Source: an uncultured Poribacteria bacterium (GTDB lineage: Bacteria > Poribacteria > WGA-4E > WGA-3G). From it: a stretch of DNA of 64,000 nucleotides. The notes beneath the pieces were generated by a model. The model ran no database searches, was not told the origin of the DNA, and saw only the letters and a list, made by a program, of their open reading frames with translations. The stretch spans positions 6,302,845 to 6,366,844 of the forward strand of contig OX639973.1 in assembly GCA_951828385.1 (NCBI GenBank). The letters run 5' to 3'. The translations under genes and the position numbers were made by a program. Positions within the stretch are counted from its first letter, which is position 1; each line of letters begins with the position of its first letter. Below are positions 1 to 64,000 of the stretch, piece after piece.

Positions 1-1608
1 ATCTTGTAAGGCTTGAACTTTGCCACAGAGCCACCGCACCGTCAACTTATCAACCCGGGTCGCGCCGCCTAATCCGAAGTGTAGGCGGAGATCGTTCTGA
101 CTGAGGTAACCCGAACCGCTTTTGACCTCACGGATCTGTGTCAAGTTTCCAGATACGACTGTTACCCGCGCCCCAATCGCATCTCGGTTACAATGTGTGC
201 CGACTAACTTGACACTTAACCACCGCGATGCGTTGTCACTGTCGTTTCGTAAAATGGTCGGTGCGTCTTTGAGATTAGAGATAACAATATCCACATCGCC
301 ATCGTTATCTATATCGCCGAATGCGGTGCCACGACTCACCTTCTGATTCGCGATTGCCGCATCAACGGATTCCACAAAATTGATGCCGTCATTGCTGAGA
401 AAAAGTTGGTTCGGTTGTGCGTAGGTGCCAATCGGATCAATTTCCGCAACGTTATCGTCCAAGTGTCCGTTGGCAACGAACATATCCAACCAACCGTCAT
501 TGTTAAAATCGACGAAATCGACACCCCACGCTAAATAGGGAAGACTCCTCTCACCGATGCCTTTGGCGAAGCTCACCTCGTTGAAAAATCCACTTTGTGC
601 ATTGTGATAGAGGCTATTGGTCTGATCCTGAAAGTTTGTAATCACGATATCGAGATAACCATCGTTGTCGAAATCGCCGAGGTTCGCACCCATTCCGCTA
701 TAGGCGCGTCCCTCCTCGCTGAGTGCAACGCCTGCGAAAAGTGCGTCTTCTGTCACCTGAATAGCAGTATCACTGCCGTTGCGATAGAGAAAATTCGGTG
801 TAGTATCGTTTGCGATGAAAATATCGACATCGCCATCGTTATCTATATCGCCACAGACAATTCCCAACCCTTTTCCATTTGCACCACTTATACCGGATTT
901 CGCCGTTATATCTGTAAAAGTACCGTCCCCGTTATTCCGGTAAAGGATATCCGTAGTCCCTTGCAGTGCCTCTGGTGTACAATACGTCCGCACTCCCTGC
1001 CGAGTGCATTCCGGATTCGTCTCCAGATCAAACTGAACATAATTAACAACATAGAGATCCAGATAGCCATCGGCATCAAGATCAAGAAATGCACAACCGC
1101 TACTGAAGCGATCAGCTTCAACACCAGCGGACTCGGTGACATCTGTAAAAGTGCCGTCGCCGTTGTTGTGATAGAGGACATTTGCCCCGTAATTTGTTAC
1201 ATAAAGATCGGTGAAACCGTCGTTATTATAATCACCGACGCAGCACCCCAACCCGTAGCCTGTATCACCTACAGAGGCTTCACGGGTTACATCAGTGAAG
1301 ATGTCGCCATCGTTGCGATAGAGACGATTTGTTGGTGGGACTGGCGAAGTGTGTCCGGGTAGGTCAGTACCGTTAACAAGGTAGAGATCTAAATCGCTAT
1401 CATTGTCAAAGTCGAAGATCGCAACGCCACTGCCAATAGGCTCAATAAAGTATTTTTTGCCACTCTCACCGTTGGTATGCCGAAATTCGATACCCAGCTG
1501 CGCCGTAACATCAGTGAATCGCACGGCTTGGTTTTGTGAAGGTGCCGGCTGCGCAATCGCGTAGAGGATAAAAAGAAAAAAGGTGAAACGGATCGTCGGT
1601 ATTTTCAA
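1..1608 (-). CDS. CRTAC1-family FG-GAP/VCBS repeat protein with ASPIC/UnbV domain (C-terminus beyond window edge)
   Basis: The minus-strand frame is open from a TTG at 1608 to the window edge, about 536 codons. The TTG is the first usable start because an in-frame TAG lies just upstream. A hydrophobic signal peptide (FFLFILYAIAQ) is followed by repeated calcium-loop motifs such as FDFDNDSDLDLYLVNG, GDYNNDGFTDLYVTN and GDIDNDGDVDIFIAN, which are FG-GAP/VCBS beta-propeller blades. Near the edge the SGSGYLSQNDLRLHFGLG stretch marks the ASPIC/UnbV domain. Family members are exported, calcium-binding propellers of mostly unknown role. The large plus-strand frame over 595-1362 is an antisense shadow of the repeats. 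The family call is firm; the substrate is unknown. Confidence 0.9.
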   Translation of the reverse strand, partial: MKIPTIRFTFFLFILYAIAQPAPSQNQAVRFTDVTAQLGIEFRHTNGESGKKYFIEPIGSGVAIFDFDNDSDLDLYLVNGTDLPGHTSPVPPTNRLYRNDGDIFTDVTREASVGDTGYGLGCCVGDYNNDGFTDLYVTNYGANVLYHNNGDGTFTDVTESAGVEADRFSSGCAFLDLDADGYLDLYVVNYVQFDLETNPECTRQGVRTYCTPEALQGTTDILYRNNGDGTFTDITAKSGISGANGKGLGIVCGDIDNDGDVDIFIANDTTPNFLYRNGSDTAIQVTEDALFAGVALSEEGRAYSGMGANLGDFDNDGYLDIVITNFQDQTNSLYHNAQSGFFNEVSFAKGIGERSLPYLAWGVDFVDFNNDGWLDMFVANGHLDDNVAEIDPIGTYAQPNQLFLSNDGINFVESVDAAIANQKVSRGTAFGDIDNDGDVDIVISNLKDAPTILRNDSDNASRWLSVKLVGTHCNRDAIGARVTVVSGNLTQIREVKSGSGYLSQNDLRLHFGLGGATRVDKLTVRWLCGKVQALQD

Positions 1609-1644
1609 TTTTTTCTAACGCCTCGTCTATGTATGTGCTATAAT

Positions 1645-1772
1645 GGTTATCAGTCATCAGTTATCAGTTGTCAGTTAAGAGATTGCTTGTAACAACTCAC
1701 CTCTCCCTGGCATACACCAAGTGGTAGTGATATATTCAAAACACGAAAACCCTTTGACTGATAACTGGCAAC
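1645..1772. repeat. Dispersed CAGTTATCAGTTGTCAGTTA-type repeat
   Basis: Tandem-like variants of TTATCAGT/TGTCAGTTA lie at 1645-1680, and the complementary arm (GACTGATAACTGGCAACT) lies at 1755-1772. The same words recur at 10191-10285 and 21623-21683. This is an intergenic dispersed repeat with inverted arms and no coding content. Confidence 0.7.
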
Positions 1773-1791
1773 TATAAAAGGAGAAATTCTA

Positions 1792-2763
1792 ATGTCTAAT
1801 AATCTACGTTTTGGCGTTGTCGGTTTAGGTATGGGTATGAACCGCTCCGGTGTCATTCACAGCACGGACGGTGCAGAACTCGTCGCTGTAGCGGATCTCG
1901 TCGAAGACCGGCGCAAAGCGGCTGAAGAACGTTTCGGCTGCGAAAGCCACGACGATGCACTTGAGATGTTCGATCGCGACGATATTGACGTGGCGATGAT
2001 CATGACTCCGAGCGGTCTTCACGGCAAATTCGGCGAGGAAGCAGCACGCCGCGGCAAACACGTCATCACCACAAAACCGATGGATGTCAGCGTCGAAAAT
2101 TGTAACTCCCTCATCAAAACTTGTGAAGACAACGATGTCAAACTGCTTGTCGATTTCGGTGAACGCTACGGTACGCATAATCGCCGAATCCAGCAAGTTC
2201 TCGAAACAGGTGGTCTCGGTAGACCGTTACTGTGCGAACTCCGTATGAAATGGAAGCGTCCAGATAGCTACTACGTCGGTTGGCACGGTACATGGAAACT
2301 CGACGGCGGTGGTTCTATCATGAACCAAGGCGTGCATTACATTGATTTAATGCTCTGGTTCATGGGTCCCGTGAAACGGGTCATCGGTGCACACTTTGAT
2401 GTCTATGACCACGAAAATTGTGAAACTGAGGACATGACCTCGGCGATCCTCGAATTTGAGAACGGCGCGTTGGGACACGTCCTGACAACGACGACATTCC
2501 CCGGCAGCAGCGTTTCAATGATTCACATCCACGGTGAAAAAGGCATCGTCGGTCTCGGACCGGAGATGTGGCAGTTCGTCGATGATGACGAGCCAGAGAT
2601 TGAACTCCCACCTTATCCGAACAGTGTCATTGAAGACGCACTCCGTGTTATCAACGATGGCGCGGCTCCAGCAGTCGATGGTTATGAGGGTAGACGCTCT
2701 GTCGCGCTCAATATGGCTATCTACGAGTGCGCACGCACCGGTAAATCGGTTGAATTATCATAA
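1792..2763 (+). CDS. Gfo/Idh/MocA family oxidoreductase
   Basis: This 323-residue protein starts with FGVVGLGMGMNRSG, a Rossmann nucleotide-binding fold with the GxGxG-like loop near residues 10-15. It continues with the family's EKP-type segment as HVITTKPMDVS (about residues 90-100) and a C-terminal GFO_IDH_MocA domain (GGGSIMNQGVHYIDLMLWFMG, with the catalytic-region His). Such enzymes oxidise or epimerise sugars, inositols or their derivatives with NAD(P). The start has an AAGGAG-like Shine-Dalgarno (aaaggagaaattctaATG). The gene stands alone between a dispersed repeat and a terminator hairpin. The substrate cannot be read from sequence. Two further paralogues lie at 17004 and 32990. Confidence 0.92.
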   Translation: MSNNLRFGVVGLGMGMNRSGVIHSTDGAELVAVADLVEDRRKAAEERFGCESHDDALEMFDRDDIDVAMIMTPSGLHGKFGEEAARRGKHVITTKPMDVSVENCNSLIKTCEDNDVKLLVDFGERYGTHNRRIQQVLETGGLGRPLLCELRMKWKRPDSYYVGWHGTWKLDGGGSIMNQGVHYIDLMLWFMGPVKRVIGAHFDVYDHENCETEDMTSAILEFENGALGHVLTTTTFPGSSVSMIHIHGEKGIVGLGPEMWQFVDDDEPEIELPPYPNSVIEDALRVINDGAAPAVDGYEGRRSVALNMAIYECARTGKSVELS

Positions 2764-2773
2764 CTTCTCTGCG

Positions 2774-2802
2774 AGGCGGGTGTTCGTGCCCGCCTATCTT
2801 TC
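2774..2802 (+). terminator. Hairpin terminator after the oxidoreductase gene
   Basis: A perfect 7-bp stem AGGCGGG/CCCGCCT (2774-2780 and 2789-2795) with an 8-nt loop is followed by a modest T-rich tract (ATCTTTCT). It begins 10 bases after the oxidoreductase stop codon. Confidence 0.55.
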
Positions 2803-2842
2803 TGTCCTATTCCAATTCTCCATCCTACAAGCGATTATGTTT

Positions 2843-2905
2843 GTAGTAGGGCGATTCATCGCACGTCATAGCATTATAAGAACGGGCAATAAATTGCCCT
2901 ACTAC
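2843..2905. repeat. Inverted-repeat intergenic element (GTAGTAGGGC...GCCCTACTAC)
   Basis: Perfect 10-bp arms at 2843-2852 and 2896-2905 enclose a second small palindrome (GGGCAATAAATTGCCC). The right part (AATtAATTGC-CTACTACGAACC type) is echoed at 62187-62214, so this is a dispersed MITE-like unit. Apart from this unit, the terminator and the promoter, nothing else was seen in the 2764-3087 gap. Confidence 0.6.
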
Positions 2906-2946
2906 GAACCAACAAGATTTTAGTAGACAAAACTAAACAATCCCAT

Positions 2947-2975
2947 TTGCAATTCGGATAAAAAATCGGTATAAT
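2947..2975 (+). promoter_or_regulatory. Sigma-70-type promoter for mtaB
   Basis: TTGCAA (2947-2952) and TATAAT (2970-2975) are separated by 17 bases, 112 bases upstream of the mtaB start. Confidence 0.55.
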
Positions 2976-3087
2976 ATTTACCGGATCGAAAAAACCGTCC
3001 GCCCTCGCGAAGCCGCACCGAATGTGACAGGAAACCATTTTTTTCACAACGTCAAAAAAATGAGCAAAAAGGCCCATAGTTAAAAAC

Positions 3088-4443
3088 ATGAAAACCGCGA
3101 AACTGATTACGATGGGATGTAAGGCGAACCAATACGATACGCAATCCATGCGTGAGACCCTCCAGCGCAACGGGTATAGGCTTGCTGACGAGGAGATGTC
3201 CGGACAGCAGACAGACCTCTATCTCATCAATACATGCACTGTAACGAACGTCGCCGATCAGAAGGCACGGCAAGCGATTCGGAAAGCCATCCGCCAGCAT
3301 CCGAACGCGAAAGTGCTCGTCACAGGCTGCTATGCCGAAAGCGACCGTACGGCAATCGAAAAGATACCGGGTGTTACGTTCGTTTTCGGTAACAGAGAAA
3401 AGACTGATTTTCAGGACTATTTGGACATATTGAATGCCGAAATACCATCACCGACTGAAGAAACACCTCCGACACCGAACCCACTGCTCTCCATAGAACC
3501 CGTACAGCACGATGCTATCCGTGAACACGCACGTTTCAGTAAAGGCGTTAGCGATGCTGGCAAACGCACACGCGCACTCATCAAGGTCCAAGACGGTTGC
3601 AGTGCTTTTTGTACCTACTGTATCATCCCCTACGTGCGAGGACGGATGACCAGCCGTCCGCTCAATGACATCGCTGAGGAAGCACATCGCATCGCTGACA
3701 GCGGTATCAAAGAGGTCGTCATCACCGGCGTGCATCTCGGTGCCTACGGTATGGATACCGGTAGAGACAAGGACATCGCTGATATTTTAGCGCATATCCA
3801 CGGCATTAAAGGCATCGAACGCATCCGCTTCAGCTCCATCGAACCGATGTATTTTCCTGATAGCCTCGGTGAGCGGATGGCGGCACTACCGAAATGCATG
3901 CCCCACTTCCACCTCCCACTGCAAGCCGGTTCGGACGCGGTATTGCGACAAATGCGGCGACGTTATACAACAGCAGCGTTTGCACATCTCGTTGACAACT
4001 TACGCCGTGTCTTCGGCGATGATGTCGGGATTACGACCGATATTATGGTTGGGTTTCCCAGCGAAACGGATGCACATTTTGAGGAATCATGCCAATTCGT
4101 TGAAGAGATCGGTTTCAGTCAACTGCATGTATTCCGCTACTCGCCCCGAAAAGGCACCCCCGCGGCAACCTACCCGGATCAGGTGTCACCACACATCTCT
4201 GCGGCACGGAGCCAAGCGATGATTGCGCTCGGTGAACGCCTCAATACAGCGTTTCGACAACGGATGCTTGGGAAACAGAAAGCAGTGCTGATCGAAGCGA
4301 GCAGAGAAGGCGAAAACAACCGCCTCGCCGGTTTCACGGACAACTATCTCCGCGTCCTCGTTGATGCCCCTGAGAGTGCAATCAATCAGATACAGCACGT
4401 CACCCTCAGTTCATTGGAAGGCGACTGCATCGCTGCCGCCTAA
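3088..4443 (+). CDS. mtaB: tRNA (N6-threonylcarbamoyladenosine-37) methylthiotransferase MtaB
   Basis: This 451-residue radical-SAM enzyme adds a methylthio group to t6A37 of ANN-decoding tRNAs. The N-terminal UPF0004 domain carries cluster cysteines C11, C50 and C81 (GCKANQ, NTCTVTN, TGCYAES). The radical-SAM CxxxCxxC motif is C171-C175-C178 (GCSAFCTYCIIPYVRG). A TRAM-like domain occupies roughly residues 385-445. GCKANQYD and VTGCYAE point to the MtaB branch and not MiaB or RimO. The ATG at 3088 has only a weak Shine-Dalgarno. The stop overlaps the convergent mutS stop by four bases. Length and motifs are normal for the family. Confidence 0.93.
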   Translation: MKTAKLITMGCKANQYDTQSMRETLQRNGYRLADEEMSGQQTDLYLINTCTVTNVADQKARQAIRKAIRQHPNAKVLVTGCYAESDRTAIEKIPGVTFVFGNREKTDFQDYLDILNAEIPSPTEETPPTPNPLLSIEPVQHDAIREHARFSKGVSDAGKRTRALIKVQDGCSAFCTYCIIPYVRGRMTSRPLNDIAEEAHRIADSGIKEVVITGVHLGAYGMDTGRDKDIADILAHIHGIKGIERIRFSSIEPMYFPDSLGERMAALPKCMPHFHLPLQAGSDAVLRQMRRRYTTAAFAHLVDNLRRVFGDDVGITTDIMVGFPSETDAHFEESCQFVEEIGFSQLHVFRYSPRKGTPAATYPDQVSPHISAARSQAMIALGERLNTAFRQRMLGKQKAVLIEASREGENNRLAGFTDNYLRVLVDAPESAINQIQHVTLSSLEGDCIAAA

Positions 4444-7133
4444 CCCTCAGACTCTTCCGCTTTTGCTTTCAGATCGTAAAGGATGTTTACTGCATCTAAC
4501 GGTGTTACCTGCGTGAGTTCCAAACGTCGGATCTCTTCGACGAGCGGATGCGTTTTCGGTGTAAAAAGCGCCATCTGCAGCGCATCGCTTTGCATCGTTT
4601 TCCGTGAGACACGGCGGCGCGGTTTTGGCATTGTCGGATGCGCTTTCGGCGGTTGTCCTGTTGCACCGTCTGCTTCAACACTGAGGTTGTGTTGTTCAAG
4701 CACCTCAAGTATCTGTTGTGCGCGTACAATCACGGCTTGGGGTAACCCCGCGAGGCGGGCGACATGGATACCATAACTCTGGTCTGCTCCACCGGGAACA
4801 ACTTTCCGGAGGAATGTCACCTTTTGCCCATCTTCATGGACAGCGACGTTGTAGTTTTTCGCGCGTTTATACTTGCTGGCGAGTTCCACCAACTCATGAT
4901 AGTGTGTCGCGAAGAGCGTTTTCGCACCCATCCGTTTTTCATCCAAGAGATACTCCGAGACCGCCCATGCGATACTGAGTCCGTCAAACGTGCTGGTACC
5001 GCGCCCGACTTCATCAAAGATGACGAGGCTGTTGCGAGTAGCGTTGTTAAGGATATTCGCCGTTTCGTTCATCTCAACGAGGAACGTACTCTGCCCCATC
5101 ACAAGGTTATCTGACGCACCGACGCGTGTGAAAATCCGATCGACTAAACCGATTTTCGCTGCAGCGGCAGGCACGAAACACCCCACTTGTGCCATCAAAA
5201 CGATGAGTGCCGTCTGGCGGAGATAGGTACTCTTACCGCTCATATTCGGTCCTGTGATGATATGTAATTGCTCGTCATCACAATTGAGTAGTGTGTCGTT
5301 CGGAACAAACCCCTCCTGTGTAAATAGCTGCTCAACGACGGGATGCCTGCCGTCGCGGATAACGATCTCGTCTACAGCTGCGACAGTCGGTTTCACGTAG
5401 TTGTATTTCGATGCGATATACGCGAAATTGGCGAGCACATCAATCATCGCGAGTGCAGCCCCGATTTTCTGGACGGTTTCCGTATATTTCGACACCTCAT
5501 CTCGGATTTGGCAAAAGAGTTCGTATTCCAAAGTCTGGATCCGATCCTCTGCGTTAAGGACTTTTGCCTCCTGCTCTTTCAGCTCAGGTGTAATGAACCG
5601 CTCGGAGTTCCGAAGTGTTTGCTTGCGGATATAGTGTTCAGGCACCATACTCAGATTCGGCTTCGTCACGTCGATATAATAACCGAAAACCTGATTAAAT
5701 CCGATCTTTAAGGACTGGATACCGCTGCGTTTGCGTTCCTCTGCTTCCATAGCGGCGATCCACTCTTTCCCTTGCCCCACAATCTGTCGAAGGTCATCGA
5801 GTTCCTCGTTATACCCATCGCATATGACACCGCCTTCACGAATTGTTACGGGTGGGTTCGGATGGATACCGCCTTCAATCAACTCGACCAACTCAGGTAG
5901 CGGGTCCAAAGTGTCATTGAGGGATACCAACAACGCACGCCTACAGTCTTGCAACTGCGCTTTGACATTAGGAACCAGGCGCAATGAGTCCTTGAGCGAA
6001 TGCAGATCACGTCCATTCACAGAACCGAGACTGATCCGCGAAATGAGGCGTTCAATATCGTACATCTGTCCAAGTGCCTCGCGCAGTTCTTCCTGCAAAC
6101 TAATCTGGGTTTTCAGTTCGTCAACTGCGTTGAGCCGTTCCTCAATCTCTTTTTCATCGAGCAAGGGCTGCAAGAGACACTGACGCATCTTTCTGCCGCC
6201 CATCGCTGTCACCGTCTGATCCAAGACTTCAAGGAGTGTGCCTTTTGTGGAGCCGTCGCGAATAGAGGTCGTGAGTTCCAAGTTGCGCTGCGTATCGGCA
6301 TCGAGCACCATAAAATCCGAGAGCGTGTAGGTGTGAAGCGAAACGATGTGTTCAACTTCCTGTTTCTGTGTCTCGTTTAGGTAGTAGATAAGCGCGCCAG
6401 CTGCAGAGATAGCCGTGTGTAAGTGTTCGCACCCAAATCCGTCGAGCGAAATCGTTTGAAAATGTTCAAGGAGTTCTGTCCGGGCAGTATCGTAGTCAAA
6501 CCGCCAATCGGGTAGGGAATTGAGCGTCGCTTTGAGTTCGGTTTTGAGGCGGTCAGACATCTCCGCATCTTCAAAGGATTCCGAAAAGAGACACTCTTTT
6601 GGTGAAAAACGGTGTATTTCTGCCCAGAGACGTGAAGGATCCGTGAGTTCTGTTACGTGAAATTCGCCTGTAGAGAGATCCGCAACAGCGACACCGTAGA
6701 CATCTTTGTTGAGATAGATCGAGATGAGATAATTGTTCTGTTTATGCTCAAGGACTTTCGGGTCGGTTACAGTGCCGGGTGTAACGATCCGGACAACATC
6801 GCGTTTGACGAGCCGGTTTTCATCGCGTGCGACTTTTGCATCCTCGGTCTGCTCCAAAATGGCGACTTTATGTCCGGCTTTGACGAGTTTGTAGAGATAG
6901 GAGTCGAGTGCGTGGTGTGGGATGCCTGCCATCGGTGGTGGCGGAGATTTCTGATTTTTATGGCTTCTCGTTGTCAAGGCGATCTCAAGAAGGCGTGCGA
7001 TGAGTTCCGCGTCTTCAAAGAAGGCTTCATAAAAATCACCGACCCGGCACAGGAGGATCGCATCTTCGTGCTGTTTTTTTACCTGTTTGTAGAGATCCAT
7101 CATCGACAGGTCGGACGGTTTTGAACGTGCCAT
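4440..7133 (-). CDS. mutS: DNA mismatch repair protein MutS
   Basis: This 897-residue MutS recognises mispaired or looped DNA as a dimer and recruits MutL. The N-terminal mismatch-reading motif GDFYEAF places the wedge Phe at residue 34 and the Glu at 36. The ATPase has Walker A GPNMSGKST at 628-636 and Walker B VIFDEVGRGTSTFDG shortly after, followed by the ATHYHELVEL helix. Connector, lever and clamp regions are all present, and the length is slightly above the usual 850-880 through a basic linker near residues 820-845. The gene overlaps the 3' end of mtaB by four bases and has its own promoter at 7192-7220. No mutL lies nearby. Confidence 0.97.
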   Translation of the reverse strand: MARSKPSDLSMMDLYKQVKKQHEDAILLCRVGDFYEAFFEDAELIARLLEIALTTRSHKNQKSPPPPMAGIPHHALDSYLYKLVKAGHKVAILEQTEDAKVARDENRLVKRDVVRIVTPGTVTDPKVLEHKQNNYLISIYLNKDVYGVAVADLSTGEFHVTELTDPSRLWAEIHRFSPKECLFSESFEDAEMSDRLKTELKATLNSLPDWRFDYDTARTELLEHFQTISLDGFGCEHLHTAISAAGALIYYLNETQKQEVEHIVSLHTYTLSDFMVLDADTQRNLELTTSIRDGSTKGTLLEVLDQTVTAMGGRKMRQCLLQPLLDEKEIEERLNAVDELKTQISLQEELREALGQMYDIERLISRISLGSVNGRDLHSLKDSLRLVPNVKAQLQDCRRALLVSLNDTLDPLPELVELIEGGIHPNPPVTIREGGVICDGYNEELDDLRQIVGQGKEWIAAMEAEERKRSGIQSLKIGFNQVFGYYIDVTKPNLSMVPEHYIRKQTLRNSERFITPELKEQEAKVLNAEDRIQTLEYELFCQIRDEVSKYTETVQKIGAALAMIDVLANFAYIASKYNYVKPTVAAVDEIVIRDGRHPVVEQLFTQEGFVPNDTLLNCDDEQLHIITGPNMSGKSTYLRQTALIVLMAQVGCFVPAAAAKIGLVDRIFTRVGASDNLVMGQSTFLVEMNETANILNNATRNSLVIFDEVGRGTSTFDGLSIAWAVSEYLLDEKRMGAKTLFATHYHELVELASKYKRAKNYNVAVHEDGQKVTFLRKVVPGGADQSYGIHVARLAGLPQAVIVRAQQILEVLEQHNLSVEADGATGQPPKAHPTMPKPRRRVSRKTMQSDALQMALFTPKTHPLVEEIRRLELTQVTPLDAVNILYDLKAKAEESEG

Positions 7134-7191
7134 AGAGTTTCCTTGCTATGATTTGCGTGGTTGTCTTTTATGTGAGGGATTAACTTCTAAT

Positions 7192-7220
7192 ACCATAGCA
7201 CATTCAGAAGTTTATGTCAA
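7192..7220 (-). promoter_or_regulatory. Sigma-70-type promoter for mutS
   Basis: On the minus strand TTGACA (7220-7215) and TATGGT (7197-7192) are separated by 17 bases, about 60 bases upstream of the mutS start. Confidence 0.6.
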
Positions 7221-7297
7221 ATCATTTTAGCGATAGTCCTGCTGTAGAAGCGAACTCCAAATCGAGATTCCTTGGCTCGTGGGCTTTTCTTGAGATA

Positions 7298-7672
7298 TTA
7301 CATTTTCGTTATGTTATCTGTATTGTGTCCTGTTGTTTTCGACAGCTTTTGCATCACGAGTGTGTAAAGGCTCACTCCTGCTTTCGTTGCTTCGTCCGCC
7401 AAAACGTGATAAAGCTCCGCATCAACAGGAATGTTGAATGGTCCTCCGTATCCATTCCGTGAAGGTGCTTTTGGAACAGGTTCACCATCTTCTTGGTAAC
7501 ATTCTTTCATCAATTCCCACGCGGTTTTCAATTCACGCAATGCCTTGGCAGGTGTCGGTCCGAAAGCCGAAACATTAGGGAGTTCAACAAGATGCGCGAG
7601 ATAATCACCATCTTCGTCAAGAAATATATTGACCATGAAGCCATCAAAATCGTCGCGGTTATTCTTCTCCAT
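7298..7672 (-). CDS. hicB: HicB-family antitoxin
   Basis: This 124-residue protein has the partial RNase H-like HicB fold near the N-terminus (FMVNIFLDEDGDYLAHLVELPNVSAFGPTPAKALREL) and a C-terminal HicB-type helical DNA-binding part (FNIPVDAELYHVLADEA...SLYTLVMQKL). HicB neutralises HicA and represses the operon. The ATG at 7672 is chosen because AGGAGG lies just upstream, inside hicA, and the homology starts there. The open frame upstream belongs to hicA sequence read in another frame. It overlaps hicA by 14 bases, as expected for translational coupling. Confidence 0.88.
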   Translation of the reverse strand: MEKNNRDDFDGFMVNIFLDEDGDYLAHLVELPNVSAFGPTPAKALRELKTAWELMKECYQEDGEPVPKAPSRNGYGGPFNIPVDAELYHVLADEATKAGVSLYTLVMQKLSKTTGHNTDNITKM

Positions 7673-7907
7673 CTGTTTCCTCCTGATTATATTGCTTGAG
7701 AAACTGCCGAACCTGGTATCCCTTTGCCATCGAACGATCAGGCTGGACAATGAGACGGTATCCGTTTGGTGAGTACCAAGTTCGGTGACTTCCTCGCTGC
7801 CGGCGTTGTGTCCATCCGCATTGACGCATCAGGCGTTCAAACTCTCTAAATTGCAATCCGTTTGGATTTCGCCGCGCTTTGTCAAGCAAGGTGTCTCTTC
7901 GATTCAT
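7659..7907 (-). CDS. hicA: HicA-family mRNA interferase toxin
   Basis: This 82-residue protein has the double-stranded RNA-binding-like HicA fold. Its signature is FERLMRQCGWTQRRQRGSHRTW (His in GSH, about residue 41) followed by the YRLIVQPDRSMAKGYQVRQFLKQ strand-helix, typical of HicA toxins that cleave mRNA. It is somewhat longer at the N-terminus than minimal HicA (about 60-80). The predicted -10 box ends six bases before the ATG, so the transcript could be leaderless. The last 14 bases contain the start of hicB. Confidence 0.88.
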   Translation of the reverse strand: MNRRDTLLDKARRNPNGLQFREFERLMRQCGWTQRRQRGSHRTWYSPNGYRLIVQPDRSMAKGYQVRQFLKQYNQEETDGEE

Positions 7908-7913
7908 ACTGCA

Positions 7914-7942
7914 ATTTTATCTGATTACGTAACAGAAATCAA
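7914..7942 (-). promoter_or_regulatory. Promoter of hicAB, leaderless arrangement
   Basis: On the minus strand TTGATT (7942-7937), 17 bases, then TAAAAT (7919-7914). The hicA ATG begins at 7907, where transcription would be expected to start. Confidence 0.55.
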
Positions 7943-7983
7943 GTGTATTTCTGGCTTGCGAGATTTATGATTTCCATCGGACT

Positions 7984-8005
7984 GGCGAGGTTAGGAAACC
8001 TCGCC
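7984..8005. repeat. Short palindromic repeat GGCGAGGTT..AACCTCGCC
   Basis: A 9-bp stem with a 4-base loop lies between hicA and the NIPSNAP gene. The same unit recurs at 37324-37349. It could act as a bidirectional terminator but lacks a clean T run here. Confidence 0.6.
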
Positions 8006-8090
8006 TACCGCGGGTGAGGGGATTGCGTAAAAGTGGTGAGGTTAGAAATATCGCCAGCAATGGGGACAGATTTATTATTCTGGACTCAAA

Positions 8091-8711
8091 CTATTGCATC
8101 GGCGAAAACGGGGCAGGGAGTAGGAGTTTGCTCTCTTGTGTGATAGGTCTGACAGAGCCTTTGGGGGGCCAGACACCTTTCTCTCGTGTCTCTGCCCGGA
8201 TCCGGGCGCGTTCTTCAAAACTTTTATACGCCCATATATGGATGAAATTGTTGACACCCCCGTATTCCGAGTACCAACAACCTGCTAACGATGAGAACTT
8301 CACGCGTTCGGGGATAGCTGCACCCCACGCCTCCAGCACTTGCGGCATGCCTTCAGCCGGATAGGTATACAGACGCATTTCATATAGAGGTCCAATGTCC
8401 TTTTCGCCTAAGGGTTCCATAAAGGGAGCTGGTAGAAAAATCTCGGATACCATTGATACAATGAGATCGCTTGTATCGGGGGGCCATACCGGATTCGGTT
8501 CGGCTTCCGCAGCGCGTCGGATTTCTGCTCGCTGTTCGAGACTTTCGTAGGGCCAAATGGCGACCATCTGATTTAAGGGTCCCACTTCGGTGTACCAGTG
8601 TCCACCGAGTTTCGAGAGCTCTTGACGACCCGGTAACTTTTCACTGAAGCGTTTCCAGTATTCCTGAAGTTGACCGAGTTTCAAGTTGTAGGCTCTGATT
8701 TCGTAGATCAC
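8091..8711 (-). CDS. NIPSNAP-family protein with two NIPSNAP-like domains
   Basis: This 206-residue protein holds two ferredoxin-like NIPSNAP modules. The first is YEIRAYNLKLGQLQEYWKRF with LGGHWYTEVGPLNQMVAIWPY, and the second is YEMRLYTYPAEGMPQVLEAW with AGCWYSEYGGVNNFIHIWAY. Both halves share the YEx-R-x-Y opening, the GxWYxE-G strand and the IW-Y-S-ER motif. NIPSNAP proteins are small dimeric alpha-beta barrels of poorly defined function. A GTG start at 8711 is preferred because AGGAGA sits six bases upstream; an ATG 33 bases further up has no ribosome site. It lies last in the minus-strand run after icd. Confidence 0.85.
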   Translation of the reverse strand: MIYEIRAYNLKLGQLQEYWKRFSEKLPGRQELSKLGGHWYTEVGPLNQMVAIWPYESLEQRAEIRRAAEAEPNPVWPPDTSDLIVSMVSEIFLPAPFMEPLGEKDIGPLYEMRLYTYPAEGMPQVLEAWGAAIPERVKFSSLAGCWYSEYGGVNNFIHIWAYKSFEERARIRAETREKGVWPPKGSVRPITQESKLLLPAPFSPMQ

Positions 8712-8750
8712 GCTGTCTCTCCTATGTTTTGAGGTGTTACGCAATTAGAC

Positions 8751-8888
8751 CTACCGCTCGCCTTGCTTGCGAATCTCGACCAACTCTTCCAGAATACGTC
8801 TGTGAAGACGATGTAATTCAAGACCTATCCCGATGCCGAGAGCAGCGAACACACCCACTCCAAGGATAAGTTTTGTTTTTAAGGACAT
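8751..8888 (-). CDS. Small single-pass membrane protein
   Basis: This is a 45-residue protein. Its hydrophobic segment LILGVGVFAALGIGIGLEL (about residues 7-25) is followed by a charged amphipathic helix (HRLHRRILEELVEIRKQGER). A GGAGGAG ribosome site precedes the ATG at 8888, which sets the start; the frame upstream overlaps icd and is not used. It lies 37 bases after icd and 39 before the NIPSNAP gene, so co-transcription is likely. No family was recognised. Confidence 0.6.
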   Translation of the reverse strand: MSLKTKLILGVGVFAALGIGIGLELHRLHRRILEELVEIRKQGER

Positions 8889-8925
8889 GCGATGCTCCTC
8901 CGTTATGTGCGGTGAAGGGGTTTCG

Positions 8926-10170
8926 CTAAAAGTTTTCGATAATCGCTGCGCCGAACTCGGAGGTGCGGACCTTCGTCGCGCCTTCCATGAGACGCTCCAG
9001 ATCGTAGGTGACCCGTTTTTGGAGGATGGTTTTCTCAAGGCCAGTGATGATCAGGTCAGAGGCTTCCTGCCAACCGATATGCTCCAGCATCATCACAGCA
9101 GAGAGGATCAGCGAACCCGGATTAACAACATCTTGGTCGGTGTATTTCGGGGCGGTGCCGTGCGTCGCTTCAAAGAGTGCGACTTCATCGCTGAGGTTGC
9201 CACCGGGTGCCATGCCGATACCGCCAACCTGTGCCGCCGCTGCATCTGAGAGATAGTCGCCATTCAAGTTCGGCGTGACAATCACATCGTACTCATCGGT
9301 TCGCGTTAAAATCTGCTGCAACATGCTGTCGGCGATTCGGTCATTGACGATAATCTTGCCTTCAGGACACTTACCGTCGTAATCGCTATAGAGCTCGTCT
9401 TCCGTGATCGTTTGCTCAGCGAATTCCTCTTTGGCGAGTTCGTATCCCCAAGCACAGAACGCGCCTTCAGTAAACTTCATGATATTGCCTTTATGGACAA
9501 AAGTGACACTGCGTCTACCGTGTTCAATTGCGTATTGGATCGCCATGCGCGCCAAGCGTTTGGTGGCAAAAATGCTGATGGGTTTTATGCCAACACCCGA
9601 ATCTTCGCGGATTTCTACACCCATTTCGGTGCGGAGCAGTTCAATCACCTTTTTCACCTCTGGCGTACCTTGCTCCCATTCAATACCGGCGTAGACATCC
9701 TCAGTATTCTCACGGAAGATAACGACATCCATCTTTTCAGGGTGCGTGACAGGGGCAGGGACACCTTGGAAATAACGGACGGGACGGACACATGCGTAGA
9801 GCTCAAGCACTTGACGCAAGGTCACGTTTAAACTCCGAAAACCACCGCCAACTGGGGTCGTCAGTGGTCCTTTCAAAGCAACGCGGAAGTATTCGATAGC
9901 GTCAAAGGTATCCTGTGGCAGCCATTCGTTGTATTTCGCCATAGCGTTTTCGCCAGCATAGACATCAAACCAAACGATCCGCTTGTTGCCGTTGTACGCC
10001 GTCTGGACGGCTGTATCAACGACGTTCCGTGTCGCTTTCATGATGTCTCGTCCGATACCATCGCCTTCAATGACGGGGATAATAGGTTCATTCGGTACAA
10101 CAAGCTGCCCATCAACATACCCTATTCTTTCACCCGCTGCTGGCACTGTTAATTGCGATAATTCAATCAC
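8926..10170 (-). CDS. icd: NADP-dependent isocitrate dehydrogenase
   Basis: This 414-residue enzyme converts isocitrate to 2-oxoglutarate with CO2 release. It matches the bacterial icd type closely. It has [12 protein letters not shown] near the N-terminus, the substrate loop [13 protein letters not shown] (the Ser equivalent to the regulatory Ser113 of E. coli), [13 protein letters not shown], and [17 protein letters not shown] for metal binding. The adenine site is [21 protein letters not shown]. No acetate-responsive kinase gene is nearby. A citrate synthase-like gene lies upstream on the same strand across a repeat-bearing 117-base gap, which suggests a small TCA-cycle cluster. No aconitase is seen. 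Confidence 0.96.
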
Positions 10171-10190
10171 TGATTATTCCTCTCTAAATA

Positions 10191-10285
10191 GTTATCAGTT
10201 TTCAGTACGCAGTTATCAGTTAAAAGAGACCTTGGTTGAACAAATTCTCTCTTTAACTGAAAACTGATAACGAATAACTAATAAC
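10191..10285. repeat. Inverted copy of the TTATCAGTT dispersed repeat
   Basis: GTTATCAGTTTTCAGT...AGTTAAAAGAGA on the left pairs with TCTCTTTAACTGAAAACTGATAAC on the right. This forms a long imperfect hairpin between icd and the citrate synthase-like gene. It is related to the repeats at 1645 and 21623. Confidence 0.7.
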
Positions 10286-10287
10286 CT

Positions 10288-11838
10288 CTAAAAGGCATTC
10301 GTGCTTGCCATTCGGTTGTGTAATGCCACAACTTCGTTCGCAATTGTCATATCATCGGTCGGTGTCGGAATGACATCCGGATGTGGCGGGATAACCGGTC
10401 GGATAATCTTCAACGGAAGTTGTTCACGGGCATCCATCATCCAGCCAAAGCCTCGGAAGATGTATGTCAATAGCGTTCTGTCGTTTTCATAGATGTCCAA
10501 CCCCTCTTGGACTGCCCATCCACCGAAATCGGTATTCGGCGTTAAACGGAGGGGTGGCTCGTTTTCACGTCCGGGACGGACAAACCCTTCAACGAAAGCG
10601 AGTTGATAAATACGTTGGACAATAGCCAACCGCTTTTTCTGCTTGTCGTTGAGTTGAATCTCGCCATTATCAACCGCCTCAAGGAATGGGTTGAAATAGA
10701 TAGCTGGTCGAGGATCTTGCTGGATTTCATCGGCACGTCCGGCGGCGGCGATCTCTGGATGTCCGAAGGTCGGGAGCGCAGATTGCATCCGTTCATAGAT
10801 AGCCGCTTCAAGCGCATCGGCATCCAGTGCTTCGATTTGATTGATAAACGCCGTCATGTCGTGAATCGCGCCGAAATGCCGATCACCATCCAAAGCCATC
10901 TGTGCTGCGACAAAAAAGTCAGAAACTGCACCGGTATGCAAAGTGGCAAGATAGCGTGCAACGACATTAGACCCAGCGGAACCGTGGTGTGTCTGTATGA
11001 CACCCATCCGTTCTAAAATATTCGCCTCAACACTGCTCGCTTCTCGTCCTAAGAGGAGACTGTAGCAGGTTTGGAAGGCGGTCTTTCCACTCTTTTGCGA
11101 CTCAGTGATGAGATCGGTCGCGCGCATTGCCAGGACTTGCGGGTGGAGTGCTGGATTCTCTCGGAGTTGATGCCGCATATACGCAGAAACTGTACCTACT
11201 GCGACATTCTCCATGTGTGTTGCAATCAATTCAAGCAGGAGTGAATCAGAGTCCCGTGTACTGTTAATGCCTTTCTGATCTGGAATACCGAGTTTACGGA
11301 GTGTTGAGAAATGTTGAATGGCAGCCTCGGGGCCGGCTTCAGGGAAGGCTTTTGCGAATTCTGCGACCTGATTAACGAGGCGTTGTTCACCGGTTAGGCT
11401 TGCTCTGCGCGTCGTAATGAATTCATAAAATTTCGTATCTATTAAGTCTGACAGTACCCCCGCTTCATCAAGTCCACTGTCATCAGTTCCAGGCCGCCTA
11501 CCGAAGAGCCCTGCGAAGATAACAGTTGCCGGGCTGAGTTTATCTGCGACGATTTCACTTTCGGACACAATACCGCGGATTGCAAAACTGCGGATATTCA
11601 AGGTTATCTGCGTACCGTCACAATCAACTGCAGTTTTGTGGAGCACCGGATTCGCAAAAACGGTCGTCGATTGGGGCATTGAACTGAAACCGTTGAGTAC
11701 CCCTGCGATTTTATCCTCTCCTAACTCAATTGCCCTATTCAAGGAATCTGTTACCGGTGCATACGTCGAGGTTTCTGGTACCTCTGACAGGATCTTTCGG
11801 AGCGCGGCTTCCTGCTTTGCCTCCAAATTCTTGTTCAA
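10288..11838 (-). CDS. Divergent citrate synthase-family protein
   Basis: This 516-residue protein is far from textbook citrate synthase yet keeps the expected landmarks in order. They are the helical SGKTAFQTCYSLLLGREAS region (250-268), THHGSAGSNVVARYLA (283-298), GDRHFGAIHDM with H321 at the LHGG catalytic position, and TFGHPEI with H360 at the GFGH position. PNTDFGGW supplies D437 as the catalytic aspartate. The spacing of His-His-Asp fits the condensing mechanism with acetyl-CoA. The protein is about 100 residues longer than usual, with extra sequence at the N-terminus and around 110-190. Neighbouring icd supports a role as citrate (or 2-methylcitrate) synthase, but the substrate is inferred. 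Confidence 0.75.
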   Translation of the reverse strand: MNKNLEAKQEAALRKILSEVPETSTYAPVTDSLNRAIELGEDKIAGVLNGFSSMPQSTTVFANPVLHKTAVDCDGTQITLNIRSFAIRGIVSESEIVADKLSPATVIFAGLFGRRPGTDDSGLDEAGVLSDLIDTKFYEFITTRRASLTGEQRLVNQVAEFAKAFPEAGPEAAIQHFSTLRKLGIPDQKGINSTRDSDSLLLELIATHMENVAVGTVSAYMRHQLRENPALHPQVLAMRATDLITESQKSGKTAFQTCYSLLLGREASSVEANILERMGVIQTHHGSAGSNVVARYLATLHTGAVSDFFVAAQMALDGDRHFGAIHDMTAFINQIEALDADALEAAIYERMQSALPTFGHPEIAAAGRADEIQQDPRPAIYFNPFLEAVDNGEIQLNDKQKKRLAIVQRIYQLAFVEGFVRPGRENEPPLRLTPNTDFGGWAVQEGLDIYENDRTLLTYIFRGFGWMMDAREQLPLKIIRPVIPPHPDVIPTPTDDMTIANEVVALHNRMASTNAF

Positions 11839-12064
11839 AATGGATTCTCCTTCGTTGACTATTTAATAATATGTTCCGTCTTGCTAACTTCGCCGAAATT
11901 ATTTTAACGCGTCCGGAATCCGCACAACCACCTTTCAAGCGATAGAACAGTAAGGTGTTCCAACTTCGGTTTAAAAAGTTTCTGATTGACCTGTATCATA
12001 TCCTATAATATTTTATCAGAATTCCGATTAAAAGTCAAGATAAAATTGGAAAATGGTCAGAGTC

Positions 12065-12364
12065 ATTCAGTTTTAAGGAATTATAGAGTTTCTCGTCCTT
12101 TTTTCAGGATCCGGTGCAGTAACGTCACATTAACGTCACACCGCACAGACACACACAAGCGCAACAAAATTTCATAATCGCATTGAATTCCGAAAAAAAC
12201 CAAAATCCATATTTCCTTAAAACTGAATCACGCTGTGAGAATCCTAATAAAATTTCACAGTACTCTCCACTAAAATTGTTCAATAATCTACTCAGGACGT
12301 AGGTTTACAGCCTTTCACAAAAATTATGATTTTCCGGATTTACCGTGAAAACTGTGAAATTTTA
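12065..12364. repeat. Two consecutive inverted-repeat units in a 748-base AT-rich gap
   Basis: Perfect 16-bp arms ATTCAGTTTTAAGGAA and its complement lie at 12065-12080 and 12213-12228. Perfect 14-bp arms TAAAATTTCACAGT and its complement lie at 12248-12261 and 12351-12364. The units are 164 and 117 bases long and look like miniature inverted-repeat elements. Besides them and the promoter at 12467, nothing was seen in 11839-12586. Confidence 0.6.
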
Positions 12365-12466
12365 CACCACTTTTCGACACCGTTAGAAAGGTTCGTAGAC
12401 GATTTTTTCTATACAATAGACAAAAATTGGAAAATTAAACGAATCTGATTAATTCCACCAATTCAA

Positions 12467-12495
12467 TTGACATCTGCTTAACGATATGCTATAAT
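12467..12495 (+). promoter_or_regulatory. Consensus sigma-70 promoter of the type IIG restriction gene
   Basis: TTGACA (12467-12472) and TATAAT (12490-12495) are exactly consensus with a 17-base spacer. A small AGAGATTAGTCTCT hairpin lies in the leader at about 12521. Confidence 0.75.
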
Positions 12496-12586
12496 AATGT
12501 TAAGCAAATTGAGGTGTGAAAAGAGATTAGTCTCTCCTATCTCATGAGTACAATATTTTGGGGTAGAAATCCAGTCTATAAGAGTA

Positions 12587-15544
12587 ATGAAGGTTTATTT
12601 TAATTGTCTGAAGTTTCAAACTATTCCTTACATGAACCGACAACACACCAACAGTGAAGACACCATCACCACCCTATTCGTCGAAATCCTGATGCCGATG
12701 AGTGCGACGTGGAAGATCTACGAGCAAACCACGAAACCACTCGTTGAGAATCAGAGGAAACCAGATGTAATCATCCGCGCAGTTGAACGCTATCCGATAG
12801 CAGTTGAAGTAAAGATTGACTACAAGCGCGGTCCCAATGAAACCGGTGAAAAGCAGGCACGAGAATATTACTTAGGCAAAACCCTCCACACGACAGGCGA
12901 AACAATTACCCGTGCAATAGCGATCCGCCTTCCACATAGATTCCGCAACATGCCACGCGACGAAATCAGCGAAAATTTAGAAGCATCAGATGATTTCGCT
13001 TATGCCCTTCTTAACATTGACGAACCCCAGAGATTCCCGGAAACAGGCTGGCTCTACGGCAGCATTGCCGATATTGCTACTGCTATCCGTATCGGTGCAA
13101 CACCCATCACCAAGATTGAGAGAGCTGCCGAAGTGCTGGAACAAGGTATCCATAATGCTGCTGTCATCGTCAATAGCGCAATTCAACACCGGCCACATAT
13201 CAGTAAGAGAATAGGTGAACTCCTTGTGCAGGAGCCCGGCGAACAGACGACACAGGTGGCAATGCTTATTATTAGCAACGCATTGGTGTTCCAGAGTTCT
13301 CTTGCACGAAAACCAGATTTGGAAACCGTCCCATCACTCAGCGAACTCACCGCTGATTACGGGCAACTCGATTCAGACGAGGTCCTCCGGGCCTGGCGAG
13401 AAATCCAAAAGGTTAACTATGCCCCGATTTTCAACGTCGCCTACAATCTCGTCGAAACGCTTTCTGCCGATGATAAACTCGTCGGTGAGATTTTGAGTGT
13501 GCTACGCGATACCGCCCGCGAATTGGAGAGAATGGGACTCGCCCAAGAACATGAACTCGCTGGTATTGTATTCCAGAAACTCATTGACAACCGGAAAATT
13601 CTCAAGGCGAACTATACCCGCCCTGAATCCTCGGCACTCCTCTGCGCCCTTGCCTTACCAGAACTCAAAACAGATCCTAAAAAACTGAAGATCGCAGATT
13701 TCGCCTGTGGTACCGGTTCACTCCTCAACGGTGTATATCAACGGCTTCTAATGCTTTATGAGCAAACCGGCGGTAAAGGAGAGACTCTCCATCAATATAT
13801 GATGGAGAATAATCTCGTCGGATGTGATATTCTACCGAACGCTGCACACTTGACTGCCTCCATCATTGCTAGTACGTACCCTGATGTCCGCATCGGTGGC
13901 ACGCGCATTCACACGATGCCCTATGGTACGCCACGCGCAGATGGACTTTACGCCATCGGTGCCCTTAATCTGCTCAGTGACCCGGCAGGGACGCTCCCGT
14001 TGACATTAGATACAACAGAAACCGCCACCGGACAAGGGACTGAAACGACTGACCTTAGGGACGCATTCAGACATGGCGAATTTGACATCGTTATCCAAAA
14101 TCCACCCTATACGCGCAGTGGTGCGGATGGGAATTCAAACGTCCCCAAAAGTATTTTTGCCGATAAGCAGGAAGCAGCGGCGATGTGAGCATCGCGTAAA
14201 GCACAAGGCCGTCGGCTTTCAGGTAACAATCCTGGGGAGGGTCCCGACTTTGTTGATCTTGCAGATAGGATGCTGAAACGCAACGGCACAATGGCGTTTG
14301 TACTACCTGTTACGGTAATTACCGGTAGTAGTTGGCAAAAGGTGCGAAAGATGTGGGCAGAGGAATACCACAATGTTCTGGTCATCACTATTGCACATGA
14401 AGATATTGAGGAATGTGCTTTCTCGGCAGATACCGGCATGGCGGAGTGCCTCGTTGTTGCAAAAAAAGGGAGACGCAAAAATACAGGGCGCGGTACGTTT
14501 GTTTGCCTCAAACGATGTCTGCATGGAGAGTTAGAAGCATTGGAAATCGCGAAGGAGCTCCACAAATTCAAAAATATCCGCCAGTTGGATGATGATACGC
14601 TTAGTGGCGGCGAGCCACTCCAAATCGGAAATGAGGTCGTTGGACATGTGATCTCCGCCCCTATTGTTCAAAGCGAGGCGGGATGGCCTCTTTCCCGTGT
14701 TAAGGACATGAGTGTTGTTCAGTCTGCCCGCTGTCTCGCGAATGGACTCATACGCATTCCTCGACAAACCTCAGATATTCAACTCACTATACGTCCTGTT
14801 TCAGAAATTGCTACGCTGGGGATTGGAACCAAGGATATAAGAGGAGGCGATGGCAGAGGCGCGTTTGATGTGGAAAAGGGATGCCCTGACACCGCGATAT
14901 ATCCGTGCTTGTGGCATATGGATTCGGATTCCGATTCGCAGCGGGCAATGCTTGTGCCGCCGGATGCCCACGCGCATCCGCGTCCGAATTCCGCTGAAAA
15001 AGTTGAAAGGATCATGAAATTAAACGGACGCGTGCATTACAATGTGGAGATGCGTTTTAATGCCAATTCGCTGGCGGTGATGTTTACAGCACAAAATGCT
15101 ATTGGCGTGAATAAACTGCCGAATGTCGTTTTTGACAACAAAATCCACGACTATGCGTGGACCTTATGGTGCAATTCAACGCTTGGTTTGCTTTGTCACT
15201 GGTATCAGAGCGGCAAGCAACAACAAGGCAGAGGAGTCCTGAGTCGTGCTGCTTTTGATGCAATGCCTACACTGGATGTCCGTCAGCTCTCCGATGCAGC
15301 ACTCACCACTGCTGAGCAGATTTTCAAAGAACTGAAGGATCAAAAGATGCTGCCGTTCAACCAAATGGATGAGGATCCAGTGCGTCATAAATTGGATCGG
15401 TTGTTGTTATCGGAGGTATTAGGTATCACGGCGGTGGAACGTCCGGATGTGCATGAAGGCCTTGCACTGCTTCGCAAAATGCTCTGCCAAGAGCCGAGTA
15501 TTCATGGTGGGAAGAAATCAAAGGTTAAACTGGATGCCCATTAG
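12587..15544 (+). pseudogene. Type IIG-like restriction-modification gene interrupted by one in-frame TGA
   Basis: The reading frame runs from 12587 (or ATG 12632) to 15544 without a phase change, broken only by TGA at 14186-14188. The N-terminal part has a PD-(D/E)xK-like nuclease pattern (KPDVII...AVEVKI). The middle has N6-adenine methylase motif I ADFACGTGSLLNG (about 13693) and motif IV NPPY (about 14099). The part after the stop (FVDLADRMLKRNGTMAFVLPVT onward) is the methylase end plus a target-recognition region. Single-chain R-M-S enzymes of this type cut and methylate DNA. The lesion could be a CGA-to-TGA or TGG-to-TGA change, or a sequencing error. The second part alone lacks motifs I and IV, so it should be inactive as it stands. 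Confidence 0.8.
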
Positions 15545-15557
15545 CTTTATATTTCGT

Positions 15558-15586
15558 TTGACCTATTAGGTTTTGTGTGGTATACT
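15558..15586 (+). promoter_or_regulatory. Promoter of the RelE/HigA-type toxin-antitoxin pair
   Basis: TTGACC (15558-15563), a 17-base spacer and TATACT (15581-15586) lie 39 bases before the toxin start. Confidence 0.6.
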
Positions 15587-15625
15587 ACTAAAATAACGTA
15601 TAGATGAACAAACGGGAATTCAGCA

Positions 15626-15964
15626 ATGCGTGGCGCACATGCACGAGAAATCCAATACTACCGGAATCAAAATGGACGTGCCCCTTTCACTGAATGGCTT
15701 CAATCAATTCGGGATTCCAAGACACAAAATAGAATTCTACGACGGCTTGACCGGCTCACACGGGGCAATTTTGGCGAGTGCAAATCTGTTGGCGGTGGTG
15801 TATTTGAGCTGATTCTTGACTTTGGCCCGGGCTATCGTATCTATTTTAGTGAAATCCGTAATATAGTTGTCCTTCTACTTTGTGGTGGTGATAAGGGATC
15901 GCAGCTTCGTGACATTGAGCGTGCAAAAACGTACTGGCGAGAATACAAGGAGGTAAACCAATGA
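15626..15964 (+). CDS. RelE/ParE-superfamily addiction-module toxin (HigB/TIGR02683-like)
   Basis: This 112-residue protein matches the short addiction-module killer family. It opens with EIQYYRNQNGRAPFTEWLQSIRD, followed by RILRRLDRLTRGNFGECKSVGGGVFELILDFGPGYRIYF and VVLLLCGGDKGSQLRDIERAKTYWREYK. The strand-rich core with conserved Arg and Tyr (GYRIYF) is typical of RelE-fold mRNA interferases. It precedes its antitoxin, the toxin-first order of HigBA-like modules, and shares an ATGA overlap with it. Catalysis by ribosome-dependent mRNA cleavage is inferred from the family. Confidence 0.85.
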   Translation: MRGAHAREIQYYRNQNGRAPFTEWLQSIRDSKTQNRILRRLDRLTRGNFGECKSVGGGVFELILDFGPGYRIYFSEIRNIVVLLLCGGDKGSQLRDIERAKTYWREYKEVNQ

Positions 15965-16356
15965 GGGAAATGGGAGACTGGCGCGAGTACTTAATGGAAC
16001 GACTCGCTGATCCAGAGAACGCAATGAATTACCTTGATGTATCATTAGAAGAATACCAGGCGGATGGTGACACAGACTTCTTTCTTATAGGGCTCCAGAA
16101 CGTTGTGGAGGCACAAGGTGGGGTTTCTACTTTTGCTGAGCGAGCCGGGCTTGAACAGGAGACTCTAATTGAGCTGCTATCTAACGGTGCCGCACCGCGC
16201 ATCGATACGTTCAACACTATTGTTAAGGCACTTGGATGTAGACTGTCGATTAAACCGCGGGAGGAGGCAAATCCAACTCATGGCGTTAAAAATGAGGATT
16301 ATTCACCCGCACCGCAAGAGTCCGTGATATCCGATCTTGAAGTCACCACCGACTGA
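15961..16356 (+). CDS. HigA-like helix-turn-helix antitoxin
   Basis: This 131-residue protein pairs with the upstream toxin through an ATGA overlap. The N-terminal DVSLEEYQADGDTDFFLIGLQNVVEAQGG part is shared by addiction-module antidotes. The helix-turn-helix is GVSTFAERAGLEQETLIELLSNGAAPRIDTFNTIVKALGCRLSI (about residues 54-98). The C-terminal 30 residues after GCRLSIKP have no recognised match and run straight into the PIN remnant, so the tail may be new sequence acquired at a junction. It would bind the toxin and repress the promoter at 15558. Confidence 0.82.
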   Translation: MREMGDWREYLMERLADPENAMNYLDVSLEEYQADGDTDFFLIGLQNVVEAQGGVSTFAERAGLEQETLIELLSNGAAPRIDTFNTIVKALGCRLSIKPREEANPTHGVKNEDYSPAPQESVISDLEVTTD

Positions 16357-16505
16357 GCCTTGCCAAGTCGCTTTATCTTGCGACGTGGAACTTCACACAT
16401 CTTGCAAACGCATATACTCGCCCCAGAATTGAACAGGTTTGTCGCGAAGCAGGCTGTTCGCCGCCTCGTGTTGACTCGCCAAAGGCGATAATGGAGGAAC
16501 GCTAA
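16357..16505 (+). pseudogene. C-terminal remnant of a PIN-domain toxin gene
   Basis: In the frame ending with TAA at 16503-16505 the translation reads LAKSLYLATWNFTHLANAYTRPRIEQVCREAGCSPP and ends in MEER. This matches the last third of PIN-domain proteins, where an LxTWNxxHIAN block is typical; compare LLTWNYKHIANLNKTHRIRQIN in the intact PIN gene at 61316. No N-terminal two thirds are present; the upstream sequence is the antitoxin gene in another frame. The stop codon overlaps the next start as TAATG. Too short to function. Confidence 0.7.
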
Positions 16506-16687
16506 TGTGTAAGGATCCAGTGGAAGACATTCGACAAGCGAAAGCACGTCTCGTCGCTATCTTCGGTGACTTGGACACCTATATGGAATTCATGATGCGG
16601 CGACAGAAAAAGCGAATGAAACAGGGCGTGAAATACGCCGATTTCTGCACATCTCGCAACAAGAAGCCCGAAATGCCTACCTCCTAA
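16505..16687 (+). CDS. Small charged protein, PIN-linked small-protein family
   Basis: This is a 60-residue protein. Its start is fixed by GGAGGA eight bases upstream and by the TAATG overlap with the PIN remnant. The pattern EDIRQAKARLVAIFGDLDTY...KRMKQGVKYADF parallels DEIRRIRREIAARFDHDIDK...YRKSGKYKFVD of the three small proteins at 60335-61314. All four follow a PIN stop or its trace. The parallel is in sequence pattern, length and genomic position, so I infer one loose family of putative PIN partners. Function is unknown. It has outlived its truncated PIN gene here. Confidence 0.6.
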   Translation: MCKDPVEDIRQAKARLVAIFGDLDTYMEFMMRRQKKRMKQGVKYADFCTSRNKKPEMPTS

Positions 16688-16937
16688 GCATTACCGAATC
16701 GCTTTTCATTTCTACGGAGTAACTCCCCGTTCTTCGTGCCAGCCCAACCTTTTTTTTGAACCGTAAAAACGGTATATCCAGTTAATTTTATCTTCAACTT
16801 TTTGGGCAGGCATTCATCCAGAAGGATTCGCATAAGCCTGTGTGAGAAGTATTTCCCCCGCGAGTTCCAATGTTGCTACAACTTGTTCACGACTGACAGA
16901 CGGAACTGGGTGCCTCGGATTGTTCCAAAATTACCGC

Positions 16938-16966
16938 TTGACATTTCCACGCATTTCTGCTATGAT
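16938..16966 (+). promoter_or_regulatory. Promoter of the second oxidoreductase gene
   Basis: TTGACA (16938-16943), a 17-base spacer and TATGAT (16961-16966) lie 37 bases before the GTG start. The rest of the 16688-17003 gap shows no gene or obvious structure. Confidence 0.65.
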
Positions 16967-17003
16967 GAATAGCGCGATATAACAACGGAAGGAGCAAAAT
17001 TAA

Positions 17004-18041
17004 GTGGCACAACAAACAGTTAAAGTCGGTATTATCGGTGCAGGTGGAAATACGAGATCAAAGCATATTCCAGGATTGCAAGCAATTGAAGACGTTGAGA
17101 TTATCGGGGTCTGCAATCGGAGTCAGGAATCCTCACAACGGGTGGCGGACGAGTTCGGTATCCCGAAAACCTACGACAATTGGCAAGATGCAATCGGCGA
17201 TCCTGATACGAATGCAATTGTCATCGGGACATGGCCCTATATGCACTGCCGGGCAACCGTAGCAGCACTTCGGGCAGATAAGCATGTGATGTGTGAGGCA
17301 CGGATGGCGATGAACGCCAAAGAAGCACATATCATGCGCATGGTATCGCGTCAAAAAACACACCTTATCGCACAGATTGTCCCTTCACCGATGACGCTGA
17401 GGGTAGATAACACCATAAAACGGCTCATCGCAGAAGACTATATCGGGGATGTGCTTGCTATTGAAGCACGCGCAGGCGGCGCATTTCTGGACAGCGAATC
17501 ACCGCTCCAGTGGCGGCAAGATTTCGATCTCAGTGGACTCAATATCATGAGCATGGGCATCTGGTACGAGGCGTTGATGCGTTGGGTCGGAGAAGCAACG
17601 CGGATTATGGCGATCGGTAAGACCTTCGTCAAAATGCGTCCCGATGCTGACGGTGTGATGCGTTCCGTGCGGATACCAGAACATATTGATGTCGTTGGTG
17701 ACCTTGCATGTGGCGCGCAGCTGCATATACAGGTCTCTACTGTCGCAGGGTTAGCAGGCGCACCGGAGGTTTATCTCTTTGGAAGCAACGGAACTTTACG
17801 CTTTTCAGGGAATAAACTCTACGGCGGACAGGAAGGCGACGCGGAACTGACCGAGATGGATATACCGGATGCAGAGGCCGGCGGATGGCGCGTGGAGGAA
17901 GAATTTGTGAACGCTATCCGTGGGAACGAGGTCATTACGCATACGGATTTTGACACAGGGGTAAAGTATATGGAGTTTACGGAGGCGGTCACGCGGAGCA
18001 TGCAGTCAGGGACAGCGATTACTTTACCGCTGCAGATATAG
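17004..18041 (+). CDS. Gfo/Idh/MocA family oxidoreductase
   Basis: This 345-residue NAD(P)-dependent oxidoreductase starts at GTG 17004 with AAGGAG nine bases upstream. The Rossmann start is VGIIGAGGNTRSKHIPG. The middle HVMCEARMAMNAKEAH replaces the family's usual EKP signature with CEARMA, so the catalytic Lys of the EKP motif is not obvious. A C-terminal GFO_IDH_MocA domain follows (LLAIEARAGGAF-type strand, then beta-sheet dimer face). The loss of the EKP lysine makes a non-canonical activity or substrate possible. It shares its direction with the ferritin-like gene downstream (gap 56 bases). Confidence 0.88.
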   Translation: MAQQTVKVGIIGAGGNTRSKHIPGLQAIEDVEIIGVCNRSQESSQRVADEFGIPKTYDNWQDAIGDPDTNAIVIGTWPYMHCRATVAALRADKHVMCEARMAMNAKEAHIMRMVSRQKTHLIAQIVPSPMTLRVDNTIKRLIAEDYIGDVLAIEARAGGAFLDSESPLQWRQDFDLSGLNIMSMGIWYEALMRWVGEATRIMAIGKTFVKMRPDADGVMRSVRIPEHIDVVGDLACGAQLHIQVSTVAGLAGAPEVYLFGSNGTLRFSGNKLYGGQEGDAELTEMDIPDAEAGGWRVEEEFVNAIRGNEVITHTDFDTGVKYMEFTEAVTRSMQSGTAITLPLQI

Positions 18042-18097
18042 AGCAGGTTCCGGTAACTCAACGGAGCGTGCTTACTGCTTTGGGAAGGGAGGAACAT

Positions 18098-18640
18098 TTG
18101 ACATTAGGAGAACTTTTTAATCTTTGCCAAGATATTGAACTGCGACAAGCAAAACTTTATGCGGCGCTCTCATTGCGTTTGGGGAGCGTTGATGAACGGA
18201 TCGCACGGTTTTGGGAGCAGATGAGTACTGAAGAATGGCAGCACTATATCCTTGTCGATTTCGGACGTACTTTGTGCGTTGATGCCTTTGGAATTGATTC
18301 GGCTGTACCGGCATTATCGGATGTACCCGTCCAGCAAATTACGGACGCACTGGATGCACACGAGCAGAAGATCGATAGCGGCGAAATTACGCTTGATGAA
18401 GCCTTTGAGATTGCGATCGCAATTGAAGGAAGTGAAGCCGATACGATCTATATGCATCTACTCTCTATCATGCGAAAAGCAATTGAGCAGAGCGATCAGC
18501 CTTATCTCATTGATCGTATCGTGCAGGTGGAGAAGGATATGGTTTCCCACGTGGGCGGACTCGTTCAAGCGACGCAAAAATTTGCGAAGGATGCCTCGCT
18601 GATTCGCAAAGCACATCGTTTAAAAGCGGAACACGGTTAG
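18098..18640 (+). CDS. Ferritin-like (rubrerythrin-type) diiron protein
   Basis: About 180 residues. Two helix pairs carry carboxylate/His patterns. IELRQAKLYAAL and TEEWQHY supply E and ExxH, and IEGSEADTIYMHLL with VEKDMVSHVGGL supplies a second set, as in rubrerythrin-like diiron folds. There is no rubredoxin CxxC domain. The TTG at 18098 is favoured because GGGAGG lies five bases upstream; a GTG at 18068 in the same frame has a poorly placed ribosome site. A role in iron or peroxide handling is inferred only. Its stop lies one base from the convergent CDF exporter stop. Confidence 0.72.
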   Translation: MTLGELFNLCQDIELRQAKLYAALSLRLGSVDERIARFWEQMSTEEWQHYILVDFGRTLCVDAFGIDSAVPALSDVPVQQITDALDAHEQKIDSGEITLDEAFEIAIAIEGSEADTIYMHLLSIMRKAIEQSDQPYLIDRIVQVEKDMVSHVGGLVQATQKFAKDASLIRKAHRLKAEHG

Positions 18641-18641
18641 G

Positions 18642-19586
18642 TTATGAATGCTGCGCATTACACAGAAGATTGCCCGCTTGTTCACACGCAACCTGTTCTA
18701 ACTGCAGCGTGGTGTGGCTGATGCCAAAATGTGTTTGTAACTCGGCGTTGATCTGTTCAAGAATCCGATCGGAGGCTAAGGTGGTGTTTTCATCAACTAC
18801 AACATGTGCACTCAACGCACAATAGTTAGAACACAGCGACCAGATGTGCAGGTCATGGACATCTTTAACCGGTTCTAAACTACGGAGATGGGTGGCAACA
18901 GTGTCAGCGTCGGCATCCCGTGGTGAATTTTCAAGCAGAATATGCACCGCCTCTTTTGTCACATTTACAGCGCCGAAGAGAATAATCCCACCGATAAGGA
19001 AACTCAGGAGCGCATCGATCGGATACCACCCCGTCCAAAAGATAATCGCGCCTCCCACAACGACAGCCACAGAAGATAGGGTATCCCCTATCACATGGAG
19101 CACCGCGCTGCGGACGTTGAGGTTACCATGACTCTCACCGTGCAGTTTCCATAGAATGAGAAGATTCCCGACCAAACCGAGACACGCTACAATAAACATA
19201 CCCGTGACTTTTATCTCTGTCGGTGACATGTATCTCTGATATGCTTTGTAGAAAATCCAACCGGAGATCGCGATGAGCGATACGCCATTCACAAAAGCGG
19301 CGAAAACCTCGGCACGATGATACCCGTAGGTACGCGAAGAGGTCGCAGGACGTGTGGAAAGATAGATCGCCAACCAACTGATCAGGAGCGAGGCAACATC
19401 CGAGAACACATGCGCCGCATCACTCAGCAGCGCAAGGCTACCCGACCAGATGCCGCCGATGAGTTCGCCAAGAAAGACGCAAAATGTGATAAGCACAGCA
19501 AACTTAAATTTCTTCTGTAGATGACTCTGATGACTATGCTCGTGCGCGTCGCCGTGGTGGTGATGCTCGTGGCTGTGGTTGTGCAA
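18642..19586 (-). CDS. Cation diffusion facilitator (CzcD/ZitB-type zinc exporter)
   Basis: About 314 residues. A His-rich N-terminus (HNHSHEHHHHGDAHEHSH) precedes six transmembrane helices. The zinc-site motif in TM2 is SLALLSDAAHVFSDV (H and D ligands), and the TM5 partner is HVIGDTLSSVAVV. The C-terminal cytoplasmic domain has the CDF ferredoxin-like fold (PVKDVHDLHIWSLCSNYCALSAHVVV). CDF proteins export Zn, Co or Cd in exchange for protons. TTG at 19586 follows AGGGAG by five bases and is preferred over an upstream GTG at 19616. Confidence 0.93.
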   Translation of the reverse strand: MHNHSHEHHHHGDAHEHSHQSHLQKKFKFAVLITFCVFLGELIGGIWSGSLALLSDAAHVFSDVASLLISWLAIYLSTRPATSSRTYGYHRAEVFAAFVNGVSLIAISGWIFYKAYQRYMSPTEIKVTGMFIVACLGLVGNLLILWKLHGESHGNLNVRSAVLHVIGDTLSSVAVVVGGAIIFWTGWYPIDALLSFLIGGIILFGAVNVTKEAVHILLENSPRDADADTVATHLRSLEPVKDVHDLHIWSLCSNYCALSAHVVVDENTTLASDRILEQINAELQTHFGISHTTLQLEQVACEQAGNLLCNAQHS

Positions 19587-19685
19587 AGTGTCTCCCTTTA
19601 AAAGTAGTAGGCACACTCCGTTGTGCCGAAACTAAAAACGTAACCGAACCGAAGCACAGAGACCTCGACCTACAACTATTTTCGT

Positions 19686-20003
19686 TTAGTCCGAATCGGT
19701 AGACTTGCTCTTTGATTCGCCGCTTGTATCCGTTTTCTTCTCTTTTTTCTCGCTTTTGTCTGATGACGAACTTTTATCCGACGACTCCTTTTTGTCTTTC
19801 TTTGCTGATTCTTTGTAGCCCTCACTTCGGTAGTCGGTCGTGTAGAATCCGGATCCTTTGAAAATCAGACCCGCACCTGCCCCGATGAGCCGTTTTACTT
19901 TCCCACCGCACTCAGGACATTCCTCTATTGCCGGTGCCGTGATGCCTTGAAACTTCTCGAAGCGGACATCACACGCGAGACACTTATAGTCGTATGTGGG
20001 CAT
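19686..20003 (-). CDS. FmdB-family zinc-ribbon regulatory protein
   Basis: This 105-residue protein starts MPTYDYKCLACDVRFEKF, the FmdB hallmark. It has zinc-ribbon cysteines at C8/C11 and C29/C32 (CLAC, CPECGG), then GSGFYTTDYRSEGY. The last 40 residues are a low-complexity Ser/Lys/Asp/Glu tail, common in this family. A GGAGG ribosome site precedes the ATG. The family name comes from a putative regulator of formamidase genes; the real role is not established. Confidence 0.92.
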   Translation of the reverse strand: MPTYDYKCLACDVRFEKFQGITAPAIEECPECGGKVKRLIGAGAGLIFKGSGFYTTDYRSEGYKESAKKDKKESSDKSSSSDKSEKKEKKTDTSGESKSKSTDSD

Positions 20004-20276
20004 GTTCGGTTTTCCTCCTTTTCCATGTTTTTGGCAAGCAGATTGCCTTGTATCGGTGAATTGTGCTCACGATTTCTGCGTTGCCCTAAAAAGTTGATTG
20101 ATAAAAAGCGTGTATTCTGATAAATTTTAATCGTTACACGCGCAAAAGTCAAGTGATTTTGTAATTAGTGGAGTTATTCAATTCTCACGAAGCACTTTTA
20201 GGGTCGAAATTTTGTAGGCACGATTTATAAGTACTCTAACTGATATTTCTCAAAAGTTATTGTAAAGCAGTGATTA

Positions 20277-21434
20277 TCAAGGTTCTTTTGGTATTATTGT
20301 ATGAAAATGCGTTATGAAGTCCGTAAGTGTCTGTCTTTCTCCGGTGAGTTGAAGTTGTATCTGATGAAATGTGCGTCGTTCTGAGATACTGATTTGGAGC
20401 AAGATGAGGTAGCTGATGACTTTTATGCCGAGAGAGACATAGGCACCTTCTCTGCTTTGTAGGCTCATGGCAGAAACGCGCAGATTCGATTTGAAATACC
20501 GCCAAAACTGTTCAATACCATGGTGTTGCGACCAAATCCTCATTGCTTCAGAAGTGCGTAAAGGTTTTCCAAAGCCCAAGAGTGTTCGTATCTTGCCTCT
20601 ATCGCGAAAGAAGATGACGATACATTCGCCAAATGTTGGACTTATTGCCTTGGCACGACAGACAGGTTTATCGCACCCCCATTGTTCTTCGCGCAACTCT
20701 ATGTTCTTTTTATGAACCGAAAGTTTCGCTTTTGTATCAGCGATGGTCATGACGAAGTTATTTTTTCCATGAACTAATATAGAGGTAAACCCTAACTCCG
20801 ATAAGGCCTGAACAAGTTTACGGCTCGCATACCATGAATCGAAGGTGATCGGATACTTTCTCAGGTCTATGCCTTGGGTATCAAAGAACTCTAAAACTTC
20901 TTTGAGCATGGTGATAACGAGCGTCGGTTTATCTGTGTTGCCGCGTCCTTGTTTACTGACGAGACGCATATCTAAGGGGATCACGCGATTCGCGCACTTC
21001 AGTGTGATGCCTAAGACGTTTTGACACCAGATCGCAGTATTGTGTTCTTTCGAGTAGTAGTTTGAACAATAAGATAGTGTCTCTGCGTCGCGTGGTAGAT
21101 TCGTATCATCAACACTGACAGTGATACACCGCCGTGATTGCGTTGAAGCACTCTTACTTTCAGTGTCTGTGATGAAATCGATTGCCATCGCACATCCGAG
21201 TCGGAGATTCAAACATTTCGAGTGATAAAGACTCAGAGGGTTTCCAAGGTTGCGATAAAGACGTGCTTTGGGAAGTTTCAAGGCATCGGCGACTTGATTT
21301 GGGTTGTAAAGTCCAAAGAGATGGCAAACGCAGAGCAGAAGTAGCGTCTCAATGATTTGCTGCCTCATCCGCCGAAAGTAAGAAGAAAACAGGTCTTGAA
21401 AAAAGATTGTAGATTTGATAATCTTATGACGCAT
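20277..21434 (-). CDS. IS4-superfamily DDE transposase
   Basis: This 385-residue transposase has catalytic blocks in order. They are ITVSVDDTNLPRD (first Asp, about residue 109), ITFDSWYASRKL (second Asp), and HHGIEQFWRYFKSNLR (the Glu of the Y-R-E-K-like block). The N-terminal helical region is short. It fills almost the whole element between the inverted repeats and appears intact, so the element may still be active. A hairpin in the leader hides its ribosome site. Confidence 0.88.
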   Translation of the reverse strand: MRHKIIKSTIFFQDLFSSYFRRMRQQIIETLLLLCVCHLFGLYNPNQVADALKLPKARLYRNLGNPLSLYHSKCLNLRLGCAMAIDFITDTESKSASTQSRRCITVSVDDTNLPRDAETLSYCSNYYSKEHNTAIWCQNVLGITLKCANRVIPLDMRLVSKQGRGNTDKPTLVITMLKEVLEFFDTQGIDLRKYPITFDSWYASRKLVQALSELGFTSILVHGKNNFVMTIADTKAKLSVHKKNIELREEQWGCDKPVCRAKAISPTFGECIVIFFRDRGKIRTLLGFGKPLRTSEAMRIWSQHHGIEQFWRYFKSNLRVSAMSLQSREGAYVSLGIKVISYLILLQISISERRTFHQIQLQLTGERQTLTDFITHFHTIIPKEP

Positions 21435-21444
21435 GAGATGTCCT

Positions 21445-21480
21445 CCTAATGACTCAGAGGTGGTTCTTTAAGTCATTAGG
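21445..21480 (-). promoter_or_regulatory. Hairpin overlapping the transposase ribosome-binding site
   Basis: Perfect 10-bp arms CCTAATGACT/AGTCATTAGG (21480-21471 and 21454-21445, minus strand) end within the TAGGAGG ribosome site eight bases before the ATG at 21434. The fold would block translation of read-through transcripts. Confidence 0.6.
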
Positions 21481-21622
21481 ATGTCATTTCATGCCATAAA
21501 AATCAAGCAACTTTTTCAAAAACATCGCATTTTCAGCTTGCTATACCTGCGATCTCTTGATGATTACTGCCTCCTTGATAACTCTGATAAATATCAGTCT
21601 AATTATCCTGAACATCCTGATT

Positions 21623-21683
21623 CTGACAATTGATAACCGACCACTGATCGCTACTGACAACTGATAACTGACAACTGACAACT
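21623..21683. repeat. Dispersed CTGACAACTGATAACTGACA repeat
   Basis: Several near-tandem copies of CTGATAACTGACAA lie just before the solute-binding protein gene. They are the complement of the repeats at 1645 and 10191. Confidence 0.7.
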
Positions 21684-21698
21684 TGTATCGGAGTTTTT

Positions 21699-23063
21699 AT
21701 GTTTCGTTTCCCGATTGACGTTGAAAGCTTCCCGCTCGGTAAGGGACCGATGGTAATGCTGGTGCTTTTTCTCATCTCTACACTTTTCATCTTCGGACGT
21801 TCCGAGGAGCACGGTGAAGACTTGGAATTTTGGATCTTCGCAAACACCCACTACGAAGAGTACCAAGCACGCGTACCGATTTTTGAGGCACAAAACCCAG
21901 GCGTTAACGTCCAACTCATCAATTTTGGTGGCACGATGCACGATAAACTCCTCGCTGCCATGCTTTCCAATTTCGGCGCGCCAGATCTCGTTGAAGTGGA
22001 GATTACATCCATCGGCCGGTTTCTCAAAGGCGCTATTGACGAAGTCGGATTTCTCGATCTCCGTCCGCGTTTAGAGAGCGAAGGGTGGATGGACAAGTTG
22101 GTCGTCAGCCGATTCACACCATGGTCCTATCGAGGGCGGATTTTCGGTATCCCGCACGATCTGCACCCTGTTGTGCTCCTTTATCGCGACGACCTCTTTA
22201 AAGCAGCTGGCGTTGAGATGACGGAGGTTGAAACATGGGATGATTTCATCGCTGCTGGAAAAAAAGCGACGCGTGATCTTGATGGCGACGGTAAAATCGA
22301 CCAGTACGCGATTGTGTTAGATCGACGCACGGAAAGCGACTATTTTAGCCTACTGCTCCAACAAGGTGGCGGCTTTTTTGATGAGGACGGCACCGTTATT
22401 ATTGACAGTGAACTCGCAATTGAGACATTAGCGTTTTTCACGGCGTTGTTCAACGAACATAAAATCGCGACACCGGTATACGGGACATGGCACGGCGACC
22501 CAAGCAACTTCGCCGCGATGCAGGATGGCAAGATCCTCTCTATTCTTGCACCCGATTGGTATGTAGGGATCCTCAAAAGTCAGGTACCGCAAATGTCGGG
22601 CAAATGGAAAGCCGTCGGGATACCAGCATGGCATCCCAATGGCAGACGGACGACGACACGCGGTGGCACGATGGTTGGGATTACAAAGCAGTGCAAGAAC
22701 CCTGATCGTGCGTGGGAACTGCTCAAGTTTACCTATTTTGATAGACCCGGTCTCGTGAACCGATATGAGACGACGCGGATTATTCCACCACTCAAAGCCG
22801 CATGGGACGCACCTATCTTTAAAGAACCTGATGTTTACTTGGGTGGACAGCCGCTTGGGGAGTTATTTATCCAACTCGCCCCCGATTTACCGCCACGTTA
22901 TCAGAACCCCTATTGGTCAGAAGGGGCAGATCTGCTCAACGATGCGATCTTCGCTGCAGTGACAGAAAAGCAGACCCCAAGAGAGGCGTTAACAGACCTC
23001 GCCGAGAAGGTACGCGCCCTTATGGCGAAAGACAGTAGTAGATGGGGAGAAAGGAATCATTAA
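21699..23063 (+). CDS. Extracellular solute-binding protein of a sugar ABC transporter
   Basis: This 454-residue protein has a hydrophobic anchor or signal (MVMLVLFLISTLFIFG, residues 18-33) without an obvious lipobox cysteine. The type 1 sugar-binding fold shows in LEFWIFANTHYEEYQARVPIFEAQNPGVNVQLI, APDLVEVEITSIGRFL and TWDDFIAAGKKATRDL. A calcium-loop-like DLDGDGKIDQYA lies near residue 190. The permease gene starts four bases after the stop, so both form one operon. The substrate is unknown, probably an oligosaccharide given the family. Confidence 0.9.
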   Translation: MFRFPIDVESFPLGKGPMVMLVLFLISTLFIFGRSEEHGEDLEFWIFANTHYEEYQARVPIFEAQNPGVNVQLINFGGTMHDKLLAAMLSNFGAPDLVEVEITSIGRFLKGAIDEVGFLDLRPRLESEGWMDKLVVSRFTPWSYRGRIFGIPHDLHPVVLLYRDDLFKAAGVEMTEVETWDDFIAAGKKATRDLDGDGKIDQYAIVLDRRTESDYFSLLLQQGGGFFDEDGTVIIDSELAIETLAFFTALFNEHKIATPVYGTWHGDPSNFAAMQDGKILSILAPDWYVGILKSQVPQMSGKWKAVGIPAWHPNGRRTTTRGGTMVGITKQCKNPDRAWELLKFTYFDRPGLVNRYETTRIIPPLKAAWDAPIFKEPDVYLGGQPLGELFIQLAPDLPPRYQNPYWSEGADLLNDAIFAAVTEKQTPREALTDLAEKVRALMAKDSSRWGERNH

Positions 23064-23067
23064 AGAT

Positions 23068-23967
23068 ATGCAAAGAAAACGGGCAACGAACCTGTTTTGG
23101 AATCAGCAACAAAAAATAGCACCCTATCTCTTTATCGCGCCGTTTTACCTACTATTTGTCGTCTTTATGGGGTATCCGCTCATTTCGTCACTTGTGATGA
23201 GCCTCTATGAGATGCGCGGGTTCCAAAGCCGGATATTTGTCGGTTTCGGGAACTTTACAGACCTGTTCCGAGATCCTATCTTCTGGAAATCACTGCGGAA
23301 TACCGCCTATTTCGCTGCAGGCACGCTCATTCTCCAATTGCCGATTGCTTTATTGTTGGCAATTCTGCTCAATTCCAAGTTCGTCAAGGGGAAAAATTTC
23401 CTCAGACTCGCCTTTTTCGCACCGGTACTGGTTGCCGGTGTCTTCGTTGCGATTATCTTTAACCTCGTCTATGATCAGCGGGCAGGCTTAGTCAACCAAG
23501 AATTCGTTCTCTTCGGTAAGGAGATCGGTTGGCTAAACGAGGAGAATTATGTGATGCCAGCTGTCATTCTAACGGGCGTTTGGCAGTGGGCAGGGTTCAA
23601 CATGATCTATTTTTTAGCGGGTTTACAAGGCATCCGGCAGGAGTTGTATGAAGCCGCGGCAGTTGACGGCGCGAATTGGTGGCAAGCGTTCGTTCATGTC
23701 ACGCTGCCATCGTTGCGTCCAGTTATCGCCTTCGTTGTCGTCGTTTCGATGATTGGGTCGCTCCAACTTTTTGATCTGCCATTCATTTTGACAAACGGGG
23801 GTGAACCTGCAGATGCAGGATCAACAATAGTGATGTATCTCTACAAAAACGGTTTTCAGTTCATGCGTCTCGGCTATGCGGCGACAATCGGATGGGTACT
23901 GTTTTTCATTATTGCTGTTATCTCAATCGTACAATTGAAATTGCTCGGTATCTTCCGAGATGAATAA
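23068..23967 (+). CDS. ABC sugar transporter permease (MalF/UgpA type)
   Basis: This 299-residue membrane protein has six hydrophobic segments and the EAA loop ELYEAAAVDGANWWQAFVHVTLPSLRP (about residues 190-217), which docks the ATPase. It pairs with the binding protein upstream. The second permease (MalG type) that usually follows is absent; a repeat-bearing gap and hisA come next. No ATPase gene lies in the window, so a shared MsmX-like ATPase elsewhere and a second permease elsewhere, or loss, must be assumed. Confidence 0.92.
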   Translation: MQRKRATNLFWNQQQKIAPYLFIAPFYLLFVVFMGYPLISSLVMSLYEMRGFQSRIFVGFGNFTDLFRDPIFWKSLRNTAYFAAGTLILQLPIALLLAILLNSKFVKGKNFLRLAFFAPVLVAGVFVAIIFNLVYDQRAGLVNQEFVLFGKEIGWLNEENYVMPAVILTGVWQWAGFNMIYFLAGLQGIRQELYEAAAVDGANWWQAFVHVTLPSLRPVIAFVVVVSMIGSLQLFDLPFILTNGGEPADAGSTIVMYLYKNGFQFMRLGYAATIGWVLFFIIAVISIVQLKLLGIFRDE

Positions 23968-24135
23968 CAAACAAAACAGGGCTTACGCATATTAGAAATA
24001 CTAAAGGCAGGATGGATGGAAGAAACGGAAGGATGGTGGAACATCCCTCTATGCTTCTAACCTTCCTATCTTCCAATTCCGCAAGCAAACAAATGGATTT
24101 CGCGTCTGATCTATGAACCGCAAGGAAAATTAAAA

Positions 24136-24846
24136 ATGCAGATATTACCGGCAATTGATCTTCGTGACGGAAAATGTGTAAATTTAGTACAGGGCATCGC
24201 CTCGCAGGAAACCGTCTTTTCGGACGCTCCCGTAGAGATGGCGCAACGATGGCAAGCCGAGGGTGCCGAATACTTGCATCTCGTGGATTTAGATGGCGCG
24301 TTTCAAGGTGAATCGGCGAACCTCCATATCGTCGGCGAGATTGTCTCTGCGCTTGATATCCCCGTCCAGCTGGGTGGCGGTATCCGTAGCATGGAACAGT
24401 TGGAAACGGTTCTGGCATTAGGTGTAGATCGTGCGATTTTAGGCACAGTTGCCCTCAAACAACCGAGTCTCGTGAAACAGGCGTGTGCTGAATATGGCGC
24501 GCGCATCGCTGTCGGTATTGATGCGAAAGACGGAAGGGTCGCCACAGAAGGATGGTTGGAGGTGTCTCAGAAATCCGCTGTTGAATTCGCACAGGAGATG
24601 GCGGAGGTGCAAACGATTATCTATACCGACATCAAGAGCGACGGTATGCTCAAGGGACCGAATGTTGACGCAACAGCGGCTATTATTGATGCCGTTCCTG
24701 CGAATGTGATCGCTTCGGGCGGAGTAACATCGCTTGCTGATGTAGCCAATTTGAAACAGATCGGTGCCAGCGGTGCGATTATAGGACGTGCTTTGTATAC
24801 CGGTGATCTCACCCTGCGTGACGCAATTGCTGCGTCTCTTTCTTAG
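24136..24846 (+). CDS. hisA: Phosphoribosylformimino-5-aminoimidazole carboxamide ribotide isomerase HisA
   Basis: This 236-residue TIM barrel catalyses the Amadori rearrangement of ProFAR in histidine synthesis. The catalytic Asp lies in LPAIDLRDGKCVNLVQG near the start, and the second in IIYTDIKSDGMLKGPN. The phosphate sites LGGGIRS and IASGGVTS are present. The stand-alone position, away from hisF, hisH and hisB, is unusual for a compact his operon but common in dispersed ones. A strong terminator follows at 24870. The 168-base gap before it carries a GGGCTTACGCA-type dispersed sequence. Confidence 0.95.
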   Translation: MQILPAIDLRDGKCVNLVQGIASQETVFSDAPVEMAQRWQAEGAEYLHLVDLDGAFQGESANLHIVGEIVSALDIPVQLGGGIRSMEQLETVLALGVDRAILGTVALKQPSLVKQACAEYGARIAVGIDAKDGRVATEGWLEVSQKSAVEFAQEMAEVQTIIYTDIKSDGMLKGPNVDATAAIIDAVPANVIASGGVTSLADVANLKQIGASGAIIGRALYTGDLTLRDAIAASLS

Positions 24847-24869
24847 GACTTACGCAGCAAGTATCTGTT

Positions 24870-24904
24870 CGCCGAGGTCCCCGTGCCTCGGCGACCTCTT
24901 TTTT
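24870..24904 (+). terminator. Intrinsic terminator after hisA
   Basis: The stem CGCCGAGG/CCTCGGCG (24870-24877 and 24886-24893), with an 8-base loop, is followed by ACCTC and six T. It sits 24 bases after the hisA stop. Flanking AGGACTTA/TAAGTCCT arms at about 24846 and 24960 enclose it. Confidence 0.7.
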
Positions 24905-25070
24905 CACGGTTTCGCTTACAGCATCCAAAGCGTCCGCTTTCTTCCCAAATGGTGTTTGCCTAAGTCCTGTCTTCATTAACCCCAACTTTCGCCTTACTTG
25001 CTGCCTCAATTACGCCTATTCGTAAAAATCTCCTGTTCCGGATTCCTCTTTTCCAAAATAATGCAACTAT

Positions 25071-25098
25071 TTGATACCTTAAATCCGTCACTTATAAG
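25071..25098 (+). promoter_or_regulatory. Possible promoter of the sigma-propeller fusion
   Basis: TTGATA (25071-25076) and TATAAG (25093-25098) with a 16-base spacer lie 33 bases before the start. It is weaker than the other promoters listed. Confidence 0.35.
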
Positions 25099-25131
25099 TT
25101 AAAAGATAGTCCGGTTTTAGAGGTTCTCGCA

Positions 25132-28100
25132 ATGAAACAGAAAAATGCTGAACTCATTCAACAGGTTTTACAAGGCGATCAAGACGCATTCGGTCTCCTT
25201 GTAAAAAAGTATCAGAAAGGCGTTCATGCGCTTGCATGGCGTAAAATCGGCGACTTTCACATTGCTGAGGAAATTACACAAGATGCGTTTCTCAAGGCAT
25301 ATCACAAACTTGATACCTTGAAAAACCACAACTTGTTTGCTGGTTGGCTCTATGTTATTGCAACACGTTTATGTTCCGATTGGCTTCAAAAAAAATCACG
25401 GTCAATAGAGGTCTTAGAGACTGTTGATGTTAGCACAGTGGAGCAAGGGACATATTCCCAATACATGGCAGAAAAACAGGCGACAGAAGCCGATGAAACT
25501 CGTCGCGAAATCGTCAAGAGGCTCCTGCAAAAATTGCCGGAAAGTGAACGAACAGTGATAACACTCTATTACTTTGGGGAGATGACATGCGAAGCCATTG
25601 GCGAATTTCTCGGTGTCTCCGAGAATACCATCAAGAGCCGCCTGAGCCGGGCGCGTAATCGTTTAAAGAAGGAGGAAGACATGCTCCGACAAAACCTCGG
25701 CAGTTTCCAACTGCCGGCTTATCTAACAGAAAACATCATGCAGGAAATTTCGCGTATCAAACCCGCTGTCCCTTCCGCGAATAAACCGGTAGTACCATGG
25801 GGCGCTGCTGCCGCTGCTGTCGTAGTTTTCCTACTCATCGGAGTCGGGACACAATACCTCTCTCGTTTCCAGAAACCGTACAGTTTAAATGCTACCTCGG
25901 AACCGACCGTTGAGCTCATTGAGGCACTCTTTGTCTTAGACTCACCGGCAAAGCCCGCGACTCGGAATCAGGCAGGCAATTCGGCTATCCTCGGTAAGAC
26001 CCCCGGAGCAGCTCAAAAACCGGATGCACCGCTTTTCGCTGCAGTTGCAGCCGACGAAACTGATATCGCAACGCCCAAACCACAATGGATCCAAACGAAG
26101 GGCCCCGAGGGCGGAAGGGTTGTTAGTCTTTTCGCGACAACGCGCCGGGACATCTACGCTGGAACCGCGGCCGGACTCTATAGGCTCGCAGATGGTGAGC
26201 ACAGATGGCAACTTATCACTAGCGATGCCCCGGAGGCATTCACAGTGTATACCCAAATCGGATGGTGGCCGATGACAGAACATCGCAATACCTTGTATTT
26301 TGCCACCAATATAGAAGTATTGGCTTCTCCGGATAGAGGCGAAACTTGGAATACCCTTGGAACGCATCCGAAAAACCTCCCTATTGGTATAGTGATAACG
26401 GATGGAGAGCTTGGTCCTGAAACGGATATCGTCATCTATCTTGCGCTCGCTGACGGAATTTTCCGCTCCGAGGATGGCGGACAATCATGGACACCTCTGA
26501 AGGATGGCTTAGAAAATCGGAAAATACGTGCCCTCGCCGCAGTAGAAAACACGATATTTGCGGGGACAGATGATGGACTTTATCGCCTTAATAGTGATAC
26601 CGGGACATGGGAACGATTAGTTGTTACGCATGCAGACATGCGCGGACAAAAACAGCCTATCCGTGCCTTGGCAGCTGCGAGACATCGACTCTATGTCGCA
26701 GTAGGAAAACAGTTTACGAATCAAGTGGGGCCGGAAGTTAAAGCGACAATGGTAGGTAATGCATGGTGGGCACTTTATCGCTCAACCGATTTGGGCGATA
26801 CGTGGTATGCCGTAGATCTGAGAAAAAAACTGGAGACTAAAAAGAAGTTTAAAGACAGATCTGTGATTGAATTCTCGGTTGTCACGGATATAGAAAATGA
26901 ACATTCCGCTTCTGTGGGACGCTACGTCAAGATATTCGCATCAGAAGGAAAGGTTATCGTGACAGACCTGCAGGAACACTTCTATTCACTTGATACCGGC
27001 GAGACTTGGACCTCCTTGGATTTAAACGACGCGACACGTCAACGAGAACCGCCTCCAGTCGTAATGCTGGACGCAAATACCTTCTACATAGGCGGCAAAA
27101 CTGGCATCCATCGTACAATCGATGGCGGTCAATCGTGGCATCCATTTAACACCGGAATAGTGAGTACAGATGTCACGAATTTAATCGCTGCTAACGGCAG
27201 ACTCTACGCGCAGGCAGCAGATGGCATTGTGAGTTCAACCGATGGTGGTACATCGTGGACACTGCTTTCTATTGGTCCTGGCGATATTACAGCTCTGGCA
27301 AAATTCAATGCTACCGCTTACGCAAGAGAAGAAAAAAAGATGGTCTCACGATTTTATCGCTTCTCCACTGAGGACGACAGATTTATGTTTATTCCCGGAA
27401 TACCCACTTTTGAAAAAGTCACACCAGATGAACAAGCATGGCTAAATAAAAGAAATGTACCTTTTCGAGAGGCACTTACGGAAGAAACTAAGCAGAATTT
27501 CAAGGTAGATAAACCGTTAGACCTCGCGGATTACGATCTTGACAAGTTAAGTGCGGCACTCACGAAGCAGTTCCATGAAATAAATCCAACACTTTCGCTT
27601 GCACGTTCAGGAAACTTTGCTATTAGCGACACAGCGTACTATGTTGAACGCAGGCAGAAACTCTTCAGATGGAAACCCGGCACTGCTAAATGGCATGACA
27701 CCGGATTCGTAAATGAAGGAAAACGGACTCCCACCGGTCGTTCCAATGCCGATACTGATACTTCCGGTTTTTGGATACCTAGCGGTTTAACACTCGCTGC
27801 ATCGGGGCACACCGTTTACGTCGGTACACGGAATGGCGACCTCTTTCAATCATTTGATGAAGCGGATACTTGGAACAAGGTCACGGCGAATCTTCCGTTT
27901 CCTGTTGAGCATTTCAAAATAATCGCTTTCGCTGGCTCAACCGTTTATATAGCAACCGACAAAGGTGTCACATATTCAAGCGATGGCACTCACTGGCACA
28001 AGACAGTCGATGAGGAAGGCAGAGCGATCGTCATAAACAGATTCGCTATGGCTGGCACAACGGTGTACGGCACCACGGATATACACGTACATCCAGAGCG

Positions 28101-28251
28101 ACATGTGTATCAATTGAAAGCCGATTCTAACACGTGGAAACAAGTTACGCCAGAGATCCGAAGTCGTGTCACCTCTCTTGCCGTTGATGGGAAAATGCTT
28201 TATGTGGGAACCATTGGGCGTGGCGTGCTTCGCTTCACACTTGACGAATAG
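25132..28251 (+). CDS. ECF sigma factor fused to a membrane segment and an Asp-box beta-propeller
   Basis: This 1039-residue protein has three parts. Residues 7-90 are sigma region 2 (IAEEITQDAFLKAYHKL, GWLYVIATRLCSDWL). Residues 124-185 are region 4 with its helix-turn-helix (LPESERTVITLYYFGEMTCEAIGEFLGVSENTIKSRLSRAR). A single transmembrane helix follows at about 223-241 (WGAAAAAVVVFLLIGVGTQ). The remainder (about 315-1039) holds repeated Asp-box motifs such as SEDGGQSWTPL, SPDRGETWNTL, STDLGDTWYAV, TIDGGQSWHPF and STDGGTSWTLL. These are BNR/Ycf48/sortilin-like propeller blades, predicted outside the membrane. The layout suggests a one-protein signalling device without a separate anti-sigma factor. 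No frameshift is seen; release by proteolysis is speculation. Confidence 0.9.
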   Translation: MKQKNAELIQQVLQGDQDAFGLLVKKYQKGVHALAWRKIGDFHIAEEITQDAFLKAYHKLDTLKNHNLFAGWLYVIATRLCSDWLQKKSRSIEVLETVDVSTVEQGTYSQYMAEKQATEADETRREIVKRLLQKLPESERTVITLYYFGEMTCEAIGEFLGVSENTIKSRLSRARNRLKKEEDMLRQNLGSFQLPAYLTENIMQEISRIKPAVPSANKPVVPWGAAAAAVVVFLLIGVGTQYLSRFQKPYSLNATSEPTVELIEALFVLDSPAKPATRNQAGNSAILGKTPGAAQKPDAPLFAAVAADETDIATPKPQWIQTKGPEGGRVVSLFATTRRDIYAGTAAGLYRLADGEHRWQLITSDAPEAFTVYTQIGWWPMTEHRNTLYFATNIEVLASPDRGETWNTLGTHPKNLPIGIVITDGELGPETDIVIYLALADGIFRSEDGGQSWTPLKDGLENRKIRALAAVENTIFAGTDDGLYRLNSDTGTWERLVVTHADMRGQKQPIRALAAARHRLYVAVGKQFTNQVGPEVKATMVGNAWWALYRSTDLGDTWYAVDLRKKLETKKKFKDRSVIEFSVVTDIENEHSASVGRYVKIFASEGKVIVTDLQEHFYSLDTGETWTSLDLNDATRQREPPPVVMLDANTFYIGGKTGIHRTIDGGQSWHPFNTGIVSTDVTNLIAANGRLYAQAADGIVSSTDGGTSWTLLSIGPGDITALAKFNATAYAREEKKMVSRFYRFSTEDDRFMFIPGIPTFEKVTPDEQAWLNKRNVPFREALTEETKQNFKVDKPLDLADYDLDKLSAALTKQFHEINPTLSLARSGNFAISDTAYYVERRQKLFRWKPGTAKWHDTGFVNEGKRTPTGRSNADTDTSGFWIPSGLTLAASGHTVYVGTRNGDLFQSFDEADTWNKVTANLPFPVEHFKIIAFAGSTVYIATDKGVTYSSDGTHWHKTVDEEGRAIVINRFAMAGTTVYGTTDIHVHPERHVYQLKADSNTWKQVTPEIRSRVTSLAVDGKMLYVGTIGRGVLRFTLDE

Positions 28252-28320
28252 GGAACTGCTCAAGCGCGTTAACCCACCCTATATCCTAAATCGTCCTACA
28301 CCGCTAATTAACAGAAGAGA

Positions 28321-29481
28321 TCATTCCACACTGGTCACAACGCCGAGACCAATCCGAGAATCCATCTTCTTCACCTCAAATCGCGTGCCGACCTCCATGG
28401 CTAACGGCAAATCGAGTGTAAGATTGACGTGGGCATAATCCCCCGGTGTCATAAGCGAGAGGTCTGCCGGAAGTTTTAGGTGCGCTGGCATGTCAACACT
28501 CCAAAGACGGATGTCGGGTCTGTCGTTTTCGATGAGCGGGATATGTGTACCACTCTCTTCTTGCGTTAGCAGATAGACGAGCGCAGTGAATTCGGAGTGC
28601 GATTTGATTGTTTTCGGTGGGCAAAGTACTTGTCCAACAGATAACCAATCGGGTTCGGATTCAACGGATACTTCGTTCTCCTTTGTGCTGAGAACCCGCG
28701 TCTTAATCCTATCGCCTTTACCGACAATATCTACCGCTTGACCGACGACGAGTTGACCTTGCACAATCTCACCACGTATGGATACTTGATCCCTTGCTTC
28801 CTCAACAATTTCGTGAATTGGCATAATGAGTGGTAAGTGTGTGGTATCCATGGGTACCGGCATTTTGCGATTCATCGCAAAGATGAGGTCAACAATCGGT
28901 TGCCATTGAGAAGAAGTAATATTAGTGCCTCTGTAGTCTAACGCTTTCTGCGCATCACCGACGATTATCGGTGCGGTTTCTTCCCCCCATCCACACTCGC
29001 TTAGGAGTTCATTCATCTCCTGTAGGCAGATGTCCAGCAGCTCATCGTCTTTTGAAATACCGCCTGTATTGAGAAAGGAGATGACGGTCGGGATGTGCAT
29101 CTGGTGCGCGAGATTTAGGTGTGCTTGAGAATCACGTGTGACCCCCTCAACTGCATTCACAACCCAGATCCCGCCCTGAATTGCCGGTGAGCCACTGATT
29201 AACATTTTGACAACATCGAGATGTGTTTCGCAGTCAATTTGTGTATAAAGTTTGCCGCTGGTTTCGTAGGCTATCCTGCGGTAGGTGATGCCGACCCCTT
29301 CTCGGATGGGGTGGTTAATAGGGGGTTGCGCTTCAAAATTGCTGTCTCCATTTGTATGAATCGCCCCAATTCTTGAAACGACTTTCGCTATCGCTGCTGT
29401 CAATGTCGTTTTGCCGTGTCCATCCGCTCCGAGGGTACAGATCGGCAGTCTACGATGCGTATTTTGTTTTTTGTCTGTCAT
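28321..29481 (-). CDS. EF-Tu-like translational GTPase paralogue with degenerate G3 and G4 motifs
   Basis: This 386-residue protein aligns end to end with EF-Tu. G1 is GADGHGKTTLTAAI (18-31), switch I keeps REGVGITYRRIAYET, and domain 3 ends TPGDYAHVNLTLDLPLAMEVGTRFEVK. The G3 motif DCPGH has become DCETH (83-87), keeping the catalytic-type His87 but losing the Gly. The G4 NKxD has become NTGG (138-141), losing the Lys and Asp that select guanine. It is too divergent to be the main elongation factor. GTP binding may be lost or changed. The reading frame is intact, so it is probably a functional paralogue of unknown role. No ribosomal genes are adjacent. Confidence 0.85.
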   Translation of the reverse strand: MTDKKQNTHRRLPICTLGADGHGKTTLTAAIAKVVSRIGAIHTNGDSNFEAQPPINHPIREGVGITYRRIAYETSGKLYTQIDCETHLDVVKMLISGSPAIQGGIWVVNAVEGVTRDSQAHLNLAHQMHIPTVISFLNTGGISKDDELLDICLQEMNELLSECGWGEETAPIIVGDAQKALDYRGTNITSSQWQPIVDLIFAMNRKMPVPMDTTHLPLIMPIHEIVEEARDQVSIRGEIVQGQLVVGQAVDIVGKGDRIKTRVLSTKENEVSVESEPDWLSVGQVLCPPKTIKSHSEFTALVYLLTQEESGTHIPLIENDRPDIRLWSVDMPAHLKLPADLSLMTPGDYAHVNLTLDLPLAMEVGTRFEVKKMDSRIGLGVVTSVE

Positions 29482-29704
29482 TTCCTGTCTCCTGATATTT
29501 GATTTTTACTGCAATTTCCATTTCATTATAGCACAAAGTCAGGAATTGGGCAACGCGGAAAAACTTGTCAAACAGTCAAAAGCGTGATAGACTATTAACG
29601 CTTGGAACTAACGCAATTTGCCGCTTTGTATTGTGATATTACATCAAAGCAGTTTAGATTAACAATCAAAGCCGATCTATCCACATTGATAAGGAAATAT
29701 CGAG

Positions 29705-30122
29705 ATGAAAATTACGAAAAAAGTATTGATGTTCATACGATACCTTTCAGTAGGAATTTTATTGTCTTGTAGTGCAAGTGTCAAACACCAAACGACGCGA
29801 AGCGAAAAAGTCTCCAAGCGACCAGACCTTGATCAAATTGCGAAAATTGGGAAAGCAGCCACTGTACAAATAGGGAGTCTAAGTGTTGAAGGAGCACCAA
29901 CATTTTAGAGCCGAATCATCCTGAGTTTTACTATGACCGAGGTGTCGCCAACGCTGACTTGGGGCGTATTTCAGCGGCAGAAACCGACTTCAAAACTGCA
30001 TTGAAATTGTTAAAGAAGATAACCAATATATCAGAGTCGGTTTCTGGGGGGGTGTACTCCATGTGAGTGTACGTTCTGGTCTCAAAGCCGACATTGAGAA
30101 GGCACTTCGCGATTTGGAGTAG
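29705..30122 (+). pseudogene. Decayed lipoprotein with TPR remnant (frameshifts, probable internal deletion)
   Basis: The first frame gives a lipoprotein signal (YLSVGILLSCSAS, lipobox LSCS) and DLDQIAKIGKAATVQIGSL, reminiscent of trypsin-like protease openings, ending at TAG 29906. A second frame continues with PNHPEFYYDRGVANADLGRISAAETDFKTALKL, a TPR unit. A third frame ends with YIRVGFWGGVLHVSVRSGLK and DIEKALRDLE before TAG at 30120. Three frames of one homologous run, with the expected protease core missing, indicate a decayed gene. Sequencing errors could explain the shifts but not the missing core. Confidence 0.6.
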
Positions 30123-30148
30123 CGTTGTCAAAACGCTGGAGATAGAAA

Positions 30149-30649
30149 ATGTTAAGCCAAAAAATTTATCCTCCGAGCGAACTTGCGTCTATCCTTCAGC
30201 AAGCGAAAGCGGACGGAAACATTGTTGTCACGACCAACGGCTGTTTTGATGTCCTACACTTGGGGCATCTCCGGTATCTTCAGGCAGCGCGCCAACTCGG
30301 GGATCTGCTTGTGGTCGCAGTCAATAGTGATAACTCGGTACGGCAGCTTAAAGGCGAAAACCGTCCGCTTGTGCCTGAAGCAGAACGCGCAGAGATGCTC
30401 GCGGGCTTGGAATGTGTCGATTACGTCGTCATCTTTCCAGAATTGACACCGATTGACCTGCTCTCCGAGCTCAAACCCAGTATCCACGTTAAAGGTGGCG
30501 ACTATAAACTCGAACAACTCATTGAAAGGGAAGTTGTTGAGACAAACGGCGGCAAGGTTGTCGTCGGGCTAAACGTCCCCGGTAAGTCCACAACGAATCT
30601 TATTGAAGTGATATGTGAGCGTTATAAAGACATACAGTCCCCGTCGTAG
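30149..30649 (+). CDS. rfaE2: RfaE2/HldE-type ADP-heptose synthase (nucleotidyltransferase domain)
   Basis: This 166-residue cytidylyltransferase-fold enzyme has the HxGH motif in TNGCFDVLHLGHLRYL (residues 29-44). It also has VAVNSDNSVRQLKG, RAEMLAGLECVDYVVIF and IHVKGGDY, the RfaE2 signature. Family members attach AMP to heptose-1-phosphate for lipopolysaccharide core synthesis. It is a stand-alone nucleotidyltransferase domain with no kinase half. Its presence supports a Gram-negative envelope, although related sugar-phosphate transfers are possible. Confidence 0.9.
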   Translation: MLSQKIYPPSELASILQQAKADGNIVVTTNGCFDVLHLGHLRYLQAARQLGDLLVVAVNSDNSVRQLKGENRPLVPEAERAEMLAGLECVDYVVIFPELTPIDLLSELKPSIHVKGGDYKLEQLIEREVVETNGGKVVVGLNVPGKSTTNLIEVICERYKDIQSPS

Positions 30650-30777
30650 GTTGGGTAGAGCGGTGAATAACCAAGAAATCTCAAATCTATCAGGAAAATA
30701 CCGCTTTTCAATGATTTATTGATAGAAATAGACATAGCGAAACCCAACAGTCTAACTGAGGAGGCAATCATAGTCCA

Positions 30778-32148
30778 ATGCAAATACACGATTCATTACG
30801 TCCCACCGACCTGAAGCCGCAGCTTGAGCGGCTTTTTGAATACTCCGGTCAAAAGATTTTAGCTATTGAGGACACGTGGCCCCCTGAAAAAGGCACACCT
30901 GTCTTTACCGTCGCTGGCACCTACACGACACGCGGCTGGACCGAATGGACACAAGGATTCCAATTCGGTTCCGCCATCCTCCAATTTGATGCCACTGGCG
31001 ATGAACAGTTCCTTGAGATCGGCAGACGGAACACGATTGAAAAGATGGCGCCGCATGTTACACACATTGGTGTACATGACCACGGGTTTAACAACGTCTC
31101 CACCTACGGCAATCTCCGTCGCCTTATGCGAGAAGGCGTCATTCCATCGGACGATAACGAGATGCACTTCTATGAACTCGCACTCAAAGCCTCCGCCGCC
31201 GTACAAGCGAGTCGCTGGACCCGAATTAAAGATGGCACAGGATATATAGCCTCTTTCAACGGACCCCATTCGCTCTTTTCAGACACGATCCGTTCTCTGC
31301 GGGTTTTAGGACTTGGGCATACCCTCGGCGCAGTGCTGATGGATGAAGGTGATGTCGCTGTTAATCTATTGGAACGCTTGCTTCAGCATTCACAGACGAC
31401 AGCAAATTATAACGTCTATTACGGCGAAGGACGTGATGCCTACGACCTACGTGGACGGGTGGTGCATGAATCGATCTTCAATACGAACGATGGAAACTAC
31501 CGTTGTCCCAGCACACAACAGGGATATTCACCCTTTACAACGTGGACGCGAGGGCTTGCGTGGATTATTACAGGCTACGCCGAGCAGCTTGAATTCTTTG
31601 ATACACTGTCTGAAGAGGATCTTGAACCTTTCGGTGGGTCCGACTTGGCAACAGCACACATGCGCAAGGCCGCGGAAGCCACCGCCGATTTTTACATTGA
31701 GAACACAGCGCAAAACGGAATTCCGTATTGGGATACCGGTGCCCCCGGTTTAGCCGAACTCGGTGATTATTTCGCAGTCCCCGCGGATCCGTATAACGAT
31801 CTTGAACCAGTGGACAGTTCCGCCGCAGCGATTGCAGCGCAAGGGTTAATCCGACTCGGAAACTACCTCAAAAAGCACGGTGAAACAGACGCAGGAAATT
31901 CCTATTATCAAGCAGGCTTAACAGTCGCCAAGACGCTTTTCACCGAACCGTATCTCTCGGAATCCAATTCACATCAAGGGTTGCTATTGCACTCAGTGTA
32001 TCACCGTCCAAATGGGTGGGATTATGTGCCGGAGGGTCGAAAGATTCCGTGCGGAGAAGCATCCATGTGGGGAGATTACCACGCCCGCGAACTTGCAGTC
32101 CTATTATGGCGTGAAATTGTTGGAAAGTCATATTTGACGTTTTTCTAA
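30778..32148 (+). CDS. Glycoside hydrolase family 88 (unsaturated glucuronyl hydrolase-like)
   Basis: This 456-residue (alpha/alpha)6-barrel protein shows family blocks. They are YTTRGWTEWTQGFQFGSAIL, HDHGFNNVSTYGNLRRLM, SPFTTWTRGLAWIITGYAEQL, and PVDSSAAAIAAQGLIRLG with the conserved Asp-Ser-Ser-Ala. The end is CGEASMWGDYHARELAVLL. GH88 enzymes hydrate and release unsaturated uronic acids left by polysaccharide lyases, which fits sulfated or uronic-acid-rich polysaccharide use. No signal peptide is visible, so it should act in the cytoplasm on imported oligosaccharides. The start is the first ATG after a GAGGAGG ribosome site. Confidence 0.9.
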   Translation: MQIHDSLRPTDLKPQLERLFEYSGQKILAIEDTWPPEKGTPVFTVAGTYTTRGWTEWTQGFQFGSAILQFDATGDEQFLEIGRRNTIEKMAPHVTHIGVHDHGFNNVSTYGNLRRLMREGVIPSDDNEMHFYELALKASAAVQASRWTRIKDGTGYIASFNGPHSLFSDTIRSLRVLGLGHTLGAVLMDEGDVAVNLLERLLQHSQTTANYNVYYGEGRDAYDLRGRVVHESIFNTNDGNYRCPSTQQGYSPFTTWTRGLAWIITGYAEQLEFFDTLSEEDLEPFGGSDLATAHMRKAAEATADFYIENTAQNGIPYWDTGAPGLAELGDYFAVPADPYNDLEPVDSSAAAIAAQGLIRLGNYLKKHGETDAGNSYYQAGLTVAKTLFTEPYLSESNSHQGLLLHSVYHRPNGWDYVPEGRKIPCGEASMWGDYHARELAVLLWREIVGKSYLTFF

Positions 32149-32370
32149 CAGCAGACAATTTCCGGACGACATGCGAAATTGAGGGTGTAATATACTTGCA
32201 ATTTTCAAGAGAGATGCCAATGTTAGACACAGACCCTGAAGGTCCTTATATGCTACCGACTTGTACCTACAGACCAGGTCCTTACACCTACACCCCTTGC
32301 AACTTACAACAAGAAATCAGATTGTCGTTTTAATCATTGAAGTAGCGATACACTTTTTCTCTGAGATATT

Positions 32371-32784
32371 CTATTTCTCCTGTGAGTGCTTCAATTTTCT
32401 GTGTGAGTGCTTAATTTCCTGAGTGGGTGCTGCAGTCTGCTTCTCTTGTGCCTTTATGAGTGCTGCAATCTGTTCATTTGATGCGCCATCCTTTCTGACA
32501 CGCCACGCGATGATAGCTGGTGGGACACCTACGGCTACTACAATAAGAGCTATTAACCCGTATGTGACATTTGTTGCATGTGTGATTTGTTTATCAACGC
32601 TCTCGAATTGTTTATCAACGCTCTCAAGCTTACCATGTATCCGTGCTATGTCAGTTTGGATAGGCCTGGTTGCCTTGTTAACAATTACGCTTATGGCTGT
32701 GAGGTCTTGCTCTGTTAAATTAGCAAACGCGGGTAATGTTACCACACACAAAAAGGTTGATAAACAGAAAATAGATTTCAACAT
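32371..32784 (-). CDS. Small secreted/membrane protein with coiled-coil tail, C-terminus frameshifted
   Basis: 137 residues as written. A signal peptide (MLKSIFCLSTFLCVVTLPAFA) is followed by a helical region with KLESVDKQFESVDKQ repeats and one transmembrane helix (GLIALIVVAVGVPPAIIAW). The ATG at 32784 follows AAGGAG. The C-terminus ends IKHSHRKLKHSQEK, but shifting one base at about 32415 restores ALTQKIEALTGEIEY and LREKVYRYFND, ending in TAA at 32330. That heptad-like sequence looks like the original tail, so one A is probably missing from an AAA codon. No family was recognised. Confidence 0.65.
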   Translation of the reverse strand: MLKSIFCLSTFLCVVTLPAFANLTEQDLTAISVIVNKATRPIQTDIARIHGKLESVDKQFESVDKQITHATNVTYGLIALIVVAVGVPPAIIAWRVRKDGASNEQIAALIKAQEKQTAAPTQEIKHSHRKLKHSQEK

Positions 32785-32989
32785 GACTTTGCTCCTTATA
32801 GCATAGTAAACTATGTGAGGATGTGAACGAAATAATAATGATAGAGTTAGCAAAATATTCTCTGAATCTCGCTGCATCATTTTTGAACTATAACAAGAAT
32901 AACATATACACGAAAAATCGTCAATCAAAAAATGAGGAAACTCATTTTTTGATTGACGTATCTTTCTAAAACTCGTATCCTCAACTTCG

Positions 32990-33949
32990 TCACTTAGCAA
33001 CCTGTTCAACCTGTCCGGTTTCCAATGAACGGTTCGCAGCGAGGGTGACAGCAAAGCTCTTCGCAGCATCGGCATAAGAGGAGAGTACTAACCCCTGATC
33101 ATTTGCCTCAACGGCGTTAATAAACTGCTCAACCTGTCGGAAATAACCCGCTTCCGTCCCAGTATAGTCAATCCCTTCACCACCAATCTGACCGCGCAAC
33201 CCAAGATCATGTGTGAGTTTGAGATAGAGGTCGTCGCCGACTAATTCGGTAGCGAAACTGTCGTGTGCGCGGGCGACACAGGTACTCGTAATGCTGCCTA
33301 CCGCGCCACTCTCAAACTGCATGTTGCAAACGGTGCACTCCTCGAAATCAGCGATTCCGTCGGAAACCCCCTTGATCCCGGACGCATGAACACTTACGAC
33401 ATCACCGAGGAAGTAGCGGATGAGGTCAAAGACGTGCGTAGTCTGCTCTACCATCTGTCCGCGTGATACGTCATATTTTCCCCACCACGGGTGATTCGCA
33501 CCCATCCTTGTGAGAAACCGTCCAATCCCCATCGTAAGTTTCTGATCACCAACTAATTCCTTCGCTTTCGCCGTAATATCACTATACCGCGCCATATAAC
33601 CGACTTGATTGATGATGCCTGCAGCATCTATAGCATCACGGGCACGTTGAGCGGTTTCCAAATCTTGGGCGACGGGTTTGGCGACGAAAAGTGCCGCGCC
33701 AGATGCTGCTGCATCCGCAACCTGTGTCGTATGTGCACCCGGTGGGATACAGGTAAACACGACATCAGGTTTTTCTTTCTGTAGCATCTCACTATGGTCA
33801 GTGTATGCTGTCGCATTTTCTTCAGCAGCGATTGTTGCCACGCGTTCAGCGTTTATATCGCAGACCGCTGCAATGGGACGTTCAAGTTGTTTGAGACTCC
33901 GGCGGTAGTTGCCAGCAATGCCACCAACACCGATAAAAGCAATTTTCAT
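32990..33949 (-). CDS. Gfo/Idh/MocA family oxidoreductase
   Basis: This 319-residue enzyme starts KIAFIGVGGIAGNYRRSL (Rossmann loop). It contains FVAKPVAQDLETAQ, close to the family EKP motif with the Lys kept, and a C-terminal domain with a His-Asp helix (VEQTTHVFDLIRYFLGDV). It is NAD(P)-dependent and acts on an unknown sugar-type substrate. It lies 64 bases after the end of the RND gene region on the same strand (34014), but an operon with the pumps is doubtful. It is the third member of the superfamily in the window. Confidence 0.9.
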   Translation of the reverse strand: MKIAFIGVGGIAGNYRRSLKQLERPIAAVCDINAERVATIAAEENATAYTDHSEMLQKEKPDVVFTCIPPGAHTTQVADAAASGAALFVAKPVAQDLETAQRARDAIDAAGIINQVGYMARYSDITAKAKELVGDQKLTMGIGRFLTRMGANHPWWGKYDVSRGQMVEQTTHVFDLIRYFLGDVVSVHASGIKGVSDGIADFEECTVCNMQFESGAVGSITSTCVARAHDSFATELVGDDLYLKLTHDLGLRGQIGGEGIDYTGTEAGYFRQVEQFINAVEANDQGLVLSSYADAAKSFAVTLAANRSLETGQVEQVAK

Positions 33950-34013
33950 GTTAATTCCTTATCCTTTTTTTTTAAGTAGAGCGGAGTTCGGAAATCTCAC
34001 TCTACACTTTTTG

Positions 34014-37000
34014 TTAATCATCAGCACGGATTGAAGCACCGAGCAGTTCTTCATCTGAAACAGTTCGGAAACGTCCTTCCGGGTCTTTCAAGACGAGTCT
34101 ACGAAGGTCCGTTGTGATGGCATATAATCCCGGCATCACGAACAGCGTCATCAATGTTGCAACGGCGAGTCCGAAAATGATCGTATACGCCATCGGCATC
34201 CATATAGGCGATTTACCACCGAGACCGATCGCCATCGGAATGAGTCCGAAGATTGTCGTTAATGAGGTGAGAATAATTGGGCGCAGTCGGATGCTGCCGC
34301 CTTTCAGGATCGCATACCATTTGTTATAACCGTTTTCTCGGTACTTGTTGATGAAGTCGATGAGCACAATGGAATCATTCACCACGATCCCTGAGAGCGC
34401 GACAATACCAAACATAGCGACGATGCTAAGTGTCGCATCGGAAAGTAGGAGTCCTACCATCGCACCGATCATACCAAACGGAACAGCAAACATAATGATA
34501 ATCGGTTGTATAAACGACCTGAATTGTGCACCCAATACGACATAGATTAGCAATAGCCCAACAATGAACAACTTCCACAACTCGGAAAAGGATTCTGTAA
34601 TTTCATCAAAAACGCCTCGAAAATCGAGTTGGTATCTTGGGTACAAGGATTCCACATTGGCAAAGGCACTCGTTAACGCCTGATTCACTTCAAAAGGCGT
34701 TGTTTTCTGTCTATCTACCGATGCATAAACCGTAATTGCCCGTTCACCATCGAATCGATGGATATCTGCGTATCCCTTTTCCACCACGATGTCCGCAACA
34801 TCCTTGAGTGGAACAATAGCACCGGTGGGTGTCGCAATCAAGAGATTATTAAGTTCAGCAAGATTTGTAAGTGCGTCTTCCTCGTATTTGACGATGACAT
34901 TAATCGCCTCGTCTGCTTCACGATAGGTTGTAACTTTAGCCCCGTCAATCGCTGTCCGAACGGTTTGTGCAACCTGAAACGTCGTTAATCCATATTGATA
35001 TGCTTTCTCCTGATTCAAGTAGATGTGCAGTTCAGATTTTCCGATGCTGAAGTCATCTCGGATATCGTAAACGCCATCTATCTGAGATAAGGTTGTCTTA
35101 AGAACCCCAGCGAGTTCAATCAGATTCTCAAATCTCGGTCCTTTTACTTTGACTCGCACATCTGCTACTTGTGGGGCACCGCCTTCCTGTGTGACAAAAC
35201 TCAGCCGCTCAATTCCACTAATTGTGGCGGTTTTCGTCCGTAGTTCTGCGATGATCTCATCTACACCTCGGGTGCGTTCTTGCTTTGGTGTGAGCTCGAC
35301 GATGACCTCCCCTAAATTTGAGCCGTAGGTAACACTTCTTCTGACTAAACCTGACATAAATGTGTGTAAACCGACATTGCTGACGACCGCATCAACTTCA
35401 GTTGATGGAAGTCTTTTAGCCATCTCTTCAATTTGGACAATGACTTCTGTTGTTTCCTGTATTCCGTAGGAAGGTGGCATCTCGGCTTTGACATAAAATT
35501 GTGGGAACTCTTCACCAGGGAAGAGTTCCTTGTCAAGAACAAAAAATGCCCCGATGCAGGCAACCAATCCGAAGAAGAGGACACTACCTACAAACGCATA
35601 TCGGTATCGAATGGTGATTTTCAGGATTCTAACATATCGGTTCCGAATTAATTCAAAAAACATGGCAAACCACACGAAAAAGCCGACAATTCGGACACCG
35701 AGGGTGAAACCCCTCGGAGACTCGGTTCGGAGGTTTTCAAGCCTACTGCGTCCTGTGCGAATTTTCGGTCTTCCCCATTCAGCGATGTGTGCAGGTAAAA
35801 TTACGAAGACTTCAAAAAGAGATGCTATCAACACCAGAATCGCCATAACCGGCACGATCCGCATAAACTGTCCAGTAACACCAGACATAAACATCAACGG
35901 TCCAAAAGCACAGATTGTCGTCAAGCTTGCCGCTACAACGGGCCAACCGACCTCTTCTGCACCGCGGATAGCGGCAACTTTTGGAGATATTCCAGACTCA
36001 ATATGCCGATAGATATTTTCTATGACAACAATAGCATCATCAACGACGATCCCTACGACTAAAATAAGCCCAAATAGGGCAACACCATTTAGCGTATAAC
36101 CCGCAATGGACATAAACCAAAATGTTGCCATGAAGGCAACTGGTATGCCGAGTGCCGCAAATAAGGCATTCCGCCATCCAATAAAGAGAAGGAGCATTAG
36201 CACAACAAGCACCAAACCGAAAAAGGCATTTGTTTCAAGAATTCCCAATCGTTCTTTGAGAACAACGGAATAGTCATTAACAACCGTCAACTCAGCACCT
36301 TCAGGGAGATCCGTTCTCCGATTGTCGACTAATTCTCGAAGTTTAGCAACTAATGCAATTGTGTTTCCCTCAGTCTTCTTTTGCACACTCAGGCTAATCG
36401 AAGGTTGTCCATCAATTCGCGATAGCGTTCGCACCGCCTCGTAGGTGTCAGAGATCGTTGCAACATCTTTCAGACGGAGAAGTGTACCTATTGGCTGAAC
36501 AGTGATGAGAGTTTCGCCAATAGTGTCCACATCGGTGAATTCCCCCATCGTTCGGATCATGAATTCTGTGCCGCCCAGTTCCATTGTGCCGGCGGGGAGA
36601 TTCAAGTTGTTTGTTCCCAGCGCAGTAATGACCGCTGAAATTGGGAGTCGATACGCCTTCAATTGATCCGGGTTCACCTCAATCCATATTTCCCTCTCAC
36701 GGAGCCCTGCCATTCGGACAGAGGCAATGTTTTTGATGTCCGAGATCTCATTTTTGAGATTTTCAGCAATATCCCGCATCTGCGTTTCCCCAATATTTCC
36801 ACCTACAACAATCGTCAAAATAGGAAAACCAAATGAGGTATCAAATTCTTGGACCCTCGGATCACCTAAAATCTCCTCTGGCAACTCATTTACCTGCTCA
36901 ACAGTGGTGCGTAGGTTTTCAAGTTCCTTGTCAAAATCCCGGTCGCTTATCTCCTCGAAATCGACAAAGATAACAGAACGCCCCTCTGAAGAGGTGGAAA

Positions 37001-37244
37001 ACAAGAGGTCAACTTTGTTGACGTTCTCCTCAATCGCATCTTCAATAGGAGCAGTGACAAGCTTTTCAACTTCCTCTGGGGACGCTCCCGGATAGAGTGT
37101 TGACACAACTGCGCTCTGTACGGAGACTTCTGGGGTGAGTTCCCGCGGTAGGTGCATCCATGCGTACAACCCAAAAACGATGATGATCATCATCAACATG
37201 TTCGCTAAGACAGGATTGTTTACGGATATCTTCGGGATGGACAT
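34014..37244 (-). CDS. RND efflux permease, AcrB/HAE1-like (copy 2 of a tandem pair)
   Basis: This 1076-residue protein has twelve transmembrane segments and two large periplasmic loops. The proton-relay pair Asp-Asp is present in LILVVGIVVDDAIVVIENI. The start NPVLANMLMMIIIVFGLYAW and GASPEEVEKLVTAPIEDAI are typical of hydrophobe/amphiphile RND pumps. It closely resembles the upstream gene at 37360 along its whole length, so the pair arose by duplication. No membrane-fusion (HlyD-type) or TolC-type gene is adjacent, which is unusual for this class. The substrate is unknown. Confidence 0.93.
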   Translation of the reverse strand: MSIPKISVNNPVLANMLMMIIIVFGLYAWMHLPRELTPEVSVQSAVVSTLYPGASPEEVEKLVTAPIEDAIEENVNKVDLLFSTSSEGRSVIFVDFEEISDRDFDKELENLRTTVEQVNELPEEILGDPRVQEFDTSFGFPILTIVVGGNIGETQMRDIAENLKNEISDIKNIASVRMAGLREREIWIEVNPDQLKAYRLPISAVITALGTNNLNLPAGTMELGGTEFMIRTMGEFTDVDTIGETLITVQPIGTLLRLKDVATISDTYEAVRTLSRIDGQPSISLSVQKKTEGNTIALVAKLRELVDNRRTDLPEGAELTVVNDYSVVLKERLGILETNAFFGLVLVVLMLLLFIGWRNALFAALGIPVAFMATFWFMSIAGYTLNGVALFGLILVVGIVVDDAIVVIENIYRHIESGISPKVAAIRGAEEVGWPVVAASLTTICAFGPLMFMSGVTGQFMRIVPVMAILVLIASLFEVFVILPAHIAEWGRPKIRTGRSRLENLRTESPRGFTLGVRIVGFFVWFAMFFELIRNRYVRILKITIRYRYAFVGSVLFFGLVACIGAFFVLDKELFPGEEFPQFYVKAEMPPSYGIQETTEVIVQIEEMAKRLPSTEVDAVVSNVGLHTFMSGLVRRSVTYGSNLGEVIVELTPKQERTRGVDEIIAELRTKTATISGIERLSFVTQEGGAPQVADVRVKVKGPRFENLIELAGVLKTTLSQIDGVYDIRDDFSIGKSELHIYLNQEKAYQYGLTTFQVAQTVRTAIDGAKVTTYREADEAINVIVKYEEDALTNLAELNNLLIATPTGAIVPLKDVADIVVEKGYADIHRFDGERAITVYASVDRQKTTPFEVNQALTSAFANVESLYPRYQLDFRGVFDEITESFSELWKLFIVGLLLIYVVLGAQFRSFIQPIIIMFAVPFGMIGAMVGLLLSDATLSIVAMFGIVALSGIVVNDSIVLIDFINKYRENGYNKWYAILKGGSIRLRPIILTSLTTIFGLIPMAIGLGGKSPIWMPMAYTIIFGLAVATLMTLFVMPGLYAITTDLRRLVLKDPEGRFRTVSDEELLGASIRADD

Positions 37245-37323
37245 GGTAATCGGATTCTCCTGTGTCGGATTTCGGATTTAGGGTTAACCCGAAAATATTC
37301 GTCTACAAGGAGCAAAAGTGTAT

Positions 37324-37349
37324 AAGGCGAGGTCAGAAAACCTCGCCTT
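37324..37349. repeat. Palindromic repeat AAGGCGAGGT/ACCTCGCCTT between the RND genes
   Basis: A perfect 10-bp stem with a 6-base loop is the same unit as at 7984-8005. It could act as a terminator between the two pump genes, but the flanking T runs are poor. Confidence 0.6.
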
Positions 37350-37359
37350 GTCATTCCAC

Positions 37360-40300
37360 TTAATCGTCAGCCGGGACTGCTTCTCCTAACAGGTCCTCAT
37401 CTGAAACGGTTTGGAACCGTGCCTCCGGATTTCTCAGAACGAGACCGCGTAAGTCTGTTGTAATCGCGTAAAGCGCTGGCATCACAAACAGCGTCATTGT
37501 GGTTGCCAGCGCAAGCCCGAAGATGATTGTATACGCCATCGGCATCCAGATAGGCGATTTACCACCGAGACCGATCGCCATCGGAATGAGTCCGAAAATT
37601 GTCGTCAACGAGGTGAGAATAATCGGACGGAGTCGGATGCTACCACCTTTCAGGATAGCGTACCACTTGTTGTAGCCGCGCTCCCGGTATTTGTTGATGA
37701 AGTCGATGAGCACAATCGAATCATTCACCACAATTCCTGAGAGGGCGACGATGCCAAACATTGCGACGATGCTGAGCGTTGCATTGGAAAGGAGGAGTCC
37801 GACCATGGCACCGATCATACCAAATGGAACAGCAAACATAATGACAACCGGCTGTATAAACGATTTGAATTGTGCACCTAATACGACATAGATGAGCAAT
37901 AACCCGACAATAAACAATTTCCACAACTCCGAAAAAGATTCTATAATCTCATCGAAAACGCCTCGAAAATCGAGTTGGTATCCCGGGTATAGGGATTCAA
38001 CATCAGCAAATGTACGCTTTAACGCCTGAGTCGCTTCAAAAGGCGTTGTTTTCTGTCTATCGACGGAGGCATAAACTGTAATTGCGCGTTCTCCATCGAA
38101 TCGACGGATATCAGAATATCCTTTCTCTTCTGTGATGTCAGCAACATCCTTGAGTGGGACAATAGCACCCATGGGAGTTGCGATTAACAGATTGTTGAGT
38201 TCTGCGAGATTTTTTAGGGTATCTTCCTCGTATTTGACCACAACATCAATTGCCTCATCCGCTTCACGGTAGGTAGTGGCTTTAGCACCTTCAATAGCAG
38301 TCCTGACGGTTTGGGCAATTTGAAATGTTGTTAATCCGTATTGATGTGCTTTCTCCGGTTTCAGATAGATACGGAGTTCAGATTTGCCGATACGAAAGTC
38401 GTCTTGAATATCGTAAACACCGTCCATCTGATGGAGTCTTTCTTTAAGCACATCAGCAAGTGCTATAAGTTGATTGAACTGCGGTCCCTTTACTTTAACG
38501 TCCACGTCTTGTCCTTGCGGGGGACCCCCTTCTGGTACAACAAAATTCAATTCCTCAATCCCACTAATTGTTGCCGTTTCCTGCCGCAGGGCAGCGATGA
38601 TTGCATCCACACCTCGAGTGCGTTCCTGCTTGGGTGTCAGTTCAACAATTAACTCACCGAAATTGGAGCCATAGGTAACACTTTGGGCCATCCCCGCATT
38701 GTATGTATGAATGCCGATGTTACTGACAAGCGCGGCAACTTCGGTTGATGGCAACGTCTTCGCAGCGGCTTCAATCTGCTTGACGACTTCTGATGTCTCC
38801 TGTATCCCATAGGAGGGTGGCATTTCAGCTTGAACGAAGAATTGAGGGAACTCTTCACCGGGGAAGAGTTCCTTGTCAAGAATAAAAAATGCGCCGACGC
38901 ACGCAAAAAGGCCAATCCAGAGGACACTCCCGACAAAGGCGTACCGATGGCGGATGGTTGTTTTCAGGATTCTAACATATCGGCTTCGGATAATGTCAAA
39001 AAACATGCCGAACCACACAAAGAAGCCGGTGGTGCGAACGCCTAAGGTAAAAGCCTCCTGAGATCGGGTGCGTAAGCTCTCAAGTCTGCTACGTCCTTCC
39101 CGATGTTTAGCTTTCCCCCACTCAGAGACGTGGGCAGGTAAAATTACGAAAACTTCAAACAGAGAAGCGATCAACACCAGAATCGCCATGATGGGCACAA
39201 CCCGCATGAACTGACCGGCAGTTCCAGACATGAACATCAGCGGACCAAACGCACAGATCGTTGTCAAACTCGCGGCGAGGACGGGCCATCCGACCTCTTG
39301 CGCACCGCGAATAGCGGCAACTTTCGGAGATTCACCCGCCTCAATGTGCCGATAGATGTTCTCTATGACGACAATCGCATCGTCAACAACAATGCCGACG
39401 ACCAAAATAAGTCCAAACAGGGAGACACCACTTAGCGAATAGCCCGCGATAGACATAAACCAGAAAGTCGCCATGAACGCAACCGGTATACCAAGCGCAG
39501 CAAACAGGGCATTACGCCACCCAATAAAAACAAGTAGCATCAGCACAACAAGCACCAGCCCAAATATAGCGTTCGTTTCCAAGATACCTAACCGTTCTTT
39601 TAAAATGACGGAGTAGTCGTTGACGGCTGTTAATTCAGCACCTTCAGGGAGGTCGCTTTTCCGTTTTTCAACCAATTCCCGAAGCTGAGCAACTAACGCA
39701 ATTGTGTTCCCTTCAGACTTTTTTTGCACACTCAGACTAATGGAGGGTTTGCCATTGGTTCGTGATAAGGTGCGTGCCTCTTCGTAGGTATCGGAAACAG
39801 TCGCAACGTCGCTAAGGCGAAGTGGGGTGCCTGTCGGTTGAACGGCGATAATGGTCGCGCCGATAGTGTCTGGGTTCGCGAATTCGCCCATGGTCCGGAC
39901 CATGAACTCTGTATTGCCGAGTTCCATGGTACCAGCCGGGAGATTCAAATTACTTGCACCGAGTGCCGTGATAACTGTTGCAATCGGAAGTTGATAGGCT
40001 TTCAACCGATCAGGGTTCACTTCAACCCAAATTTCTCTTTCTCGAAGTCCCGCTATGCGGACAGCCGCAATATTTTTGATGTCTAAGATTTCATCCTTTA
40101 AATCTTCGGCGATATCCCGCATCTGGGATTCCGAAATATCTCCGCCCACAACAACGGTCAACATCGGAAAACCGGACGAAACATCGAGTTCTAAAACTTG
40201 TGGATCCTCTAAAATTTCTTCCGGGAGTTCATTCACCTGTTCTATGGCAGTCCGTAAGTTTTCAAGCTCTTTATCGAATTCTCGATCGCTCATCTCTTCA

Positions 40301-40587
40301 AAATCGACAGTGATGACAGATCTACCTTCTGAAGAGTTGGAAAGCATCAAATTGATTTTATTAACATTCTCTTCAATAGCATCTTCAATAGGAGCAGTGA
40401 CAAGTTTTTCAACCTCTTCTGGGGAGGCACCCGGATATAGTGTTGTGACAGTTGCGGTCTGTAATGCGATTTCTGGTGTGAGTTCTCGCGGTAGGTTTAT
40501 CCATGCGTACCCCCCGAAAAGGATAATAATGATCATCAGCATGTTCGCTAAGACGGGGTTGTTTACGGACATTTTCGGAATGGACAT
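37360..40587 (-). CDS. RND efflux permease, AcrB/HAE1-like (copy 1 of a tandem pair)
   Basis: This 1075-residue protein has the same layout and catalytic Asp pair (VVGIVVDDAIVVIEN) as its neighbour. The copies differ most in the periplasmic loops, for instance GGPPQGQDVDVKVKGPQ here against GGAPQVADVRVKVKGPR in the other, consistent with a change of substrate or partner. Membrane segments are almost unchanged. This copy is first in transcription order; a 115-base gap with a palindrome separates it from the second. The 40588-40772 gap upstream holds no recognised promoter. Confidence 0.93.
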   Translation of the reverse strand: MSIPKMSVNNPVLANMLMIIIILFGGYAWINLPRELTPEIALQTATVTTLYPGASPEEVEKLVTAPIEDAIEENVNKINLMLSNSSEGRSVITVDFEEMSDREFDKELENLRTAIEQVNELPEEILEDPQVLELDVSSGFPMLTVVVGGDISESQMRDIAEDLKDEILDIKNIAAVRIAGLREREIWVEVNPDRLKAYQLPIATVITALGASNLNLPAGTMELGNTEFMVRTMGEFANPDTIGATIIAVQPTGTPLRLSDVATVSDTYEEARTLSRTNGKPSISLSVQKKSEGNTIALVAQLRELVEKRKSDLPEGAELTAVNDYSVILKERLGILETNAIFGLVLVVLMLLVFIGWRNALFAALGIPVAFMATFWFMSIAGYSLSGVSLFGLILVVGIVVDDAIVVIENIYRHIEAGESPKVAAIRGAQEVGWPVLAASLTTICAFGPLMFMSGTAGQFMRVVPIMAILVLIASLFEVFVILPAHVSEWGKAKHREGRSRLESLRTRSQEAFTLGVRTTGFFVWFGMFFDIIRSRYVRILKTTIRHRYAFVGSVLWIGLFACVGAFFILDKELFPGEEFPQFFVQAEMPPSYGIQETSEVVKQIEAAAKTLPSTEVAALVSNIGIHTYNAGMAQSVTYGSNFGELIVELTPKQERTRGVDAIIAALRQETATISGIEELNFVVPEGGPPQGQDVDVKVKGPQFNQLIALADVLKERLHQMDGVYDIQDDFRIGKSELRIYLKPEKAHQYGLTTFQIAQTVRTAIEGAKATTYREADEAIDVVVKYEEDTLKNLAELNNLLIATPMGAIVPLKDVADITEEKGYSDIRRFDGERAITVYASVDRQKTTPFEATQALKRTFADVESLYPGYQLDFRGVFDEIIESFSELWKLFIVGLLLIYVVLGAQFKSFIQPVVIMFAVPFGMIGAMVGLLLSNATLSIVAMFGIVALSGIVVNDSIVLIDFINKYRERGYNKWYAILKGGSIRLRPIILTSLTTIFGLIPMAIGLGGKSPIWMPMAYTIIFGLALATTMTLFVMPALYAITTDLRGLVLRNPEARFQTVSDEDLLGEAVPADD

Positions 40588-40772
40588 GGCAGTAGCGTCT
40601 CTCCTTGTGCTTACGTTCTTTAGGCTGTTGTTTTTTATGAAATATGAAAACGAGTTGTAGGGGCAGTACTGGCACCACCCCGTTTTGAATATACGAATGA
40701 ATCAGGTGAGATTCTGTCTCTTTTGATGATTTGGATCGGAATATCAAGCAGACAGAAGACATCTCACTGAGG

Positions 40773-41510
40773 TTATCGCTCTGTTTTGAGGCGGCCCCAT
40801 GCCGTTGTCAATTTACCTTCTGGTGCGACAGCAAGGGGTTTAATGCCTTCGCCTTCAATAGAGAGTGAATCGACAAAGAAAGTAACTGTTTTGCCACCCC
40901 AGTTGTTCATAAAACCGATACCGACCCGTTCTACATCGAATTTATGGTTCCACGTTTTGTCACCAGAGAGTTTCCACTCATCTTTTTCGTTCTCTCGGTA
41001 GTAGCCGGAGAAGACATCGTCTTCTTTGACGATCTTAAGGTGGACTGGCACATCAAAGTTGGTGTCAAAGTGTCCCTTGTCTTGCCAATTGGCGTTGACC
41101 ATACTCCCAATCAAGGTTTTTTGGGGATCCCCGGCTGAGCCGCCAAATAGCAAGCAGGCGTAGTTCAGGTCGTCATCACTATAGAGAAAGATACCGACCC
41201 AGAAACTTCCCGGTTGATCAGGTTCGGTGGAAAAGACCCCGCTCACGGTTATATTCTTAGCGGCACTTTTGGGAACTTCGCGTTCAACCATGGGCTTGTC
41301 AGGCGTAGTATGCCCCCACCCGCCATTCGGATTGGTCATCTGAAGGAAGCCATCTTTGACTTCAAATTCCGTAACTTCGTCGCGATAATCGCGAAATTCC
41401 CACTCATCGAGGAGTTCATTGCCATCAAACGGGTCTGTCCATACACCCGCGGACACCATCTGGGCGAGGCAGAGTATCAGGATTCCGCATACGAGAATCG
41501 TAATTCGCAT
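40773..41510 (-). CDS. Secreted concanavalin A-like lectin/glucanase-fold protein
   Basis: This 245-residue protein has a clear signal peptide (MRITILVCGILILCLAQMVSA). The body WTDPFDGNELLDEWEF...FEVKDGFLQMTNP...NITVSGVF and VGIGFMNNWGGKTVTFFVDSLSIEG resembles the beta-sandwich of DUF1080/DUF1349-type lectin-like domains. Its end, LAVAPEGKLTTAWGRLKTER, matches the end of the neighbouring LamG protein (LAVAPTNKLATTWATLKADR). This suggests a shared anchoring or sorting tail. It probably binds polysaccharide outside the inner membrane; no catalytic residues were identified. Confidence 0.75.
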   Translation of the reverse strand: MRITILVCGILILCLAQMVSAGVWTDPFDGNELLDEWEFRDYRDEVTEFEVKDGFLQMTNPNGGWGHTTPDKPMVEREVPKSAAKNITVSGVFSTEPDQPGSFWVGIFLYSDDDLNYACLLFGGSAGDPQKTLIGSMVNANWQDKGHFDTNFDVPVHLKIVKEDDVFSGYYRENEKDEWKLSGDKTWNHKFDVERVGIGFMNNWGGKTVTFFVDSLSIEGEGIKPLAVAPEGKLTTAWGRLKTER

Positions 41511-42110
41511 TATTTCCTCCTTTTGGTTTTAGTCATTATACCATGTCACGTGATGTTATAGTTAACAAGAAACAGAGAGGACTTAACAGAAATATTGAGA
41601 TTACAAGACAACGCATTCCCTTGATTATAGGTTAGCGGTCTGCTTTCAGGGTTGCCCAAGTTGTTGCGAGTTTGTTCGTCGGTGCAACAGCCAACCCGCC
41701 GAGTGCTTTAGCTAACCCGTTGTCCGCGATGGCTTTTATGTCATCTTCGCTGAGAACGGTGTTGAAAATAGCGGCTTCATCAATAATACCGACAAAGTAT
41801 GAACCACCGCCCCATCTACCGATCTCGACAGCGTTTGCTGTTACAGCAATATCTCCAGGACGTGTGCTCGCGCCTGCACGTTCACCATTCACGTACACAA
41901 CGAGATGCTCGTTTTTGGCATTGCTGTCGTAGGTTGCTGCGAAGTGAATCCACGTATCTTCATCCGGGACACTTGCGGAGGCTCTCGGTTCCCAGCTACC
42001 TCCAGGCTTGACAAATGATGACATCTTATTACCTTCACGGGTTGTGCTAAATAACTAATTGTAATATATTTTTTCACATAATTAAGGCGTTGTGCTCATT
42101 GTTTTTGTTC

Positions 42111-42160
42111 CATCCTTATGTTATCCTATAAGTCACTAAACAAAAGGAGACATAAGGATG
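42111..42160 (+). promoter_or_regulatory. Inverted repeat covering the IS982 transposase start codon
   Basis: CATCCTTATG (42111-42120) and CATAAGGATG (42151-42160) are perfect 10-bp arms. The right arm contains the ATG and the loop contains the AAAGGAG ribosome site, so the start would be paired in long transcripts. Confidence 0.6.
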
Positions 42161-43126
42161 GACTTACAGTTTACTTTACAACGTTATGCTTTGCAACTGA
42201 AAAATCAACCGCGCACCCTCCGTCGGGTTGCGCGGGTCTTCCAGAAGATCATGAAAACACTTTATGATACCCACTTCCCGAATGCCGAAGCACGCCGTCC
42301 GGGACGCAACCCCGACTCCCAAGATGCCGATATCCTCACAGTCGCATGGTTGCTTGAATACATCGGTGAAGACAGCGAGAACAAAGGGTATCAACGGATC
42401 AAGGCAGAACTGAAAACCGTCTTTCCGAACTTACCGGAGCGTTCGCGTTTCAATCGCCGACGGAGAAATCTTTGTGCCGCGAGTGAAGTGATCCGTCGTG
42501 CTTTGACGACCTACTTACCGAAGACAGAAGTCTTTATCGTGGATTCTTTTCCAGTCCCTGTCTGCGATTTCAAGCGTGCGAATACTTCAAAGTCTGATTT
42601 CAAGTGGGCAGATGGCACCGGAACTTATGCGACTTATGGACACTGTGCAACGAAAGGTCTTGGAACGTTTTTCGGTTTTCGCTGCAGCCTGATAACGACA
42701 GGTATCGGTGTTCCTGTTGACTTCTGTATGACCGCTGCGAATACAGATGACCGAGAGGTTCTTCGGCATCTTGCGGAGCAGGGCGAGTATCCGATTCTTC
42801 TTGGCGATAAAGGTTATATCTCTGAAGACCTTCAGACAGAACTCATGGAGACCGAAGGGAGCGTCTTATTACCGACGCTCAAACGCAATCAGAAGCGACA
42901 ATATCCCGATGAGTTTCGTAAACTTCAAGTGCGGATACGTCGCCGCATTGAGACGACCATCGGTCAGTTGACAGACCAGTTTCATGTGTCTCGTGTGCGT
43001 GCGTTGAAGCATTGGGGGTTGCTGACGCGTATGAGCAATAAGTTCGGCAGTTGTCTGCTAGGTGCTTTCGTGAATCAATGTCTCGGACGCCCCTTGATGA
43101 AACTCAAAGACCTCGTTCTCGCATAA
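42158..43126 (+). CDS. IS982-family transposase
   Basis: This 322-residue DDE transposase contains FIVDSFPVPVCDFKR (first Asp), GDKGYISEDL (second Asp) and RRRIETTIGQLTDQF (Glu), the IS982 arrangement. It fills the element and reads through intact. It is encoded opposite to the LamG gene it splits. Confidence 0.9.
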   Translation: MDLQFTLQRYALQLKNQPRTLRRVARVFQKIMKTLYDTHFPNAEARRPGRNPDSQDADILTVAWLLEYIGEDSENKGYQRIKAELKTVFPNLPERSRFNRRRRNLCAASEVIRRALTTYLPKTEVFIVDSFPVPVCDFKRANTSKSDFKWADGTGTYATYGHCATKGLGTFFGFRCSLITTGIGVPVDFCMTAANTDDREVLRHLAEQGEYPILLGDKGYISEDLQTELMETEGSVLLPTLKRNQKRQYPDEFRKLQVRIRRRIETTIGQLTDQFHVSRVRALKHWGLLTRMSNKFGSCLLGAFVNQCLGRPLMKLKDLVLA

Positions 43127-43721
43127 GGATATATCTATGCTTACAACATTAATTAGCACAAGTCGTTACCTTCCTGTGGTGGGTCTATACGTAACAGATA
43201 CTCGTCGCTTTTTGCAATGAGTTGCCGCCAATCGCCAATATCCGTAGCAAAAAACCATGCCATCATGGTAAGTTCCTCGCCAGCCTGTAATTCCGGCGTT
43301 GAATCAATTGAGACCCATTGACCACCATCAAACTCAAGTGCCTTTCCGAATTTACCGTCTTTCCATTTCGCACCGTTGATTTTGCCGTCATGGTCGTTTC
43401 CAGAGGCATCTTTCGTGTCGTTGCCGGCACCTTCGTCGAACAGCCAAACGCCGACAGCCGTTTCTGGATCAATTTTCGCGATGCTGACTTGTGGCAGCAT
43501 CCAAGCGATTGAATAGGCGAGTGCCAACATCAATATCAGTTTTCGCATCTTTATCTCCTTTACTTTGGAGGTTCTGGCAATTAAATCTTCGCGAATTGTG
43601 TAAAGTGTCACTATTATAGCACGTTAAATGCTGCACGCGCAAAGAGAAAATTTGGGGTTCATTCATTACATTTCGGGTTGGACATCCGATTGCCTTTAAT
43701 GAACAAATGAACAGTTTTGGC

Positions 43722-43750
43722 TTGCAAGTTTCGCCGAAATGTGGTAATCT
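43722..43750 (+). promoter_or_regulatory. Candidate promoter of the glcD-like gene
   Basis: TTGCAA (43722-43727), 17 bases, TAATCT (43745-43750). The -35 lies inside a GGCTTGCAAG word found again at 46712 upstream of the PorX-like gene, so the block may be a shared upstream element. Confidence 0.45.
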
Positions 43751-43798
43751 AATATGAAGTCGTCAATTAAAAAATTATGCCTCCAGAGGAAATAGACT

Positions 43799-45232
43799 AT
43801 GCACCAGAAAGAACAACTTATTGCTGAACTCTCTGAACGCCTCGGTCCTAAAAATGTTTTAACAGATGCAACTGCGCTGTCTGTATATGAATGTGATGCC
43901 GCGCCTTCTTTTAAGGCAATGCCGGATGTAGTCGTCTTCGCGGATACAGCGAAACAGGTGTCGGATATTGTAAAGTTGGCGAACACGTACGACACGCCGT
44001 TTATTGCACGCGGCGGTGGGACAGGTTTAAGCGGTGGTATGCTCTCTGTTCAAGGCGGGATTATCATTGCTCTCAATCGGATGGATTGTATTTTAGAGAT
44101 AGATCTTAAAAACGAACGGGCAGTCGTTGAACCGGGGGTCGTGAACCTCTTGCTAACACAAGCTGTGCAAAGCCAGGGCTATCACTACGCCCCCGATCCG
44201 TCAAGCCAGAAGGCGTGCACAATAGGTGGGAATATCGCCGAAAATTCCGGCGGACCGCATACCTTGAAATACGGGGTCACGTCTGACCATGTGCTCGGAT
44301 TAGAAGTTGTTTTACCCGATGGTGAAATTATTGAATTGGGCGGAACCGTTGAGGAAACACCCGGCTACGACCTACGTGGCGTGATGATCGGTTCTGAAGG
44401 CACATTCGGCATCGTGACGAAAGCCGTCGTTCGTCTCACCCGCAATCCGCAAGCCTACCAGACCGCACTCGCTGTTTTTGAAACGATGGACGATGCTTCA
44501 AACGCTGTTTCAACGATTATCGGTGAAGGTATTATCCCGGCTGCACTCGAAATGATGGATAGCCTCGTTATCCGTGCTTTGGAGGAGGCTTTCCAATTCG
44601 GTTTTCCGCTTGACGCTGAAGCCATCTTGATTGTGGAACTTGATGGCATTAAAGCCGGTATGCAGAACCAAACCGATCAGATTCTGAAAATCTTTAAGCA
44701 ACACAATGCGCGGAAGGTCGATTACGCCAAGGATGAGGCAGAAAGACAGCAGCTTTGGAAAGCGCGGAAAAGTGCGTTCGGTTCATTCGGACGACTCGCA
44801 CCGAACTATATCACCCAAGATGGAGTCGTGCCACGGACGACGCTGCCGAAAGTGCTACGACGGATCTCTGAAATCTCCGAGAAGTATCAGATTCCGATCG
44901 CGAATGTCTTCCACGCAGGCGATGGCAATATCCATCCCATTGTCCTCTTTAACGAACGCGACGCAGACCAGTGTGAGCGGGTGGAGCATGTTAACATGGA
45001 GATTCTCTCTGTATGTGCCGAGGTCGGTGGCACAATCACAGGCGAGCACGGCATCGGCGTTGAAAAGATGGATTATATGCCCCTCATTTTCAGTCCTGCC
45101 GATTTACAGGTGATGGCAACGGTCAAAGAAATTTTTAATCCGACAGGTCTCTGCAATCCTGGAAAAATTTTCCCGACTGCCGAATCTTACGCGAAACTGG
45201 GTTTGCAACCCGATGCAGTGGGGAGTTTCTGA
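43799..45232 (+). CDS. glcD: GlcD-like FAD-linked oxidase (glycolate/lactate oxidase subunit)
   Basis: This 477-residue vanillyl-alcohol-oxidase-fold flavoprotein has FAD-binding blocks FIARGGGTGLSGGMLSVQGG, PDPSSQKACTIGGNIAENSGG and GSEGTFGIVTKAVVRL. The substrate-side motif VFHAGDGNIHPI and the C-terminal GEHGIGVEK follow. It oxidises a 2-hydroxy acid such as glycolate or D-lactate. The next gene is a second FAD-binding subunit six bases downstream. The iron-sulfur subunit GlcF expected third is not present, so electron delivery depends on a distant gene or a different partner. Confidence 0.9.
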   Translation: MHQKEQLIAELSERLGPKNVLTDATALSVYECDAAPSFKAMPDVVVFADTAKQVSDIVKLANTYDTPFIARGGGTGLSGGMLSVQGGIIIALNRMDCILEIDLKNERAVVEPGVVNLLLTQAVQSQGYHYAPDPSSQKACTIGGNIAENSGGPHTLKYGVTSDHVLGLEVVLPDGEIIELGGTVEETPGYDLRGVMIGSEGTFGIVTKAVVRLTRNPQAYQTALAVFETMDDASNAVSTIIGEGIIPAALEMMDSLVIRALEEAFQFGFPLDAEAILIVELDGIKAGMQNQTDQILKIFKQHNARKVDYAKDEAERQQLWKARKSAFGSFGRLAPNYITQDGVVPRTTLPKVLRRISEISEKYQIPIANVFHAGDGNIHPIVLFNERDADQCERVEHVNMEILSVCAEVGGTITGEHGIGVEKMDYMPLIFSPADLQVMATVKEIFNPTGLCNPGKIFPTAESYAKLGLQPDAVGSF

Positions 45233-45238
45233 ATCGCG

Positions 45239-46585
45239 ATGGAGAAACCGAGATATATGGAACATTCACGTGCACTGCACGATGAGCTTAAGCACATTGT
45301 TGGAGAATCCGGGATCCGGCCAGAGGCGCAGAGTGCCGCTTACACTTTTGATGGACATATTCCGAAGGCAGTCGTTTTGCCGGCATCTGTTCAGGAGATG
45401 CAAGAGGTACTCCAATTTGCCTCAAAAAAAGACTTATCGGTTATGCCTGCGGGTGCAGGCACAAAGCTCGGCATCGGGAACCTGCCACAAAAAGTAGATA
45501 TCGTGCTGGCGACAACCCGCCTGAACAGTGTGGTAGAATATGAACCCGCGGATCTAACCGTCACTGTGGAAGCCGGTATCCCTTTAGCTGCCTTGCAAGC
45601 TGTGTTGGCACAACATCGACAGTATCTTGCGTTGGATCCGCCCTATACGGATCGATGCACCCTCGGTGGGATTGTCGCAACAAATGCAAGTGGTTCGCTC
45701 CGTCTTCAACACGGAGCGGCCCGAAACCAAGTCTTGGGCTTACGAGTCGTTCACGCGAACGGTACTGTCGTCAAGAGCGGTGGTAAAGTGGTGAAAAATG
45801 TTGCAGGTTATGATCTTAACAAACTCTATATCGGTGCTTTTGGAACGCTCGGCATCATCACCGAAGTGACGCTCAAGTTGGCACCCATACCAGCACATGA
45901 GGCGATACTTGTAGCAGACTTTCAGAACGTTCAGGGTGCAATTGACACCGGCTTAAGCATTATCGGTTCGCAGATACTTCCGATGTTTGTAAATCTATCC
46001 ATAAATTCTGATTTTGTTGGTACAGCAACGGATACGGAAAGACCGGCGCTGATGGTCGGGTTCGGTGGCGATCCCGAAACCGTGGCGTGGCAATTGACGG
46101 AGTGTCGAGGAATTATGGAACAAAACGGGGCATTGGGTGTCACAATTACTGAAGGCGAATCGCGAGCGCGCCTGCAGGAAGCTATTCGAGAATTCCCCGC
46201 GACGGATACGGATACCGAGCGCGTAATTGCTAAGTTAAACCTGAAACGCACCGGTATCGCCGAATGTGCTGCACACATTATGGACGCAACTTGGGCGCCT
46301 GATGTCCAAGTAATGGCACTCCTTGGAAGCGGCATATTGTATCTTTCTATGCCTGTTACGTCGGATACTGATTTCGACGGGCTTGCGAATACGCTAACGC
46401 AGCTGCGTCAATCGGCAATGGAGGCGCAGGGAAACCTTATCGTAGAAGCTGCACCACCTGAACTTAAACAGCATATTGACGTTTGGGGGCCCGTCGGAGA
46501 CACGCTCGGTTTAATGAAACAGGTTAAAGATAGGTTTGATGCGCGGAGTTTATTGAACCCGGGGAGGTTTGTCTCTGGTATTTAG
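45239..46585 (+). CDS. glcE: GlcE-like FAD-binding oxidase subunit
   Basis: This 448-residue protein has the N-terminal FAD-binding PCMH domain (VMPAGAGTKLGIGNLPQKVDIVL, PPYTDRCTLGGIVATNASGS, GAFGTLGIITEVTLKL) and a C-terminal glycolate oxidase-like end (DRFDARSLLNPGRF). It lacks the long substrate domain of GlcD, the normal difference between GlcE and GlcD, but is longer than typical GlcE (about 350). It is co-directional and almost contiguous with glcD. An alternative start seven codons in (ATG, MEHSRALHDE) is possible. Confidence 0.82.
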   Translation: MEKPRYMEHSRALHDELKHIVGESGIRPEAQSAAYTFDGHIPKAVVLPASVQEMQEVLQFASKKDLSVMPAGAGTKLGIGNLPQKVDIVLATTRLNSVVEYEPADLTVTVEAGIPLAALQAVLAQHRQYLALDPPYTDRCTLGGIVATNASGSLRLQHGAARNQVLGLRVVHANGTVVKSGGKVVKNVAGYDLNKLYIGAFGTLGIITEVTLKLAPIPAHEAILVADFQNVQGAIDTGLSIIGSQILPMFVNLSINSDFVGTATDTERPALMVGFGGDPETVAWQLTECRGIMEQNGALGVTITEGESRARLQEAIREFPATDTDTERVIAKLNLKRTGIAECAAHIMDATWAPDVQVMALLGSGILYLSMPVTSDTDFDGLANTLTQLRQSAMEAQGNLIVEAAPPELKQHIDVWGPVGDTLGLMKQVKDRFDARSLLNPGRFVSGI

Positions 46586-46745
46586 TTTTGCTCTGTTTTT
46601 TGTTGAAGATTCACGATGCTCACCCCGAAAATATCGGGCAAGCGACGGATTGCCCATTTGATTGAGATATAGGCACACATTGCAAGCCTATGTTGTGCTT
46701 TGCTAAGCGAATTTTGGCTTGCAAGCCGCGCCAAAAGGGGATAAC

Positions 46746-48401
46746 ATGAGAGAAAAAAGATGGAGGATCCTGTGGATTGATAATCAAATAAAGGGTGAAG
46801 AGCAACCTGACGGACGATCTAACGATTCATATCCTGAAAAACGGAAAGGTATAGCACCAAAACCGTATGTTCGTTTTTTCGAGTATGAAGGATACGATGT
46901 ATCCTTAGCGGGCACCGGTGCTGAAGGTATTGCTTTACTTGCCGACGAGACATATCACGCTGCGCTATTGAATTATGATGCAGCGATGCAAGAGGATAAT
47001 TTGCTTGCACGTATCCGAGATGTGGATGCACATATTCCGATCATGCTCCTAACGCATGAGAATCGACAGGAAATCATGCAGCAAGCAAGCCTTTATAATG
47101 TTGGCAATATCTTCATGATACCAGAGAATGCTCAGGTCGAAGCTTCTTCAAAACAGTTGGTCTTCTCACTTGCCTTTTTGCTTGAAAAACAGGGCGTTCG
47201 GGAAGCATATACACCGCAAGCATACGTCCAAAACTTTAACCGGACAACCGTTGCCGGTGGGAAAATGCGAGAGCGCAATGTCGATAGTGATTGGCAAACA
47301 TGGGTAGATACTTACGTTCGCCTCGTTGAATGGGATTTACGGCTTGATACGCTCCATAATGTTGACGAACTTAAAACTATCCATGAAATGGAGAAACGTG
47401 AAGCAAACGCCGCGTTCGGGAACTATATTCAGGATAACTATAAGCATTGGCTTGTGGGTAAAGCGTCGCCAACCTTGTCCGTAGATGTCTTTTACAGATA
47501 TGTCATCCCTGAAATTCAGGCAGGGAAACAGGTGCTATTTATCGTTATGGATTGTATGCGGCTGGACCATTGGCTGAAAATTGAGCCGCTGCTTTATCCT
47601 CTCTTTGACATAAAGACGGATTATTATTATGCCATTCTGCCCACGGCGACACGTTATGCCCGGAACGCTATTTTTAGTGGATTGTTTCCACTTGAGCTTG
47701 CTGAAAGATATCCAGACCTGTACGCTGAACCAGATAACACGCACACGAGCATCAATCGCTATGAGAAACAACTCCTGCGTTTGCAATTTGAGCGGCACGG
47801 TATATCTCTCAAACCGCCTCCGCACTACTTCAAAATTTTTGATGTGCGGGGGGAGATGCAATACCTGCATTGGCTGAGCATCGCAGATAGGATTAGTTTA
47901 TCAGCACTCGTTGTCGATTTCTTGGATATGCTGACCCATACCCGGTATGAAGTGGACCTGCTTCGGCAGATGATTCCCGATGAAGCGGCATTCCGGACGC
48001 TCGTTCACGCGTGGTTTCAGCATTCGAGGCTCTATGAAATATTCAGAATTGCAGCGGAACGCGATATAACTGTCATCTTAACATCTGATCACGGTTCCTT
48101 ACTTTGTCAAAATGCTGCGAAGATTTCAAGCCAAGCCGAACTCACTACCGGGCTTCGGTTTAAAGAGGGCAGAAACATCTCGTGTACACCTGAAACGGGG
48201 TGGATCATAGAAGACCCAGAGGCGTATCGCTTACCCGGCGAATCCACACGGATGAACTATGTGCTCGCTAAAGAAGACTACTATTTTGTTTATGATAGGC
48301 AGTTCAACGTCTATAAGGAAATATTCCAAGGCAGCTTCCAACACGGTGGCGTTTCACTTGAAGAGATGATTCTGCCATGCGTTGTACTCGAACCGAGATA
48401 G
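46746..48401 (+). CDS. PorX-like protein: degenerate receiver domain plus PglZ (alkaline phosphatase-fold) domain
   Basis: This is a 551-residue protein starting at ATG 46746, six bases after AAGGGG; a TTG start nine codons upstream is less likely. Residues 5-140 form a CheY-like domain. Residues 200-545 form a PglZ domain with VLFIVMDCMRLDHW, PTATRYARNAIFSGL and ILTSDHGSLL, as in PorX, the response regulator tied to type IX secretion. The receiver is unusual. The phosphoacceptor position is Asn76 (HAALLNYDAAM), the final conserved Lys is absent (FMIPENAQ), Thr103 remains, and about 25 extra residues follow strand 1. Phospho-signalling is therefore unlikely. Its place before dsbD hints at envelope biology. 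Confidence 0.88.
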   Translation: MREKRWRILWIDNQIKGEEQPDGRSNDSYPEKRKGIAPKPYVRFFEYEGYDVSLAGTGAEGIALLADETYHAALLNYDAAMQEDNLLARIRDVDAHIPIMLLTHENRQEIMQQASLYNVGNIFMIPENAQVEASSKQLVFSLAFLLEKQGVREAYTPQAYVQNFNRTTVAGGKMRERNVDSDWQTWVDTYVRLVEWDLRLDTLHNVDELKTIHEMEKREANAAFGNYIQDNYKHWLVGKASPTLSVDVFYRYVIPEIQAGKQVLFIVMDCMRLDHWLKIEPLLYPLFDIKTDYYYAILPTATRYARNAIFSGLFPLELAERYPDLYAEPDNTHTSINRYEKQLLRLQFERHGISLKPPPHYFKIFDVRGEMQYLHWLSIADRISLSALVVDFLDMLTHTRYEVDLLRQMIPDEAAFRTLVHAWFQHSRLYEIFRIAAERDITVILTSDHGSLLCQNAAKISSQAELTTGLRFKEGRNISCTPETGWIIEDPEAYRLPGESTRMNYVLAKEDYYFVYDRQFNVYKEIFQGSFQHGGVSLEEMILPCVVLEPR

Positions 48402-48418
48402 TTGAGGAGGATTTACGT

Positions 48419-50269
48419 ATGTTGAAGACCGTCAAACGTCATCAATATCTATTCTGGAGCCTGTTAACGCTTATTGCAATAATTTTCCCGGTTCGCACAC
48501 AAGCACAGTTCGCAGATTTCGGGCTTGGTGAAAAAGCACCTGTCGAGAAACTCGCCGCGAAAGGATACCTCTCACTTGACAAGGTACAACCCGGGAGCCA
48601 ATTCGAGATTGCTATCGTTGTAGAGATTGCCAAAGGGTGGCACGTCAATGCCAACCCAGCGAAGGAAGGGTTTATCGCGACTGAGATAACCCCACCTGAA
48701 GTAGCGTATCTCGCTTTTGGGGAAGGTGTATATCCGGCAGGTGAAGTGCTAAAACTCGGATCAATCGGCGAGGCACCAGTCTATCATGATACCATCACTA
48801 TCGGTGTCCAAGCCGACTTAAGCCAGACAGCTCCAATTGGATCCAGTACGTTGGATTTTCAACTCCAGTATCAGGCGTGTGACGATGAGCAGTGTCTGTT
48901 ACCTGAAACCCTCAATTTTTCAGTACCTATTGAAGTTGTCGGTATAGAGGATACGGTTCAACGTATTAATGAAGCAATCTTCGCTGATATTGAATTCGGG
49001 GCACCGTTGGGGACTACTGGCGACGAAGGGAGTCTCCAGCGTGCCCTCTCCGGTGGACAGGTCTGGCTGGCGTTTTTACTCGTGTTTGCTGGCGGGATAT
49101 TGACCAGCCTGACCCCATGTGTTTACCCACTCATACCGATTACCGTTTCTATTTTCGGTGCCAACGAGTCTGCCGGTCTATTCAAATCTTTTCTACTCTC
49201 TGTTGTGTATGTCATCGGCATTGTTGTTATGTATGCAATTTTGGGCGTGGCGGTTGCTTCAACGGGAGCGGTCTTCGGTCAGATAATGGCGAACCCGTGG
49301 GTTGTCAGTTTCATCAGTTTAATTCTTGTTACCCTTGGATTGTCAATGTTTGGTGTTTTTGAAATTCGGTTGCCGTCCGCAGTGCAGAACCGTCTGAACA
49401 CCGTTGGCGGCGCCGGATTTGCCGGCGCATTCGCCATGGGAACGGTCGCAGGTGTGATCGCAGCGCCTTGCACAGGACCGGCGTTAGCGGTCGTGCTAAC
49501 GTATATAGCAACAACGGGAAGCTTGTTCCTCGGATTCTGGCTCATGTTCACTTATGCGCTCGGAATGGGGCTACTCTTTATCGGTATCGGCACGTTCTCT
49601 GGCTTACTCTCTGCCCTGCCACGTTCAGGCGGTTGGATGTATATCTTGGAAAACATCTTCGGCATCGCTATTATTACGATGGCACTCTATTTTCTTAAGG
49701 ATGTGTTTCCCGTGTTGCAGAATTTCCTCCAGAATTCGCTGCCATTTTTTGCTATCGCTGCCGGTTTAGTGCTTGTCGGTTTATGGCTCGGTAAGTTGAC
49801 ACAGCGTTTCAGCGGTATCCCCGCACGTGTGAAATTCCAGAAAGCGTGCGGTCTCTTGCTCGCAGTCATTGGTGCCTATATGTTTGTCGGTGGGATTCAA
49901 CAACCGGCCGGACCGCAACTGAATTGGGTTTACGACGAAGCAGAAGGATTTGAAATCGCCAAACGCGAAAATAAACTTGTGATGCTCGATTTTTATGCCT
50001 CTTGGTGTGCAGCGTGTAACGAACTGGATCACCAGACATACTCGGATCCTGCTGTCGCAGCGAGACTTGATGACTATGTTAATGTCAAACTTGATTTCAC
50101 CCGCACCTCCGAAACGACGAAGGCACTCACCGAGAAGTATCAGATCCCCGGATTACCGGTCGTCATTTTCACGGATGCCGAGGGTGTCACTCTTGGCCGG
50201 TTTACCGGTTTTGTCGATGCTGAGAAGATGTTCGGTATCCTTGATGAGGTTGAGAAAGGTAGACAGTAG
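48419..50269 (+). CDS. dsbD: Thiol:disulfide interchange protein DsbD
   Basis: About 616 residues. A signal sequence is followed by the N-terminal beta domain with QACDDEQCLLP. The CcdA-type membrane core has TPCVYPLIP and APCTGPALAV cysteines, and the C-terminal thioredoxin domain has ASWCAACNELD. DsbD passes electrons from cytosolic thioredoxin across the membrane to periplasmic proteins. The ATG at 48419 follows GAGGAGG and lies 17 bases after the PorX-like gene; a start at 48377 would overlap that gene and lacks a ribosome site. Confidence 0.93.
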   Translation: MLKTVKRHQYLFWSLLTLIAIIFPVRTQAQFADFGLGEKAPVEKLAAKGYLSLDKVQPGSQFEIAIVVEIAKGWHVNANPAKEGFIATEITPPEVAYLAFGEGVYPAGEVLKLGSIGEAPVYHDTITIGVQADLSQTAPIGSSTLDFQLQYQACDDEQCLLPETLNFSVPIEVVGIEDTVQRINEAIFADIEFGAPLGTTGDEGSLQRALSGGQVWLAFLLVFAGGILTSLTPCVYPLIPITVSIFGANESAGLFKSFLLSVVYVIGIVVMYAILGVAVASTGAVFGQIMANPWVVSFISLILVTLGLSMFGVFEIRLPSAVQNRLNTVGGAGFAGAFAMGTVAGVIAAPCTGPALAVVLTYIATTGSLFLGFWLMFTYALGMGLLFIGIGTFSGLLSALPRSGGWMYILENIFGIAIITMALYFLKDVFPVLQNFLQNSLPFFAIAAGLVLVGLWLGKLTQRFSGIPARVKFQKACGLLLAVIGAYMFVGGIQQPAGPQLNWVYDEAEGFEIAKRENKLVMLDFYASWCAACNELDHQTYSDPAVAARLDDYVNVKLDFTRTSETTKALTEKYQIPGLPVVIFTDAEGVTLGRFTGFVDAEKMFGILDEVEKGRQ

Positions 50270-50341
50270 CGTATAGTTTGGTTATCGGATTGAAGGACAT
50301 TTCCATAATTTTGTGTTTCCGTTCAAGGAAAAGGAGTTCGT

Positions 50342-51475
50342 ATGTCATCCAACGCAAAATCCCTATTTTCCTTACGCAGTTGGCTTATTTATGCAGAGGT
50401 ACTGGCGGTAGTCGGCTTTGTTGTACTTGCATCACTCTATATCCGGCGAGGGAGTGCCGAACTCGAATCGCCACCTATATCACAGGTGGGTGACTTCATT
50501 GAGAAAGCAGACACCCTTTTTGCGCAGGAGGACCTCGTCGATGCCGCGCTCCTCTATTGGCGCGCATTACAGGCATTAGAAACTGCTGAAAAGGAACAAG
50601 TTATCTCAATAAAGGGCGAGTCCCGGACAAGTGCTGAGGTCGGTTTGCACGCGAATCTCCGCATCTCGGAAATTTATTCGCGGAGCAATTGGGCGAAAGA
50701 TGCAAGGGCACGTTTGGAGCATGCAGCACGTATTCAACCGGATCATCCCAATGTGCGTCTCTTACGCGGCAAACTCCTTAGCGATGAAGCCTTAGACGAC
50801 ACATTATTGGCGCAAGCGACGGAAGAATTTCTTGCCGTGATTGAGAGTAACCCAAGCAACGCTGAGGCACACTATCTCCTGGGTGTTCTCTATCACGGGA
50901 ACAGGCAGCTCGAGCAAGCGGTTGAACACTACAAAAAGGCGATTGAAAGTGACCCAGAGTTCCAAGATATCGCCTCCGAAAAAGCACCTATCGGTATTCT
51001 TGCCCGCCTGCAGTTATCAAGAACGTACGCCAAAATGCTTCAAAGTTATCAATTTCTTGACCGGGAATTCACAAGTGAAGATCTGGCTGAGGTGACCCGC
51101 CTTGAATCTGAGTCGGTTCTCCTACTGGAGCAAGCAGTGGCAAAGCGTCCTGAGATGGACGAAATCGTTGCGGACCTTGTGCGTTTGTACTTTGCGCGTG
51201 CAGCTGCACTTGAACGCGAAGATATCGAAACGCGTCGATACGCGGATGCGCTTCAGGTTTACGAACGCATTGTAGCACTTGATCCGCAAGAGGTTCGGGC
51301 ATGGGAGCGGATGGCTGAAATTTATGGCAGTTTTCTTGGCGATAAGGCGAAGGCACTTGAAATGTACCGGAAGGTATACGAGATTGAGTCGCACCCGACT
51401 GTCTTAGCGAATATCAAGTCCCTTGAAGAAGATTTGGAAGCCGAGGCAGAGGGCTTAGAACCCGAAACCGAATAA
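50342..51475 (+). CDS. Membrane-anchored tetratricopeptide repeat protein
   Basis: This 377-residue protein has an N-terminal transmembrane anchor (LIYAEVLAVVGFVVLASLYI, residues 15-34). The rest is helical TPR repeats, for example NAEAHYLLGVLYHGNRQLEQAVEHYKKAIESDP and AWERMAEIYGSFLGDKAKALEMYRKVYEIE. It is probably periplasmic-facing and serves protein-protein contact. The ATG follows AAGGAG. Third in the porX-like/dsbD run with a 72-base gap. No specific family assigned. Confidence 0.82.
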   Translation: MSSNAKSLFSLRSWLIYAEVLAVVGFVVLASLYIRRGSAELESPPISQVGDFIEKADTLFAQEDLVDAALLYWRALQALETAEKEQVISIKGESRTSAEVGLHANLRISEIYSRSNWAKDARARLEHAARIQPDHPNVRLLRGKLLSDEALDDTLLAQATEEFLAVIESNPSNAEAHYLLGVLYHGNRQLEQAVEHYKKAIESDPEFQDIASEKAPIGILARLQLSRTYAKMLQSYQFLDREFTSEDLAEVTRLESESVLLLEQAVAKRPEMDEIVADLVRLYFARAAALEREDIETRRYADALQVYERIVALDPQEVRAWERMAEIYGSFLGDKAKALEMYRKVYEIESHPTVLANIKSLEEDLEAEAEGLEPETE

Positions 51476-51513
51476 GTGGATTGCAGGCTATAAAAGTACG
51501 GAGAGAAATGGAG

Positions 51514-51585
51514 AGCCGATGAGAGGATTTGAACCTCCGACCTACTGATTACGAATCAGTTGCTCTTCCCCTGAGCTACACCGGC
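51514..51585 (-). tRNA. tRNA-Thr (anticodon CGT)
   Basis: The acceptor stem GCCGGTG pairs with CATCGGC (one G-T pair). The anticodon arm ACTGA-TTCGTAA-TCAGT gives anticodon CGT, reading ACG. The T arm GGAGGTTCAAATCCTC is normal. Discriminator is T. The 3' CCA is not encoded. Confidence 0.92.
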
Positions 51586-51613
51586 TTAGAAAACTGTGGC
51601 AATTGGTGGGAAA

Positions 51614-51686
51614 TGCCGAGAGGCAGAATCGAACTGCCGACACATAGATTTTCAGTCTACTGCTCTACCGACTGAGCTATCTCGGC
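51614..51686 (-). tRNA. tRNA-Phe (anticodon GAA)
   Basis: GCCGAGA pairs with TCTCGGC in the acceptor stem. The anticodon loop CTGAAAA gives GAA. The D arm AGCTCAGTCGGTAGAGC and T arm GGCAGTTCGATTCTGCC are standard. Discriminator A, no encoded CCA. It lies 28 bases from tRNA-Thr on the same strand. Confidence 0.95.
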
Positions 51687-51912
51687 ACAAGGCTATATTA
51701 TAATACCATAAAGCAGAAGGGTTGTCAAGTTTTTTTCAGAAAAAATCGTGATACTTCTGCAAACACCGAACCTCCCCTGCTGGACACGACATACCCGGGG
51801 AACTCTTCTATGCTGTAAAGATTGTAGAGGTGAAATTTCAGCCTTATGCCGGTATGCCTGAAACCGGTGCTCTACAGCAGAAATCGATGTCCTGAATCTA
51901 TGGAGTTTGCCG

Positions 51913-53031
51913 TTAAGATGCCAAGCGCATCGGCACGACAAGACAAAGATGGCCTTCCTCACCGATCGGTTTAAAGAATATAGGCTTTACTTCAGTTGTA
52001 AATTCAATTGCGACGGATTCTGTTTCGATGTGTGTCAACGCCTCTATCAATAGGCGCGCATCAATTCCAAACCGTATCTGTATCTGTCCGGTAGCGGATT
52101 CCACAGGAAGCGTTTCGTGTGCTTCGCCTAATTCCGGGGTATTCACTGAGACTTGAACCTGATCGGCATCAATCTCTACACAGATTGCATAGCTTTTTGG
52201 GTTTGATAGCAGGGCTACGCGCCGGCTCGCTTGGAGGAGCTGGTCTTTGGAGGCAATCGCGGTGCCTTCCGGGGCTTCCGGGATGACTTCCCGATATTTC
52301 GGATAATCGCCCTCGACCAGCCGTGTGGTTAGCGTGGCATTGTCATCAGCGAGCAGCACCTGATTTTCAAGGATTGAGATCTGCACTGTATCCGAGTCAG
52401 CGAAAGTGCGCTCAATCTCTTTAACGGCTTTCAGCGGAACGATGAATCCTTCCACATTTCCTGAAGCCTCGAACGGTTCGCACTGCGCGAGTGCAAGCCG
52501 ATGCATATCAGTCGCAACAACTTCAGTCTTATCTTCAAGGAAGTTAAAATAAAGTCCGTTGAGGTAGTATCGAACATCCTCTGTCGCTGCGGCGAATTCG
52601 GTTCTACGAAGGACAGCGCGCAAAGTTTCACCATCGATCGTCAGCGAATGTCCATCAACAGAAGGTAATTGCGGGAATTCTTCGTCTGGGAGTCCAATAA
52701 TCTTATAGACCCCATCACCACAAGTAATTTCGACACGATCATTTGCCGTAGTTACGAAGCGTATCGTCTTATCTTCGGGGAGTTCTTTGACGATGTCCCC
52801 CAATTTTTTAGCGGAGACGGTGATCGCGCCATCTTCTTGAATGACACCTTCCACCTTAATCTTAATCCCGACTTCAAGATCCGTTGCGACACATTCAATC
52901 TTCCCATCTACGGCTTGAATAAGAACGTTTGAAAGAATCGGTAACACATTGCGTCCACTCGCTACACTTTGTAGCACTTGCAGCGCATGCAAGAGGTCAT
53001 ATTTTTCATCAAAAGTTAGTTCCATTTCCAA
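51913..53031 (-). CDS. dnaN: DNA polymerase III beta clamp (copy 1)
   Basis: This 372-residue sliding clamp has three repeated domains. The partner-binding cleft motif is VATDMHRLALAQ (T174-L179, matching the TDGHRL block of E. coli), and the C-terminal VPMRLAS supplies the cleft Met-Arg-Leu. It therefore keeps the usual clamp-binding pocket and is the better candidate for the replication clamp. A near-copy lies upstream at 53224. Promoter and DnaA-box-like sequence lie just upstream. No dnaA or recF is in the window. Confidence 0.96.
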   Translation of the reverse strand: MEMELTFDEKYDLLHALQVLQSVASGRNVLPILSNVLIQAVDGKIECVATDLEVGIKIKVEGVIQEDGAITVSAKKLGDIVKELPEDKTIRFVTTANDRVEITCGDGVYKIIGLPDEEFPQLPSVDGHSLTIDGETLRAVLRRTEFAAATEDVRYYLNGLYFNFLEDKTEVVATDMHRLALAQCEPFEASGNVEGFIVPLKAVKEIERTFADSDTVQISILENQVLLADDNATLTTRLVEGDYPKYREVIPEAPEGTAIASKDQLLQASRRVALLSNPKSYAICVEIDADQVQVSVNTPELGEAHETLPVESATGQIQIRFGIDARLLIEALTHIETESVAIEFTTEVKPIFFKPIGEEGHLCLVVPMRLAS

Positions 53032-53055
53032 TTTTCCCTATTAAGCATTTCAGTA

Positions 53056-53085
53056 ATTCTACCAGAAATGCCGCGTTAAAATCAA
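53056..53085 (-). promoter_or_regulatory. Promoter of dnaN copy 1
   Basis: On the minus strand TTGATT (53085-53080), 18 bases, TAGAAT (53061-53056), 25 bases before the start. The equivalent stretch before copy 2 is clearly homologous, so the duplication included the promoter. Confidence 0.6.
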
Positions 53086-53143
53086 GCACATTTTCAATGT
53101 GTATTAAGTCGTCTTGACGGCGATGTCGGAACAGTCGTTTTGT

Positions 53144-53152
53144 TTATCCACA
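53144..53152 (+). promoter_or_regulatory. Perfect DnaA-box sequence TTATCCACA upstream of dnaN copy 1
   Basis: A single exact TTATCCACA lies about 60 bases upstream of the copy 1 promoter, in the short gap between the clamp genes. It is not part of a cluster, so it is a possible regulatory site and not an origin. Confidence 0.4.
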
Positions 53153-53223
53153 ACACTGTTCCTGTTAGATGTTGGTATGATTGAAAACCCGTGCGCTACG
53201 GCCAAAAAACGACCGCGGTTCTT

Positions 53224-54327
53224 CTAAGAGCCCAAGCGCATCGGGTGTATAAGACAAAGATGTCCCTCCTCGCCGACGGGTTTAAAGGCGACAGTGGTCA
53301 CCGCAGTTGTAAATTCAATTGCGACGGATTCTGTTTCGATGTGTGATAGCGTCTCAATCAGCAAGCGTGCATCAAGCCCAATGCGTTCACGGCCATTGCA
53401 GGACTCAACAGAGATCGTCTCGTGTGCCTCTCCTAATTCCGGGGTGTTCGTTGAGAGATGAATCTGCTCAGTACTGATTTCTAAACAGATTGCATAGCTT
53501 TTTGGATTTGATAGCAGTGCCACACGCCGGCTCGCTTGGAGGAACTGTTCTCTCGATACAACCGCTCTACCTGTCGTGGACTCAGGGATGAGTGCCTGAT
53601 ATTTCGGATAATCGCCCTCAACAAGCCGTGTGGTTAAGGTGGCATTGTCATCAGCGAGCAGAATCTGGTTTTCAAGGATTGAGATCTCCACTGTCTCCGA
53701 GTTAGCGAAAGTGCGTTCAATCTCTTTAACGGCTTTCAGTGGAACAATGAATCCCTCTACATTTTCTGGTGCTTTAAACGGTTCACAATGGGCGAGCGCA
53801 AGCCATACCGCGTCGGTGGCAACAACTTCGGTCTTATCTTCAAGAAAATTAAAATAGAGTCCGTTTAGATAGTATCGAACATCCTCTGTCGCTGCGGCGA
53901 ATTCCGTTCTACGGATGACAGCACGCAAAGTTTCACCATCGATTGTCAGTGAATGTCCATCAACAGAAGGCAATTGCGGAAATTCTTCGTCAGGAAGTCC
54001 AATAATCTTATAAACACCAGCACCACAAGTGATTTCAACACGATCATTTGCCGTGGTTACAAGGTTTATGGCATTATCTTCGGGGAGTTCTTTGACAACA
54101 TCCGCCAATTTTTTAGCGGAGACGGTGATCGCGCCGTCTTCTTGAATGGCTCCTTCCACCTTAATTTTAATCCCGACTTCAAGATCTGTTGCAACACATT
54201 CAATCTTGCCATCTGCGGCTTGGATCAGGACGTTTGAAAGGATCGGTAAAGTATTACGTCCACTCGCGACACCTTGCAGTATTTGCAGCGCATGCAAGAG
54301 GTCATGTTTTTCAAAAGTTAGTTCCAT
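53224..54327 (-). CDS. DNA polymerase III beta clamp paralogue (copy 2) with altered partner-binding cleft
   Basis: This 367-residue protein is closely similar to copy 1 throughout. The cleft block reads VATDAVWLALAH (residues 169-180) where copy 1 has TDMHRLA. The His and Arg that line the clamp-binding pocket are replaced by Val and Trp, and the Gly/Met position is Ala. The C-terminal PMRL is kept. The frame is intact and neighbouring residues are conserved, which argues for a changed partner and not decay. It comes first in transcription order with its own promoter. Confidence 0.93.
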   Translation of the reverse strand: MELTFEKHDLLHALQILQGVASGRNTLPILSNVLIQAADGKIECVATDLEVGIKIKVEGAIQEDGAITVSAKKLADVVKELPEDNAINLVTTANDRVEITCGAGVYKIIGLPDEEFPQLPSVDGHSLTIDGETLRAVIRRTEFAAATEDVRYYLNGLYFNFLEDKTEVVATDAVWLALAHCEPFKAPENVEGFIVPLKAVKEIERTFANSETVEISILENQILLADDNATLTTRLVEGDYPKYQALIPESTTGRAVVSREQFLQASRRVALLSNPKSYAICLEISTEQIHLSTNTPELGEAHETISVESCNGRERIGLDARLLIETLSHIETESVAIEFTTAVTTVAFKPVGEEGHLCLIHPMRLGS

Positions 54328-54360
54328 TCCCAGTTCTCCTTACTAAGAAGCGTTTCAGTA

Positions 54361-54390
54361 ATTTTACCAGAAAAGTCGCATTAAAGTCAA
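54361..54390 (-). promoter_or_regulatory. Promoter of dnaN copy 2
   Basis: On the minus strand TTGACT (54390-54385), 18 bases, TAAAAT (54366-54361). The 54328-54635 gap otherwise holds duplicated dnaN leader sequence and the end of the IS607 element. Confidence 0.6.
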
Positions 54391-54489
54391 GTGCTTTTTC
54401 AACGTTAAGTAGACTTAATGGCGACGATAAAGGAGACTCCTGCCTACGCCGTTGTGTAGGACTTAACAAAACCTCAAGAATGTGATAGC

Positions 54490-54720
54490 ATCTATAAAAA
54501 CCTATAAAACTCTACACTGTTCTTTGATTTCTGCCATACTTCCTGCTTCAGCGTTTCGTGCCTCTCAAGTGAGGTCTTAGAGAAACTCCACAGGCGTTTT
54601 ACGTCTCCTCGCAACTCGTGGCGACGGTTTGAAGGTCAAGCGGGACATAGATTGATAGCCGCGTTTAGGTCTCTATCGCAGTCAAAGCCACATTCGGAGC
54701 AGTGATAGGTGCGTTGAGAA
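54490..54720 (-). ncRNA. Candidate omega (right-end) RNA of TnpB
   Basis: TnpB systems transcribe a guide RNA from the end of tnpB through the right end of the element into flanking DNA. Here about 145 bases follow the tnpB stop and contain small stems (GCCACGAG..., CCTC-ACTT-GAGG). Location is inferred from family biology; no covariance evidence was available. The guide would begin beyond about 54490 towards lower coordinates. Confidence 0.4.
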
Positions 54721-55727
54721 AGCAGCAAATCTGCTTTTTTCTGTCCGCAGTGGCTACAGGTTTTAGAACTCGCAAAGAACCTATCGGCTTCGTCTACGGG
54801 TATCCCGCGTCTATCTGCTTTGTATTTGAGTTTAGACAGAAATCCGGCAAGTGCTGAATCCGATAAGGCTTTGGCTATCTTTGGGTTCTTGAGCATACCC
54901 GAAATGTTCAGTGTCTCAATACCGATAGCACTCGCTTTGCGAACAATCCGGATTGTCGCTTGGTGGTGAGCGTCTTCACGGATATTCGCGATACGCGCAG
55001 AGACAGCTGATAAGCGTTTTTTCTGCTTGTGCCACTGCTGACTGCCTTTCTGCTTACGCGATAAAGCCCGATTTTCGCGTGCTAACTTGCGTTCATATCG
55101 CTTTAGGGGGCGTGGGTTGTCGTAAATATCGCCATTAGAACAGGTCGCAAGCGTATTGATCCCTACGTCTATGCCGATAGGGTGTCTGTCGTCAAATAGG
55201 ACAGGCTGGTGCTTGTAGTTGTTGCTATCGAGGCGTCTCACCGTGATAGAAGCATACCATTTGTCATTGTGCTTTGACACAACGACCTTGGTGATTTCAC
55301 CTGTCCAGCGCAGTTCCTCACGCATGCGTATCCACCCTATTTTGGGGAGATTGATACGTTTCTTATGGACTTCAACAGTGCCTTCGCCATTATCTGCTTG
55401 GTATGAACATTTACCAGATCGGTTCTTATAGACGGGGAACTTGTTTTGTCCTTGCTTCCAACGGGTTACAGCGTCTCCAAGATTGTGGATAGCATTCTTA
55501 GACGCATTCTGCGACAGGGCTTTACACCAGTCAAACTTATCATACTTGACAGCGTTGAATTCACGCTTTATGTCAATATGACTTCGCCATTCGTCTTGGT
55601 CTAAGCCGACTTTGAAGGACGACAAACCAAAGTTGAAGGCAACACGGGCATAGCCAGCATGTTGAGACATTTGCGTGGATTGCTTGTTATTCGGATTCAG
55701 GGCTATCTTCTGTGTGCGGAGTGCCAA
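54636..55727 (-). CDS. tnpB: TnpB RNA-guided nuclease (OrfB family)
   Basis: This 363-residue protein has the RuvC catalytic residues D187 (GIDVGINTLA), E271 (IGIETLNISGM) and D353 (CDRDLNAAINL). The zinc ribbon is C324/C327 and C343/C346 (CSHCGQK, CSECG). All are present, so nuclease activity is expected. TnpB cuts DNA guided by the element's omega RNA and helps retain the element. It overlaps the 3' end of tnpA by 41 bases. Confidence 0.93.
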   Translation of the reverse strand: MALRTQKIALNPNNKQSTQMSQHAGYARVAFNFGLSSFKVGLDQDEWRSHIDIKREFNAVKYDKFDWCKALSQNASKNAIHNLGDAVTRWKQGQNKFPVYKNRSGKCSYQADNGEGTVEVHKKRINLPKIGWIRMREELRWTGEITKVVVSKHNDKWYASITVRRLDSNNYKHQPVLFDDRHPIGIDVGINTLATCSNGDIYDNPRPLKRYERKLARENRALSRKQKGSQQWHKQKKRLSAVSARIANIREDAHHQATIRIVRKASAIGIETLNISGMLKNPKIAKALSDSALAGFLSKLKYKADRRGIPVDEADRFFASSKTCSHCGQKKADLLLSQRTYHCSECGFDCDRDLNAAINLCPA

Positions 55728-56358
55728 AATGTAGTTCCAATCCCTGTTTTTCTTCGGAGACGATCTTCTCTATTTCCCGAGCCATTTTCTTGGATTTATG
55801 AGAACGTCGTCCGTAAAGTTTCGCACAAAATACAGTCATGATTTCCATTACATCTTGTGTGAGTTCTTCCTCAAAAGAAGGCTGCTCACCTTTGTTGATA
55901 ATGACAACCTCTATACCTTTGAGTTCACAGATACGAAAAACGATCTCTGCACCAAAGCGAAGGAGTCTGTCCTTATGTGTGATAACCAGACGCGACATTT
56001 GACCCTGCACCAGTAACTCAAGGAGGCGATGTAAGCCTTTCTTATGGTAATTCATGCCACTGCCGAAGTCTCTTATGATTTCAGTCTGCCACCCATTCTT
56101 ATTGCAAAACGCTTCAAGGACGGCATGCTGACGTTCTAAATCTTCCTTTTGATCCGAACTCGAGACGCGGGCATAAGCAATCGTCGGAGAGGACGAATCA
56201 TTGACACCAAGAAGTTCTGCTAAATCATACATACGTTGACCGCCGGGCGTCCGGTGAGAAGGCATCATCTTACCTTCCATTTCCCAGTTCCGAAGTGCCT
56301 GAACGGACACACCTAAGAGTTTAGCAGCTTCGCCAATCTTAACAAATCTGTTATTCAT
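55687..56358 (-). CDS. tnpA: IS607-family serine recombinase TnpA
   Basis: 223 residues from ATG 56358. A MerR-like helix-turn-helix (VKIGEAAKLLGVSVQALRNWEMEGK) is followed by the resolvase catalytic domain with the nucleophile Ser in YARVSSSDQKEDLERQ. Conserved Arg positions follow (THKDRLLRFG). A start 12 codons upstream would lie inside the promoter, so it is rejected. The -10 box ends six bases before the ATG, implying a leaderless transcript. Confidence 0.93.
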   Translation of the reverse strand: MNNRFVKIGEAAKLLGVSVQALRNWEMEGKMMPSHRTPGGQRMYDLAELLGVNDSSSPTIAYARVSSSDQKEDLERQHAVLEAFCNKNGWQTEIIRDFGSGMNYHKKGLHRLLELLVQGQMSRLVITHKDRLLRFGAEIVFRICELKGIEVVIINKGEQPSFEEELTQDVMEIMTVFCAKLYGRRSHKSKKMAREIEKIVSEEKQGLELHFGTPHTEDSPESE

Positions 56359-56364
56359 ACATAT

Positions 56365-56394
56365 ATTATAGCAGAAAAATAAAAGGTTTGTCAA
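56365..56394 (-). promoter_or_regulatory. Promoter of the IS607 tnpA gene
   Basis: On the minus strand consensus TTGACA (56394-56389), 18 bases and TATAAT (56370-56365), with the ATG at 56358. Confidence 0.7.
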
Positions 56395-56578
56395 GAAAAA
56401 AACTATATAACTTTGGATTTTATGAAGTGCTTATAGGTTTTAGTAGGTTTTAGCAGAAAATACCGAACTGCAACAAGCCCCTATAAACTGTTTCTGGAAT
56501 AGGTCGTGGTAGACCGCGTTGAATTATCCGGCGTATCTGCCTATTTCAATCGGTCTACCTTGTGAAGTGAACCCGATG

Positions 56579-57627
56579 CTACTCAAAAACATTTTCGATG
56601 TGGAGTGATTGAGCCATCTTCTGATTTTCGGTCTCTAATTTTTCACGACTCGCGATAACGCAAATCGAGGCTTTATCGTTGTTTGCCTCCAAAGTTTCGA
56701 GCAGCGCTCGTTTGACCGCCTTGGGTGTTGCGCGTCGGAGTTGTGCGTATCTTTCTTCGATGGTTTCTCGTGTTTGCCCAGTGAGGTAGTGTGTGAGAGC
56801 ATCGGTTGAGGCTTGACCGGGGCGGACTGTTTTTTGATAATCCGACGCTGTTGCAATAATCGCTCTATCAATGTCTGTCTGCGTCCACTCTACCTGTTTG
56901 ATATAGTCAGCGGTCTCTGCGAAAACATTGAGCGTCCGATCAATGTGTGGGTCAAAATGTGAACCTTGATAGATTAAGGATTCCAATGGGTTATATGAAA
57001 AAAACAGTTGTAGGCATTGCCTTTGAGCCGGATTTCGGGCAACATGTAATCAAACGTTAGAATATGTGAACCGATGGTTAAGAGGACTGAATCTATGTGC
57101 GAGTAGTATGGTGCTGGCATCACTTGTATGCAGTGCGCTATCTGAATAGGAACCGCCAATCCTTCGCGTGGTGGCGTATCAAAAGATTTAAAGCCTATTG
57201 GTGCTGCCGTTATCGGTGCGTCACGCATGTTGTTGATCCATTCTGCAAACTGCCCTTGAATCACCGCAAACGCTGCATCGGAACCGGTAAAACTGGCGGT
57301 CACACGACCTCGCACCAACAAGAAATCTCGTATCTGTTCGATGTGATCGCTAAGTTCTTCATAAGATTCATCAAAACGCTTGAGCAACATTTCACTCATG
57401 CGGAATTCGGGCAGCCCGAAGACGGTTTCTGAGAGATGTATCAGCCGTGCACCGCTCTGTTGATGTGCAAGTTCTATTGCCACTGCTCGCAATTCATCAA
57501 TGGGTGTGATGGCTTTCACTTCAAAGCCGTGAAGGTGTTGACCTGCTGAAAGGTTAACGGGTGGATGTTGGGAATCCGTGGTGTCTTGTCGGGATGCGTT
57601 GCGATCAATATTGCCTTTTGAATTCAT
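56579..57627 (-). pseudogene. M16C (presequence protease-like) metallopeptidase pseudogene
   Basis: From ATG 57627 (GGAGGTC site) the translation starts with the PreP-like entry AGQHLHGFEVKAITPIDELR and GARLIHLS. It then jumps to the C-terminal half (LPEFRMSEMLLKRFDESYEEL, ending IRLKGNAYNCFF), with the zinc-binding HxxEH region missing. At a run of seven T near 57000 the frame shifts; the other frame continues SYNPLESLIYQGSHFDPHID and VEWTQTDIDRAIIATASD. A large in-frame deletion plus a homopolymer frameshift leave a non-functional relic. Confidence 0.85.
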
Positions 57628-57724
57628 CTTGACCTCCAAGTTTTTGTATTTTAGGAATGCAAAATGGTTTCGGTCTGAGAGAAAGACAATTGCCTGCAGA
57701 CCGAAGTTGTCCAGACATATAGTA

Positions 57725-57766
57725 AAACTCATTATATCAATGATACATCATTGATATAATGAGTTT
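57725..57766. repeat. Near-perfect 42-base palindrome
   Basis: AAACTCATTATATCAATGAT and its exact complement flank the two bases AC. This 20-bp perfect inverted repeat is the longest tight palindrome noticed in the window. It lies upstream of the peptidase relic. No T run marks a terminator. Confidence 0.8.
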
Positions 57767-57845
57767 CCAAAGCATGCCTACCGGTAAATGTCTACGTATT
57801 TTCGCAGAACCGGTCAGATACGCTGTTTATATAGAGACCCCTAAC

Positions 57846-57888
57846 ATAAAAAAGACAGTGAAAATTTTGTATGGGATTCTCACTGTCT
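57846..57888 (-). terminator. Intrinsic terminator of the TAXI-family gene
   Basis: On the minus strand AGACAGTGA (57888-57880) pairs with TCACTGTCT (57861-57853) and is followed by a T run, about 110 bases after the stop at 57996. Confidence 0.65.
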
Positions 57889-57995
57889 GCTTTAGGCATA
57901 TAAAATGCACCCATTTGCAGCTCAATTATTAATAACGCGCTTTAGAGCCGAAAAGGGTGCATGATTTTGTGAAAATTATAAAAACGATGGAGGTT

Positions 57996-59003
57996 TTATT
58001 CGTTCCAGATACCAATTTCGCGGTAGAAACGGATCGCACCCGGATGAAAAGGTGTACCTACGTTTTTGACAATATTTGTCGGATTAATCGCTTTCCCAGC
58101 TTTATGTATCTTGACCACTTCTGCACGGTGTGTATATAGGGTTTTCGTGAATTCGTAAACGGTACTTTCATCGACCGTCTCGGCGGTAATCAAATGCATC
58201 GAACCCACGTTCATACTTGCGAACGGCTCTGTCTGCCCTTTATAACTATCCGCTGGGATGGTTATGGCGTTAAAGAAGGGGTACTTTTCAAAGAGTGATT
58301 GTTTCGCTGCTTCATCGAACGGAATGAAAAAGATGTCTTGAGACGTACTGGCTTGTATGACTGCTGGCGTTGGGATCGCACCCCCCATGAATGCTGCAGC
58401 AGCGGAACCGTCTGCTAACAGATCCTTCGCTCCGGTGTAAGTGCTGTTAAGCGGTGAAAAATCTTCGTAAGTGATCCCATGTGCGGACAATATCGGTTCA
58501 AGGAAATACTCAAAACCCGCGCCTGCGGGGCCAACGACAATTCGTTTGCCAGAAAAATCTTGGATTTTGCGGATACCAGAGGACTCCGCGGTAATAAACA
58601 GACCAACGTTGGGAGCAAGGGTCATAACGGCACGGATCGGATGTTCCGTTTTCCACGTGCCTTCGCCACGCACAGCAAAGTACGAGATCGCGGCGTTCGC
58701 AAGTGCAAACTCAAGCTCGCCGCTCACAAGGCGGCGGATATTTTCCTGTGTACCTTTCGTGCTTTCAGCGGTCACTTCCCAACCCGTTTCCGAAGTGTTA
58801 TCGGCAACTACGGCAGCGATCGCACCACCAACGATGAAAAATGCACCGCCCGTCGGGGCAGTTCCAATACTGATATGGACACGTTTGGCGGCTGCCTTCT
58901 CACCCTCAGCAGATTGACGTTTTTGGGCGTTATCGCACCCGAACCCGATGCTCAGAGCAAAGATAAGAGCGATAATGGATAGATAGGACGTGATTGATTT
59001 CAT
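57996..59003 (-). CDS. TAXI-family TRAP transporter solute-binding lipoprotein
   Basis: 335 residues. The lipoprotein signal ends at GFGCDNAQ (lipobox Cys23). The binding fold has ISIGTAPTGGAFFIVGGAIA, EVTAESTKGTQENIRRLVSGELEFALAN, GKRIVVGPAGAGFEYFLEPIL and GAKDLLADGSAAAAFMGG, diagnostic of TAXI proteins. These bind organic or amino acids (for example glutamate-like ligands) for the TRAP permease. No fused DctQM permease gene is adjacent, so the membrane partner must be elsewhere. Confidence 0.9.
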   Translation of the reverse strand: MKSITSYLSIIALIFALSIGFGCDNAQKRQSAEGEKAAAKRVHISIGTAPTGGAFFIVGGAIAAVVADNTSETGWEVTAESTKGTQENIRRLVSGELEFALANAAISYFAVRGEGTWKTEHPIRAVMTLAPNVGLFITAESSGIRKIQDFSGKRIVVGPAGAGFEYFLEPILSAHGITYEDFSPLNSTYTGAKDLLADGSAAAAFMGGAIPTPAVIQASTSQDIFFIPFDEAAKQSLFEKYPFFNAITIPADSYKGQTEPFASMNVGSMHLITAETVDESTVYEFTKTLYTHRAEVVKIHKAGKAINPTNIVKNVGTPFHPGAIRFYREIGIWNE

Positions 59004-59039
59004 GGGATTCTCCTATAGATATGTGGCGCGCGTTCTATA

Positions 59040-60302
59040 TTAATCGAGCGATATCTCAGGCGGCAGTGGACACATTTCCGCCATCGCCGGGAAGATGTGT
59101 GTTACGTCTTTTCTAAACACATCACCGCTCAGAATGTCAACGATACCCCCCTGATGTTCCGGGTATTCTGATAGAAACCGCGCAAAGCTGAATTCTTTTG
59201 TATAAAAAGCGTAAACAAGTTTCCGAAACGCCTCCATTCCGTCCACAAACGCCGGTCCAAAACTCCCAAGCTGCACTTCGGAAAAATCGTTTTTTTCAAA
59301 GGCTTCAATGATGGCATCCGCCGCCATCTCCCCAGATTTGAGTGCCAAAAACAGTCCGGTGGAGTAGACCGGATCCAAAAATCCGAAGGCATCGCCTACC
59401 AACACCCAGTGATTGCCTGCGATACGGCTGGCGCGGTAAGAAAAATCTTTAGTCGTTTGGATCGGAAGCAGCTGCTTCGCACTTTCAAGCCGTTGCTTCA
59501 GGGGTAGGCATTTATTGAGTTCTTCGGCGAAGATTTTCTGGGTGTCGAGTTTGCCGTTAGCCTCTCTTCGGTTTTGAAGCAGATAGTCCAACGCACCTAC
59601 AACGCCGATACTTGTGCGGTTATATGGCAACGGGATTGACCAGAACCAAGAATCTTTATCTTCGGTGTGTAAAATAAGTGTCGCCCCCTCGTCGATACCT
59701 TCGTCTCTATGACCCCCTTCATAGTGCGTGAAAAGCGATGCCATTTTGAGGTTCGGTTCTATTGTGTTCAGCTTCAGCTGCTTACCGATGAGCGACCGCT
59801 GCCCAGTAGAATCGACAATGACGGTTGCATGAAGGGTTTCGCGGGTGCCGTCTGTGTGCTGTGTAACAACACCGGTTGCGGTGTCGCCTTCAAAAAGCAC
59901 TTCGCGCACGCCGACCCCGCGGCGGACTTCAACGCCTTTCTCTTTCGCATTGTCCAAGAGCATCTGATCGAACTCACTCCGTAGGACCTGCCAAGTGACA
60001 GCACTTTCATGTGGATTGGTTTGGAAGAAGTAGAACGGCGTGGAACCTTTACCTGAGCGTGAATAGAACTGCACACTGTACTTCTGTGGGAAATGGCTTG
60101 CCCGCAGTTTTTCGAGCATACCGAGGCGTTTGAAAGTCCAATATGTAGCCGGAATCAGCGATTCGCCGATTTTGAATTGCGGTGTCGTCGCCCGTTCAAG
60201 CAGCAGCACGCGATGCCCGTGTTCAGCAACAAGTGTCGCGACAGTGCTGCCAGCAGGCCCGCCCCCGATAACAATGGTGTCGTAGGTGTGGTGTGTGTTC
60301 AT
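59040..60302 (-). CDS. Flavin-dependent oxidoreductase of the tryptophan halogenase-like family
   Basis: 420 residues. FAD binding motif IVIGGGPAGSTVATLVAEHGHRVLLLER (residues 10-37), GESLIPATYWTFKRLGM, then WFWSIP at 219-224, which fits the WxWxIP motif of flavin-dependent halogenases. VLVGDAFGFLDPVYSTGLFLAL is the second FAD site. The motif also occurs in non-halogenating relatives, so the reaction is not settled; a Lys in HFPQKYSVQF (K74) sits where the halogenase active-site Lys might lie. It lies 36 bases upstream of the TAXI gene on the same strand. Confidence 0.8.
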   Translation of the reverse strand: MNTHHTYDTIVIGGGPAGSTVATLVAEHGHRVLLLERATTPQFKIGESLIPATYWTFKRLGMLEKLRASHFPQKYSVQFYSRSGKGSTPFYFFQTNPHESAVTWQVLRSEFDQMLLDNAKEKGVEVRRGVGVREVLFEGDTATGVVTQHTDGTRETLHATVIVDSTGQRSLIGKQLKLNTIEPNLKMASLFTHYEGGHRDEGIDEGATLILHTEDKDSWFWSIPLPYNRTSIGVVGALDYLLQNRREANGKLDTQKIFAEELNKCLPLKQRLESAKQLLPIQTTKDFSYRASRIAGNHWVLVGDAFGFLDPVYSTGLFLALKSGEMAADAIIEAFEKNDFSEVQLGSFGPAFVDGMEAFRKLVYAFYTKEFSFARFLSEYPEHQGGIVDILSGDVFRKDVTHIFPAMAEMCPLPPEISLD

Positions 60303-60334
60303 CTATGTTCTGTAAGGGAAGTCTCTTTGAATTA

Positions 60335-60547
60335 TCAAGGATCCAGATCAATCTGCCGCTTTTTCGTCCCTGGCTTGGTGGGTTCAGGCTTCTCGGATGG
60401 TGGATCCACGAATTTGTATTTGCCAGACTTCCAGTATTCTCTTTCTAATGCTTGATAGTGAGCAATCAGTTTGTTAACATCATGATTAAATCGTGCGGAG
60501 ATTTTCTGTCGAATTCTGCGAATTTCATCAATTTCATAGTCTGCCAT
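60335..60547 (-). CDS. Small PIN-linked family protein, copy C
   Basis: 70 residues beginning ADYEIDEIRRIRQKISARFNHDVNKLIAHYQALEREYWKSGKYKFVD, with a Pro/Lys-rich tail. The ATG at 60547 lies directly after CGACTAAA, and the preceding bases resemble the last codons of the PIN gene (LGV-D-stop). This copy seems to have been duplicated with a piece of the PIN 3' end. No signal or membrane segment. Function unknown. Confidence 0.65.
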   Translation of the reverse strand: MADYEIDEIRRIRQKISARFNHDVNKLIAHYQALEREYWKSGKYKFVDPPSEKPEPTKPGTKKRQIDLDP

Positions 60548-60744
60548 TTTAGTCGCCAACTCCTAAACAAATAGCCTCCGAGCCTTTAGAGGTCAAAGAA
60601 AGCGATTTAGATCCATTCAATTCCCTAAAAAATGCTCCAAATTTCAAACCGATTTAGGATAGCAAAAACCTAAAAATCCGCGTAATCCGCGTAATCCGTG
60701 TAATCCGCGATTCAGACAATTCTACAAAGTAGACGAAGCATTAG

Positions 60745-60942
60745 TCAATCTGTTGCTTTTTTATCTGCTGGTTTCGGGATTTTAGGTTTCTCTGGCGGCA
60801 AATCCGCAAATTTGTACCCTGCCTTCCGGAATTCTTCATCCAATGCTCGGTAGTAAGCCCCTAATTTTTCGGCATCGTGGTCAAACCGCGCTGAAATTTC
60901 CCGTCGAATTCTATGAATTTCGTCAAGTTCGTAGTCTGCCAT
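60745..60942 (-). CDS. Small PIN-linked family protein, copy B
   Basis: 65 residues: ADYELDEIHRIRREISARFDHDAEKLGAYYRALDEEFRKAGYKFADLPPEKP and a short Lys-rich end. The start is embedded in ACTAAATG, again a stop codon touching the start. It is more diverged from copies A and C than those are from each other. A TnpB relic lies between it and copy A. Likely role inferred only from context: partner of a PIN ribonuclease. Confidence 0.65.
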   Translation of the reverse strand: MADYELDEIHRIRREISARFDHDAEKLGAYYRALDEEFRKAGYKFADLPPEKPKIPKPADKKATD

Positions 60943-60982
60943 TTAGTTTTTGTCTCCTATTAGGACAAAATACCAATCTTGA

Positions 60983-61060
60983 CATCGCCATGATGTCCTG
61001 GTCGTGCGGTGCACCACAGTTAGGGCACGTCCACTGCCTATCGGAAACCCGACAAACGAG
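60983..61060 (-). pseudogene. Relic of a TnpB zinc-ribbon end
   Basis: The minus-strand translation RVSDRQWTCPNCGAPHDQDIMAM matches the C-terminal CPxCG-x-x-HDRDxNA pattern of TnpB. Nothing before or after is intact. It sits between two small-protein copies, which marks a former IS200/IS605-type insertion there. Confidence 0.6.
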
Positions 61061-61113
61061 GGGTTGCGTGCGCGGTTGACTCGGATTTATCTGGAAAACA
61101 GAAAATTCACTAA

Positions 61114-61314
61114 TCAATCCGCAGCTTCTTCTTCCTTCGACTTCGCTGCTTTCGGTTTCTCCGATGGTGGATCCACAAATTTATATTTGCCAGACTTCCG
61201 GTATTCCTGCTCTAATGCTTGGTAGTGTGCGATCAGTTTGTCGATATCATGATCAAATCGTGCGGCGATTTCCCGCCGAATTCTGCGAATTTCATCAATT
61301 TCATAGTCTGCCAT
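61114..61314 (-). CDS. Small PIN-linked family protein, copy A
   Basis: 66 residues: ADYEIDEIRRIRREIAARFDHDIDKLIAHYQALEQEYRKSGKYKFVD, then a Lys/Glu/Ala tail. The ATG at 61314 follows the PIN stop with one base between (TAA-A-ATG). Two long helices with alternating Arg and Glu are predicted. It is nearly identical to copy C in the first 50 residues. By position and coupling it is a candidate antitoxin of the PIN protein, unproven. Confidence 0.7.
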   Translation of the reverse strand: MADYEIDEIRRIRREIAARFDHDIDKLIAHYQALEQEYRKSGKYKFVDPPSEKPKAAKSKEEEAAD

Positions 61315-61315
61315 T

Positions 61316-61804
61316 TTAGTCGTCAACTCCTAAATAATTGAGGGGGGTCGCTAATTCCGGTGTCGGTAAGCCGAGTTCTTGATTTATCTGCCGGATGCGA
61401 TGAGTTTTGTTAAGGTTCGCAATATGTTTATAATTCCACGTTAGAAGAGCATCTACATTATAAAACGAGGCAATTGCCAAATGCAGGGCATCCCCAAAAG
61501 GATCTTGAGGCATTATTAACCTATCAATATAGATTTGTGTAATGCGGCGAATTCTTGGGGAGATTGACAAAATCTCCAAGTTTTCCACTAAGTCAATCCG
61601 GTCTTGGGTTTTTTCGCCTCTGCCGTCACTGAGTTCCTCAATAACAGCTAAACTTGAAACGAGAGTAAATTGGTCAGCGTATTGGGTCCACCATTTTCGT
61701 GTCCAACTTTGCATAGCGCGGGATTCAATATCTGTGCGTAATGTATAATAGAAACTCGGAATTGACGTTTCAATGTAGACACGATATTGTGTTTCGTTAT
61801 TCAA
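61316..61804 (-). CDS. PIN-domain protein (VapC-like putative ribonuclease)
   Basis: 162 residues. YIETSIPSFYYT gives an acidic residue (Glu) where most PIN domains have the first Asp, followed by VIEELSDG, then DPFGDALHLAIASFYNVDALLTWNYKHIANL with the later Asp residues. This matches the PIN subclass that starts with ExSxxS. Such enzymes cut RNA with metal ions and often act as toxins. A TTG start follows GGAG by ten bases. It is followed at once by the small-protein copy A and preceded by a BrnA-like gene. Confidence 0.82.
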   Translation of the reverse strand: MNNETQYRVYIETSIPSFYYTLRTDIESRAMQSWTRKWWTQYADQFTLVSSLAVIEELSDGRGEKTQDRIDLVENLEILSISPRIRRITQIYIDRLIMPQDPFGDALHLAIASFYNVDALLTWNYKHIANLNKTHRIRQINQELGLPTPELATPLNYLGVDD

Positions 61805-61857
61805 TAATTATAGTCTCCAAAGATTTAGATGTCAAGATAAGCAGATCATTCGTCGAT

Positions 61858-62091
61858 TTACCTATTTGCTTCCATATAGGTTCGAAGCACTGTATTTATC
61901 CGAGCGTGGTAATCTTGACCTTGTCCCTTGAACCATTCCAAGATTTCTTGCTCAATCTGAGGGTGATTTTCTGGGACAATCCGCTGGGCATTTTCCCAAA
62001 ACTCATCATCAAGTTCGGGGATCTCTGATGTATCAATCGTGTCATCAGGCAGGTTCTCAATTTCAGAAAGTCGTGTTTTTGAAAGCCTCAT
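61858..62091 (-). CDS. BrnA-like antitoxin (orphan)
   Basis: 77 residues from the ATG at 62091. An acidic N-terminus (DTSEIPELDDEFWENAQR) precedes the BrnA end ILEWFKGQGQDYHARINTVLRTYMEA, a ribbon-helix-helix-like DNA-binding segment. BrnA normally follows a BrnT toxin gene, and none is visible here. It could instead serve as regulator for the PIN gene 53 bases downstream. An ATG five codons further up is also possible. Confidence 0.72.
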   Translation of the reverse strand: MRLSKTRLSEIENLPDDTIDTSEIPELDDEFWENAQRIVPENHPQIEQEILEWFKGQGQDYHARINTVLRTYMEANR

Positions 62092-62149
62092 GATATTCTC
62101 TTGCATTATAACACAATTCAAAGGAATCCGTAAGTCTTAATTGGTGAAC

Positions 62150-62216
62150 AAACGGTGGTGCGTGATTTCAATGTACTGCGTCCCACGCGCAATGAATTGC
62201 GCTACTACGAACCGGA
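62150..62216. repeat. Dispersed GCGCAATGAATTGCGCTACTACGAACC repeat
   Basis: A palindromic GCGCAATGAATTGCGC core followed by CTACTACGAACC corresponds to the right end of the unit at 2843-2905. Other sequence in the 62092-62225 gap is featureless. Confidence 0.6.
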
Positions 62217-62225
62217 GTATATTTT

Positions 62226-63476
62226 TCACGAAACCCGTTCATCGGTGAAGCGTTTTGATTTGAGCTCATATCTTGGCAATGTTCCGAGTGGCACCGGTTT
62301 TACGATGGCGCGTAAACCTAACTCGTCTCGGATCGCAGCAGCAACAGCAGTGGCAGTCTCATGAGGATGCGGGTTTGTAGATTCAATCTGAATTTCAAGT
62401 TCATCAAGTGTGTCTGTTCCATAAACACGACCAGCAAACTCTTGGATCTCTGGGAACTTGAGGATAATGTTTTCAAGCGTCGCAGGGTATACGTTCAGAC
62501 CGCGAATGATGAGCGCGTTATCTATCCGTCCGATAACACCACCGTCAAGCACGCGGCTCTCTCTACCACATTCACACCGTTCCGATTTGAGTTTAACGTA
62601 GTCTCCTGTCCGATAGCGGATAACAGGCATACCGACGCGCCCTAAATTGGTAATTACTAATTCGCCTTCGTCTGCCGGATCGCCTGTTTCTGTATCAAGT
62701 ACTTCACAGATAAACTCGTCTTCGTTGAGATGGATCCCTGCTTGCGGTTCGCACATCACACCCCAGGCACCAACTTCCGTTGCACCAGTGTGGTCGTAGG
62801 CACGCGCACCCCAACGGGTTTCAATCCGTTCTTTTGTTGCCGGTAGACTCGCGCCCGGTTCACCTGCATGGAGGGTGACCCGCACTGAAGACGCTTCGCT
62901 AAGATTGATGCCATCTTGTTCGGCGACTTCGGCAAGCCGCAATGCGTATGTTGGTGTGGCAATGAGTACCGTTATATCGTTGCTGAGGATGGCACGTATC
63001 CGCTGCTCAGAGGTCATACCACCGTTCGGAATTGTGAGTGCGCCGAGCTGCTGCGCACCGTGATAGGCACTCCAGAAACCGATAAAAGGACCGAACGAAA
63101 AGGCGATCATGAGTCGATCCGCTGAGGTCACGCCTGCGCCGCGATAGATTTCACCCCAACATTTTCCCCACCAGTCCCACGATTCCGCTGTATCTAACCA
63201 TCGCAACGGCGCACCCGTTGTGCCTGAGGTGCGGTGGAGGCAGGTATACTGCGCCAGTGGAAAGGTGAGGTTTGTACCGTAGGGCGGATGCGAGACCTGA
63301 TCTGCGCTGAGTTCTTCCTTTGTTGTAAAAGGCAGCTGCTGGTAATCCGTCAGTGTTTGCACATCGTTTGGATCTGTAATCCCAGCCTCGGTGAGTTTCC
63401 GCTGATAGAAAACATTTGTTTCTAATACTGGGGCAAGCATCTCACGGAGGCGGTGTAATTGTGTTTGTATCTCCAT
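62226..63476 (-). CDS. Phenylacetate-CoA ligase-like AMP-forming enzyme
   Basis: 416 residues with the adenylate-forming motif LHRTSGTTGAPLRW (P-loop, about residue 80-93), YDHTGATEVGAWG, LVITNLGRVGMPVIRYRTGDYV and GRIDNALIIRGLNVYPATLENII near the end. It resembles the PaaK branch, which activates aryl or other carboxylic acids with ATP and CoA. Somewhat shorter than PaaK (about 430-440). No paa catabolic genes are nearby, so the substrate is open. Confidence 0.88.
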   Translation of the reverse strand: MEIQTQLHRLREMLAPVLETNVFYQRKLTEAGITDPNDVQTLTDYQQLPFTTKEELSADQVSHPPYGTNLTFPLAQYTCLHRTSGTTGAPLRWLDTAESWDWWGKCWGEIYRGAGVTSADRLMIAFSFGPFIGFWSAYHGAQQLGALTIPNGGMTSEQRIRAILSNDITVLIATPTYALRLAEVAEQDGINLSEASSVRVTLHAGEPGASLPATKERIETRWGARAYDHTGATEVGAWGVMCEPQAGIHLNEDEFICEVLDTETGDPADEGELVITNLGRVGMPVIRYRTGDYVKLKSERCECGRESRVLDGGVIGRIDNALIIRGLNVYPATLENIILKFPEIQEFAGRVYGTDTLDELEIQIESTNPHPHETATAVAAAIRDELGLRAIVKPVPLGTLPRYELKSKRFTDERVS

Positions 63477-63524
63477 ATTTCTTGAGTTTAATTAGTGGAA
63501 GTATAGTTGGTGTAGTATAGTCGA

Positions 63525-63878
63525 TTAAAGTCCTCGGCGAATTCTAACCCTTCCGGGTGAAATAACACTGAAAGCTTCCTGCAATTCATCCTCGTAATTC
63601 GCCAAGACGGTTGAAACACTTGTTGCTTTTGCTGGCAAAGATAAACCCGAAAGACGAATAAGCACTACACCCATGTGTACTAATCCTTGACGAAAAACGA
63701 GTTCACCAAAGTCTTTATCTTCGGTAAGTAGTAGGGCACGGTTTAAGTTAGCTTGATGCAGTACTTCCTCGTCTTCAATACTTGGAGCAAATTCAGCAAT
63801 ATATAACACGTTATGACCATTTTGCCGAAGTGTCTCCACAATTGACTTACCGATGCTCTCGTCCGCAAGTAAATTCAT
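63525..63878 (-). CDS. DUF5615 PIN-like toxin
   Basis: 117 residues: LLADESIGKSIVETLRQNGHNVLYIAE is the DUF5615 opening, and ALLLTEDKDFGELVF holds the conserved Asp residues, followed by VVLIRL. Proteins of this family are PIN-like putative nucleases paired with DUF433 antitoxins, exactly as here, with an ATGA overlap to the gene upstream. Confidence 0.85.
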   Translation of the reverse strand: MNLLADESIGKSIVETLRQNGHNVLYIAEFAPSIEDEEVLHQANLNRALLLTEDKDFGELVFRQGLVHMGVVLIRLSGLSLPAKATSVSTVLANYEDELQEAFSVISPGRVRIRRGL

Positions 63879-64000
63879 GGATTACCTTCATGAATTGGAT
63901 AGACCACATCCGCACGCAGAACCCGGGAAGCAAAATGAAGTGCTGCGCGTATCCCTTCCTCAGTCAAGCGTGGATACTCCTCAAGTAATTGATCAATTGT
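63875..64000 (-). CDS. DUF433 antitoxin (partial, N-terminus beyond window edge)
   Basis: The last 41 codons read IDQLLEEYPRLTEEGIRAALHFASRVLRADVV, a match to the DUF433 C-terminus (EEYPxLTxExIxAAL-Y). The start lies beyond position 64000. The stop overlaps the DUF5615 start by four bases, giving an antitoxin-first operon. Confidence 0.82.
   Translation of the reverse strand, partial: TIDQLLEEYPRLTEEGIRAALHFASRVLRADVVYPIHEGNP

Follow-up and report, generated by a model that had tools for sequence, protein, structure and literature searches.

How would a sigma factor act when it is joined, in one reading frame, to a membrane helix and a propeller of several hundred residues, and is such a frame real? 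The gene that raises this question lies within the window, by which we mean the whole 64,000-nucleotide stretch analyzed, from a poribacterial genome of 6.66 Mb in a single contig. The frame, read from the sequence, is open from ATG to stop and encodes 1039 residues (Table 1). A frameshift or an assembly fusion could mimic such an architecture; both are ruled out in practice, as orthologs are intact in independent assemblies and the same genome holds 75 long sigma fusions. None of the 26 loci checked in other assemblies contains an internal stop, and the closest orthologs are 54-71% identical to the window protein. The sequence-only reading, which had proposed one intact frame carrying sigma regions 2 and 4 and a transmembrane helix, is upheld on each of these points by the intact relatives, Pfam and hydropathy.

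Table 1. Features of the sigma fusion gene and its upstream region, in window coordinates
Feature	Position	Strand	Evidence
ECF-type promoter: -35 box ATAATGCAACTA (25058-25069), 13-nt spacer, -10 box ATCCGTCACTTA (25083-25094)	25058-25094	+	Family PWM score 13.7
Probable ribosome-binding site GAGG, 9 bases 5' of ATG	25120-25123	+	Sequence reading
Whole gene: ECF sigma, TM, Asp-box propeller fusion, 1039 aa	25132-28251	+	ORF, Pfam, orthologs
Sigma region 2, residues 23-90	25198-25401	+	Pfam Sigma70_r2, 1.6e-12; aligns with SigW and E. coli sigma-E
Sigma region 4, residues 126-180; -35 recognition residues K168, S169, S172	25507-25671	+	Pfam Sigma70_r4_2 / Sigma70_r4; covariation with -35 bases
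Cytoplasmic linker helix, conserved, residues 190-212, LTENIMQEIxRxKP	25699-25767	+	Ungapped and conserved across 54 TM paralogs
Transmembrane helix, residues about 220-238	25789-25845	+	Hydropathy peak 2.41; gap-free position in 57 paralogs
Juxtamembrane segment outside membrane, residues 239-285, QYLxRFQKPYSLxAxSExTVELIDA...	25846-25986	+	Conserved across fusions; predicted disordered
Asp-box double-propeller domain, residues 316-1039	26077-28248	+	AlphaFold pLDDT about 80-92 in most blocks; Foldseek ranks 1-15 all GH74

With sigma regions 2 and 4 only, separated by fewer than 50 residues, the window protein meets the definition of an ECF sigma factor. The Sigma70_r4_2 match spans residues 126-178 (8.6e-15), and the nearest solved sigmas are SigW of Bacillus (5.7e-29) and E. 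coli sigma-E. The TM helix is the sole stretch of transmembrane-strength hydrophobicity in the protein; positive residues flank it on both sides, and the charge bias is not decisive for topology. AlphaFold models the sigma part poorly (mean pLDDT 65.3), places the linker helix at residues 196-208 with low confidence, and predicts a disordered tether at 187-315. Pfam found no zf-HC2 domain in the protein, residues 186 to 240 contain no Cys, and past the sigma regions only weak Asp-box families were matched (Sortilin-Vps10, PSII_BNR and BNR).

Structure prediction of the outer domain, which the earlier reading had recommended, gave a confident beta-propeller over most of residues 316-1039. The claim of more than 700 residues of BNR/Ycf48-like repeats stands as to size and repeat type (a 723-aa Asp-box domain), but the domain is closer to the twin propellers of GH74 than to Ycf48. 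GH74 xyloglucanases are the leading Foldseek matches (E 2.4e-24 to 3.8e-21), VIA-align against GH74 entries gave Z scores of 21-23 over 557-589 residues (single WD40 propellers tie at shorter length), and a profile search with the propeller matched GH74 at 2.6e-19. By these three methods the window protein satisfies the GH74 fold, an Asp-box double propeller, and it is similar in length to the xyloglucanases.

This GH74-like fold favors a reading in which the sigma part is a relict or serves only for anchoring, the main role of the protein being that of a GH74-type glycosidase or of a binding protein at the surface or in the periplasm; the exported-type homologs of sensor domains that adjoin fusion genes could be taken in the same sense. 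However, an Ala of the window protein aligns with the position that we take to be the first GH74 catalytic Asp (chain 2cn3 has Ala there). The alignment is low-scoring and the second Asp is not aligned; the family of the window propeller also has no Asp where the profile meets the first position. From this alignment the first catalytic Asp appears to be missing, and with caution we interpret the domain as a binding domain and not a glycosidase. Unlike the xyloglucanases, the domain is fused behind a sigma factor and a TM helix. As the sigma core positions are invariant across dozens of paralogs, and the DNA-contact residues covary with the promoter (see below), we find a relict sigma scarcely credible.

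Two things lay beyond the sequence-only reading: the promoter listed in Table 1, and membership of a very large family. The genome contains 102 Sigma70_r2 matches; frames near 1000 aa in length and tandem clusters account for many of them, and a census of the stretches around these matches found 75 sigma ORFs longer than 300 aa, the window gene included. A TM helix is present in about 57 of the 75 (55 with a stricter hydropathy limit). In 54 TM paralogs the first 257 residues are nearly ungapped, running through the sigma part, the LTENIMQEI linker, the TM helix and the QYLxRFQKPYSLxA motif, and conservation of this module drops only past residue 285 or so. Across fusions with unrelated sensors, the share of the most frequent residue is 0.73-0.53 within residues 239-285, and 0.25-0.4 further on. 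The sensors found behind the module comprise Asp-box and WD40 propellers, Kelch, Reg_prop, PD40, LRR, CarboxypepD_reg, M16-like and unassigned parts. At least four switches between Asp-box and WD40 sensors are required on the sigma tree, against a shuffled average of 13.7; sensors have therefore been exchanged, though not freely. One tandem array (L097-L099, genome 1522860-1573145) holds about twelve sigma-TM fusions, mostly with WD40 repeats, two of which have nearly identical sigma parts (1551950 and 1557254).

Absence of the fusion from related genomes had been named in advance as a refuting outcome; a search for the same architecture instead found it in paralogs and in other poribacterial genomes. 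The first 278 residues were matched in all 85 poribacterial genomes searched. Within the genus of the window, most of the best matches fall below 1e-120 and extend over the module; several poribacterial lineages gave sigma-level matches only, near 1e-21. In a genome of another class (G022), long fusions with frames of 597-1310 aa align past the sigma part, and three further genomes (G014, G021 and G038) have mainly short sigmas. Reciprocal best matches link 27 fusions of G009 to this genome. Named relatives in a contig scan were all Candidatus Poribacteria; the scan reaches close relatives only, and we do not claim that the TM module is absent outside Poribacteria. A tblastn search of plasmids with the sigma-TM module returned only ordinary ECFs, below 60% identity (about 28-36% among the matches listed).

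The window gene stands alone, with a HisA-type gene upstream and an EF-Tu-like GTPase gene downstream on the other strand. An ECF usually, though not necessarily, has its cognate anti-sigma gene next to it. No anti-sigma gene was found by Pfam among the immediate neighbors of the window gene, and the seven zf-HC2 anti-sigma domains that are the only matches in the genome adjoin short ECF genes. Pfam also found no FecR-type periplasmic domain after the TM helix (Asp-box families only), and no TonB receptor or outer-membrane receptor gene occurs among the adjacent genes examined. The earlier suggestion that sensing and transcription parts reside in one membrane-spanning chain is thus supported by the sequence and the family, with no adjoining anti-sigma gene. 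The nearest siblings, three receptors at 307-323 kb of the genome, form a conserved cluster with a pair of ABC-2 permeases and a 433-aa protein that is itself conserved; G001 and G006 retain this arrangement, and G009 does so in part. The window gene is a dispersed paralog of this cluster. Of 97 neighbors of fusion genes across the family, 83 share the strand of the fusion and 14 fall into a single ABC-2 permease family; many of the rest have N termini of the exported type, and some are relatives of the fused sensor. Elsewhere in the window, on the minus strand, are two AcrB-type RND transporters side by side, 1076 and 1075 aa long (34014-40587), and a pair formed by a MerR-resolvase and an OrfB/TnpB gene with a Cas12f-like TNB domain, resembling IS607-type elements (54636-56394).

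The window promoter ends 37 nt 5' of the ATG and carries both hallmarks of an ECF promoter, AAC in the -35 box (TGCAAC) and CGT in the -10 box (CGTC). Its PWM score compares with a maximum of 5.6 in the reverse-complement control, and one of 300 shuffles reached 11.0. Upstream of the fusion genes the words TTATGCA (32 versus 2 in reverse controls) and GCGTCAC (20 versus 0) are enriched, and the two-box model has the consensus ATTATGCAaC-N14/15-..CGTCACTA, or in full ATTATGCAaC-(12 or 13 between 12-mers)-tcGCGTCAcTA. Such a promoter precedes 54 of the 75 fusion genes of this genome (score above 9 or just under), the PWM having been trained on the same 75 genes that it first scores. In other poribacterial genomes 125 of 151 genes score above 9, and a chance origin is ruled out by the reverse-strand control, where none of 151 does. 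Promoter-class sites also precede neighbor genes with exported-type N termini. The variant found at the window gene, AATGCAAC-N18/19-GTC, has nine genomic sites, versus six for the reversed pattern; four of the nine belong to the window gene and its three cluster siblings. A second family promoter in the window (57929-57965, minus strand, score 15.1) precedes an ORF of 252 aa that has no assignment (56974-57732), after which comes a C-terminal fragment of PreP. Near-identical 29-nt matches to TATGCAACTCTCTgCGtTTTATCGGTATC at genome positions 718218, 855075, 2116078, 4548070, 4960962 and 6062121 are probably part of a repeated element and not promoters.

If each sigma reads the promoter of its own gene, its DNA-contact residues must covary with the bases of that promoter. 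The strongest residue-base pair overall joins residue 168 to the tenth -35 base: all 43 cases of K168 have C at that base, and where residue 168 is T, A, N or S the base is G. N169 pairs mostly with G at -35 base 8; in the -10 box, the partner of M83 is A and that of Q86 or E86 is mostly T. Residues 168, 169 and 172 align to R171, S172 and F175 of sigma-E, which we take to be contacts of the -35 box. In this genome the sigma-4 contacts outperformed all 20,000 random residue sets against the -35 box (p<5e-5), sigma-2 against the -10 box gave p=2.5e-4, and the crossed controls were null (0.91 and 0.86). A second set comprised 71 non-redundant genes of other genomes; there the five rules were obeyed in 67 of 68, 65 of 66, 56 of 67, 69 of 70 and 64 of 67 cases; sigma-4 with the -35 box again gave p<5e-5 (crossed control 0.997), and sigma-2 with the -10 box was weak (0.07). 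These statistics ignore relatedness; the crossed controls, which share the same relatedness, lie at p=0.65-0.997 over both sets. The window protein obeys four of the five rules, the exception being Q86 with C where T is usual. An earlier test of specificity positions in one species pair (p about 0.02) was suggestive and is superseded by the promoter covariation.

Because the -35 bases covary with the expected sigma-4 contact residues, we conclude that selection acts on the sigma half for recognition of promoters, that in the window protein it almost certainly works and reads its own promoter, and that the anchored sigmas of this genome appear to read the promoters in front of their own genes. 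Autoregulation as expected of an ECF is in this way met by an upstream promoter and residue-base covariation, that is, by sequence alone and not by experiment. The upstream promoters might instead be read by another sigma, such as a shared ECF, with the fused sigmas acting elsewhere. All the promoters belong to one consensus family, so cross-talk is likely, and the promoters of the four window-type siblings are nearly the same; yet the covariation links each sigma to its own promoter at the expected contacts and the crossed controls are null, leaving this alternative highly unlikely. A residue-to-base code for ECFs in general has already been published, as cited in PMC8103513.

The architecture has precedents. 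Among known ECFs are some with regulatory extensions at the C terminus, some fused to a TM segment and, in planctomycetes, some fused to WD40 repeats (PMC8999054, PMC8567305); IutY, ECF52 and ECF57 are examples. The window protein satisfies the plan of IutY of Pseudomonas putida (ECF243), in which a cytosolic ECF sigma, a single TM helix and a large periplasmic domain form one chain; IutY has been described as unique and is freed by Prc and RseP (PMC5411451, PMC8999054; release, PMC5411451). In IutY the periplasmic part is an anti-sigma domain that receives its input from a TonB receptor, whereas the window protein has an Asp-box double propeller and about 57 paralogs. ECF52 SCO4117 and the ECF48 and ECF53 groups of Actinobacteria likewise join an ECF to a C-terminal TM extension and outer domain, that of SCO4117 being carbohydrate-binding, with proteolysis proposed (PMC8999054); unlike the window protein, these groups carry a zinc-finger domain. 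ECF57 and the planctomycete fusions are also ECF paralogs with C-terminal propeller repeats (PMC8999054, PMC8567305). Many WD40 paralogs of this genome share the latter trait and are close to them in kind, whereas the window protein has Asp-box repeats and no WD40 by Pfam. The cysteine pair between sigma-2 and sigma-4 reported for ECF57 is not conserved in the fusions of this genome; C81 is nearly invariant, and position 153 is C in 19 of 75. SigI/RsgI of Clostridium thermocellum is a paralogous, RseP-cut transmembrane sigma-control set that senses different substrates, but there the sensor sits on a separate anti-sigma protein (PMC12203970). The hybrid two-component sensors BT4663 and BT4673 (PDB 4a2l and 3ott, Foldseek matches) are transmembrane regulators with a propeller-type periplasmic sensor; their output is not a sigma, and they superpose poorly with the window propeller.

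The best account of the window gene product is an autoregulated, single-chain transmembrane sigma receptor with a propeller sensor outside, freed by proteolysis, and we consider it probable on account of the IutY plan, the proteases encoded in the genome (one strong M50/RseP match and three S41, Prc-type, matches) and the juxtamembrane segment. In the proposed mechanism, the one TM helix would keep the ECF sigma at the inner membrane, on its cytoplasmic side, with the double propeller outside as sensor. When a signal arrives, Prc-like and RseP-like proteases would trim the outer part and cut the TM helix, and the freed sigma would bind RNA polymerase and fire promoters of the TGCAAC-N-CGTC type, its own among them, giving positive autoregulation. 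The sigma-linker-TM-juxtamembrane module has been copied dozens of times in the phylum and joined to different sensors while promoter specificity diversified. The architecture, family size, shared module, promoter and covariation are computed results; topology, sensing, the ligand or signal, proteolytic release and activation are inferred, with no expression, localization or cleavage data. The juxtamembrane segment, some 45 residues that are conserved, predicted to be disordered and placed outside the membrane, is a candidate protease-recognition zone, and fits a cleavage zone common to the family. Alternatively, the sigma could be active while tethered, like ToxR and CadC, which are one-component regulators bound to the membrane, with the signal shifting its conformation or freeing the linker and RNA polymerase recruited at the membrane. 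The conserved linker helix, kept in some TM-less paralogs, could then be an intramolecular clamp, and there is no evidence that the window protein is cleaved. However, IutY, the closest tested protein, is activated by Prc and RseP cleavage (PMC5411451), and a disordered segment common to unrelated sensors resembles a protease substrate more than a signal lever, so we regard activity in the tethered state as unlikely and retain proteolytic release as the preferred explanation.

As far as the literature searched shows, three elements are new: the Asp-box/GH74-like sensor, a phylum-wide exchangeable sigma-TM module with about 57 copies in one genome, and evidence for own-promoter reading; our search found no paper on sigma fusions in Poribacteria. 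Of TM-sensor ECF fusions a handful of examples are known; here such fusions form a main regulatory class in a phylum of sponge symbionts, which seem to sense their surroundings via dozens of one-piece receptors reaching from outside to gene. It is possible, and we propose it only tentatively, that Poribacteria run a receptor system of their own, with one exchangeable module, their own sensors and largely private promoters, in place of much two-component and sigma/anti-sigma signaling in sensing of the sponge matrix. With sigma residues and promoter bases linked by a readable code, targets can be predicted in an uncultured phylum, and the many related sigma-promoter pairs are usable for synthetic circuits. 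GH74 is reported as abundant in Poribacteria in PMC6081418 (citing Kamke 2013); our results suggest that poribacterial GH74 genes deserve re-examination, because some may be sensors and not enzymes.

Tethering is not universal in the family, since 18 of the 75 fusions have no TM helix, four of them with a propeller. The partners in TM-less fusions are mostly of cytosolic type, namely FtsZ, DnaE, DnaN, methyltransferase and AhpC-like proteins. One very odd frame of 1423 aa (L119:2311-6582, genome 4711810-4716081) combines an ECF sigma with FtsZ and DNA polymerase III alpha (PHP, NTPase and finger), and is kept in G009 at 79%; a separate DNA_pol3_alpha frame lies at 235415. Further sigma fusions to cytosolic machinery are found on the minus strand at L127:2758-4125, L130:10784-12511 and L130:2975-4201. 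A second FtsZ-type fusion is among these L127/L130 loci, and the sigma fusions to the DnaN beta clamp comprise one shortened copy and a longer relative, grouped by BLAST.
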